Shown piece by piece: positions 1 to 32,932 of a stretch of DNA of 32,932 bases. Positions within the stretch are counted from its first letter, which is position 1. Each line of letters starts with the position of its first letter. The notes beneath the pieces are model-generated. The model had not been told where the DNA came from and did not search any database. It was given only the letters and a program-made list of their open reading frames with translations. The stretch is taken from the NCBI GenBank assembly GCA_037479115.1, contig JBBFLK010000028.1, positions 1 to 32,932 on the forward strand. The letters are read 5' to 3'. The DNA comes from Anaerohalosphaeraceae bacterium (GTDB lineage: Bacteria; Planctomycetota; Phycisphaerae; Sedimentisphaerales; Anaerohalosphaeraceae). Made by a program: the position numbers and the translations under genes.

Positions 1-66
1 CCGACGAGATTGTAACAGCTCGTCTGGAGGCACGCTTTCATAAAATCATTCCCGCAAAGGCCTCGG

Positions 67-148
67 TCATTCCCGCGAAGGCGGGAATCCAGTCTTTCCC
101 CCGACTTGTCCTTCGAAGCTTCAGCGAAGAAGGAAGGCGGGAATCCAG
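67..148. repeat. Dispersed palindromic repeat cluster (ATTCCCGC-GAAG-GCGGGAAT type)
   Basis: A perfect 8-bp inverted repeat lies at 69-76 and 81-88 around a GAAG loop. It is followed by ATCCAG, giving the widespread bacterial unit that reads as VIPAKAGIQ when translated. A partial copy of the left arm is at 46-56 and a partial right arm (AAGGCGGGAATCCAG) at 134-148. A second small inverted repeat, CTTCG/CGAAG, lies at 111-115 and 125-129. This looks like a degraded tandem cluster of a REP-like intergenic element. No mobility gene is nearby. The rest of 1-220 shows no confident gene, although a plus-strand frame is open from the window edge through the repeat. Confidence 0.7.
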
Positions 149-220
149 GCCTTCTGCCTTCGTTTTGTCGGGAGATATTATAGACACTTGCTCATCAGGA
201 GCAAAGAAGGATTGGAAAAG

Positions 221-268
221 AAAAGGCCGACAGGGCTCTTTTTTAGATGGGAACCCCGCCGGCCTTTT
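221..268 (-). terminator. Rho-independent terminator of the first PEP-CTERM gene
   Basis: A 15-bp stem pairs 221-235 with 254-268 (two of the pairs are G-T wobbles) around an 18-nt loop. Read on the minus strand, the hairpin ends in TTTTCTTTT. It lies 22 bases beyond the stop codon of the minus-strand gene at 290-955. Because the stem begins with AAAA and ends with TTTT, it could also work for plus-strand transcription entering from the left edge. Confidence 0.7.
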
Positions 269-289
269 GGAAACAAGGCGGAGAAAACC

Positions 290-955
290 TTACTTCTTAA
301 ACCGAATCACCACCGCTCCAGCCACAGCCAGAAGACTCAGCGTGGACGGTTCCGGAACACACTCGTGGAGAATCACACCGTTCCAGATGCCCACGTTGCC
401 CATCCCCTGTACATCGACGGACACCCACTCCGGATTGTAGTCAATCGGCAGCCAAATCTTTCCGCTGTCCCAGCGTCCGGGCTGGGTTCCGGGCGGAAGA
501 TGAAGTCTCCACTGCTCCGGATTCAGATTGTATTGCGGGTCCGAAAGCCGCTCGATGTACATTTCCGGGTCATAGCCGGGCGGGTCGGACCAAATCGGAG
601 GTGTATTCTGCCCAACCCAGAGCCCGTTTGTCCAGTTGATGGTGATGAAAACATCTCCCGGCAGGTCCGGAATCAGCAGCTTGTAGTCAAAGAAGACGCG
701 CACCCATTTGCCGCCGGGGATATAGGGGTCATTCCAAAACCATTGATTCCACCAGGGCAGGGGCTGAGGAGCATTCGGCTGGGGATACCGATACCAGGTG
801 CTGTCATAGCCGGAATTGAGCTGGCGGTCCCAGGCGACCTGCTCCGGAGTGTACAGGTCGATTTGGAACAGACCTTCCCGGACCTGGCCGAGGGCTGCGG
901 CAGTCAGCAGGAGAACGGCCGCCAGCTGAAGAATGACGCTTTTTTTGGTTTCCAT
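290..955 (-). CDS. Secreted PEP-CTERM domain protein, function unknown
   Basis: This is a 221-residue exported protein. Residues 1-23 form a signal peptide (METKKS, then a Leu/Ala-rich core ending in ALG). The C-terminus is a PEP-CTERM sorting tail: VPEP motif, hydrophobic segment, terminal FKK. In other bacteria such tails are processed by exosortase at the envelope; no exosortase gene is in this window. The middle is rich in Trp, Pro and Tyr and predicted to be mostly beta, with no enzyme motif recognised. The ATG at 955 is chosen because GGAGGG sits 10 bases upstream and the signal peptide begins there; the frame is open further upstream to 1123 but without signal character. The gene is monocistronic, with its own terminator. 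Confidence 0.85.
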   Translation of the reverse strand: METKKSVILQLAAVLLLTAAALGQVREGLFQIDLYTPEQVAWDRQLNSGYDSTWYRYPQPNAPQPLPWWNQWFWNDPYIPGGKWVRVFFDYKLLIPDLPGDVFITINWTNGLWVGQNTPPIWSDPPGYDPEMYIERLSDPQYNLNPEQWRLHLPPGTQPGRWDSGKIWLPIDYNPEWVSVDVQGMGNVGIWNGVILHECVPEPSTLSLLAVAGAVVIRFKK

Positions 956-1339
956 ACGTTTCAAACCCTCCAAAAAAGACTTTCTCTGTTCGGACTCGTA
1001 TATGAAAAAAGCCCGCTGTCGCTGGTGTCTGCGCACGGCTTGAGGGGACTTGTTGCGGAGGCCCAAAACCGCAGAATCCGTCCGTATCTGCCGCAGAAAA
1101 AAGATGCCGTTGTATCGAAGCAAAAAATCAGGAGGTGAAAAAAGATTTTTACAAATGAGCAGTGCCGCTCGAGGAACCTCACTTTGATGATTAAGCTGAC
1201 AATTTTACCTGCTTTGCCCGGAAATGCAAGGAAAAAATGGAAAATTTTTTCTGCGAAGGAAAAGGGCTCAAGCCCGCAGCGGTGTTTTAAGCGGATGTTT
1301 TTTCTCCGCATCTGCCGGCTTAGCGGCAAAAGAAAAGGT
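956..1339. other. Intergenic region with no supported gene
   Basis: This is the spacer between divergent genes. Open frames here have no ribosome-binding site with protein-like content. The left end holds the GGAGGG ribosome-binding site of the minus-strand gene. The right end leads into a promoter at 1340-1368. A GGAGGTG at about 1132 is followed only by a ten-codon frame (ATG at 1155), which is not convincing. A short GGGCT/AGCCC inverted repeat at 1264-1275 has too small a loop to call a structure. Confidence 0.5.
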
Positions 1340-1368
1340 TTGACCAGGGAGCGGTTCTCCCTTAGGAT
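1340..1368 (+). promoter_or_regulatory. Sigma70-like promoter for the Cys-rich protein/cimA unit
   Basis: TTGACC at 1340-1345 and TAGGAT at 1363-1368 are separated by 17 bases. Transcription would start near 1375, leaving an untranslated leader of about 69 bases before the ATG at 1444. The -35 matches the consensus at 5 of 6 positions and the -10 at 4 of 6. Confidence 0.45.
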
Positions 1369-1443
1369 GGTGCCGGTTTTCCGATTTTGGGTGTTCGGCA
1401 GGAAGGAAAAGAAAAACCGTTTTCTGGAAAAGAGGAGTCGATT

Positions 1444-1659
1444 ATGATTGAAGTCCGTCAGCAGACGTGTGATAAATGCGAATATTATCTCCAAACCGCA
1501 CCGGGTGCCGGGGAGTGCCGGCGGTATGCTCCAGCTCCCAACCGGACGATTTTTGTCACGCGTTCGGAGGCAACGGGCAGCTATAAGAATGATGTCCACT
1601 GGCCGAAGGTCTATGACAGCAACTGGTGCGGGGAGTTTAAGGCCAAAGCCAAGGCGTAA
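1444..1659 (+). CDS. Small four-cysteine protein, putative metal-binding
   Basis: This 71-residue cytoplasmic protein has cysteines at C9, C12, C25 and C62. The CxxC at the start and the WCGEF box near the end suggest one bound metal (zinc or iron). Proteins with a CxxC...CRR...WCGEF layout are common as uncharacterised mini-proteins, but no function is established that I can name. The start is well supported: GAGGAG at 1432-1437 is six bases before the ATG. A longer frame from 1387 has no ribosome-binding site and adds only low-complexity basic residues. The gene lies 85 bases upstream of citramalate synthase on the same strand, so the two may be co-transcribed. Confidence 0.75.
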   Translation: MIEVRQQTCDKCEYYLQTAPGAGECRRYAPAPNRTIFVTRSEATGSYKNDVHWPKVYDSNWCGEFKAKAKA

Positions 1660-1744
1660 CGCTTTCTGACGGACAGTTTTCCGAAAAAAGCGTTCGGGGG
1701 GAACAACGGTTTTCTGCTTTACTTGCGGATGCCGAAAGGCTACA

Positions 1745-3355
1745 ATGCACCCTTCTTTTTACGATGCGGAAATCATGGAAAAAGTAGCCATATACGATAC
1801 AACGCTGCGGGATGGGATGCAGGCCGAGGGCATCAGTTTTTCGCTGGAGGACAAGCTCCTCATCGCCCGAAAACTGGATGAATTCGGTATCGATTATATC
1901 GAAGGCGGGTTTCCTCTCAGCAATCCCAAGGAAGAGCAGTTTTTTGCCGCGATGGCGGAGCGGCCGCTTCAGCATGCCCAGCTGGCCGCTTTCGGAAGCA
2001 CTCGCCGTGCCGGCCAGAAACCCGAAGAAGATGCCGGTTTGCAGGCCCTTCTGCGCTGCGGGGCCGGCGTGTTGACGATTGTCGGAAAAAGCTGGGACCT
2101 GCACGTGAAGGAAGTGCTCCGCTGCAGTCTGGAGGACAATCTTCGTCTTTGTTCCGATTCCGTTGCCTATCTGAAAAAACAGGGCCGTAAGGTCTTTTTT
2201 GACGCAGAGCATTTTTTTGACGGATATAAAAACAATCCGGAGTATGCCCTGAGCGTTCTTCAGGCCGTCGCCGAGGCCGGGGCGGATGTGCTGGTGCTTT
2301 GTGAAACCAACGGGGGCTGCCTTCCGACAGAGGTTTTTGACATTACGCAGACGGTTTGCCGGACCCTGAGCGGAGTGACCGTCGGCATTCATACGCATAA
2401 CGATACGGAGTGCGCCGTGGCCAATTCTCTGGCGGCGGTGCAGGCGGGGGCCCGCCAGGTGCAGGGGACGATTAATGGGCTGGGGGAGCGAAGCGGCAAT
2501 GCGAATCTGTGCTCAATCATTCCGAATCTGACGCTGAAGTTGGGGTATGAAACGGTCGGCCCGCAGCGGCTTGCAGGGCTCACGGAGCTGTCCCGCTTTG
2601 TTTTTGAAGTGGCCAACCTGCCGCCGATTCCCAATCTGCCGTATGTCGGCGAAAGCGCCTTTGCTCACAAAGGCGGGCTTCATATCGATGCACTCCGCAA
2701 AAATGAAAAGACGTATGAGCATATCCATCCGTCTCTGGTGGGCAACGAGCGCAAATTTCTGATTTCCGAGCTGTCCGGCTCCTCCAATGTGCTGGACAAG
2801 CTTGAGCGGAAAAAAATTACGGCTGATCGGCAGACAGCCGCCCGGATTCTCAAGGCGGTTCAGGACCTCGAAAACGCCGGATACCAGTTTGAAACGGCGG
2901 AGGCCAGTTTTGATTTGCTCGTGAAGAAGACCCTCGGCGAGTATGTTCCCTGTTTTGAGCTGCTCAAATATCATATTGATGTGGAGCGCAACCCCGACGG
3001 GACAATGGTCACAGAGGCTACCGTCAAGCTTCGGGTGGACGGGAAAGTCGAGCACGTTGTGGCGGAGGGAGACGGTCCGGTCAATGCGCTGGATACGGCT
3101 CTGCGCAAGGCCCTGGAGGGGTTTTATCCGTCGCTGCGGGAAATGTCGCTGGTGGATTACAAAGTCCGCGTAGTCAATGCCAAGGCGGGCACGGCCGCCA
3201 AAGTGCGTGTGGTGATTGAAAGCCGGGACCGCACCGACCTGTGGGGAACGGTGGGCGTTTCGGAGAATATCATCGAGGCCAGCTGGCTGGCCCTGGTGGA
3301 CAGCGTGGAATACAAGCTGCTCAAAGACCGGCAGAAACAGAAGGCCGTATGCTGA
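1745..3355 (+). CDS. cimA: (R)-citramalate synthase
   Basis: The enzyme condenses acetyl-CoA with pyruvate to (R)-citramalate, the first step of the threonine-independent route to isoleucine. It has 536 residues, the normal length. The HMGL-like TIM barrel begins with YDTTLRDG (17-24) and carries the metal-binding HTHND (216-220), followed by the NGLGERSGN signature. A LeuA-type regulatory domain occupies roughly residues 400-525 and in this family usually mediates feedback by the end product. The family normally begins MEK.AIYDTTLRDG, so the ATG at 1775 is a possible alternative start; neither start has a strong Shine-Dalgarno. 2-Isopropylmalate synthase is the main alternative, but the DGMQAEGI variant and domain arrangement favour citramalate synthase. 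No other isoleucine genes are nearby. Confidence 0.88.
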   Translation: MHPSFYDAEIMEKVAIYDTTLRDGMQAEGISFSLEDKLLIARKLDEFGIDYIEGGFPLSNPKEEQFFAAMAERPLQHAQLAAFGSTRRAGQKPEEDAGLQALLRCGAGVLTIVGKSWDLHVKEVLRCSLEDNLRLCSDSVAYLKKQGRKVFFDAEHFFDGYKNNPEYALSVLQAVAEAGADVLVLCETNGGCLPTEVFDITQTVCRTLSGVTVGIHTHNDTECAVANSLAAVQAGARQVQGTINGLGERSGNANLCSIIPNLTLKLGYETVGPQRLAGLTELSRFVFEVANLPPIPNLPYVGESAFAHKGGLHIDALRKNEKTYEHIHPSLVGNERKFLISELSGSSNVLDKLERKKITADRQTAARILKAVQDLENAGYQFETAEASFDLLVKKTLGEYVPCFELLKYHIDVERNPDGTMVTEATVKLRVDGKVEHVVAEGDGPVNALDTALRKALEGFYPSLREMSLVDYKVRVVNAKAGTAAKVRVVIESRDRTDLWGTVGVSENIIEASWLALVDSVEYKLLKDRQKQKAVC

Positions 3356-3356
3356 C

Positions 3357-3380
3357 GGCCCCGCGGTGGGGCCCCTTTCT
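3357..3380 (+). terminator. Possible terminator or attenuator after cimA
   Basis: GGCCCC at 3357-3362 pairs with GGGGCC at 3368-3373 around a 5-base loop, followed by CCTTTCTT. The stem is GC-rich but the T-run is interrupted, so termination may be partial. It begins two bases after the cimA stop codon. Confidence 0.45.
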
Positions 3381-3410
3381 TCCGGTGGCTTATAGAAAAG
3401 GGGAACACAA

Positions 3411-4325
3411 ATGAATCGGCGAACTTTTTTAGGCACGTCGCTGGTGACCGGAGCCGCTTTTTCCAGTGCCCTCAAAGCGGCTGAACAATCCGCCTCCAGT
3501 CAAACCGGCCCGTTCAAGCTTCGGTATGCCCCCGAATTGGGACAATTCAGGCATCACGCCGGCGAAGACCCGATTGACCAGATTAAGTTTATGCATGAGC
3601 AGGGGTTCCGGGCGTTTTTTGACAACGGGCTGATGGGCAAAAGTCCGGATTTGCAGGAGAAAATCGCGAAGGCTGCCGCCCAATATGGGATGATGATAGG
3701 TCCCTTTGTCGCCGAAGCCCAGTTCGGCCAGCGGACGTTTGTGATGCCGTCCCGGTCGGTCCGCAATCAGCTGGTTTCCAAAATGAAGCAGGCCGTCGAG
3801 ACGTCCAAACGCACCGGCGCCAAATGGGCCCTGGTGGTTCCCGGCCAGTATGACCAGAGTCTGGAGTGGGATTACCAGACGGCCAATGTCGTTGAAAACC
3901 TCAAGTATTGTGCGGAGGTCTGTGAGCCGGAAGGCCTTACGATTGTGATTGAGCCGCTGAATCCCAAGAGTCATCCGGGCCTGTTTTTAACAAAAGTCTC
4001 GCAGGCCTTTCAGATTTGTCAGGCCGTCGGCAGTCCCGCCTGTATGATTGTCAATGACCTCTTTCATCAGCAGATTACGGAAGGCAATCTGATACACAAC
4101 ATCGACACGGCCTGGAGCCGGATTGCGGCCTTTCATATCGGGGATGTGCCCGGTCGGATGGAGCCGACCACCGGCGAAATCAATTACCGGAATATCTTCA
4201 AGCACCTCTATCAGAAAAAGTATGAGGGGGTGCTTTGTATGGAGCACGGCACCAGCAAACCCGGCAAAGAAGGGGAGCTGGCTCGGATTCAGGCATATCG
4301 AATTTGTGATGCATTTGAACTGTAA
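3411..4325 (+). CDS. Tat-exported xylose isomerase-like TIM-barrel protein (hydroxypyruvate isomerase-like)
   Basis: This 304-residue protein starts with a twin-arginine signal (NRRTFLGTS at 2-10, hydrophobic stretch, cleavage near residue 24), so it acts outside the cytoplasm. The body is an AP-endonuclease-2/xylose-isomerase-like barrel. Candidate metal and catalytic residues are E181 (IEPLNP), D216 and H219 (NDLFHQ), H242 (FHIGD), E256 and E278 (MEHG), the same series used by hydroxypyruvate isomerase and sugar 3-epimerases. Real hydroxypyruvate isomerase is cytoplasmic, so the exported copy probably acts on an oxidised sugar. Neighbours are a DUF1080 lipoprotein 17 bases downstream and a Gfo/Idh/MocA dehydrogenase, which suggests a shared pathway. 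An AGGGG ribosome-binding site precedes the ATG. Confidence 0.8.
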   Translation: MNRRTFLGTSLVTGAAFSSALKAAEQSASSQTGPFKLRYAPELGQFRHHAGEDPIDQIKFMHEQGFRAFFDNGLMGKSPDLQEKIAKAAAQYGMMIGPFVAEAQFGQRTFVMPSRSVRNQLVSKMKQAVETSKRTGAKWALVVPGQYDQSLEWDYQTANVVENLKYCAEVCEPEGLTIVIEPLNPKSHPGLFLTKVSQAFQICQAVGSPACMIVNDLFHQQITEGNLIHNIDTAWSRIAAFHIGDVPGRMEPTTGEINYRNIFKHLYQKKYEGVLCMEHGTSKPGKEGELARIQAYRICDAFEL

Positions 4326-4342
4326 AATCCGGGGGTGTATCC

Positions 4343-4984
4343 ATGCGGTTTGGAACGGCTTTTGTTGCAGTGTGTCTCAGTATGCTGGCTTCCGGATGTG
4401 CGGAGCGAATCCGGCTGTTCAACGGCTACAATCTGGACGGCTGGAAGTTCTATACGGATGACCCGGGGGTGGTTGTGTCGCAGGTCTGGAGCATTCGGAA
4501 CGGTGTTCTCCGCTGCGAAGGACGCCCCCACGGCTATCTGCGGACAACCCGACCGTTTTCCCACTACAAACTGACCCTCGAATGGCGCTGGCCGCAGGAG
4601 CCGACCAACAGCGGCGTTCTTGTGCACGGCTCGGGAGAGGACCGAATCTGGCCGACCTGTTATGAGGCACAGCTGCGAAGCGGGGATGCGGGCGACATTA
4701 TAATTATCGGGGAGGAATTGTCGCTGACGGCGGACGGTCAGGTTCTTCGTCCGGAGGATTCCCGGTATCTGCGCCTGCCGCGCCGCCGGCCGTCCAGTGA
4801 GAAAAAACCGCCCCAGTGGAACCGATATGAAATCATCTGTCGGGACAATACGCTGGAGCTGATTGTAAACGGTGTGCGGCAGAATCGGGCCGAAGGCCTT
4901 TCTGCGGCGTCCGGTTTTATCGCGTTGCAGTCCGAAGGCTCCCCCATCGAGTTTCGCAATATCGTTCTTGAAAAGCTTCGATAA
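4343..4984 (+). CDS. DUF1080 lipoprotein (3-keto-disaccharide hydrolase family)
   Basis: This 213-residue protein has a lipoprotein signal peptide with the lipobox LASGC (lipidated Cys at residue 19). It then opens with LFNGYNLDGWKF, the hallmark of DUF1080, a concanavalin-like beta-sandwich. Family members have been linked to cleavage or hydration of 3-keto-glycosides. Other family features visible are the PTNSGVLVHG segment, the YEAQL segment and the C-terminal SPIEFRNIVLEKL, which matches the usual I.FRNI.L ending. GGGGG at 4331-4335, seven bases before the ATG, supports the start. The gene sits between an exported TIM-barrel protein and an exported oxidoreductase with short gaps, consistent with one operon. 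The exact substrate cannot be read from the sequence. Confidence 0.85.
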   Translation: MRFGTAFVAVCLSMLASGCAERIRLFNGYNLDGWKFYTDDPGVVVSQVWSIRNGVLRCEGRPHGYLRTTRPFSHYKLTLEWRWPQEPTNSGVLVHGSGEDRIWPTCYEAQLRSGDAGDIIIIGEELSLTADGQVLRPEDSRYLRLPRRRPSSEKKPPQWNRYEIICRDNTLELIVNGVRQNRAEGLSAASGFIALQSEGSPIEFRNIVLEKLR

Positions 4985-5035
4985 CGGCGGAGAGCAGGGA
5001 TAGAAAAAAAGACTTTTTGAAACAGGAGCAGACCC

Positions 5036-6331
5036 ATGAATCCGCAAAATCCATCCAATCTGACGCGTCGGGATTTTCTGAAAACAACGGCGGCCGCCGC
5101 TTCCGTTTCGCTGTGGCCGTCGGCCTCTTCGCTGTTTGCCGCCGGACAGGAAAAAATCCGTCTGGCCCTGATCGGCTGCGGCGGACGAGGCAACGGAGCG
5201 TTAAAAGACTGTCTCCAGGCCGCCTCCTCGCTGGGCATGACGGCGGAAATTACCGCGGTGGCGGACTTTTTCAGGGACCGTGCGCAAAAGACCGCACAGG
5301 AGCATAAGGTCTCGCCGGAGCGATGTTTTGACGGTCCGCTGGCTTACCAGAAGGCCCTGGCCACAGAGGCGGATGTCGTGCTTCTGGTTGCGCCGCCGAT
5401 CTTTCGTCCCCGCCATTTTGAAGCGGCGATAGCGGCCGGCAAGCATGTCTTTATGGAAAAGCCGGTTGCCGTGGATGCGCCGGGGTCCCGGAAGATTCTT
5501 GAAATCGGCAAAACCGCCGTTTCCAAAGGGCTGGCTGTATGTGTCGGTGCGCAGCGGAGGTATCAGGCGTCTTATCTGCAGACCAAATATGCAATTGACC
5601 AGGGGGCCATCGGAACCATTTTATCCGGTCAGGTCTGGTGGTGTATGGGGCATCTGTGGTTCAACAGACGGCGTCCCGGGGAAAGCGATGCCGATTATAT
5701 GGTTCGCAACTGGGTCAGCTTCACGGAAATGTCGGGAGACCACATTGTCGAACAGCACTTCCATAATATTGACGTGGCCAACTGGTTCCTCGGCAAGACC
5801 CCTCGTCAGTGTGTCGGCTTCGGCGGCCGAGCCCGCCGAAAGACCGGCAACCAGTTTGATTTCTTCAGCGTCGATTACGACTACGGCGGCGGGGTTCATA
5901 TCCACAGCATGTGCCGACAGGTGGACGGCTGCTACAATCGGGTGGCCGAATTTTTCACCGGCACGCAGGGCACCACGGCCGGAAGCGGTCCGGTCAATCC
6001 TTCCTCCGGCGCACGGCCGGATGTGCCGGACCTAAAACTGCATGAGAATCCGTATGTTCAGGAGCATATTTCGCTGCTCAAGAGCATCCGGGACGGCAAA
6101 CCCCTGCAGGATGCCCAGTGGGCGGCGGAAACAAATCTAACGGCGATAATGGGGCGAATCAGTGCTTATACGGGTCAGTTGGTTCGCTGGCAGGACCTGA
6201 CGGACCCGCAGTCCAGGAGCCCCTGGTACAATCTGGCTCTTTCTCCGACGGCGGAGGATTTCGAGAACGGCACGGTCAAAGCACCGGCGGATGATGTCTT
6301 TCCGATTCCGGGAACAGAGCCGAATGCCTGA
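5036..6331 (+). CDS. Tat-exported Gfo/Idh/MocA family oxidoreductase
   Basis: This 431-residue protein is probably a sugar dehydrogenase. It has a twin-arginine signal (TRRDFLKTT at 10-18), an N-terminal Rossmann fold with GCGGRGNGA at 47-55, the EKP motif at 141-143 with catalytic Lys142, and the EQHFHNID segment at 239-246, where His243 is the expected catalytic base. The C-terminal alpha/beta domain is complete. Tat export fits an enzyme that carries pre-bound NAD(P), as in glucose-fructose oxidoreductase. AGGAG nine bases before the ATG supports the start. It is the last gene of the exported sugar module and is followed by a terminator. Oxidation at C3 of a glycosyl residue is the likely reaction given the DUF1080 neighbour, but this is inference. 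Confidence 0.87.
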   Translation: MNPQNPSNLTRRDFLKTTAAAASVSLWPSASSLFAAGQEKIRLALIGCGGRGNGALKDCLQAASSLGMTAEITAVADFFRDRAQKTAQEHKVSPERCFDGPLAYQKALATEADVVLLVAPPIFRPRHFEAAIAAGKHVFMEKPVAVDAPGSRKILEIGKTAVSKGLAVCVGAQRRYQASYLQTKYAIDQGAIGTILSGQVWWCMGHLWFNRRRPGESDADYMVRNWVSFTEMSGDHIVEQHFHNIDVANWFLGKTPRQCVGFGGRARRKTGNQFDFFSVDYDYGGGVHIHSMCRQVDGCYNRVAEFFTGTQGTTAGSGPVNPSSGARPDVPDLKLHENPYVQEHISLLKSIRDGKPLQDAQWAAETNLTAIMGRISAYTGQLVRWQDLTDPQSRSPWYNLALSPTAEDFENGTVKAPADDVFPIPGTEPNA

Positions 6332-6390
6332 TTCGGGGGCGTTCGGCCCTCCGGCGTTTGGGGAGCTCATATATTGACTCGAAAGGGAAG

Positions 6391-6415
6391 AAGAGGCCGC
6401 CTTAGGCCTCTTTTT
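6391..6415. terminator. Bidirectional terminator between the sugar module and ppk
   Basis: AAGAGGCC at 6391-6398 pairs with GGCCTCTT at 6405-6412 around a six-base loop, followed by a T-run to 6415 on the plus strand. On the minus strand the hairpin also ends in CTTCTTCCC. It overlaps the stop codon and last codons of the minus-strand polyphosphate kinase, so it probably serves both convergent units, and the plus strand most clearly. Confidence 0.75.
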
Positions 6416-8522
6416 CCTGTTTGATGGGGCGGAAACGGCCCTGAGTTTTCCGGTTTTGCCGGGCGGCTTCTATGGCTTGTTCATAAAGGATCTGTTGGGC
6501 CCGAATGGGCTTGCCTTTGGTGTCTTTGAGTTTGTAGGAACCGTCGGGCAGAAGCTGCCAGGATTGACAGTTGTCTTCCATATACAGTTCGAGCATTTGA
6601 ATGAGCCGTTTTTGGGGACCGGGGGCTGTAATCGGGAACAGCAGTTCCAGCCGTTTGTCCAGGTTTCGGCCCATCCAGTCGGCGCTGGCCAGATAAACCT
6701 CCGGGCGTCCGCCGTTGTCGAAGTACAGGATGCGGGCGTGTTCGAGAAAACGGTCCACGATGGAAACGACCTCGATGTTTTCGGACAGCCCTTTTACACC
6801 GGGCCGAAGGCAGCAGATTCCGCGGATATTCAGGCGGATTTTCACACCTGCCTGGGAAGCCCGATAAAGCGCCTGGCACATCTGCTTGTCTTCGAGTGCG
6901 TTGAGTTTGGCCATAATCAGCCCCGGGCGGTCCGGCGTGGAAAGCTGAATTTCCCGCTCAATCAGTTCGAGAAGCCGTTTTCGCATGGCCGTCGGGGCGA
7001 TGACCAGTTTTGACCAGCCGACGGATTCGGACAGCCCCGTCAGGAGGTTGAAAAACGATGCGGTATCGCGAGCCAGGTCGGGGTCTGCGCTGATCAGGCC
7101 GATATCCGAATAAAGCCGGGCGGTTTTGTCGTTGTAATTGCCCGTTGACAGATGGACATACCGCTGGATGCGGCCCTGTTCCCGACGCACAATCAGCAGG
7201 GCCTTGGCATGGGTTTTCAATCCCATGACCCCGTAAATGACGATGCAGCCGGCATCTTCCAGACGGCGTGCCCATTGAATGTTTCGCTGCTCGTCAAACC
7301 TTGCCTTCAGCTCCACGAGCACGGTGACCTCTTTGCCGTTTTCGGCGGCTTTTTCGAGGGCCCGGATAATCGGAGAGTCGCCGCTGGTTCGGTACAGCGT
7401 CTGTTTGACCGCCAGCACCTGCGGGTCTTCAGCGGCTTCTTTGAGAAGGCGGACTACCGGGTCAAAGCTTTCGTACGGGTGCACCAGCAGAACATCATGG
7501 TCGCGGATGGTTTCCCACAAATCCTCATCTTCAGGCAAATCGGCCGGCGGCTGGGGCGGCCAGTCTGCAAGTTTGAGCCGTTCAAAACCCGGACGTTCGG
7601 CGATTTCCCACAGGCTGCGGGCGCCCAGCAGGGCATCGGTTTCATAGATGTCCGCCGGCTGAAGGTCCAGGTGTTCCTGAAGCCAGCGGAGCAGTTCCGG
7701 TGCGGGGTTGGAGGAAATCTGCAGCCGTACGGCTGCCCGCCGGAGCCGTTCACGCACCGCTTCTTCCATCGTTTCCAGCAGGTCGCCGGCTTCGTCCGTC
7801 TGAATCGGCACATCGGCATCTCGTGTAATCCGAAAACATCCAACGGAGCGAATGGTTCTGTTCGGGCACAGCATCCCGGCGAATTCAATAATCAATTCTT
7901 CCAGCGGAATCAGTGTGGTAGGTCCGGAAGAGGGGATGGCCGGAAAACGCTTGAAGATGTCCGGCACCGGAACAGCCAGAATGGACGGCGGCTGGTCTTT
8001 TTCCTGTGGCTCCAGGACCATCGCAACAAAAATCTGCAGGGCACTCAGCAGGGGCGGCGGGTCCAGTTCTGTCAGAGAGATGGGGGTTAATACCGGAAAG
8101 ATTTCGGATTCAAAATAAGTCTTGAGGGCCGATTTCTGTTCGAGAGTCAGTTCCTTGCGGCGAAGGAGAATCAATCCGTTTTCCCGCAGCTCCGCAAAAA
8201 CCTGATGCATTGTTCGGGCATGCTCGGCCACCATCTGATGGCAGCGGATGCTGATTTCTTCTAATTGCTCGGCGGGGGTTCTTCCGCTGGGGTCTTTTTT
8301 TCGGATGTCCGAAGCGGCCTGCTGGCGAAGACCGGCCACCCGAACCATAAAAAATTCATCCAGATTGGAGGCAAAAATCGCCAGGAATTTGACGCGCTCC
8401 AGCAGAGGCAGCTTGGGATTCTGGGCCTGCTGAAGCACGCGTCGATTGAATTCAAGCCAGCTGAGTTCTCGATTGAAAAACGAGTCCGGGCGGTTGAGTT
8501 TTTCTTCAGATTTCTTTCCCAT
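6402..8522 (-). CDS. ppk1: Polyphosphate kinase 1
   Basis: PPK1 reversibly transfers the terminal phosphate of ATP to a growing inorganic polyphosphate chain. The protein has 706 residues, full family length. The N-domain opens with FFNRELSWLEFNRRVLQQA, a nearly invariant family motif. The two catalytic-domain histidines are both present: H438 in LKTHAK, the autophosphorylated residue equivalent to E. coli H435, and H595 in FLEHAR, equivalent to H592. The HLSTGNYND segment also fits. The gene is the last of a four-gene minus-strand unit and starts 8 bases after the Ppx stop codon, with AGGTG as ribosome-binding site. The 3' end overlaps a bidirectional terminator. Confidence 0.96.
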   Translation of the reverse strand: MGKKSEEKLNRPDSFFNRELSWLEFNRRVLQQAQNPKLPLLERVKFLAIFASNLDEFFMVRVAGLRQQAASDIRKKDPSGRTPAEQLEEISIRCHQMVAEHARTMHQVFAELRENGLILLRRKELTLEQKSALKTYFESEIFPVLTPISLTELDPPPLLSALQIFVAMVLEPQEKDQPPSILAVPVPDIFKRFPAIPSSGPTTLIPLEELIIEFAGMLCPNRTIRSVGCFRITRDADVPIQTDEAGDLLETMEEAVRERLRRAAVRLQISSNPAPELLRWLQEHLDLQPADIYETDALLGARSLWEIAERPGFERLKLADWPPQPPADLPEDEDLWETIRDHDVLLVHPYESFDPVVRLLKEAAEDPQVLAVKQTLYRTSGDSPIIRALEKAAENGKEVTVLVELKARFDEQRNIQWARRLEDAGCIVIYGVMGLKTHAKALLIVRREQGRIQRYVHLSTGNYNDKTARLYSDIGLISADPDLARDTASFFNLLTGLSESVGWSKLVIAPTAMRKRLLELIEREIQLSTPDRPGLIMAKLNALEDKQMCQALYRASQAGVKIRLNIRGICCLRPGVKGLSENIEVVSIVDRFLEHARILYFDNGGRPEVYLASADWMGRNLDKRLELLFPITAPGPQKRLIQMLELYMEDNCQSWQLLPDGSYKLKDTKGKPIRAQQILYEQAIEAARQNRKTQGRFRPIKQEKEA

Positions 8523-8530
8523 GGATGCAC

Positions 8531-10117
8531 CTATGTGCTGCTGAGCCAGCGAATTTTCAGACCATAGACGTCTTCAAAGAAGTCGGTTCCCAGTCCGATC
8601 GAGGGGGTTTTCAGGGATTGTTCGGAAAGGCCGGGAACCTCAATCGTCAGGCTGTCCTCCTGCAGAGTCAGACGCATTTGCTCAATCTGCCGCATTTCTT
8701 CAAGATCCATAGCTTTTGCCAGACGCAGCAGGGGGGCCAGTTTGTTGACGGCCAGGCGGTTTTCACGGGACAGATTCAGAAACTCCGTATGCGTCGGTTT
8801 GGGGGTGCCCCGCCGATGGTAGCGGGCAGTATGGGCGACAATCTGCACCTCTTCACGGCTTAATCCGAAAATTTCCGAATTGAGAATCAGATAAAGCGTA
8901 TGTTTGTGATAGGCACGGGCCGAGACGAACATCCCGATTTCGTGGAGCAAGGCGGCGATTTCGAGAAGAAGGCGATGTCTGTCCGTAAGGCCGTGTTCAG
9001 ATTTCAGGGCATCGAAGAGCCGAACGGCGCAGGCCGCCGTCCGCTGAGCATGGTCCAGATTGACCTTATATTTTTCCGCCAGCGAAAGAGCGGACTGGAT
9101 TGCTTCCTGCCGAAAGGCCTGTTCCTGGCGTCCGCTGCTTCGTCGGGACAATTCAATCAGCAGGCCGTCCCGCATGGAAACGGACGAGACGAGCCATTCT
9201 TTGGCGGATGTGGCCTCCAGAAGCTCCTGGTAAATCAGCAGGGCCGGCACGAGGGTTTCCGCCTCTGTATAGGGCAGGTCGTACTGCCGAGCCAGCTGTT
9301 CAGGCGAAAAGCTCTTCAGTTTTTCCAGCAGACGTTTGAATTTGGAACGGGACACTTTCCGGAAAAAAGGATTGGGCAGGGGGGTCCCGATTTGGTCGGC
9401 TGCAAAACGGGCGTCGGCTCCGAGGGCCAGAAAGGTCTTGACGGACCGGAGCGGCATCAGGGATTCGAGCGGAGAGAGGATGGACTCGATTTCCCGTCGG
9501 ATAAACTCAGAGGTCTGCATCCAGCTGCCGCCGGCCGGTTCGAGAATTTCCTGAAGCCGTATCGAGCCAAGTCCCAGCCCCTGGGACGCGGTAATCTGCC
9601 CATTTTTGAGAAAAGTGAGCATGGTGCTTCCGCCGCCGACTTCGGTAATCAGGGTCTGCTGTCCCATCAGAGACAGGTCATTTTTGAGGGCTTCCTGTAC
9701 AGCCAGAACGGTCAGACGTCCCTGTTCCGTGGGGTCTAAAATATCCACTTCCAGACCGGTGCTCAGCAGGACCCGGTCCACAAAGACATCGGCGTTGCGG
9801 GCCTCCCGCAGGGCGCTGGTGGCGGCGGTCCAGATGCGCCGGGCGCCGTAAAAATCAATTCGCCGCTTAAATTCCCGCAAAATGCTGATGGCGGCCCGAA
9901 TGGTATCCCGTTCGAGATGTCCGTGCCGAAAGGCATCGTGTCCGAGATTCACAGCCCGCTGGAGCCGCTCGAGGACTTCGACGCGTCCGTCCGACAAAAC
10001 CTGGCCGATAGACATTCGAATGGAGTTTGTCCCGATATCGATTGCCGCCAGAATCGATGCATCCGGAGTTGAAATCGGTTTGCCGTCTTGTTCGGTCATA
10101 GCAATGGCAGTATCCAT
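8531..10117 (-). CDS. ppx: Ppx/GppA family phosphatase (exopolyphosphatase)
   Basis: This 528-residue protein of the ASKHA phosphatase family hydrolyses terminal phosphates of polyphosphate or guanosine pentaphosphate. The N-terminal half has the phosphate-binding loop AAIDIGTNSIRM, the TSALREARN and DPTEQGRL segments holding the catalytic acids, and EVGGGSTML, with Glu where many members have Asp. The C-terminal part (about 330-450) is an HD-like domain in which the diagnostic pair is HE (LLHEIG), as in E. coli Ppx. Context with polyphosphate kinase and CHAD genes favours exopolyphosphatase over GppA. The start is uncertain: ATG at 10117 or 10099, neither with a strong Shine-Dalgarno. It follows the HD gene after 27 bases. 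Confidence 0.9.
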   Translation of the reverse strand: MDTAIAMTEQDGKPISTPDASILAAIDIGTNSIRMSIGQVLSDGRVEVLERLQRAVNLGHDAFRHGHLERDTIRAAISILREFKRRIDFYGARRIWTAATSALREARNADVFVDRVLLSTGLEVDILDPTEQGRLTVLAVQEALKNDLSLMGQQTLITEVGGGSTMLTFLKNGQITASQGLGLGSIRLQEILEPAGGSWMQTSEFIRREIESILSPLESLMPLRSVKTFLALGADARFAADQIGTPLPNPFFRKVSRSKFKRLLEKLKSFSPEQLARQYDLPYTEAETLVPALLIYQELLEATSAKEWLVSSVSMRDGLLIELSRRSSGRQEQAFRQEAIQSALSLAEKYKVNLDHAQRTAACAVRLFDALKSEHGLTDRHRLLLEIAALLHEIGMFVSARAYHKHTLYLILNSEIFGLSREEVQIVAHTARYHRRGTPKPTHTEFLNLSRENRLAVNKLAPLLRLAKAMDLEEMRQIEQMRLTLQEDSLTIEVPGLSEQSLKTPSIGLGTDFFEDVYGLKIRWLSST

Positions 10118-10144
10118 CTTTTTTTTGCTGCCGTCAATCCCAAA

Positions 10145-10744
10145 TCATCGGGGTGCTTCACAGACAATCTTCACCGGCTGAGCCAGTATCTGGGCCAGTA
10201 GGTCAGATTTTTTTTGTGCAGCCTGCATTTCTTCAGACGCATCCTGGCGGCTTCGGCAGGAAAGAATCAGCAGCTGGCTGTTCCGGAGGGCCTGGATGTC
10301 CTGAATGCAGCTTTGATGACTGCTGTCCAGTCCGTCGGCAATCCGCAGGAGGGCGGCCAGGGCGGCGATGCGTTTCTGTTCGTCTGGACGCAGGTTGCTG
10401 TACACCGGATGGTCGTTTTTCGGCAGGGATTTTCGATGGTAGCGGGCGGTCAGAGCAATCCGGGTGCGTTCCTCCGGCGTCAGCGGCAGGGTGGCATCTT
10501 CCAGAATCATTCTCATCGATTGTTTGTGATGTCCCTGCTGCCCTGTACACCAGCCGATGTCGTGCAGGATTGCCGCACATTGGAGTATAAAGCGGTCCGA
10601 CTCATCGAGTTTTAAGGTCTCTGCAAACAGGTCAAAAAGTTTCATGGAAAGCCGATGCACCTGCTGACGGTGCTCTCTTTCAGCACCGCAGCGGTCTGCG
10701 AAGGATTCCGCCTGTGCAATGATTTCAAGCCGGGGATTGTCCAT
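10145..10744 (-). CDS. Stand-alone HD-domain protein related to the Ppx C-terminal domain
   Basis: This 199-residue cytoplasmic protein is almost entirely one HD phosphohydrolase domain: H30, the HD pair at 61-62 (AAILHDIGW), H72/H73 and H103 in ARYHRK. Its layout from residue 50 on closely follows the C-terminal domain of the neighbouring Ppx: both share the LLHxIG/ILHDIG, HxH/HHK and ARYHR segments, then ALLRIADGLD versus PLLRLAKAMD. Unlike Ppx it keeps a true His-Asp pair, so it may be a metal-dependent phosphohydrolase. The frame is open upstream to 11005, but that part overlaps the CHAD gene and looks non-coding; ATG at 10744 is preferred, overlapping the CHAD 3' end by 20 bases. No clear ribosome-binding site, consistent with translational coupling. 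Confidence 0.78.
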   Translation of the reverse strand: MDNPRLEIIAQAESFADRCGAEREHRQQVHRLSMKLFDLFAETLKLDESDRFILQCAAILHDIGWCTGQQGHHKQSMRMILEDATLPLTPEERTRIALTARYHRKSLPKNDHPVYSNLRPDEQKRIAALAALLRIADGLDSSHQSCIQDIQALRNSQLLILSCRSRQDASEEMQAAQKKSDLLAQILAQPVKIVCEAPR

Positions 10745-11726
10745 ACGTTTGCTGGAGAGGGATTGCATTCGAAGAAGCGGCAGCTTCCGCCAGTTGGTCC
10801 CAGAATCTGTCTTTTTCCAGTTTTCGACAGTAGGCGGAAGCCTCTCGGTACAGGACCTGCCATTGCTGTTTTCGGTTCCGGCGCAGGAACTCAATCCCGG
10901 GCTCAAGTCTTTTAAAAGGACGGGCGTGCCCGAAGTACTCCTGGGTGCGTTTTTCTTCGTCTGTAGAAAATTGTTCGATTTGTTCCAGCCATACGGCGCA
11001 GTCATTTAAATCGCCCAGAAGGGTCTGCATTTTCTTGAGCGGCTGAATCCATCGCCCGCCCTCCTCTTGGAAAACAGGCTGAAGAATCTCGAGGGTATAA
11101 CGGAGCCGCTTGACGGCAATCCGCAGCCGGTGATGCCCCTGGATGTTTTCTTTTTCCTGCAGGCAGGGAAGAAGGGCGAGCGTGCGCTCCATTGCTTCCC
11201 GCACAGCGGTCTTGGCCAGGTCCGCCGCAGACGGCAGCCCGGATGCTGGAGCCGGCCCCTGCATCTGCTTGAGCCGTTCCGTTTCGGCGAAAATTTCCGA
11301 CAAAATATTTTCTCGACGGAAACGGTCAATGCTTTTCAGAAGACGTTTTTGGAATCGCTGCCGCTGCTGTCGAAGACGAAGCAGCAGCCGTTTCAGGCCG
11401 GGCAGTACATCCTTTTTTGACGGGGGGATTTGGGGTAAAAAGTCATTCAGAAACTGGATCTGCACGTCGAGGTCGCGTGCCTTTTGAAAACCCTTTAGGA
11501 GTCGTTTGCTTTCTTTTCGCCAGCGTCGGAGGAGTTTTTTGTCCAGACAGACGGCAAAAAGACGCAGCGCCGTGCGGAGCCGCCGGCAGGCAACTCGGAC
11601 CTGATGGACCGGTTCGATGTCCTCGGCCTGCAGAGTCCCTTCCAAATTCTTGGCGATTGCCTCTGCATACCGGCAGAGAGTCTGCCCGGCCAGTTCATAT
11701 ATCGATTGATTGATTTGCTGTTCCAT
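10725..11726 (-). CDS. CHAD domain protein
   Basis: CHAD is an all-helical domain with conserved His and basic residues that binds inorganic polyphosphate and is often encoded with polyphosphate enzymes. This 333-residue protein carries two CHAD helical repeats. The first has VHQVRVACRRLRTALRLF (H41, R44, R48, R49, R51). The second has HHRLRIAVKRLRYTLEIL at about 204-221. It is extremely rich in Arg, Lys and Gln, as expected for a polyanion binder. It is the first gene of the unit ahead of HD, ppx and ppk1. The ATG at 11726 is chosen; a TTG one codon upstream would also be in frame. No Shine-Dalgarno is visible and a promoter ends about 9 bases before the start. Confidence 0.88.
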   Translation of the reverse strand: MEQQINQSIYELAGQTLCRYAEAIAKNLEGTLQAEDIEPVHQVRVACRRLRTALRLFAVCLDKKLLRRWRKESKRLLKGFQKARDLDVQIQFLNDFLPQIPPSKKDVLPGLKRLLLRLRQQRQRFQKRLLKSIDRFRRENILSEIFAETERLKQMQGPAPASGLPSAADLAKTAVREAMERTLALLPCLQEKENIQGHHRLRIAVKRLRYTLEILQPVFQEEGGRWIQPLKKMQTLLGDLNDCAVWLEQIEQFSTDEEKRTQEYFGHARPFKRLEPGIEFLRRNRKQQWQVLYREASAYCRKLEKDRFWDQLAEAAASSNAIPLQQTYGQSPA

Positions 11727-11734
11727 CAAGGTTT

Positions 11735-11763
11735 ATTGTAGCCGATCGACCGGAGGAGAGCAA
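11735..11763 (-). promoter_or_regulatory. Promoter of the polyphosphate operon, possibly giving a leaderless mRNA
   Basis: On the minus strand TTGCTC (11763-11758) and TACAAT (11740-11735) are 17 bases apart. The -10 matches consensus at 5 of 6 positions, the -35 only at TTG. Transcription would begin near 11728, two bases before the ATG at 11726. This agrees with the absence of a ribosome-binding site for the CHAD gene. Confidence 0.4.
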
Positions 11764-11786
11764 GAAAGGCGGATGGTTAGAAATCA

Positions 11787-11822
11787 ATAAAAAAAGGATT
11801 CAGAGAATTCTCTGAATCCTTT
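11787..11822 (-). terminator. Rho-independent terminator of the second PEP-CTERM gene
   Basis: A perfect 13-bp stem pairs 11793-11805 with 11810-11822 around AATT. On the minus strand it is followed by a run of T (TTTTTTATTG). It lies 34 bases beyond the stop codon at 11857 and isolates this gene from the polyphosphate operon downstream. Confidence 0.88.
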
Positions 11823-11856
11823 GGAAACGTACAGTCAGAGGAAAAAGACAACGGTC

Positions 11857-12321
11857 TTATTTTCTGCGAATCAGAGCCAGTCCGCCCAGACCCAGCAGAG
11901 CCATTGTTGCCGGTTCCGGAACAGGAGTCGGTGAAACACACAGCGTAAAGAACGACAGCATATTGGGGTTGTTTGTGTACACGGTGAAACTGGCGCTCTG
12001 GCCCTGGCCGATAGGATTGCCGTAGAAGTAGAAATCAACAGTGCTCGGCGTTACAATCCAGCTGGCTCCGGGAATATTTGTTGTGGTTCCCTCTTCGGAG
12101 AAGAACGCACCGGCGCCGACGATTTGGAAGTGGAAATCACCCCACGGCTGACAACCCGTATTTGTGACATTCAGTGTAATCAGTCCTTTCCAGGGGTCCG
12201 CCTCATTGTGAATTAAATCTTTTTGCTGTCCTAATGAGAGATTTTCTTCAAATAACTCAAAGTGTGCCGAAGCGAAGGAAGCCATTGCAAGAAGTGCCGC
12301 CAGAAGAATTGTCTTTTTCAT
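11857..12321 (-). CDS. Secreted PEP-CTERM protein, function unknown
   Basis: This 154-residue protein has a clear signal peptide (MKKTILLAALLAMASFASA, cleavage after ASA). Its C-terminal PEP-CTERM tail is of the planctomycete type: VPEPATMALLGLGGLALIRRK, with a Gly/Leu-rich helix and RRK end. The mature region of about 105 residues looks like a single beta-sandwich, with stretches such as LITLNVTNTG and ASFTVYTNNP. No catalytic motif is visible. GGAGG five bases before the ATG gives a strong start. The gene stands alone, with its own promoter and a perfect terminator hairpin. Tethered surface or matrix protein is the best guess. Confidence 0.88.
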   Translation of the reverse strand: MKKTILLAALLAMASFASAHFELFEENLSLGQQKDLIHNEADPWKGLITLNVTNTGCQPWGDFHFQIVGAGAFFSEEGTTTNIPGASWIVTPSTVDFYFYGNPIGQGQSASFTVYTNNPNMLSFFTLCVSPTPVPEPATMALLGLGGLALIRRK

Positions 12322-12367
12322 CCTAACCTCCCGTCCATTCTCATAATCCTCTTCCGTTTTTCAGGCA

Positions 12368-12384
12368 GGCAAATTTAATTTGCC
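12368..12384 (-). promoter_or_regulatory. Hairpin in the 5' leader of the second PEP-CTERM gene
   Basis: GGCAAAT at 12368-12374 pairs with ATTTGCC at 12378-12384 around TTA. It lies inside the predicted leader, about 47 bases upstream of the start codon. A second small inverted repeat, CCGTA/TACGG at 12389-12402, sits at the predicted transcript start. A post-transcriptional role is possible but unproven. Confidence 0.35.
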
Positions 12385-12406
12385 TCCTCCGTACAACTAC
12401 GGAATT

Positions 12407-12435
12407 ACTTTATCGGAACGCGTCTTCTTTGTCAA
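12407..12435 (-). promoter_or_regulatory. Sigma70-like promoter of the second PEP-CTERM gene
   Basis: On the minus strand a perfect TTGACA (12435-12430) is followed after 17 bases by TAAAGT (12412-12407). Transcription would start near 12400, giving a leader of about 79 bases before the ATG at 12321. Confidence 0.55.
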
Positions 12436-12637
12436 GAGAAAAAAAGACTTTTTCTGTATATTAACTTTTCTCTATATCGAGATTTCTTATGCATATAAAC
12501 AAAACAAGGCATACAGTATCCATATATTGGAGATTTTTCTTGTTTTTCTTACAAGAAAAAAGCAAAGAATTTTCTCCGATAATTTTATATACTGAAACTC
12601 CCGAAATACTACATAGATATGGACTTTAAGGAATAAG
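12436..12637. other. AT-rich intergenic region upstream of fhs
   Basis: With the PEP-CTERM promoter and leader to its left, this forms a 316-base gene-free stretch. It is much richer in A and T than the surrounding genes. It contains a perfect 10-bp inverted repeat, TTTTTCTTGT at 12534-12543 with ACAAGAAAAA at 12551-12560, and a possible -10 element TATACT at 12588-12593 for fhs without a clear -35. TAAGGA at 12627-12632 is the fhs ribosome-binding site. No tetrahydrofolate riboswitch was recognised. Confidence 0.5.
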
Positions 12638-14407
12638 ATGATGAGCACGCTGGACCCGCGAGTGATGCCCGACTGGCAGATTGCCGAAGCCGCCGAAGAA
12701 AATATGAAACCCCTTTACCAGCTGGCCCGGGATTTGGGGCTGGCCTACGGCGAATTGCTTCCGATGGGGGAAAAACTGGCTAAACTGGATTATAAAAAGA
12801 TTCTTGAGCGGCTTCGTTTTGCCCCGAATGCCCGCTACATCGACGTGACGGCCATTACCCCAACCCCCTTAGGCGAAGGAAAGACCACGACTACTATCGG
12901 TCTCGTGCAGGGGCTTGGCAAACTGGGCAAACGTGTGGTCGGCACGATTCGCCAGCCCAGCGGCGGCCCGACGTTCAATATCAAGGGTACGGCGGCTGGC
13001 GGTGGGCTTTCCCAGTGCATTCCGCTGGTTCCGTTTTCTTTCCGGCTGACCGGCGATATCGAATGTGTCACAAATGCCCACAATTTAGCAATGGTTGCTT
13101 TGACGGCCCGGATGCAGCATGAGCGCAATTACGATGACGAACGGCTGGCCAAAATCGGTCTTCGCCGGCTCAATATCGACCCGGAGAATGTGCAGTGGAA
13201 GTGGGCGATTGATTTCTGCGCGCAGGCCCTGCGGAACATCACCATCGGAAAAGGCGGCAAAATGGATGGAGTACAGATGGAATCCGGCTTCCAAATCTCC
13301 GTCTCCAGCGAGGTGATGGCCATTCTGGCGGTGGCCAAAGGGCTTGCTGATATGCGTCAGCGAATGAGTAAAATTGTGATGGCCTATGACAAAGACGGCA
13401 ACCCTATCACAACCGCCGACCTGGAGGTGGACGGGGCGATGACGGCCTGGATGGTGGAGGCCCTTAACCCCAACCTGCTGCAGACCATTGAAGGCCAGCC
13501 CATTTTGGTTCACGCCGGCCCATTTGCCAATATTGCTATCGGTCAAAGCAGCATCATCGCCGACTTGGTTGCCTGCAAGCTGGCGGATTATGTCGTCACC
13601 GAAAGCGGCTTTGGGACCGATATCGGCTACGAAAAGTTCTGGAATCTCAAATGCCGGATGTCAGGCCTGAAGCCCCATGCAGTGGTGATTGTGGCGACGG
13701 TTCGTGCCCTGAAAATGCACGGCGGCGGACCGGCCGTCAAACCCGGCGCCCCGCTCAGTATCGAATATACGCGAGAACACCTCGAACTGCTCGAAAGGGG
13801 CTGCGAGAATCTGGCCGCCCATATTGAAATTGTCCGCAAGTCCGGTATCCGGCCGATTGTCTGCATCAACCGCTTCAAAACAGATACGGATGCGGAATTG
13901 AATTTTGTCCGCCGGTTTGCCGAAGACCACGGGGCTGAGGCGGCTGTTTCTGACCATTGGCTTCGCGGCGGAGAAGGGGCTCTCGAACTGGCGGAAAAGG
14001 TCGCCGCCGCCGCACAGGAGGAGCGTGATTTCGATTATTTATATCCCCTCGAGATGCCTCACAAAGAGCGAATCGAACTGATTGCGACGCAGATTTACGG
14101 CGCGGATGGAGTGGTGTTTGAAGAAAAAGCCCTTCAAAAATTGAAAAAGATTGATGAGGACCCTCTCCGCCGGCAGCTGGGGACCTGCATGGTCAAGACT
14201 CACCTCAGTTTGTCCCACGACCCGGACCTCAAAGGCCGTCCGCGCGGCTGGAAACTGCCGATTCGGGATGTGATGATTTATGAAGGCGCCGGCTACGTTG
14301 TTCCGATTGCCGGCGACATCAAACTCCTGCCCGGAACCGGTTCTGATCCTGCCTTCCGACGCATCGATGTCAATGTCAAAACCGGAAAGATTCAGGGTCT
14401 GTTTTAG
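12638..14407 (+). CDS. fhs: Formate-tetrahydrofolate ligase
   Basis: The enzyme makes 10-formyl-tetrahydrofolate from formate, ATP and tetrahydrofolate, feeding purine synthesis, Met-tRNA formylation or a reductive one-carbon pathway. The protein has 589 residues, slightly longer than the usual 555-560. The P-loop [12 protein letters not shown] is at about 74-85 (K82). Also seen are [19 protein letters not shown], the LTGDIE segment, the [13 protein letters not shown] segment and [12 protein letters not shown], all family signatures. The Cys in LSQCIPL replaces the valine usual in clostridial enzymes. TAAGGA precedes the ATG by five bases; a second ATG at 12641 is possible. No other one-carbon genes are adjacent. 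Confidence 0.96.
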
Positions 14408-14452
14408 TCGGCTCAGCTCCTGAATCATCCAAGTTCTTTCTGCAGGAAAAAC

Positions 14453-14480
14453 TGGACACAGCAGAGAGGGTATTTATAAT
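14453..14480 (+). promoter_or_regulatory. Promoter immediately upstream of the ArnT-like gene
   Basis: TGGACA at 14453-14458 (5 of 6 match to TTGACA) and a perfect TATAAT at 14475-14480 are separated by 16 bases. Transcription would begin near 14487, three bases before the ATG at 14490. No Shine-Dalgarno precedes that ATG at normal spacing, so the mRNA is probably leaderless. Confidence 0.55.
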
Positions 14481-14489
14481 CGTCAAGCA

Positions 14490-16604
14490 ATGAATTTGAT
14501 GACGAAAGAATCTGGGTCTTCTTCTGTTGTTGGGCTTATTCTGGCGACGCTGCTGGCATGGGGCCTCTTTTTCGTTCGGATTGAGTATCCGGAACTGAAG
14601 AGCGTTCATGAGGCCCGCGTGGTGGTGACGGCGGACAATATGGTCCGAAGCGGCGATTGGATTGTTCCGGTGTTTAATGACCGGATTCGCCTGGAAAAGC
14701 CGCCTCTGCCGTATTGGGTGGTCGCCGCGGCTCGTTCCATAGCCGGAAAAATGGAAGAGCCGGTTTTTCGACTGCCCTCTGCGCTGCTCGGATTGGCCGG
14801 CGTGCTGATGGCGGCGGTCTGTGCCGCACATCTGTTCGGCAGACGGACTGGTTTGCTCACGGCACTTTTTGTTTCACTGACGCTTAGTTATCTGATTGAA
14901 TCCCGCAGCGCCGAAGTGGATATTTATCTTACCTTTACTGTGACCTTGTCGCTGCTGGTTGTTTCCATTATTTTCTGGGGAACCGAACGCCGGGATTGGC
15001 TGTGGCTGGGGTTGGGAGCGTCGGCTGCTCTGGGCACCCTGGCCAAAGGCCCGGTGGTGTTCTTTTTTGTGGTGCCGATGGCGGCAGGGGCCCTCTGGCT
15101 GTTTCCGGAAAGACGCCCGCGGATTGGGTGGCTGCTGGGGGCTCTGCTTGTTTTTGCAGGGCTTTCTCTTGTTTGGCCGCTTTTGCTGATTCAGCGTCTC
15201 GGTCTGGAGACGGTTTGGCAGGTTTGGTTTTCGGATATTCATCGAAATGTGGAAGCCGGCGTACACAGTCGGCGTCCGTTTTATTTTTATCTGACACAGT
15301 TTCCGCTGGCAACTTTTCCGTGGTCAGTGACGGCGTTGGCCGCTTTTTTTCTGCCTTTGTGGAAGGAAGTTCGTCCGGACCGGGTTCTGAGGCGAAAAAC
15401 GCTTTGGCTGAGCCTAACCATAGCAGCGGCCGTAGTTTGTTTTTCCTTTGTGGGGAAAAAGAAGATTGATTATCTGGCGCCGCTGCTGCCGATGGCGGGG
15501 ATTTTGACGGCAGCGGCCTGGGGGCAATTCAGTCGAAATATTCAGCAGAATGCTCCCTCTGCGAGAGCCAATCGGGGGCTGTTAATTGGCCAGTCCGTTC
15601 TTCTCATCTTGGCGGGACTGGCTGTGGCCGGATATGCGATGTTGGATCCTTTTCGGAGGACGGTTTTTCTGCTGACGGCCGGAGGGGGGCTGGTTTTGGG
15701 CGGGGCGGTTTCCATTTGGTTTCTTTTGCGAAAAGAGCTGTCGGCGGTTTTGATTTCTCAGGCCGCCGGCCTGCTGGTCGGCGGATATGTGCTTTTTGGT
15801 TTTTTGCTTCCGCGAGAAGATATTCGCCTCTCCCCGGCGCGTTTCTGTCAGCAGCTTCGCCAGGTCATCGGGGATAAACCCGTCGTTTATTTTGAAGGGA
15901 GGGATGATACCCTTGTTTATCATCTGCGCCGCCCGATTCCGTCTCTTTTCGGGTCGGAAGAGCTTCTGGAGTTTTTGCAGAGACATCCGGACGGATTTGT
16001 GATGGTTCGCGGAAACAGACTGTCTGAAGCCCGACAGATTGCCCCTCATATCGTTTTTTTCTACCCTCAGGGAAGAAAGAAGGATATCCTGCTGCCCGAT
16101 GTACGGGCTTCCCGTTTGGATGAGGATGACTATGAAGCAGGCGACGAGTCAACCGAGATTGGGGATTATTCCGGGCTGTATATCCTGACGGCGAAAGACT
16201 GGCCGTCTCCGCCGGTTGAGTATCCGTCGTTTGAGGCCTTTGTTCCCCCTTGGCTGACGATGGAGCTGCTGTGGGTGGTCTTCGGCCTGGCGGCACAGAC
16301 GCTTTTCTTTCTGCGTTTTTTTGTCCAGTGGATTGCATCCGAAAGGGCGGGTCAGAGTGTCGTGCCGGTTGTGTTCTGGTGGTTCAGTCTGGCCGGCGGT
16401 CTGATGCTGCTGGTCTATTCGATTTATCGCCGGGACCCGGTTTTTATTTTTGGTCAATCCGCCGGTGTGTTCATTTACTTGCGAAACCTGTGGCTGATTT
16501 ATAAGCAGCGTCTGGCGGAGGTTTCTTCAGAACCGAGTCTTTCGGCGGAGGACTCGGAGGGTCGTATTTCGGATGCAAAAAAGACACCCGGGGAGTCAAA
16601 CTGA
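14490..16604 (+). CDS. ArnT/PMT-like glycosyltransferase fused to a LAB_N domain
   Basis: This 704-residue inner-membrane protein has two recognisable parts. Residues 1 to about 440 are a GT83/PMT-type transferase that moves a sugar from a polyprenyl-phosphate carrier to an extracytoplasmic acceptor. The first periplasmic loop has the acidic EAR (41-43) and LEKPPLPYW (68-76), and about ten or more hydrophobic segments follow. After a soluble region (about 450-585), residues 591-675 form a LAB_N (lipid A biosynthesis N-terminal) domain with FFVQWIASE, SVVPVVFWWFSL, RRDPVFIFGQ and IYLRNLWLIYKQ. LAB_N is usually separate or fused to LpxB. The gene is followed directly by a GT2 enzyme. Confidence 0.87.
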   Translation: MNLMTKESGSSSVVGLILATLLAWGLFFVRIEYPELKSVHEARVVVTADNMVRSGDWIVPVFNDRIRLEKPPLPYWVVAAARSIAGKMEEPVFRLPSALLGLAGVLMAAVCAAHLFGRRTGLLTALFVSLTLSYLIESRSAEVDIYLTFTVTLSLLVVSIIFWGTERRDWLWLGLGASAALGTLAKGPVVFFFVVPMAAGALWLFPERRPRIGWLLGALLVFAGLSLVWPLLLIQRLGLETVWQVWFSDIHRNVEAGVHSRRPFYFYLTQFPLATFPWSVTALAAFFLPLWKEVRPDRVLRRKTLWLSLTIAAAVVCFSFVGKKKIDYLAPLLPMAGILTAAAWGQFSRNIQQNAPSARANRGLLIGQSVLLILAGLAVAGYAMLDPFRRTVFLLTAGGGLVLGGAVSIWFLLRKELSAVLISQAAGLLVGGYVLFGFLLPREDIRLSPARFCQQLRQVIGDKPVVYFEGRDDTLVYHLRRPIPSLFGSEELLEFLQRHPDGFVMVRGNRLSEARQIAPHIVFFYPQGRKKDILLPDVRASRLDEDDYEAGDESTEIGDYSGLYILTAKDWPSPPVEYPSFEAFVPPWLTMELLWVVFGLAAQTLFFLRFFVQWIASERAGQSVVPVVFWWFSLAGGLMLLVYSIYRRDPVFIFGQSAGVFIYLRNLWLIYKQRLAEVSSEPSLSAEDSEGRISDAKKTPGESN

Positions 16605-16605
16605 T

Positions 16606-17331
16606 ATGAATCCTGTAGAATTGTCGCTGGTGATTCCCGCCCGCAATGAAGAGGAATCGGTCGGGCCGCTGCTGAAGCGGATACGGGAGGTTTTCGAGAA
16701 ATCCGGTCTTTCCTTTGAGGTGATTCTTGTGGATGACGGAAGCACAGACCGGACACTGGAAATTCTGAAGGCCGAACAGAAGACGACGCCCTGGCTTCGA
16801 ATTCTCAAACTGGACGGCCCGCACGGCCAGACGGCAGCGATGTGGGCCGGTTTTCAGGCGGTTCGGGGGCGGATTGTTGCAACGCTGGATGCAGACCTTC
16901 AAAATGACCCGGCGGAAATCCCCCGTCTGATGGGGATGCTCGACCAAGCCGATGCCGTGTGCGGCTGGCGGCAGAAGCGGCAGGACCCCTGGCTTCGCAA
17001 GGTGTCCACAAAAATCGCCAACTTTGTCCGCAACAAGCTGACGGATGAAACCATTCACGACTCGGCCTGTTCGCTGAAGGTTTACAAGCGGTGCTGTCTG
17101 GAGCGGCTGCCGTATTTTGAGGGGATGCACCGCTTTATGCCTACGCTGGTCAAGATGCAGGGTTATCGGGTCATTGAGGTGCCTGTTTCACACCATCCCC
17201 GGTACGCCGGACGGGCCAAATACGGAGTCTGGAACAGACTCTTTCGGGCGTTTGGAGATTTGCTGGCCGTTCGATGGATGAAAAAGCGGTTCATCCGCTG
17301 CCGAGCGGAAGAGATAACGGCCGGTTCCTGA
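16606..17331 (+). CDS. GT2 glycosyltransferase, dolichol/undecaprenyl-phosphate sugar synthase-like
   Basis: This 241-residue GT-A enzyme most likely transfers a hexose from a nucleotide sugar to polyprenyl phosphate. Motifs in order: LVIPARNEEES near the start, VDDGSTD (about 43-49), DADLQNDP (about 99-106), DSACSLKVYKR and HHPRYAGRAKYG near the end. There are no C-terminal membrane helices, unlike ArnC/GtrB, so it is DPM1-like and peripheral. The ATG at 16606 follows the upstream stop codon by one base and has GGGGAG 10 bases before it; the open frame from 16573 lies inside the previous gene. Tight coupling to the ArnT-like gene suggests that this enzyme makes its lipid-linked donor. Confidence 0.9.
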   Translation: MNPVELSLVIPARNEEESVGPLLKRIREVFEKSGLSFEVILVDDGSTDRTLEILKAEQKTTPWLRILKLDGPHGQTAAMWAGFQAVRGRIVATLDADLQNDPAEIPRLMGMLDQADAVCGWRQKRQDPWLRKVSTKIANFVRNKLTDETIHDSACSLKVYKRCCLERLPYFEGMHRFMPTLVKMQGYRVIEVPVSHHPRYAGRAKYGVWNRLFRAFGDLLAVRWMKKRFIRCRAEEITAGS

Positions 17332-17375
17332 TGCGGCTGCCGGTGATGGGGGGCAAATGGCACTATCGCGAGGGG

Positions 17376-18359
17376 TTAGAATGCCTCATCGAGCCGCCAG
17401 TCGTAGTTGATCATTTTGAAGGTGACGGGGGTGTTCTCGAGAAATTGAATTTCTTCGGCGCTCAGATACCGCGCCAAAAAGTTCAGCCAGGCCCGCTGAA
17501 GCTCCGGATAGTCCCGAAACCGCCGAATGGAAGCGTATTCCGATTCGAGGAAAACCGTCCGCTTGGTTTGGAAGAGGACGGACAGGGAAACGGTTTGTTC
17601 CTGCCTGTTTAAGATATATCCCTGCGGGCTGAACAGATATTTTCGCACCTGGTCATCCAGCTGCCGGTCGAGTTTACTGCCTCGATAGGCCTCATTGCGC
17701 TGCCGTCCGCCGCCCAGACTGGCATAGGACAGGACAAAGCAGACCCGAGGGTCTTTCGTGCGGGCCAGGAGGAATTCCTGTTCAATCTCTTCCAAATTGT
17801 ACTGAAGCCCCTGCACCCAGAAGTAGTTTTTGGTCCAGGGGCTGGAAATATGCATTATGCTGTTATTCGGGTATCGAATCATGTACCATTTCGGCTGGAT
17901 GGGGTAATTATCCACAATCAGCTGGAGAGTGCAGAGGTTATAGACATTAATCCAGAAGGCGGTTTTGTCCTCCTGCGAGAGGGCCATCAGGTGCAGCGGG
18001 TTGATTTCTTTGAGCAGACGCATGGCCGGAAGCAGTTCAAGACGGTTTCTCCGCAAGGCGGCATACCGAACCAGCCCGTCTTCCGTTACATAAGTGGAGA
18101 AGATGCGGTCGCACAGGTCAAAAAATTCCGGAATGCGGCTGTCTGCCTGTTCATCCACGATGGTCGAAACGCCGGCTGTTCCATTCCCGTTGGGCCCTGG
18201 GCTGTTTGGCTCCGCAGGAGCAGCAGGGGGGGGTTCGGTCTGGTTGGGAATAGAGTTTGGTTCGCCGGTTTTTTCCTGCCCGAAAGCGGACCTCTCCAGC
18301 GTCAGCAGCAGGGCGGCAGGCAAAAGAGATATAAAAAGATAATAAAATATCCTTTTCAT
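17376..18359 (-). CDS. Secreted DUF547 protein
   Basis: This 327-residue protein has a signal peptide (MKRIFYYLFISLLPAALLL, cleavage near residue 27), then a Pro/Glu/Asn-rich linker to about residue 65, then a DUF547 domain. Visible family features are FWINVYNLCTLQLI at 135-148 and DPRVCFVLSYASLGGG at 203-218. DUF547 resembles a transglutaminase/papain-like fold, but no biochemical role is established that I can name. The ATG at 18359 is chosen because AAGGA lies five bases upstream; an in-frame ATG at 18377 has no ribosome-binding site. It is convergent with the GT2 gene and transcribed alone. Confidence 0.84.
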   Translation of the reverse strand: MKRIFYYLFISLLPAALLLTLERSAFGQEKTGEPNSIPNQTEPPPAAPAEPNSPGPNGNGTAGVSTIVDEQADSRIPEFFDLCDRIFSTYVTEDGLVRYAALRRNRLELLPAMRLLKEINPLHLMALSQEDKTAFWINVYNLCTLQLIVDNYPIQPKWYMIRYPNNSIMHISSPWTKNYFWVQGLQYNLEEIEQEFLLARTKDPRVCFVLSYASLGGGRQRNEAYRGSKLDRQLDDQVRKYLFSPQGYILNRQEQTVSLSVLFQTKRTVFLESEYASIRRFRDYPELQRAWLNFLARYLSAEEIQFLENTPVTFKMINYDWRLDEAF

Positions 18360-18383
18360 CGGATTCCTTTTCACCATTCTATA

Positions 18384-18413
18384 AATATATACGTTTTTAC
18401 GTTTCTCTTACAA
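18384..18413 (-). promoter_or_regulatory. Possible promoter of the DUF547 gene
   Basis: On the minus strand TTGTAA (18413-18408) and TATATT (18389-18384) are separated by 18 bases in a locally AT-rich stretch. The transcript would start within about 20 bases of the start codon. The remaining gap (18414-18563) between this and the divergent promoter shows nothing else recognisable. Confidence 0.35.
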
Positions 18414-18563
18414 TTTTTTCTAATTAGAAAGGAATGATTCCGACACTTTCCTTTTTCGGTCAAACACCCCCTTTGTTTGAGGAGAGATTCCGGTCTTTGG
18501 TGATTCTTTGGATTATGGGACCGTAAAATCCGTGAAATCGCAAGTCTGGGGCTGCTTAAATCC

Positions 18564-18592
18564 TTGACAGAATGGTGATGAGGGGCTATTCT
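18564..18592 (+). promoter_or_regulatory. Sigma70-like promoter upstream of the unknown secreted protein and ABC operon
   Basis: A perfect TTGACA at 18564-18569 and TATTCT at 18587-18592 are 17 bases apart. The predicted start near 18599 gives a leader of about 50 bases. This is the only clear promoter seen ahead of the ABC importer genes. Confidence 0.55.
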
Positions 18593-18649
18593 TTGCGTAC
18601 TCTCGTATATTGTGGATACATTAAATTCGTTTTCTGAAGGTGCAAGCCG

Positions 18650-19792
18650 ATGAAAAGGGTCGTTTTCCTTCTGGCCGCAGGGGTATTTGCTTCATTCGCA
18701 CAGGCCGTCGTTCCAACAGAAACCATCACAGCTGTTCGCCTCCGGGCCGAGTCCGGTTCTCAGATTTCCGAGCAGGACCGAGCGGAAATTGATAAGTTTC
18801 TTTTGTCTGCCCTGAATGGGATTTTTTTAGCGGAACAATCGGAAGAAATGGCCAAAACCCGCCGGCAGATTGTCGAACAAAAGGGTACGAAGGATTTGAG
18901 TCTGTATGCCACGGCTTATCTGACGATTTTGCGGGAGCGCCTGAGCGGGTTGGCTCAAACGGCCCCTGAGCGTATTGAAGACCCTGCCCGTCGGCGGATG
19001 GTGCGCCGAAATCTGGCCATTCTGGTTGCCGAACTGCGAAGTCTGCTTTTGGCGGATTTCGGGGTTTTGTGGTCGCAGGATGAGGATGCTGTGGTGCGCT
19101 ACTGGGCGGTCAAATCGCTGACCGATCCGGAAATCGCCAAACAGCTTAATTCGGAAACAACCGCCAATCCGGAAGCGGCTCAAAAGATTTTCGGGGCGCT
19201 TCAGTCTGTGATTCAAAACGAGCCGCTGCCGGAGATTCTGGCCATGACGGCCGGTTTTGCCGCGGCCTGGCAGGACGGGCGTTCCTCAGAGCTGCTTGAG
19301 CGGCTGACGGCTCGTCGGCTGGCCGATTATACCCAGTGTCAGGAGAAGAGCGCCTGGGTGGATGGGCGGATTCTGGCGGCTCTGACGGACAAATATGTGT
19401 CGGCCAGACTGCCGGAGGAGAAAAGCGCAGCAGGCCGCCGATTTGCCCTTTTGCTCAGTGCCGTCATGCAGCGATGGCTCCAGGATGAGGCCGCCGGCGG
19501 AAAAAATCTTTCCGAAGAGGCCCGCACCCAGCTGATTACGGTACTGGCGGAGACGGAAGACCGTCTGCTGCCGAAGCTGGAGATTTCAGCGGCCGGCATT
19601 CGCCGGGCTTTTGAACGAACGGGCGGATTGCAGGCGGTTTATGAGGATCTGATGGGAACGGTCGGCCGGCGGGGAACCCTGCCGACGCGACTGGGCATTG
19701 ATTTCGGGCGGGATGCGGACGGTCGGCCTTTAACGGTGCCTCCGACGCTGCCGAACTGCTTTGCGTCGCCGGCTGCTCCTTCCGCCGGGTAG
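18650..19792 (+). CDS. Secreted helical protein of unknown function
   Basis: This 380-residue protein has a signal peptide (MKRVVFLLAAGVFASFAQA, cleavage after AQA). The rest is predominantly helical and charged, and the segment DEDAVVRYWAVKSLTDPEIA resembles a HEAT-type repeat unit. No catalytic motif was recognised. GAAGGTG about seven bases before the ATG supports the start. It lies 50 bases upstream of the first substrate-binding lipoprotein on the same strand, so it may be the first gene of the ABC operon. The last 50 residues are Pro/Thr/Gly-rich and look unstructured. I do not recognise the family. Confidence 0.75.
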   Translation: MKRVVFLLAAGVFASFAQAVVPTETITAVRLRAESGSQISEQDRAEIDKFLLSALNGIFLAEQSEEMAKTRRQIVEQKGTKDLSLYATAYLTILRERLSGLAQTAPERIEDPARRRMVRRNLAILVAELRSLLLADFGVLWSQDEDAVVRYWAVKSLTDPEIAKQLNSETTANPEAAQKIFGALQSVIQNEPLPEILAMTAGFAAAWQDGRSSELLERLTARRLADYTQCQEKSAWVDGRILAALTDKYVSARLPEEKSAAGRRFALLLSAVMQRWLQDEAAGGKNLSEEARTQLITVLAETEDRLLPKLEISAAGIRRAFERTGGLQAVYEDLMGTVGRRGTLPTRLGIDFGRDADGRPLTVPPTLPNCFASPAAPSAG

Positions 19793-19842
19793 CCGGTTGC
19801 ATTCCCGTCCTCCTTCCTGAGAGGCATCAAAGGAAATGAGCC

Positions 19843-21684
19843 GTGAGTCGTTTGAAAACGCAGCCGACAACCAAACCGATTCGCTGGAAACGAAGGGGGA
19901 TGTTCGGCGTGCTGATTCTGGGGCTGCTGGCGGCATCCTGCCGACCCAAAGATTCGTCTTCTCATTCTGAGATTCTTTTCCAGCAGCGTTCCCGAGCCAA
20001 GATTCAGACCCTCGACCCGGCCCAAATCGGCGATGTGCCCACCGATGAAGTTTCACGCGAATTCTTTGAAACGCTGTATTATTATCATTATCTCAAGCGT
20101 CCGTACGAACTGGTGCCGCAGCTGGCTGCTCAGATGCCGGAGATTTCCGAAGACGGCTGCACCTATACCATCCGGATTCGTCCGGATGTTTATTTCCACG
20201 ATGCGCCCTGCTTTCCGGGCGGCAAAGGACGGAATGTGACGGCGGAGGATTTCATCTATGCCTGGAAGCGGATTGCGGATGTCAAGACCGCCAGCAAGAA
20301 CTGGTGGATTTTCGACGATCGGATTGTAGGCCTCAATGAATTTCGCGAGTATTCCAAAACCTGTGAAAAAGGGCGGGTGGATTACTCCCGACCGGTGGAG
20401 GGGCTGGAGGCGGTTGAGCCGCATCTGCTGCGAATCCGACTGATTCGTCCGTGGCCGCAGCTGATTTTCTGGCTGGCCCACGTGCCGACAGCACCGATGG
20501 CCCGCGAGGCGGTCGAGTACTACGGGGATGAGATTCGCAACCACGCCGTCGGCACCGGACCGTTTGTTCTGAAAAAATGGGTGAAGGGCAGTTATATTGA
20601 GGCCGTCCGAAATCCCTCCTACCGCCCCGATTTTTATCCGACCGAGGGAATGCCGGAGGACGTCGAACAGGGGCTTCTGGCGGATGCAGGTCTGCGCGTG
20701 CCCTTTCTTGACCGGATTATCTGGCGCATCATCGAGGAAGACCAGCCCCGCTGGCTGATGTTTATGCGGGGGCGGATTGACATCAATTCCATCCCGAAGG
20801 ACAATTTCGGACAGGCTGTTGCTTTCGGTAAGACCCTTACGGAGGATATGAAGCGCAAGGGGATTCGGCTGCAGACGTTTATTGAGCCGAATGTGTTTTA
20901 TGTGTCTTTTAATATGAGCGACCCGATTCTGGGCAAGAATAAGCCGCTTCGGCTGGCGATTAATTATGCGATAGACCGGGAAAAATTCATTGAGCTGCTG
21001 ATGAACGGCCGGGGGATTGTCGCCCATGGGTTTATTTCGCCGGCGATGGAGGATTATGACCCCAACATCGTGCAGGTTTCCCGCTCTGTTTTTGACCTGG
21101 AGAAGGCCCGCACCTGGCTGCGTGAAGCCGAACGGATTCACGGCGGCCCGATACCGCGGCTTCGGCTGGCGGTCGGCGGCACGGATACGACCTATCGCCA
21201 AATCGCCCAGTATTTTCAGCGAAATATTCAGGAAATCGGTCTTCAGGTCCAGATTGAGGCGTTCGACTGGCCGACATTTCTGGAAAAGATGCGAACCAAT
21301 CAGCTTCAGCTGATTGGCGGGACCGGCTGGATGGCCGATTATCCCGATACGGAAAGTTTTCTGCAGGTTTTTTACGGTCCGAATGCCCCCTGGCCCAACA
21401 GCAGCAATTATTCCAGCCCCGAATTTGACCGGCTGTATGAGCAGATTCGCGTTCTGCCGCCTTCGCCGGAGCGGACCCGTTTGTATCGGCAGGCCGAGCG
21501 GCTGGTTATTGAAGATATGCCTGTCGCCTTTGTGTATCACCGCATCGGCTATATTCTCTATCACGACTGGGTCGGAAATTTCAAGCCGAACGCCTATAAA
21601 GCCGAATGTATGGGGGGAGGATTCGCCAAGTATTATCGAATCGATGCGGACAAGCGCCGCGCCTATTGGAAGCAGTACGAATGA
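19843..21684 (+). CDS. Oligopeptide-type ABC importer, substrate-binding lipoprotein 1 (SBP_bac_5)
   Basis: This 613-residue periplasmic binding lipoprotein captures the substrate for the downstream permease. The lipobox is LLAASC with lipidated Cys33, after a basic N-region. The SBP family 5 fold spans roughly 70-530, with YTIRIRPDVYFHD and VGTGPFVLKKW as recognisable segments. It starts with GTG at 19843, supported by AAAGGA eight bases upstream. The coding region ends with an ATGA overlap into a second, related binding protein. Compared with typical DppA/OppA (about 530 residues) it carries an insertion around the IVGLNEFREY segment, shared with its neighbour. Peptides are the family's usual cargo, but oligosaccharides are transported by some members. 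Confidence 0.9.
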   Translation: MSRLKTQPTTKPIRWKRRGMFGVLILGLLAASCRPKDSSSHSEILFQQRSRAKIQTLDPAQIGDVPTDEVSREFFETLYYYHYLKRPYELVPQLAAQMPEISEDGCTYTIRIRPDVYFHDAPCFPGGKGRNVTAEDFIYAWKRIADVKTASKNWWIFDDRIVGLNEFREYSKTCEKGRVDYSRPVEGLEAVEPHLLRIRLIRPWPQLIFWLAHVPTAPMAREAVEYYGDEIRNHAVGTGPFVLKKWVKGSYIEAVRNPSYRPDFYPTEGMPEDVEQGLLADAGLRVPFLDRIIWRIIEEDQPRWLMFMRGRIDINSIPKDNFGQAVAFGKTLTEDMKRKGIRLQTFIEPNVFYVSFNMSDPILGKNKPLRLAINYAIDREKFIELLMNGRGIVAHGFISPAMEDYDPNIVQVSRSVFDLEKARTWLREAERIHGGPIPRLRLAVGGTDTTYRQIAQYFQRNIQEIGLQVQIEAFDWPTFLEKMRTNQLQLIGGTGWMADYPDTESFLQVFYGPNAPWPNSSNYSSPEFDRLYEQIRVLPPSPERTRLYRQAERLVIEDMPVAFVYHRIGYILYHDWVGNFKPNAYKAECMGGGFAKYYRIDADKRRAYWKQYE

Positions 21685-23516
21685 AAAAAAGAACCGTTCA
21701 AATTCGACCGGCCGCCATGGTTTTGCTGGTCCTGGCCGTCTGTTTGCCGGCCGGATGCCGCAGGAGACCGGATTCCTCCGCTTCGGAACGGATGGTCATC
21801 CGGGTGCCGATGTTTTCCAAGATTCAGACGCTCGACTGCGGCAACCTGACCGATGTCTATTCCATTGGGGTGGCCTCGCAGATTTACGAATCCCTGTATG
21901 AGTACCATTATCTGAAGCGTCCGGTCGAGCTGGTGCCCCTCCTGGCCGAGGATATGCCGGACATCAGTGAGGACCATCTGACCTATACCATCCGCATCCG
22001 AAAAGGCATTTTCTATCACGACGACCCCTGTTTCCCCGACGGCAAAGGGAGGGAGGTCAAGGCGGCGGATTTTGTCTTTGCTCTCAAGCGCATTGCCAAC
22101 GTCAAATATATGAGTCAGCGGTGGACCGACTGGAACGGACGCATCGTCGGACTGGATGAGTTTCGAGAGTACACCAAGGGGTTTCGGCGGGAGTCGGATG
22201 TCGATTACAGCGTGGAGGTGGAGGGGCTGCGGGCCCTCGATGATTATACGCTCCAGCTGAAGCTGACCAAACCCTGGCCCCAGCTGATTTGGTATCTGGC
22301 CTCCGCCGTCACGGCTCCGGTCCCGCGTGAAGCCGTCGATTATTACGGCAAAGACATTATGTATCATCCCGTCGGCACCGGTCCGTTTCGGCTGAAGGTC
22401 TGGGAGCGGGGGTTTTATATCGAACTGGTTCGCAATGAAAAATGGCACGGCGGAACTTATCCGACGGAAGGCGAGCCGTCTGATTGGGAGAACGGCTATC
22501 TGGAGGACGCCGGCAAGCCGCTTCCGTTTGCGGATGCGATTGTGTATCGCGTCATTGAGGAGTTTCAGCCCGCCTGGCTGATGTTTCTGCGCGGCGATTT
22601 GGACATTATGCAGATTTTCAAGGACAACTTCGCCCAGGCCGTCAATCCGGATACCTTGACGGCTACGCCTGCGATGGCCGAACGCGATATTCGGCTGCTC
22701 GTTTTTGACGACCCGTCGGTTTTCTGGATCGGCTTTCATATGCAGGACCCTGTTCTGGGCCGGAACAAACCGCTCCGGAAGGCGATTAGCCGGGCAATCG
22801 ACCGCCAGGCCGCCATTCGCCTGTTCTTTAACGGGGTGCACAAAGTGGCCTATGGCTATCTGCCGCCGGGACTGGAGGAATATGACCCCAATATTGTCCA
22901 TACCGATTATGCCAAATATGACCCGGCGGAAGCCCGTGCGCTGCTTCAGGAAGCGCAGCAGATTCACGGCGGGCCCATTCCGCCCCTGACTATCGCCATT
23001 CCGGGCACATCCAATCTGGACCGTCAGATCGGGCAGTTTCTGCAGAAATATCTGGCGGATGTCGGTCTGCAGCTCCGCGTGGATTATATGGACTGGCCGA
23101 CCTATCTGGACGGGCTGAACAAGGGCAAGCTTCAGATTTTCTTCAGCGGGGCCAGCCCGAGCATCCCGGACTCTCTCGATATGCTGATGGCCTTTTGTTC
23201 GTGGAACTGGGGGTACGGCGGCAACCATTTCCATTATTCCAATCCGGAATTTGACGCCCTGTACCGGCAGGCCGAGCCGATGTTTCCCGGTCCGGAACGA
23301 ACCCGCCTGTGCCGTCAAATGGAGCGAATTATGCTGGAGGACTGTCCGGCTGTCTTTCTGAATCACCGTGTCGCGATTGCGATTATCCACGGCTGGTACA
23401 AAAACGCCAAACCCCATGAGTTTTCCTACAATACCGCCAAATACAGAAGGATTGACCTGGAGAAGCGAAACCGCTATAAAGAACTCCTGAAAGAACTCAA
23501 AAAGAAACCAAAATGA
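21681..23516 (+). CDS. Oligopeptide-type ABC importer, substrate-binding lipoprotein 2 (SBP_bac_5)
   Basis: This 611-residue binding lipoprotein has the lipobox LPAGC (Cys26). It is a close paralogue of the preceding protein: both share YHYLKRP, ELVP, ISED, LTYTIRIR or equivalent, GRIVGLxEFREY, KPWPQLI/RPWPQLI and YHPVGTGPFRLK. This points to tandem duplication followed by divergence, perhaps to widen substrate range. The ATG overlaps the previous stop codon (ATGA, 21681-21684). The open frame extends upstream to 21606 but that part lies in the first gene. Its 3' end overlaps the permease start in the same way. Confidence 0.9.
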   Translation: MKKRTVQIRPAAMVLLVLAVCLPAGCRRRPDSSASERMVIRVPMFSKIQTLDCGNLTDVYSIGVASQIYESLYEYHYLKRPVELVPLLAEDMPDISEDHLTYTIRIRKGIFYHDDPCFPDGKGREVKAADFVFALKRIANVKYMSQRWTDWNGRIVGLDEFREYTKGFRRESDVDYSVEVEGLRALDDYTLQLKLTKPWPQLIWYLASAVTAPVPREAVDYYGKDIMYHPVGTGPFRLKVWERGFYIELVRNEKWHGGTYPTEGEPSDWENGYLEDAGKPLPFADAIVYRVIEEFQPAWLMFLRGDLDIMQIFKDNFAQAVNPDTLTATPAMAERDIRLLVFDDPSVFWIGFHMQDPVLGRNKPLRKAISRAIDRQAAIRLFFNGVHKVAYGYLPPGLEEYDPNIVHTDYAKYDPAEARALLQEAQQIHGGPIPPLTIAIPGTSNLDRQIGQFLQKYLADVGLQLRVDYMDWPTYLDGLNKGKLQIFFSGASPSIPDSLDMLMAFCSWNWGYGGNHFHYSNPEFDALYRQAEPMFPGPERTRLCRQMERIMLEDCPAVFLNHRVAIAIIHGWYKNAKPHEFSYNTAKYRRIDLEKRNRYKELLKELKKKPK

Positions 23517-24451
23517 CTGTCTATATTATCCGAAGACTGCTTTATACGGTTCCGATTGTCGTCGGCGTGCTGCTGCTGACGTTTTTCCTCTTTTCCGTTG
23601 TCGGCGGGGATATTTCCCAACAGATTGCCGGCAAAAACGCTGATGCGGAAACCATCGCGGAAATCCGCCACGAGTACGGGTTCGATAAGCCGCTTTTCTG
23701 GTCGCTGGACAGTCAGTTTATTGACCATTTCCGCAAAGCCCTGACGTTCAATTTCGGACGGGCCCTGGACCGCGAGAAAATCAGCGACAAAATCCTCCGC
23801 GGGGTCGGGCCGTCTCTGTCTTTGACGGTTCCGATGTTTCTGGGGACGCTGGTTCTGTCGATTTCGCTGGCCCTGATGGTGGCGTTCGTCCGCGGCAGCT
23901 GGCTGGATGTGGCGGCGGTGGTGCTCTGTGTGGCCGGAATGAGCATCCCGTATCTGAGTTTTATCATCTACGGCCAGTACATCTTCGCCTACAAACTGGG
24001 CCTTTTTCCGATTATGTATATGCCCGAAGAGTCCCTTCTGACCAGTCTGGCTCTGCCGGTGCTGATCGGCATCGCCGCCGGTCTGGGCGGCAATCTTCGG
24101 TTTTACCGCACGATTGTCCTGGATGAAATGCGAAGCGACTATGTGCGGACGGCCTTTGCCAAGGGGCTTTCCACATCCAAAGTCCTTTTCAAACACGTGC
24201 TCAAGAACGCTTTGATTCCGATTATTACCAGCGTGGTACTCTCGATTCCCTATCTGTTTTTGGGGTCTCTTCTCCTGGAGCGGTTTTTCGGAATCCCGGG
24301 CTTGGGTTCCCTGATGATTGAGGCGATTGCCTCCCGCGATTTTTTTATTATCAATGCGATGACGTTTATCTTTTCGCTGCTGATTGTGGTGTTTACCTTA
24401 TTGACGGATATCTGTTATGCCTGGGCTGACCCGCGAATCAAACTCGAATAA
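23513..24451 (+). CDS. Oligopeptide-type ABC importer, permease 1 (DppB/OppB family)
   Basis: This 312-residue integral membrane protein starts MTVYIIRRLLYTVPIVVGVLLLTFFLF, the standard DppB opening, with about six transmembrane segments. The cytoplasmic EAA-type loop that contacts the ATPase is DYVRTAFAKGLSTSKVLFKHVLKNALIPI. The start codon overlaps the upstream stop codon (ATGA). Its 3' end overlaps the next permease gene by 35 bases, so the operon is translationally coupled. Confidence 0.93.
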   Translation: MTVYIIRRLLYTVPIVVGVLLLTFFLFSVVGGDISQQIAGKNADAETIAEIRHEYGFDKPLFWSLDSQFIDHFRKALTFNFGRALDREKISDKILRGVGPSLSLTVPMFLGTLVLSISLALMVAFVRGSWLDVAAVVLCVAGMSIPYLSFIIYGQYIFAYKLGLFPIMYMPEESLLTSLALPVLIGIAAGLGGNLRFYRTIVLDEMRSDYVRTAFAKGLSTSKVLFKHVLKNALIPIITSVVLSIPYLFLGSLLLERFFGIPGLGSLMIEAIASRDFFIINAMTFIFSLLIVVFTLLTDICYAWADPRIKLE

Positions 24452-25427
24452 TTCGACCCATCAGCCGGGAACGGAAGAGCATATCCCGCCGGGCCGCTCT
24501 CTGTGGGCCGATGGGATTCGCCGTCTCCGCAAACAGCGGCTGGCTGTCGTCTGTTTTTGGGTTATTGTCTTCTATCTGGCTTTGGCCGTTTTTGAATGGA
24601 TTGCGGAGGCCCGCAAATGGGAAACTCCGGCCTTTATTCGCTGGAATGAGATTGTCGGCCCGTCCTATCAGAAGCCGATGGTTCCCTATGAGTGGACGAC
24701 GGCGGACGGCAAAACGGAAATCCGCCGCGAATGGATGGGGACGGACTTTATGGGCCGCTCGACCCTGCGCCGGACTCTGTATGGGGCCAAGACCTCCATT
24801 ACAGTGGCCCTTTGTGCATCGCTGATTAGTCTGGCCATCGGCGTGCCGCTGGGAGCTGCCGCCGGCTATTTTCGCGGCTGGCTGGATGAATTGATTATCT
24901 GGCTGATTTCCACCCTCAGCACGATTCCTTATCTGCTTTTGCTGATGGCCTTTGCTGTGGTGCTGCGGGACAAGACCATTTTCGGGCTGGAACTGCGCGG
25001 CATTACGAGTGTCTATCTGGCAATGGGGCTGACGTCCTGGGTGGGCATCTGCCGGCTTATCCGCGGAGAGTTTATCAAACGCAAAGAGAGCGAATATGTC
25101 CTGGCCGCCCGTGCGACCGGCTGTTCCAATGCCCGCATTATCTTTTCCCATCTGCTGCCGAATGTGTTTCACATTATTATCATCGACTTGTCGCTTCGGT
25201 TTGTCCATTTCATCCATGCCGAAGTGATTTTGAGTTTTCTGGGGCTGGGGGAAACCGACAAGCCCAGCTGGGGGGCGATGATTGATGCCGCCCGGGCGGA
25301 ACTGGCCCGCGACGTCTGGTGGGAGATGACCGCCGCCACGATTGCCATCTTTCTGCTGTCGCTGGCCCTGAATCTGTTCGGCGACGCCCTGCGAGACTGT
25401 CTGGACCCCAAATTGAGGGTGGACTGA
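24417..25427 (+). CDS. Oligopeptide-type ABC importer, permease 2 (DppC/OppC family)
   Basis: This 336-residue membrane protein has a hydrophilic N-terminus of about 40 residues, a first membrane segment near 42-60, a large external loop containing [13 protein letters not shown], and then the transport core. The EAA-type loop is [25 protein letters not shown]. The loop sequence around the GTDxxGR motif is typical of OppC. It starts inside the preceding gene (35-base overlap); no later in-frame ATG would keep the first helix. It is followed after one base by the first ATPase gene. Confidence 0.92.
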
Positions 25428-25428
25428 G

Positions 25429-26415
25429 ATGACGGATATTCTTTTATCCATTCAGAATCTTTCGACGCACTTTTCCACGGAGCAGGGGCTGGCCCGGGCC
25501 GTTCAGGAAGTCAGTTTCGACATTCTGCGCGGACAGACAGTCGCTCTGGTCGGCGAAAGCGGCTGCGGCAAAAGCGTTACGGCTCTGTCCATTCTGCGGC
25601 TGGTGCCTCAGCCGCCGGGGCGCATCGTTTCCGGACGCATTGTCCTCGAGGAGCGCGATTTGCTTTCTCTTACGGAATCTCAGATGCGGCGCATCCGCGG
25701 CAATGAGATTGCGATGATTTTTCAGGAGCCGATGACCAGTCTGAATCCGGTTTTTACTATCGGCAGCCAGATTGTCGAGGCGATTCGGCTGCATCAGAAA
25801 AAAACCGCCCGTCAGGCCCGTCAGGCGGCTGTGGAGATGCTGGCCAAAGTGGGCATTGCCGACCCCCAGCGGCGATTTGATGAATATCCGCATCAGCTCA
25901 GCGGCGGAATGCGGCAGCGTGTGATGATTGCGATGGCGCTGTCCTGCATGCCCAAGCTGCTGATTGCCGATGAGCCCACCACGGCCCTGGATGTGACGAT
26001 TCAGGCCCAGATTCTCGACCTGCTGCGCCATCTGCGGCAGCAGCAGAAGATGAGCATTCTGCTGATTACTCACGATTTGGGGGTGGTGGCGGAAAATGCC
26101 GATTCCGTCGTGGTGATGTATGCCTCACGGGTTGTGGAATCGGCGCCGGTGGAGCCGCTGTTTGCCAAGCCGCTGCATCCTTATACGCGGGGACTGCTTC
26201 GCTCGCTGCCGCGGCTCAATGAGCGGCGAGAGCGTCTGGAGGTTATTCCCGGAACGGTACCCAATCCGGTGGATTTTCCCTCCGGCTGCAAGTTTCATCC
26301 CCGCTGTTCTATCGGGTGTCGGGACAGGCGATGCCAAACTGAGGAGCCGCCCCTGAAGGAAGTGGTGCCGGGCCGCCGGGTCGCCTGCTGGTATGCGGAA
26401 GGATACGGAGGATAA
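25429..26415 (+). CDS. Oligopeptide-type ABC importer, ATP-binding protein 1 (DppD/OppD family)
   Basis: This 328-residue ATPase powers import. It has Walker A GESGCGKS (42-49), the ABC signature LSGGMRQR (157-164), Walker B LLIADEPT ending at 184, and the switch His in ITHDLG. The C-terminal oligopeptide-transporter extension has [12 protein letters not shown] and [10 protein letters not shown] with a cysteine cluster, as in DppD, where related enzymes bind a 4Fe-4S cluster. GAGGGTGG lies before the ATG, which is one base after the permease stop codon. Confidence 0.95.
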
Positions 26416-26419
26416 ACGG

Positions 26420-27408
<989 letters not shown>

Positions 27409-27412
<4 letters not shown>

Positions 27413-27437
27413 CAAAAACCGGGCGGCCGTATACAAT
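27409..27437 (+). promoter_or_regulatory. Sigma70-like promoter of the STAS gene
   Basis: A perfect TTGACA at 27409-27414 and TACAAT at 27432-27437 (5 of 6) are 17 bases apart. The -35 box overlaps the stop codon of the preceding ATPase gene. The predicted start is near 27444, about 20 bases before the ATG. Confidence 0.65.
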
Positions 27438-27463
27438 AGAATAGAAAGGAAAACAGCAAACCT

Positions 27464-27826
27464 ATGGAAGCTTCGAACCGGCTTACGCTGACGGAACAGG
27501 ACGGAGCGGCGATTGCGACCCTGAATGCGGAGTCGGTCAATCTGGCGGAACTGGAGACGATCGCCGGCCTGCTCCGCGAACATATCGCCTCCCGGCGGCC
27601 CCAGCGTTTAATTATCGATTTGAGCCGGGTTCGTTTTCTTTCGTCGATGATGCTCGGCCTGCTGGTGGATACCTGGCGGCGTCTGAAGGAGTACGGCGGG
27701 CGAATGCGAATCTGCGGCCTTCAGCCCCATCTGATGCGGGTTTTTCGCGTGACTCATCTGGACCGGATCTTTGAATTTTCTTCGGATTGTGCACAGGCCC
27801 TCGAATGGTTTCGTCAGAATCCGTAA
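27464..27826 (+). CDS. STAS domain protein, anti-sigma factor antagonist-like
   Basis: This 120-residue single-domain STAS protein resembles SpoIIAA/RsbV, which bind anti-sigma kinases and are switched by serine phosphorylation. The core strand and helix are RLIIDLSRVRFLSSMMLGLLVDTW. The serines at 60-61 sit where family members carry the phosphorylated Ser of the DSSGLG motif, although here Asp is replaced by Leu and Gly by Met. No anti-sigma kinase or PP2C phosphatase gene is in the window. It has its own strong promoter and AAAGGA upstream, at a rather long spacing. Conserved hydrophobic pattern IFEFSSDCAQAL near the end matches the family. Confidence 0.85.
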   Translation: MEASNRLTLTEQDGAAIATLNAESVNLAELETIAGLLREHIASRRPQRLIIDLSRVRFLSSMMLGLLVDTWRRLKEYGGRMRICGLQPHLMRVFRVTHLDRIFEFSSDCAQALEWFRQNP

Positions 27827-27872
27827 TGGATTCTTCGTATAAAAAAGGGAACAATAAGGAAAGGAGCCGACC

Positions 27873-28328
27873 GTGTATCTGGACACCCAATTTTCGATTT
27901 TCATGGTGAATAAGCCCGGTGTGCTGGCCCGTATTTTGAAGGAAATTGCGGAGGCCAAAATCAACATCGTGGCGCTGACCATGACGGATTCGTATGAACA
28001 CGGCGTAATGCGCCTGGTGGGAGACGGTGCCGACCGAGTGCGGGCGGTTCTCAAGCGTCTCAACCTCCAGTTCAGTGAAACGGAGGTGCTTTGTGTGAAT
28101 CTTCCCAACCATGCCGGGGCGCTGGCGACGGTTACGGGCAAGCTGGCGGATGCCCATATCAATATTTCGTATGCCTACTGCACGGCAGGCGCTCGCGGCG
28201 GACGCACAACCGGCGTTCTCAAGGTGGCCGATGTCGCCAAAGCGATGAAGGTCCTCGAAGGGCATCTGGAGCCCAAAAAGAAGAAAACCGAACAGTCTGT
28301 CCGGCGCAGTCCGACGGTCCGGCGGTAA
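27873..28328 (+). CDS. Double ACT domain protein, amino-acid-binding regulator
   Basis: This 151-residue protein consists of two ACT domains (about 5-70 and 72-140) and a short basic tail. ACT domains bind amino acids and regulate enzymes or transcription. The first begins FMVNKPGVLARILKEIAEAKINIVAL and the second VNLPNHAGALATVTGKLADAHINISY, both with the Gly-Val/Ala turn that forms the ligand site. It starts with GTG at 27873, supported by AAGGAG six bases upstream. It follows the STAS gene by 46 bases and may share its transcript. No catalytic domain is attached, so the partner is unknown. Confidence 0.88.
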   Translation: MYLDTQFSIFMVNKPGVLARILKEIAEAKINIVALTMTDSYEHGVMRLVGDGADRVRAVLKRLNLQFSETEVLCVNLPNHAGALATVTGKLADAHINISYAYCTAGARGGRTTGVLKVADVAKAMKVLEGHLEPKKKKTEQSVRRSPTVRR

Positions 28329-28380
28329 TCGGTCCGCGTTTCTTTTTTGGAAAAGGAATGGTTGCGAAAGGATGGGTTTT

Positions 28381-29604
28381 ATGAGAAAGGATGTCTTATC
28401 TTTTGTTTTTGTCGGATTATCAGGTTTGACATCGGCGGTTTTTGCCGCAGACTGGCCGCAGTGGCGCGGTCCGGGACGGGATGGAAAGGTGCAGGGGTTT
28501 TCCGCTCCCGCCCAGTGGCCGACGGAGCTGAAGCAGCAGTGGTCCGTGCCGGTAGGGCAGGGAGTCGCCACTCCCGCCCTCGTGGGCGAACGACTCTATC
28601 TGTTCACCCGGCAGGGCAAGGAAGAAGTGATTTTGTGTCTGGACGCCCAAACCGGAAAGGAAATCTGGTCCAGCCGCTATGAGGCCGTCGCGGTCACCGG
28701 TGCTCCGGGTCGGTTTCCGGGGCCACGCAGTTCCCCGGCCGTCGGGGAGGGCAAGGTGGTCACCCTCGGCGTGGGCGGCGTGGTGTCCTGCCTGAATGCC
28801 GAAGACGGAAAAGTCCTGTGGCGGACAGACCCCTATTCCGGTGCCGTCGTGCGGTTTTACACGGCGGTTTCGCCACTGATTGCTGACGGAATGGTGATTG
28901 TTCAGCTCGGCAAAGAAGACAACGGCGGTGTCATCGCCTATGATTTGAATTCCGGTCAGCCCCGCTGGCAGTGGACGCAGGAAGGGCCCTCCTATGCCTC
29001 GCCGGTTCTGTTGACGGTCGAGGGGAGCCGGCAGGTTGCTGCCTTTACCGACAGGAAACTGGTCGGGCTGGCTCTGGGCGACGGTAAGCTTCTTTGGGAA
29101 CTGCCGTTTCCGCCGCTGGAACGCTCCTACAATTCCGTCTCTCCCATTGTCGATGGACAAACGGTCTTCTATTCCGGCGCTCAGCGGGGAACGTTTGCCG
29201 TCCGGGTGGAAAAGCAGGCCGACGGCTTTTCAGCCCGCTCGCTCTGGGAAAACAAGGAGGTGACCGCCAAATACAATACCCCGGTTCTTCATCAGGGCTT
29301 CCTCTACGGCCTTACGGACACCGGCTATTTGTTCTGCCTGAATGCATCCGACGGCACACTCGGCTGGCGCAGCCAGACCCAGTATGACCGCAGCGGCTTT
29401 GGCGCGATTGTGGATGCCGGCTCGGTTTTGATGTTTTTGTCGCCGACCGGAGATTTGGTTGTGCTGGAGCCCAATCCGAAGGAGTTTAAGCAGCTCGCCT
29501 CGTATAAGGTTTCCCAGACGCAGACCTATGCGCATCCGGTCCTTGCAGGCGGACGCATCTACATCAAAGACCAGGAAAACCTGATTCTCTGGACGCTGGA
29601 ATAG
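28381..29604 (+). CDS. Secreted PQQ-type beta-propeller protein
   Basis: This 407-residue protein has a signal peptide (about 1-22) and then ADWPQWRGPGRDGK, the standard opening of the planctomycete outer-compartment PQQ-like propellers. WD40-like blades follow, with recurring LYLFTRQGKEEVILCLDAQTG and VVSCLNAEDGKVLW type segments. Such proteins may serve as scaffolds or, less often, PQQ enzymes; no catalytic Ca/PQQ residues are evident. The ATG at 28381 is chosen because AAAGGA is eight bases upstream; an in-frame ATG at 28372 directly abuts the ribosome-binding site. It is convergent with the FAH gene and separated from it by only 10 bases. Confidence 0.86.
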   Translation: MRKDVLSFVFVGLSGLTSAVFAADWPQWRGPGRDGKVQGFSAPAQWPTELKQQWSVPVGQGVATPALVGERLYLFTRQGKEEVILCLDAQTGKEIWSSRYEAVAVTGAPGRFPGPRSSPAVGEGKVVTLGVGGVVSCLNAEDGKVLWRTDPYSGAVVRFYTAVSPLIADGMVIVQLGKEDNGGVIAYDLNSGQPRWQWTQEGPSYASPVLLTVEGSRQVAAFTDRKLVGLALGDGKLLWELPFPPLERSYNSVSPIVDGQTVFYSGAQRGTFAVRVEKQADGFSARSLWENKEVTAKYNTPVLHQGFLYGLTDTGYLFCLNASDGTLGWRSQTQYDRSGFGAIVDAGSVLMFLSPTGDLVVLEPNPKEFKQLASYKVSQTQTYAHPVLAGGRIYIKDQENLILWTLE

Positions 29605-29614
29605 GCCAAGGAGT

Positions 29615-30556
29615 TTATCGCACGCCGGTGTAAAACGCCGGAGGTTTTTCGCCCATTCGGTTGATCAGTGTGCCGATGCCTTCGATGGTGCATTCCATCA
29701 CATCGCCGGGCTGCAGGTAGCGTCCGGTCGCGGCGCCGACCCCGTGCGGCGTGCCGGTGGCTATCACATCCCCCGGCTCCAGCGTCATCAGGTGGCTGAG
29801 GAAGGAAACGATTTCATAAACGGTATAAATCATTTCGGCGGTGGAGGCGTTTTGCCGCACTTCGCCGTTGACTTTCAGCGTCATCGGAAGGTTCTGCGGG
29901 TCGGCGATTTCATCCGCCGTAACCATCCACGGTCCCAGCGGCAGGAAATCGTCTGACCATTTGCCCATCAGCCATTCATAAAAATCCTTTTCGCCGCCCG
30001 CTTCTTTTGGCCGGCCGAAGGTTACCGAGCGGGCCGAAATATCATTGGCAATCGTATAACCGGCAATCACGTTTTTGGCCCGTTCCGGGGAGAGCGCACG
30101 AGCCGTCTTTCCGATGATGACCGCCAGTTCAATCTCATAATCCACTTCGTCGCTGTACAGGGGCCAGAGAATTGTTTTCTGATGTCCGCAGGCCGCCGTC
30201 GGAGGCATCATAAACGGCCGAATGGGACTTTTTCTGCCCGTCAGATTCGGCAAGTCCTTGTACCGACCCGTTTCCTGAATGTGCTGCGGATAGTTTCCCG
30301 CCAACGCCAGAATCTTATTGGGCTTTGGAATCGGAGCCAGCCACATCAGGTTGTCATAAGGAATTTTTTCTGTCGGCCGCTCCAAAACCTTCTGGAGCGT
30401 CTCCATTGCTGAGCTGCCTTTAATCAGGATTTCCTTAACGCTGTGAAGGCGGTTTTTCGGGTTATCCTGAGTGGCGATGGGGATGTCAATAAACCCGTCC
30501 GGCGTTACAATGCCGCAGGTAACGCGATTGTTGTAAAAACAGGAGGCAAGCTTCAT
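29615..30556 (-). CDS. Fumarylacetoacetate hydrolase family protein
   Basis: This 313-residue cytoplasmic protein belongs to the FAH superfamily, whose members hydrolyse C-C bonds of 2,4-dioxo acids, open or isomerise dienones, or decarboxylate oxaloacetate. The three acidic metal ligands are present as E141 and E143 (DYEIELAVIIG) and D172 (ANDISAR). H92 and E95 in NYPQHIQE form the likely catalytic dyad. ATGTPHGVG near the C-terminus is also typical. AAAGGG six bases before the ATG supports the start. The neighbouring GH29-like gene raises the possibility of a 2,4-diketo-3-deoxy-sugar-acid hydrolase in a fucose or rhamnose route, but the substrate cannot be fixed from the sequence. Confidence 0.88.
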   Translation of the reverse strand: MKLASCFYNNRVTCGIVTPDGFIDIPIATQDNPKNRLHSVKEILIKGSSAMETLQKVLERPTEKIPYDNLMWLAPIPKPNKILALAGNYPQHIQETGRYKDLPNLTGRKSPIRPFMMPPTAACGHQKTILWPLYSDEVDYEIELAVIIGKTARALSPERAKNVIAGYTIANDISARSVTFGRPKEAGGEKDFYEWLMGKWSDDFLPLGPWMVTADEIADPQNLPMTLKVNGEVRQNASTAEMIYTVYEIVSFLSHLMTLEPGDVIATGTPHGVGAATGRYLQPGDVMECTIEGIGTLINRMGEKPPAFYTGVR

Positions 30557-30682
30557 TCCCGACCCTTTCGAATAAAGCCGGATCCTCCGCGAGCCGCGGG
30601 AGGTTCCTACAGGTTGTTATTTTGGCGCTTTTTACGGTATTGGAATTCCTTGAAAAAACCTTTGTTTTCTTCTCCATTACCC

Positions 30683-30688
30683 TATAAT
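30683..30688 (+). promoter_or_regulatory. Probable -10 element of the GH29-like gene
   Basis: A perfect TATAAT lies 40 bases before the ATG at 30729. The best -35 candidate, TTTGTT at 30661-30666, is weak. GGGAG at 30717-30721 is the ribosome-binding site, seven bases before the ATG. The gap 30557-30682 also holds an imperfect GC-rich inverted repeat (30584-30591 with 30595-30603) in the leader of the divergent FAH gene. Confidence 0.4.
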
Positions 30689-30728
30689 CTATCGGATATC
30701 CTTTCAAGCAACTTTTGGGAGAATCTGG

Positions 30729-32621
30729 ATGATTTGTTCGGCCGCGATTCAGAGGGAAACCCCCAGCCGCACAAACCGGACAGATATATGTGGACAGGCA
30801 CGGTCTTGTATATGTCTGTGTTTGCTTTTTTGGGGGTTTCAGTCGGCATCGAACGCGGCGGCATCCTCTTCCGGGCCTTCTTCTGAGCTGATTTGGAAGT
30901 CTTTTCAAACTCGTCCAGTACCGCAGTGGCTACCGGAGGCGAAGTTCGGCATTCTTATCTGCTGGGGGCCGTACAGCGTACCCGCCTATGATAACGAATG
31001 GTACTTTCGAAATATGTATCTTGAAGACCATCCGGTTTATCGGCATCATCGGGAAAAATACGGAGACCCATCCGGATTCGGCTATAAGGATTTTTTCCCG
31101 CTCTTTAGGGCGGAACGTTTTAATCCTGAAGAATGGGCGGCCCTGATGGCAGAAGCGGGGGCACGCTTCGGCGGTCTGGCGGCCGAACATGCCGACGGGT
31201 TTTCGATGTGGGCCAGCCGAATCAACCGCTGGAATGCAATGGATATGGGGCCTCGACGAAACATTGCCGCCGAGCTGGCAAGTGCGTTGGAAAAACGCGG
31301 GCTGAAGGTGGTGCTGAGCTTTCATCATTCGTCCAATCTCCTCCCGAACACGTTTCCCGCCAAAGCAGGTTGGGATACGGCAGACCCTCAATATGCCGAC
31401 CTGTATGGAAAGTTTCTCGACCCCGTTGTGGGGTTTGAACGCTGGCTGGTCAAAATCCAGGAGGCCGTTGAGGCTTGCAGCCCCGATATGGTCCTTTTTG
31501 AGTCAGGCCTTGAGGGGATTCCGGATTCTTACAAAAGTCGGTTGGCCGCCTTCTTTTCCGGACAGCAGGAGCCATTTGTTTTAGCCGGGCTGCCGCAGGA
31601 TTTTTCCGCAGGCGCAGGAATTCCGATTCTGGAACCGGCACGCATTCAGACAATCCAGCCCTCTCTCTGGCTGGCTGTTGATTCCATCGGCACAGACAGC
31701 CGGTGTTTTACTGAGTCGCTGCATTTGAAATCGCCCCGGGAGCTGATTTATCAAATGATTGATGTTGTCAGCAAAAAGGGAGTTTGGCTTTTGACCATCA
31801 GTCCTCGTGCCGACGGAACAATCCCTTCGGATCAGCAGCAGATTCTCTCCGAGATTGGGCGGTGGCTTCGGGTCAATGGAGCGGCGGTTTATTCGACCCG
31901 CCCCTGGGACTTTTACGGAGAAGGTGGTGTTTCCCCTGGTTTGGATGAAACAGCATCCGTGCTTCGGTTTACTGCTGATGATAGGGCGCTTTATATCATC
32001 ATATTCGGCTGGCCGCAAAGTCCTTTGCGGCCCAGGTCCCTGCAGGTGCGTGCCTCCGATTCCCGGTCCCAAGTCACCCTTTTGGGCTTGTCTGATTCCT
32101 TGACGTTCCGCGTTGACCGCAATCGCCGATTGGAAATCGATGTGCCCGACCTTCCCCCCTCGCAGCGTCCCTGCCAATATGCGTATGTCTTCAAATTGGA
32201 AGGGTTTGATATCCAGGCCGACCCCTTTTACGGGCCTGATGCACTGGTGCTCGAAGCCGCTGCCGCACTCCTCGAAGGAGAACGTCTTCACCGCCGGGAA
32301 CAAAGCGGTTTGCCCCGGATTATCTGGGAGGACCCGCAGGAGAAAATCCATTGGCTTGTTTCTGTTCGAAAGGCCGGACGCTATGCGGTTCGTCTGGAGG
32401 GTTCTGCGGCGATTGGACCGGTTTCGCTGATGCTTTCCTGGAGTTCGGAAAGACTCCAGTTTGTGTTTCCTCGAACAGAGGGCTGGGAAACGCTCCGGTT
32501 TGCGGAGGCGGGGACCATCCGCTTTCCGCGGGCGGGAGTCTATCACCTGACGCTTCAGGCAGGGGATTTGAAAAACTGGCGTCCGGTTAATCTGGGCCGG
32601 ATTCGTTTGGCACCTCAATAG
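30729..32621 (+). CDS. GH29 (alpha-L-fucosidase)-like secreted protein with altered active site
   Basis: This 630-residue protein carries the GH29 framework: AKFGILICWGPYSVPAY (71-87), NEWY, the region equivalent to KHHDGF (EHADGF, 153-158), GPRRNI, and SPRADGTIPS before a C-terminal beta-rich region. However three hallmark positions differ from family consensus: His in FGxFIHWG is Cys78, the second His of KHHDGF is Ala155, and the WFDG nucleophile Asp is Glu258 (LFESG). The enzyme may be inactive, or have a new specificity or mechanism. The N-terminus (about 26 polar residues, then CICLCLLFWGF, SNA) looks like a long signal peptide. ATG at 30729 has GGGAG seven bases upstream. A Tat-exported aldo/keto reductase follows nine bases downstream. 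Confidence 0.75.
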   Translation: MICSAAIQRETPSRTNRTDICGQARSCICLCLLFWGFQSASNAAASSSGPSSELIWKSFQTRPVPQWLPEAKFGILICWGPYSVPAYDNEWYFRNMYLEDHPVYRHHREKYGDPSGFGYKDFFPLFRAERFNPEEWAALMAEAGARFGGLAAEHADGFSMWASRINRWNAMDMGPRRNIAAELASALEKRGLKVVLSFHHSSNLLPNTFPAKAGWDTADPQYADLYGKFLDPVVGFERWLVKIQEAVEACSPDMVLFESGLEGIPDSYKSRLAAFFSGQQEPFVLAGLPQDFSAGAGIPILEPARIQTIQPSLWLAVDSIGTDSRCFTESLHLKSPRELIYQMIDVVSKKGVWLLTISPRADGTIPSDQQQILSEIGRWLRVNGAAVYSTRPWDFYGEGGVSPGLDETASVLRFTADDRALYIIIFGWPQSPLRPRSLQVRASDSRSQVTLLGLSDSLTFRVDRNRRLEIDVPDLPPSQRPCQYAYVFKLEGFDIQADPFYGPDALVLEAAAALLEGERLHRREQSGLPRIIWEDPQEKIHWLVSVRKAGRYAVRLEGSAAIGPVSLMLSWSSERLQFVFPRTEGWETLRFAEAGTIRFPRAGVYHLTLQAGDLKNWRPVNLGRIRLAPQ

Positions 32622-32630
32622 GAGCTGTGT

Positions 32631-32932
32631 ATGAAAATCGCAAGACGTACATTTCTCAAGCAGACTTTGTGGGGATTAGGCGGCATTCTGCTCGGCTGCC
32701 GGAGAACGGAGAAAGAATCCGGACCGGCTTTTTGGAATCCGTATGAGAAGGTACCGCTGGGCCGCACGCCCATCCGGCTGTCCCGGGTCGGGTTGGGAAC
32801 GGGAATGCGGGCTTCGGGCCGGATGTCCAATCAGACCCGCCTCGGACAGGAAAAATTCACCGAGCTGGTCCGCACCTGTCTGGACCGGGGGATTTCGTGG
32901 TTTGATGCGGCGGACCTGTACGGCAGCCATTC
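32631..32932 (+). CDS. Tat-exported aldo/keto reductase lipoprotein, 5' part
   Basis: The first 100 codons of a gene cut by the window edge. The N-terminus combines a twin-arginine motif (ARRTFLKQT) with a lipobox ending in Cys23 (ILLGC), so the product should be exported folded and lipid-anchored. The mature part begins VPLGRTPIRLSRVGLGTG, typical of aldo/keto reductases. FDAADLYG carries the catalytic Asp92 and Tyr97 with the expected spacing. AGGAG overlapping the stop codon of the GH29-like gene is the ribosome-binding site, so the two are co-translated. Exported aldo/keto reductases of this kind are frequent in planctomycetes; the substrate is unknown. Confidence 0.85.
   Translation, partial: MKIARRTFLKQTLWGLGGILLGCRRTEKESGPAFWNPYEKVPLGRTPIRLSRVGLGTGMRASGRMSNQTRLGQEKFTELVRTCLDRGISWFDAADLYGSH

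Follow-up and report, generated by a model that had tools for sequence, protein, structure and literature searches.

The gene at positions 30729-32621 (+) of the window, as we call the whole 32,932-nucleotide stretch of contig JBBFLK010000028.1 analysed here, encodes a GH29-like protein that we are somewhat inclined to regard as a pseudo-glycosidase, probably glycan-binding, related to BpGH29-like enzymes and with its active site dismantled. The name "alpha-L-fucosidase" comes from profile searching, and a working fucosidase is very probably not what the protein is; judged from its sequence, it is quite likely not a working GH29 glycosidase. Under the pseudo-glycosidase reading, alpha-L-fucosides would no longer be hydrolysed at a useful rate, glycan would be bound through a CBM6-like C-terminal sandwich and possibly also through the altered barrel pocket, and the protein would act outside the cytoplasm, alongside an exported-looking aldo/keto reductase encoded next door.

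The open reading frame runs for 630 amino acids without an internal stop, has GGAG upstream of its start, and is followed by a gene that begins 9 bases past its stop, in agreement with the earlier note's description of a full-length gene with a good ribosome-binding site and a coupled downstream partner. The N-terminal region, residues 1-50 (30729..30878, +), contains a hydrophobic stretch that looks by eye like a signal peptide, and is the fastest-changing part of the protein. It is followed by a GH29-type TIM barrel, residues 51-400 (30879..31928, +; Pfam PF01120 at 51-384 and VIA-align to human FucA1), a Fucosidase_C domain, residues 407-491 (31947..32201, +; PF16757), and a C-terminal beta-sandwich, residues 493-630 (32205..32618, +). 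The Alpha_L_fucos profile matches at 249.6 bits (7.7e-74, against a cut-off of 25.2) and Fucosidase_C at 43.9 bits (3.7e-11). An AlphaFold model built from nine sequences, with mean pLDDT 77.5, has eight barrel strands and aligns to solved GH29 chains with Z of 28.1-37.2 across 370-458 residues in the first 37 matches listed. Both the profile match and the barrel fold, the latter as predicted, place the protein in GH29. In the orthologue from genome G003 the start region differs, with an in-frame Met followed by a stretch that again resembles a signal peptide by eye; in the proteins of the window and of G004 this Met is absent and the N-terminus has to extend further. We also weighed, by eye, a different N-terminus that a frameshift in the T/G run near 30826 would give, and set it aside, as the start at 30729 has the GGAG and is matched in G004.

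Relatives were collected from 59 related genomes (47 with a match) and 161 genomes of the order (61 at E 1e-60), from 397 genomes sampled from the class (11 at E 1e-110), the window's own being counted each time, and from GTDB contigs (9 loci). Of the genome searches, the best matches were carried forward as loci; 63 homologous frames in all were reduced to 59 by removal of duplicates. Setting aside four distant rows, three fragments, the protein of G005 (L006), and the three proteins with Cys78, Ala155 and Glu258 (shorthand C/A/E; the window genome G000, G003 and G004) leaves a canonical set of 48.

In the window protein the motifs read CWG from residue 78, HADGF from 154, and LFES from 256. 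Cys78 (30960..30962, +) replaces the His of the HWG motif, present in 48 of 48 canonical rows; Ala155 (31191..31193, +) replaces the second His of HHDGF, present in 47 of 48, with the first His, residue 154, kept; and Glu258 (31500..31502, +) replaces the Asp nucleophile, again present in all 48. Both lost His residues we take to have a role in GH29 enzymes. Over all 59 rows, column 258 holds Asp in 55 and Glu only in the window protein and its two close orthologues, one row being uncovered. In HMMER alignments to BpGH29 the His of IHWG pairs with Cys78, the second His of EHHDGF with Ala155, and the Asp of WFDW with Glu258; that Asp is Asn in 7lnp, described as the D264N mutant. Both HWG and HHDGF align without local gaps to BpGH29 and to human FucA1, as does Glu258 to the BpGH29 nucleophile, the FucA1 alignment stopping short of 258. 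Motif positions and alignments thus confirm the three substitutions that the earlier note had read from the sequence. The sole canonical exception at 155 is a separate GH29 protein, L015 of genome G011, which has Ala in HADGF and keeps both HWG and the Asp nucleophile; its branching suggests that this His was lost independently a second time.

According to excerpts from PMC10154630, the nucleophile of GH29 sits where beta-4 ends and the acid/base near the end of beta-6, and in the portion of PMC9548408 available to us the Asp nucleophile is said to be conserved across all GH29s. Cys78 is the last residue of strand 1 (73-78) of the AlphaFold model, and Glu258 lies on strand 4 (254-259). Where the enzyme family has an Asp at the end of beta-4 and two motif His, the window protein has Glu258, Cys78 and Ala155. 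An Asp nucleophile sited elsewhere, which the earlier note had said would refute its case, appeared neither in the alignments nor at the model's strand positions. Glu302 (31632..31634, +), the candidate acid/base, is kept; it lies just after strand 6 (298-300), and the column is Glu in all 58 rows that cover it.

The loss extends well beyond these three positions, an extent that the earlier note had understated. We screened 62 columns that are at least 90% conserved in the 48 canonical rows. One or more C/A/E proteins depart from the conserved residue in 20 of them, and all three do so in ten (78, 155, 178, 250, 258, 278, 288, 300, 304 and 325), column 278 being altered in the canonical protein of G002 as well. 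By the same measure L006 differs in 11 columns and the most deviant canonical rows in six. Among the replacements in the C/A/E proteins are Trp/Tyr256 to Leu, Leu and Val, Lys288 to Leu, Met and Leu, Asp300 to Ile, and Thr316 to Ala, together with Arg325 (31701..31703, +) in place of a Trp found in 48 of 48 canonical rows. Trp91, His154, Asp156 and Glu302 are retained in the C/A/E proteins, and loss of Trp91 is confined to L006. At seven of the ten changed columns the three C/A/E proteins agree with one another, about the barrel average (247 of 347 columns). According to the available text of PMC9548408, the FucA1 Trp two residues before the nucleophile belongs to a hydrophobic pocket, which suggests a role for position 256. 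The pocket was assessed from the alignment and predicted secondary structure: residues 256, 288, 300 and 325 fall near barrel strand ends, and 288, 300 and 325 would line the pocket, whose local geometry is unsure because model pLDDT falls under 50 for residues 155-157. We also asked whether Cys78 and Cys250 might form a disulfide, and discarded the idea by eye, since the model's secondary structure places them towards opposite ends of the strands of the barrel.

The closest proteins to that of the window, in G004 (L033; 80% identity) and G003 (L034; 78%), carry the same Cys, Ala and Glu. L006, at 51% identity, has Thr78, Leu155 and Asp258 and is intermediate, while the G002 protein (L007/L035), at 48%, is canonical at all three positions (His, His, Asp). 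Another genome of this genus, G001, gave a distant match only, and the window genome itself encodes a second GH29 protein, on another contig, with canonical His, His and Asp. In a tree of 56 rows, in which the three C/A/E rows are flagged for unusual amino-acid make-up, the C/A/E proteins form a clade with support of 100/100, L006 is their sister (99/95), and G002 falls outside (100/98). The four distant rows split off in this tree, whose rows are the proteins collected from genomes, with neither BpGH29, the best solved match, nor FucA1 among them. The C/A/E form was seen in three genomes, representing three species of one genus, and of the 11 matches at E 1e-110 among the 397 class genomes, where scoring took in the top three candidates of each genome, none beyond these three was a further member. 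This genus holds canonical (G002), intermediate (G005) and fully altered (G000, G003, G004) forms. Because the replacements in L006 and in the C/A/E proteins differ at 78 and 155, these residues may have been lost once, in a shared ancestor, or in parallel; stepwise loss is the simplest history, one of several possible.

The change is concentrated where a catalytic site would be. We defined an active-site face on the predicted model as the last three residues of each strand, the next six, and two loops, giving 77 positions to compare with the remaining 256. In 11 chosen canonical pairs the face diverged 0.16-0.65 times as much as the rest, whereas between G002 and either L006 or the C/A/E proteins, and between G058 and L006, the ratio was 1.15-1.34. 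A branch analysis of eight proteins on a fixed topology gave 0.320 for the face against 0.082 for the rest on the branch above L006 and the C/A/E proteins, and 0.557 against 0.449 on the C/A/E stem. The face/rest ratio was 0.17-0.49 on four canonical tips and 0.82 and 1.30 on two canonical inner branches; within the clade it was 1.34 on the window's tip (0.148 against 0.110) and about 0.5 on the other two. Differences fixed between the C/A/E proteins and four unanimous canonical relatives occupy 19 of 43 face positions and 17 of 103 elsewhere (Fisher p = 0.0007). As a point against a dismantled enzyme, parts of the barrel are well kept in the clade; in 147-170, 23 of 24 residues are identical.

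The C-terminal domain is the most conserved part of the protein within the clade, with 111 of 138 columns identical as compared to 247 of 347 in the barrel and 9 of 49 in the N-terminal region, and with 84-90% identity between C/A/E proteins. A separate model of residues 480-630 (pLDDT 86.2) shows residues 493-630 as a beta-sandwich. The first six Foldseek matches are to agarase CBM6 structures with neoagarohexaose (2cdo and 2cdp; best E 1.5e-7, TMq 0.66-0.70, 16-17% identity), and later ones to other CBMs, Cry toxin domains and glucanotransferase modules, with identities of 10-22% over the first 50. The predicted fold is thus of the CBM6/CBM35 beta-sandwich type, a fold that other relatives match as well. 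The only profile match in the domain, to DUF5077, is below cut-off (E 0.17 for the window protein and 0.0046 for that of G004).

We compared the two domains in all 190 pairs of 20 proteins having both. In each of the three C/A/E pairs, which are related and not independent, the C-terminal part is better conserved than the barrel; this holds for none of the 43 other pairs whose barrel identity exceeds 50%. Of the 136 pairs that lack a C/A/E member, 102 show greater conservation of the barrel, made up of those 43 and 59 of the 93 with barrel identity up to 50%; in the remaining 34 of the 93 the C-terminal part is at least as conserved. In the eight-protein branch analysis, the C-terminal/barrel ratio on the tips was 0.98 (window), 0.34 and 0.24 for the C/A/E proteins, 1.18 for L006, and 2.48-3.72 for the four canonical proteins. 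Other branches ranged from 0.87, on one canonical inner branch, to 4.67, with 1.40 on the inner C/A/E branch and 1.69 on the C/A/E stem, where the C-terminal domain outpaced the barrel (0.796 against 0.471). On the window's own tip the domain is not slower (0.116 against 0.118 for the barrel), and this weaker signal of constraint slightly lowers our confidence in binding. The binding role draws on domain constraint together with the predicted C-terminal fold, and that binding is the function under selection seems to us a little better supported than its contrary. The course of active-site dismantling, and a possible shift of constraint from the barrel to the putative binding module, are testable with existing proteins.

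The genomic neighbourhood is shared by the window, G004 and G003, with genes in the order ABC transporter, PQQ-repeat protein, FAA hydrolase (opposite strand), GH29-like protein and aldo/keto reductase. The reductase gene (32631..32932, +) is cut by the contig end at 32932; what remains is 91% identical to the full-length L061 protein, which matches Pfam Aldo_ket_red. At its N-terminus, which is twin-arginine and lipobox-like, it carries RR..FLK and a Leu-Gly-Cys resembling a lipobox. The motif-position residues Asp, Tyr, Lys and His, which we take to be the AKR tetrad, are kept in the four full-length copies, and the reductase also follows the GH29 gene in G002 and G005. Upstream in the window, two tandem genes for family-5 solute-binding proteins (19843-21684 and 21606-23516) precede one oligopeptide-type ABC transporter, the binding protein being duplicated.

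A gene of about 241 residues (L064 9296-10021, -; L063 473-1201, +), with weak, sub-threshold Pfam matches, closely precedes the GH29 gene in G002 and G005. Relatives of it occur in 38 of 59 genomes and in none of G000, G001, G003 and G004 of the same genus. As a candidate partner it was rejected, because nine of the genomes with relatives gave no match to the GH29-like protein in the search of the 59 (G036, G041, G045, G049, G050, G052, G053, G054 and G056). Beyond the aldo/keto reductase, L062 3441-9257 encodes a sigma-70-type factor, a FecR-like protein and LamG/Ig-domain proteins, and similar genes lie at L063 4334-8708. Five canonical neighbourhoods were fetched, and a Pfam scan covered L070 and L073. 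The cluster around the canonical relative in L070 (3060-10177) comprises a second GH29 protein, an aldo/keto reductase distinct from the one above, an MFS permease and a zinc alcohol dehydrogenase, and a sugar-type regulator adjoins it; L073 has an aldo/keto reductase. The gene content of both fits sugar catabolism.

Could the gene simply be eroding, its function lost and its frame open by chance? We consider slow decay improbable. The mature-protein dN/dS is 0.185 (CI 0.143-0.236) for window against G004, 0.155 (0.117-0.195) for window against G003, and 0.249 (0.190-0.327) for G004 against G003, while the canonical GH29 paralogue gives 0.097, 0.144 and 0.125 for the same genome pairs and three neighbouring genes give 0.085-0.181. 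The gene is thus clearly constrained, with point estimates somewhat above those of the paralogue, although the intervals of the two overlap for window against G003. This difference, a protein identity of 77-80% where the paralogue has 92-94% and the neighbours 89-95%, and the poorly conserved N-terminus are what decay would predict. Against it, the upper bounds of dN/dS, 0.20-0.33, are far from 1, the frame is open in 3 of 3 genomes at dS of about 0.4-0.7, the C-terminal domain remains highly similar and gene order is kept. The gene shows neither a broken frame nor a dN/dS near 1, the marks of a pseudogene, and on sequence comparison it is under purifying selection in three species; the earlier note's view of a sub-family rather than a decaying pseudogene holds, with three genomes sharing the changes, frames intact, and dN/dS of 0.16-0.25. 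An ordinary fucosidase whose substitutions reflect misalignment or sequencing error is a far more improbable explanation. Acid/base positions in GH29-A do align poorly by sequence, as the accessible parts of PMC10154630 and PMC9548408 indicate, but the local motif alignments are free of gaps, the strand positions fit, and three genomes agree. We rejected both kinds of error on these grounds; with the G003 and G004 orthologues carrying the same three changes, chance or an assembly error is very unlikely.

The earlier note had offered three possibilities: another sugar, another mechanism, or a lectin-like role. Of these the lectin-like role fits best, given the extensive site loss and the conservation of the C-terminal domain, and an active enzyme with a changed site, using Glu258 as nucleophile or base, Glu302 as acid/base, and a sugar other than L-fucose or L-galactose, is unlikely. 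Glu302 and a carboxylate at 258, the latter in 3 of 3 proteins, are both kept, which counts against a pseudo-glycosidase; Trp91, His154 and Asp156 are retained too, concentration of change on the face fits a substrate switch, and GH29 already holds galactosidases and glucosidases, as stated in excerpts from PMC10154630. However, the protein has lost both motif His as well as Lys288, Asp300 and Trp325, and the changed conserved columns are no better kept among the C/A/E proteins than the barrel average. L006, moreover, has Asp258 yet is without the conserved residue at 78, 155, 288, 300 and 325, which suggests that loss of the site came before the Asp-to-Glu step. The specific proposal of a GH29-derived enzyme with a glutamate nucleophile, a remodelled pocket, a different sugar, and a living intermediate relative in the Thr78/Leu155/Asp258 protein we likewise regard as distinctly unlikely; if true, such an enzyme would depart from the statement of a universal Asp nucleophile in the portion of PMC9548408 available to us.

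Turning to systems already described, the best sequence match (E about 1e-77, residues 60-492) is BpGH29, the exo-alpha-L-galactosidase of Bacteroides plebeius (7ljj, 7lk7, 7lnp; also 7snk, Bacple_01702), of which 7lk7 is the complex with L-galactose. The window protein shares with it the barrel, the Fucosidase_C region and a Glu aligned with Glu302; unlike BpGH29, with its His, His and Asp264, it has Cys78, Ala155, Glu258 and the further losses. Foldseek superposition of the whole chain on BpGH29 gave TMq 0.60-0.61 with an rmsd of 9.6-10.0 A, a value that means domain placement in the model either differs or is unsure. The next solved relatives by sequence are human FucA1 and a Fusarium enzyme. 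FucA1 (7pls; Z 37.2 to 7pls_A by VIA-align, 406 residues aligned, 2.9 A) and the Thermotoga maritima fucosidase (1hl8, 1odu; Z 34.9-35.0) have the same barrel and adjoining C-terminal beta domain, and differ from the window protein in having an Asp nucleophile, D225 and D224 respectively, according to the part of PMC9548408 that also provides FucA1 kinetics and puts the FucA1 counterparts of Glu258 and Glu302 at 5.8 A from each other. The Cecembia lonarensis glucosidases ClAgl29A/B (7xsf, 7xsg, 7xsh), with Z of about 28 to the window model, are active GH29 members that act on another sugar, as described in excerpts from PMC10154630. The available sections of PMC11189522 contain no counterpart of the window protein, and literature searches limited to open-licence PMC papers found no GH29 pseudoenzyme counterpart. 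For the C-terminal 138 residues, the likeness is one of fold, to the agarase CBM6 modules (TMq 0.65-0.70).

Pseudo-glycosidases are a known kind of protein, derived from other glycosidase families. In GH18 chitolectins and alpha-lactalbumin, which belong to families other than GH29, the hydrolase fold is kept, catalytic residues are lost, and a binding or regulatory role has taken the place of catalysis. If it is glycan-binding, the window protein would represent a GH29-derived case of this same pattern.
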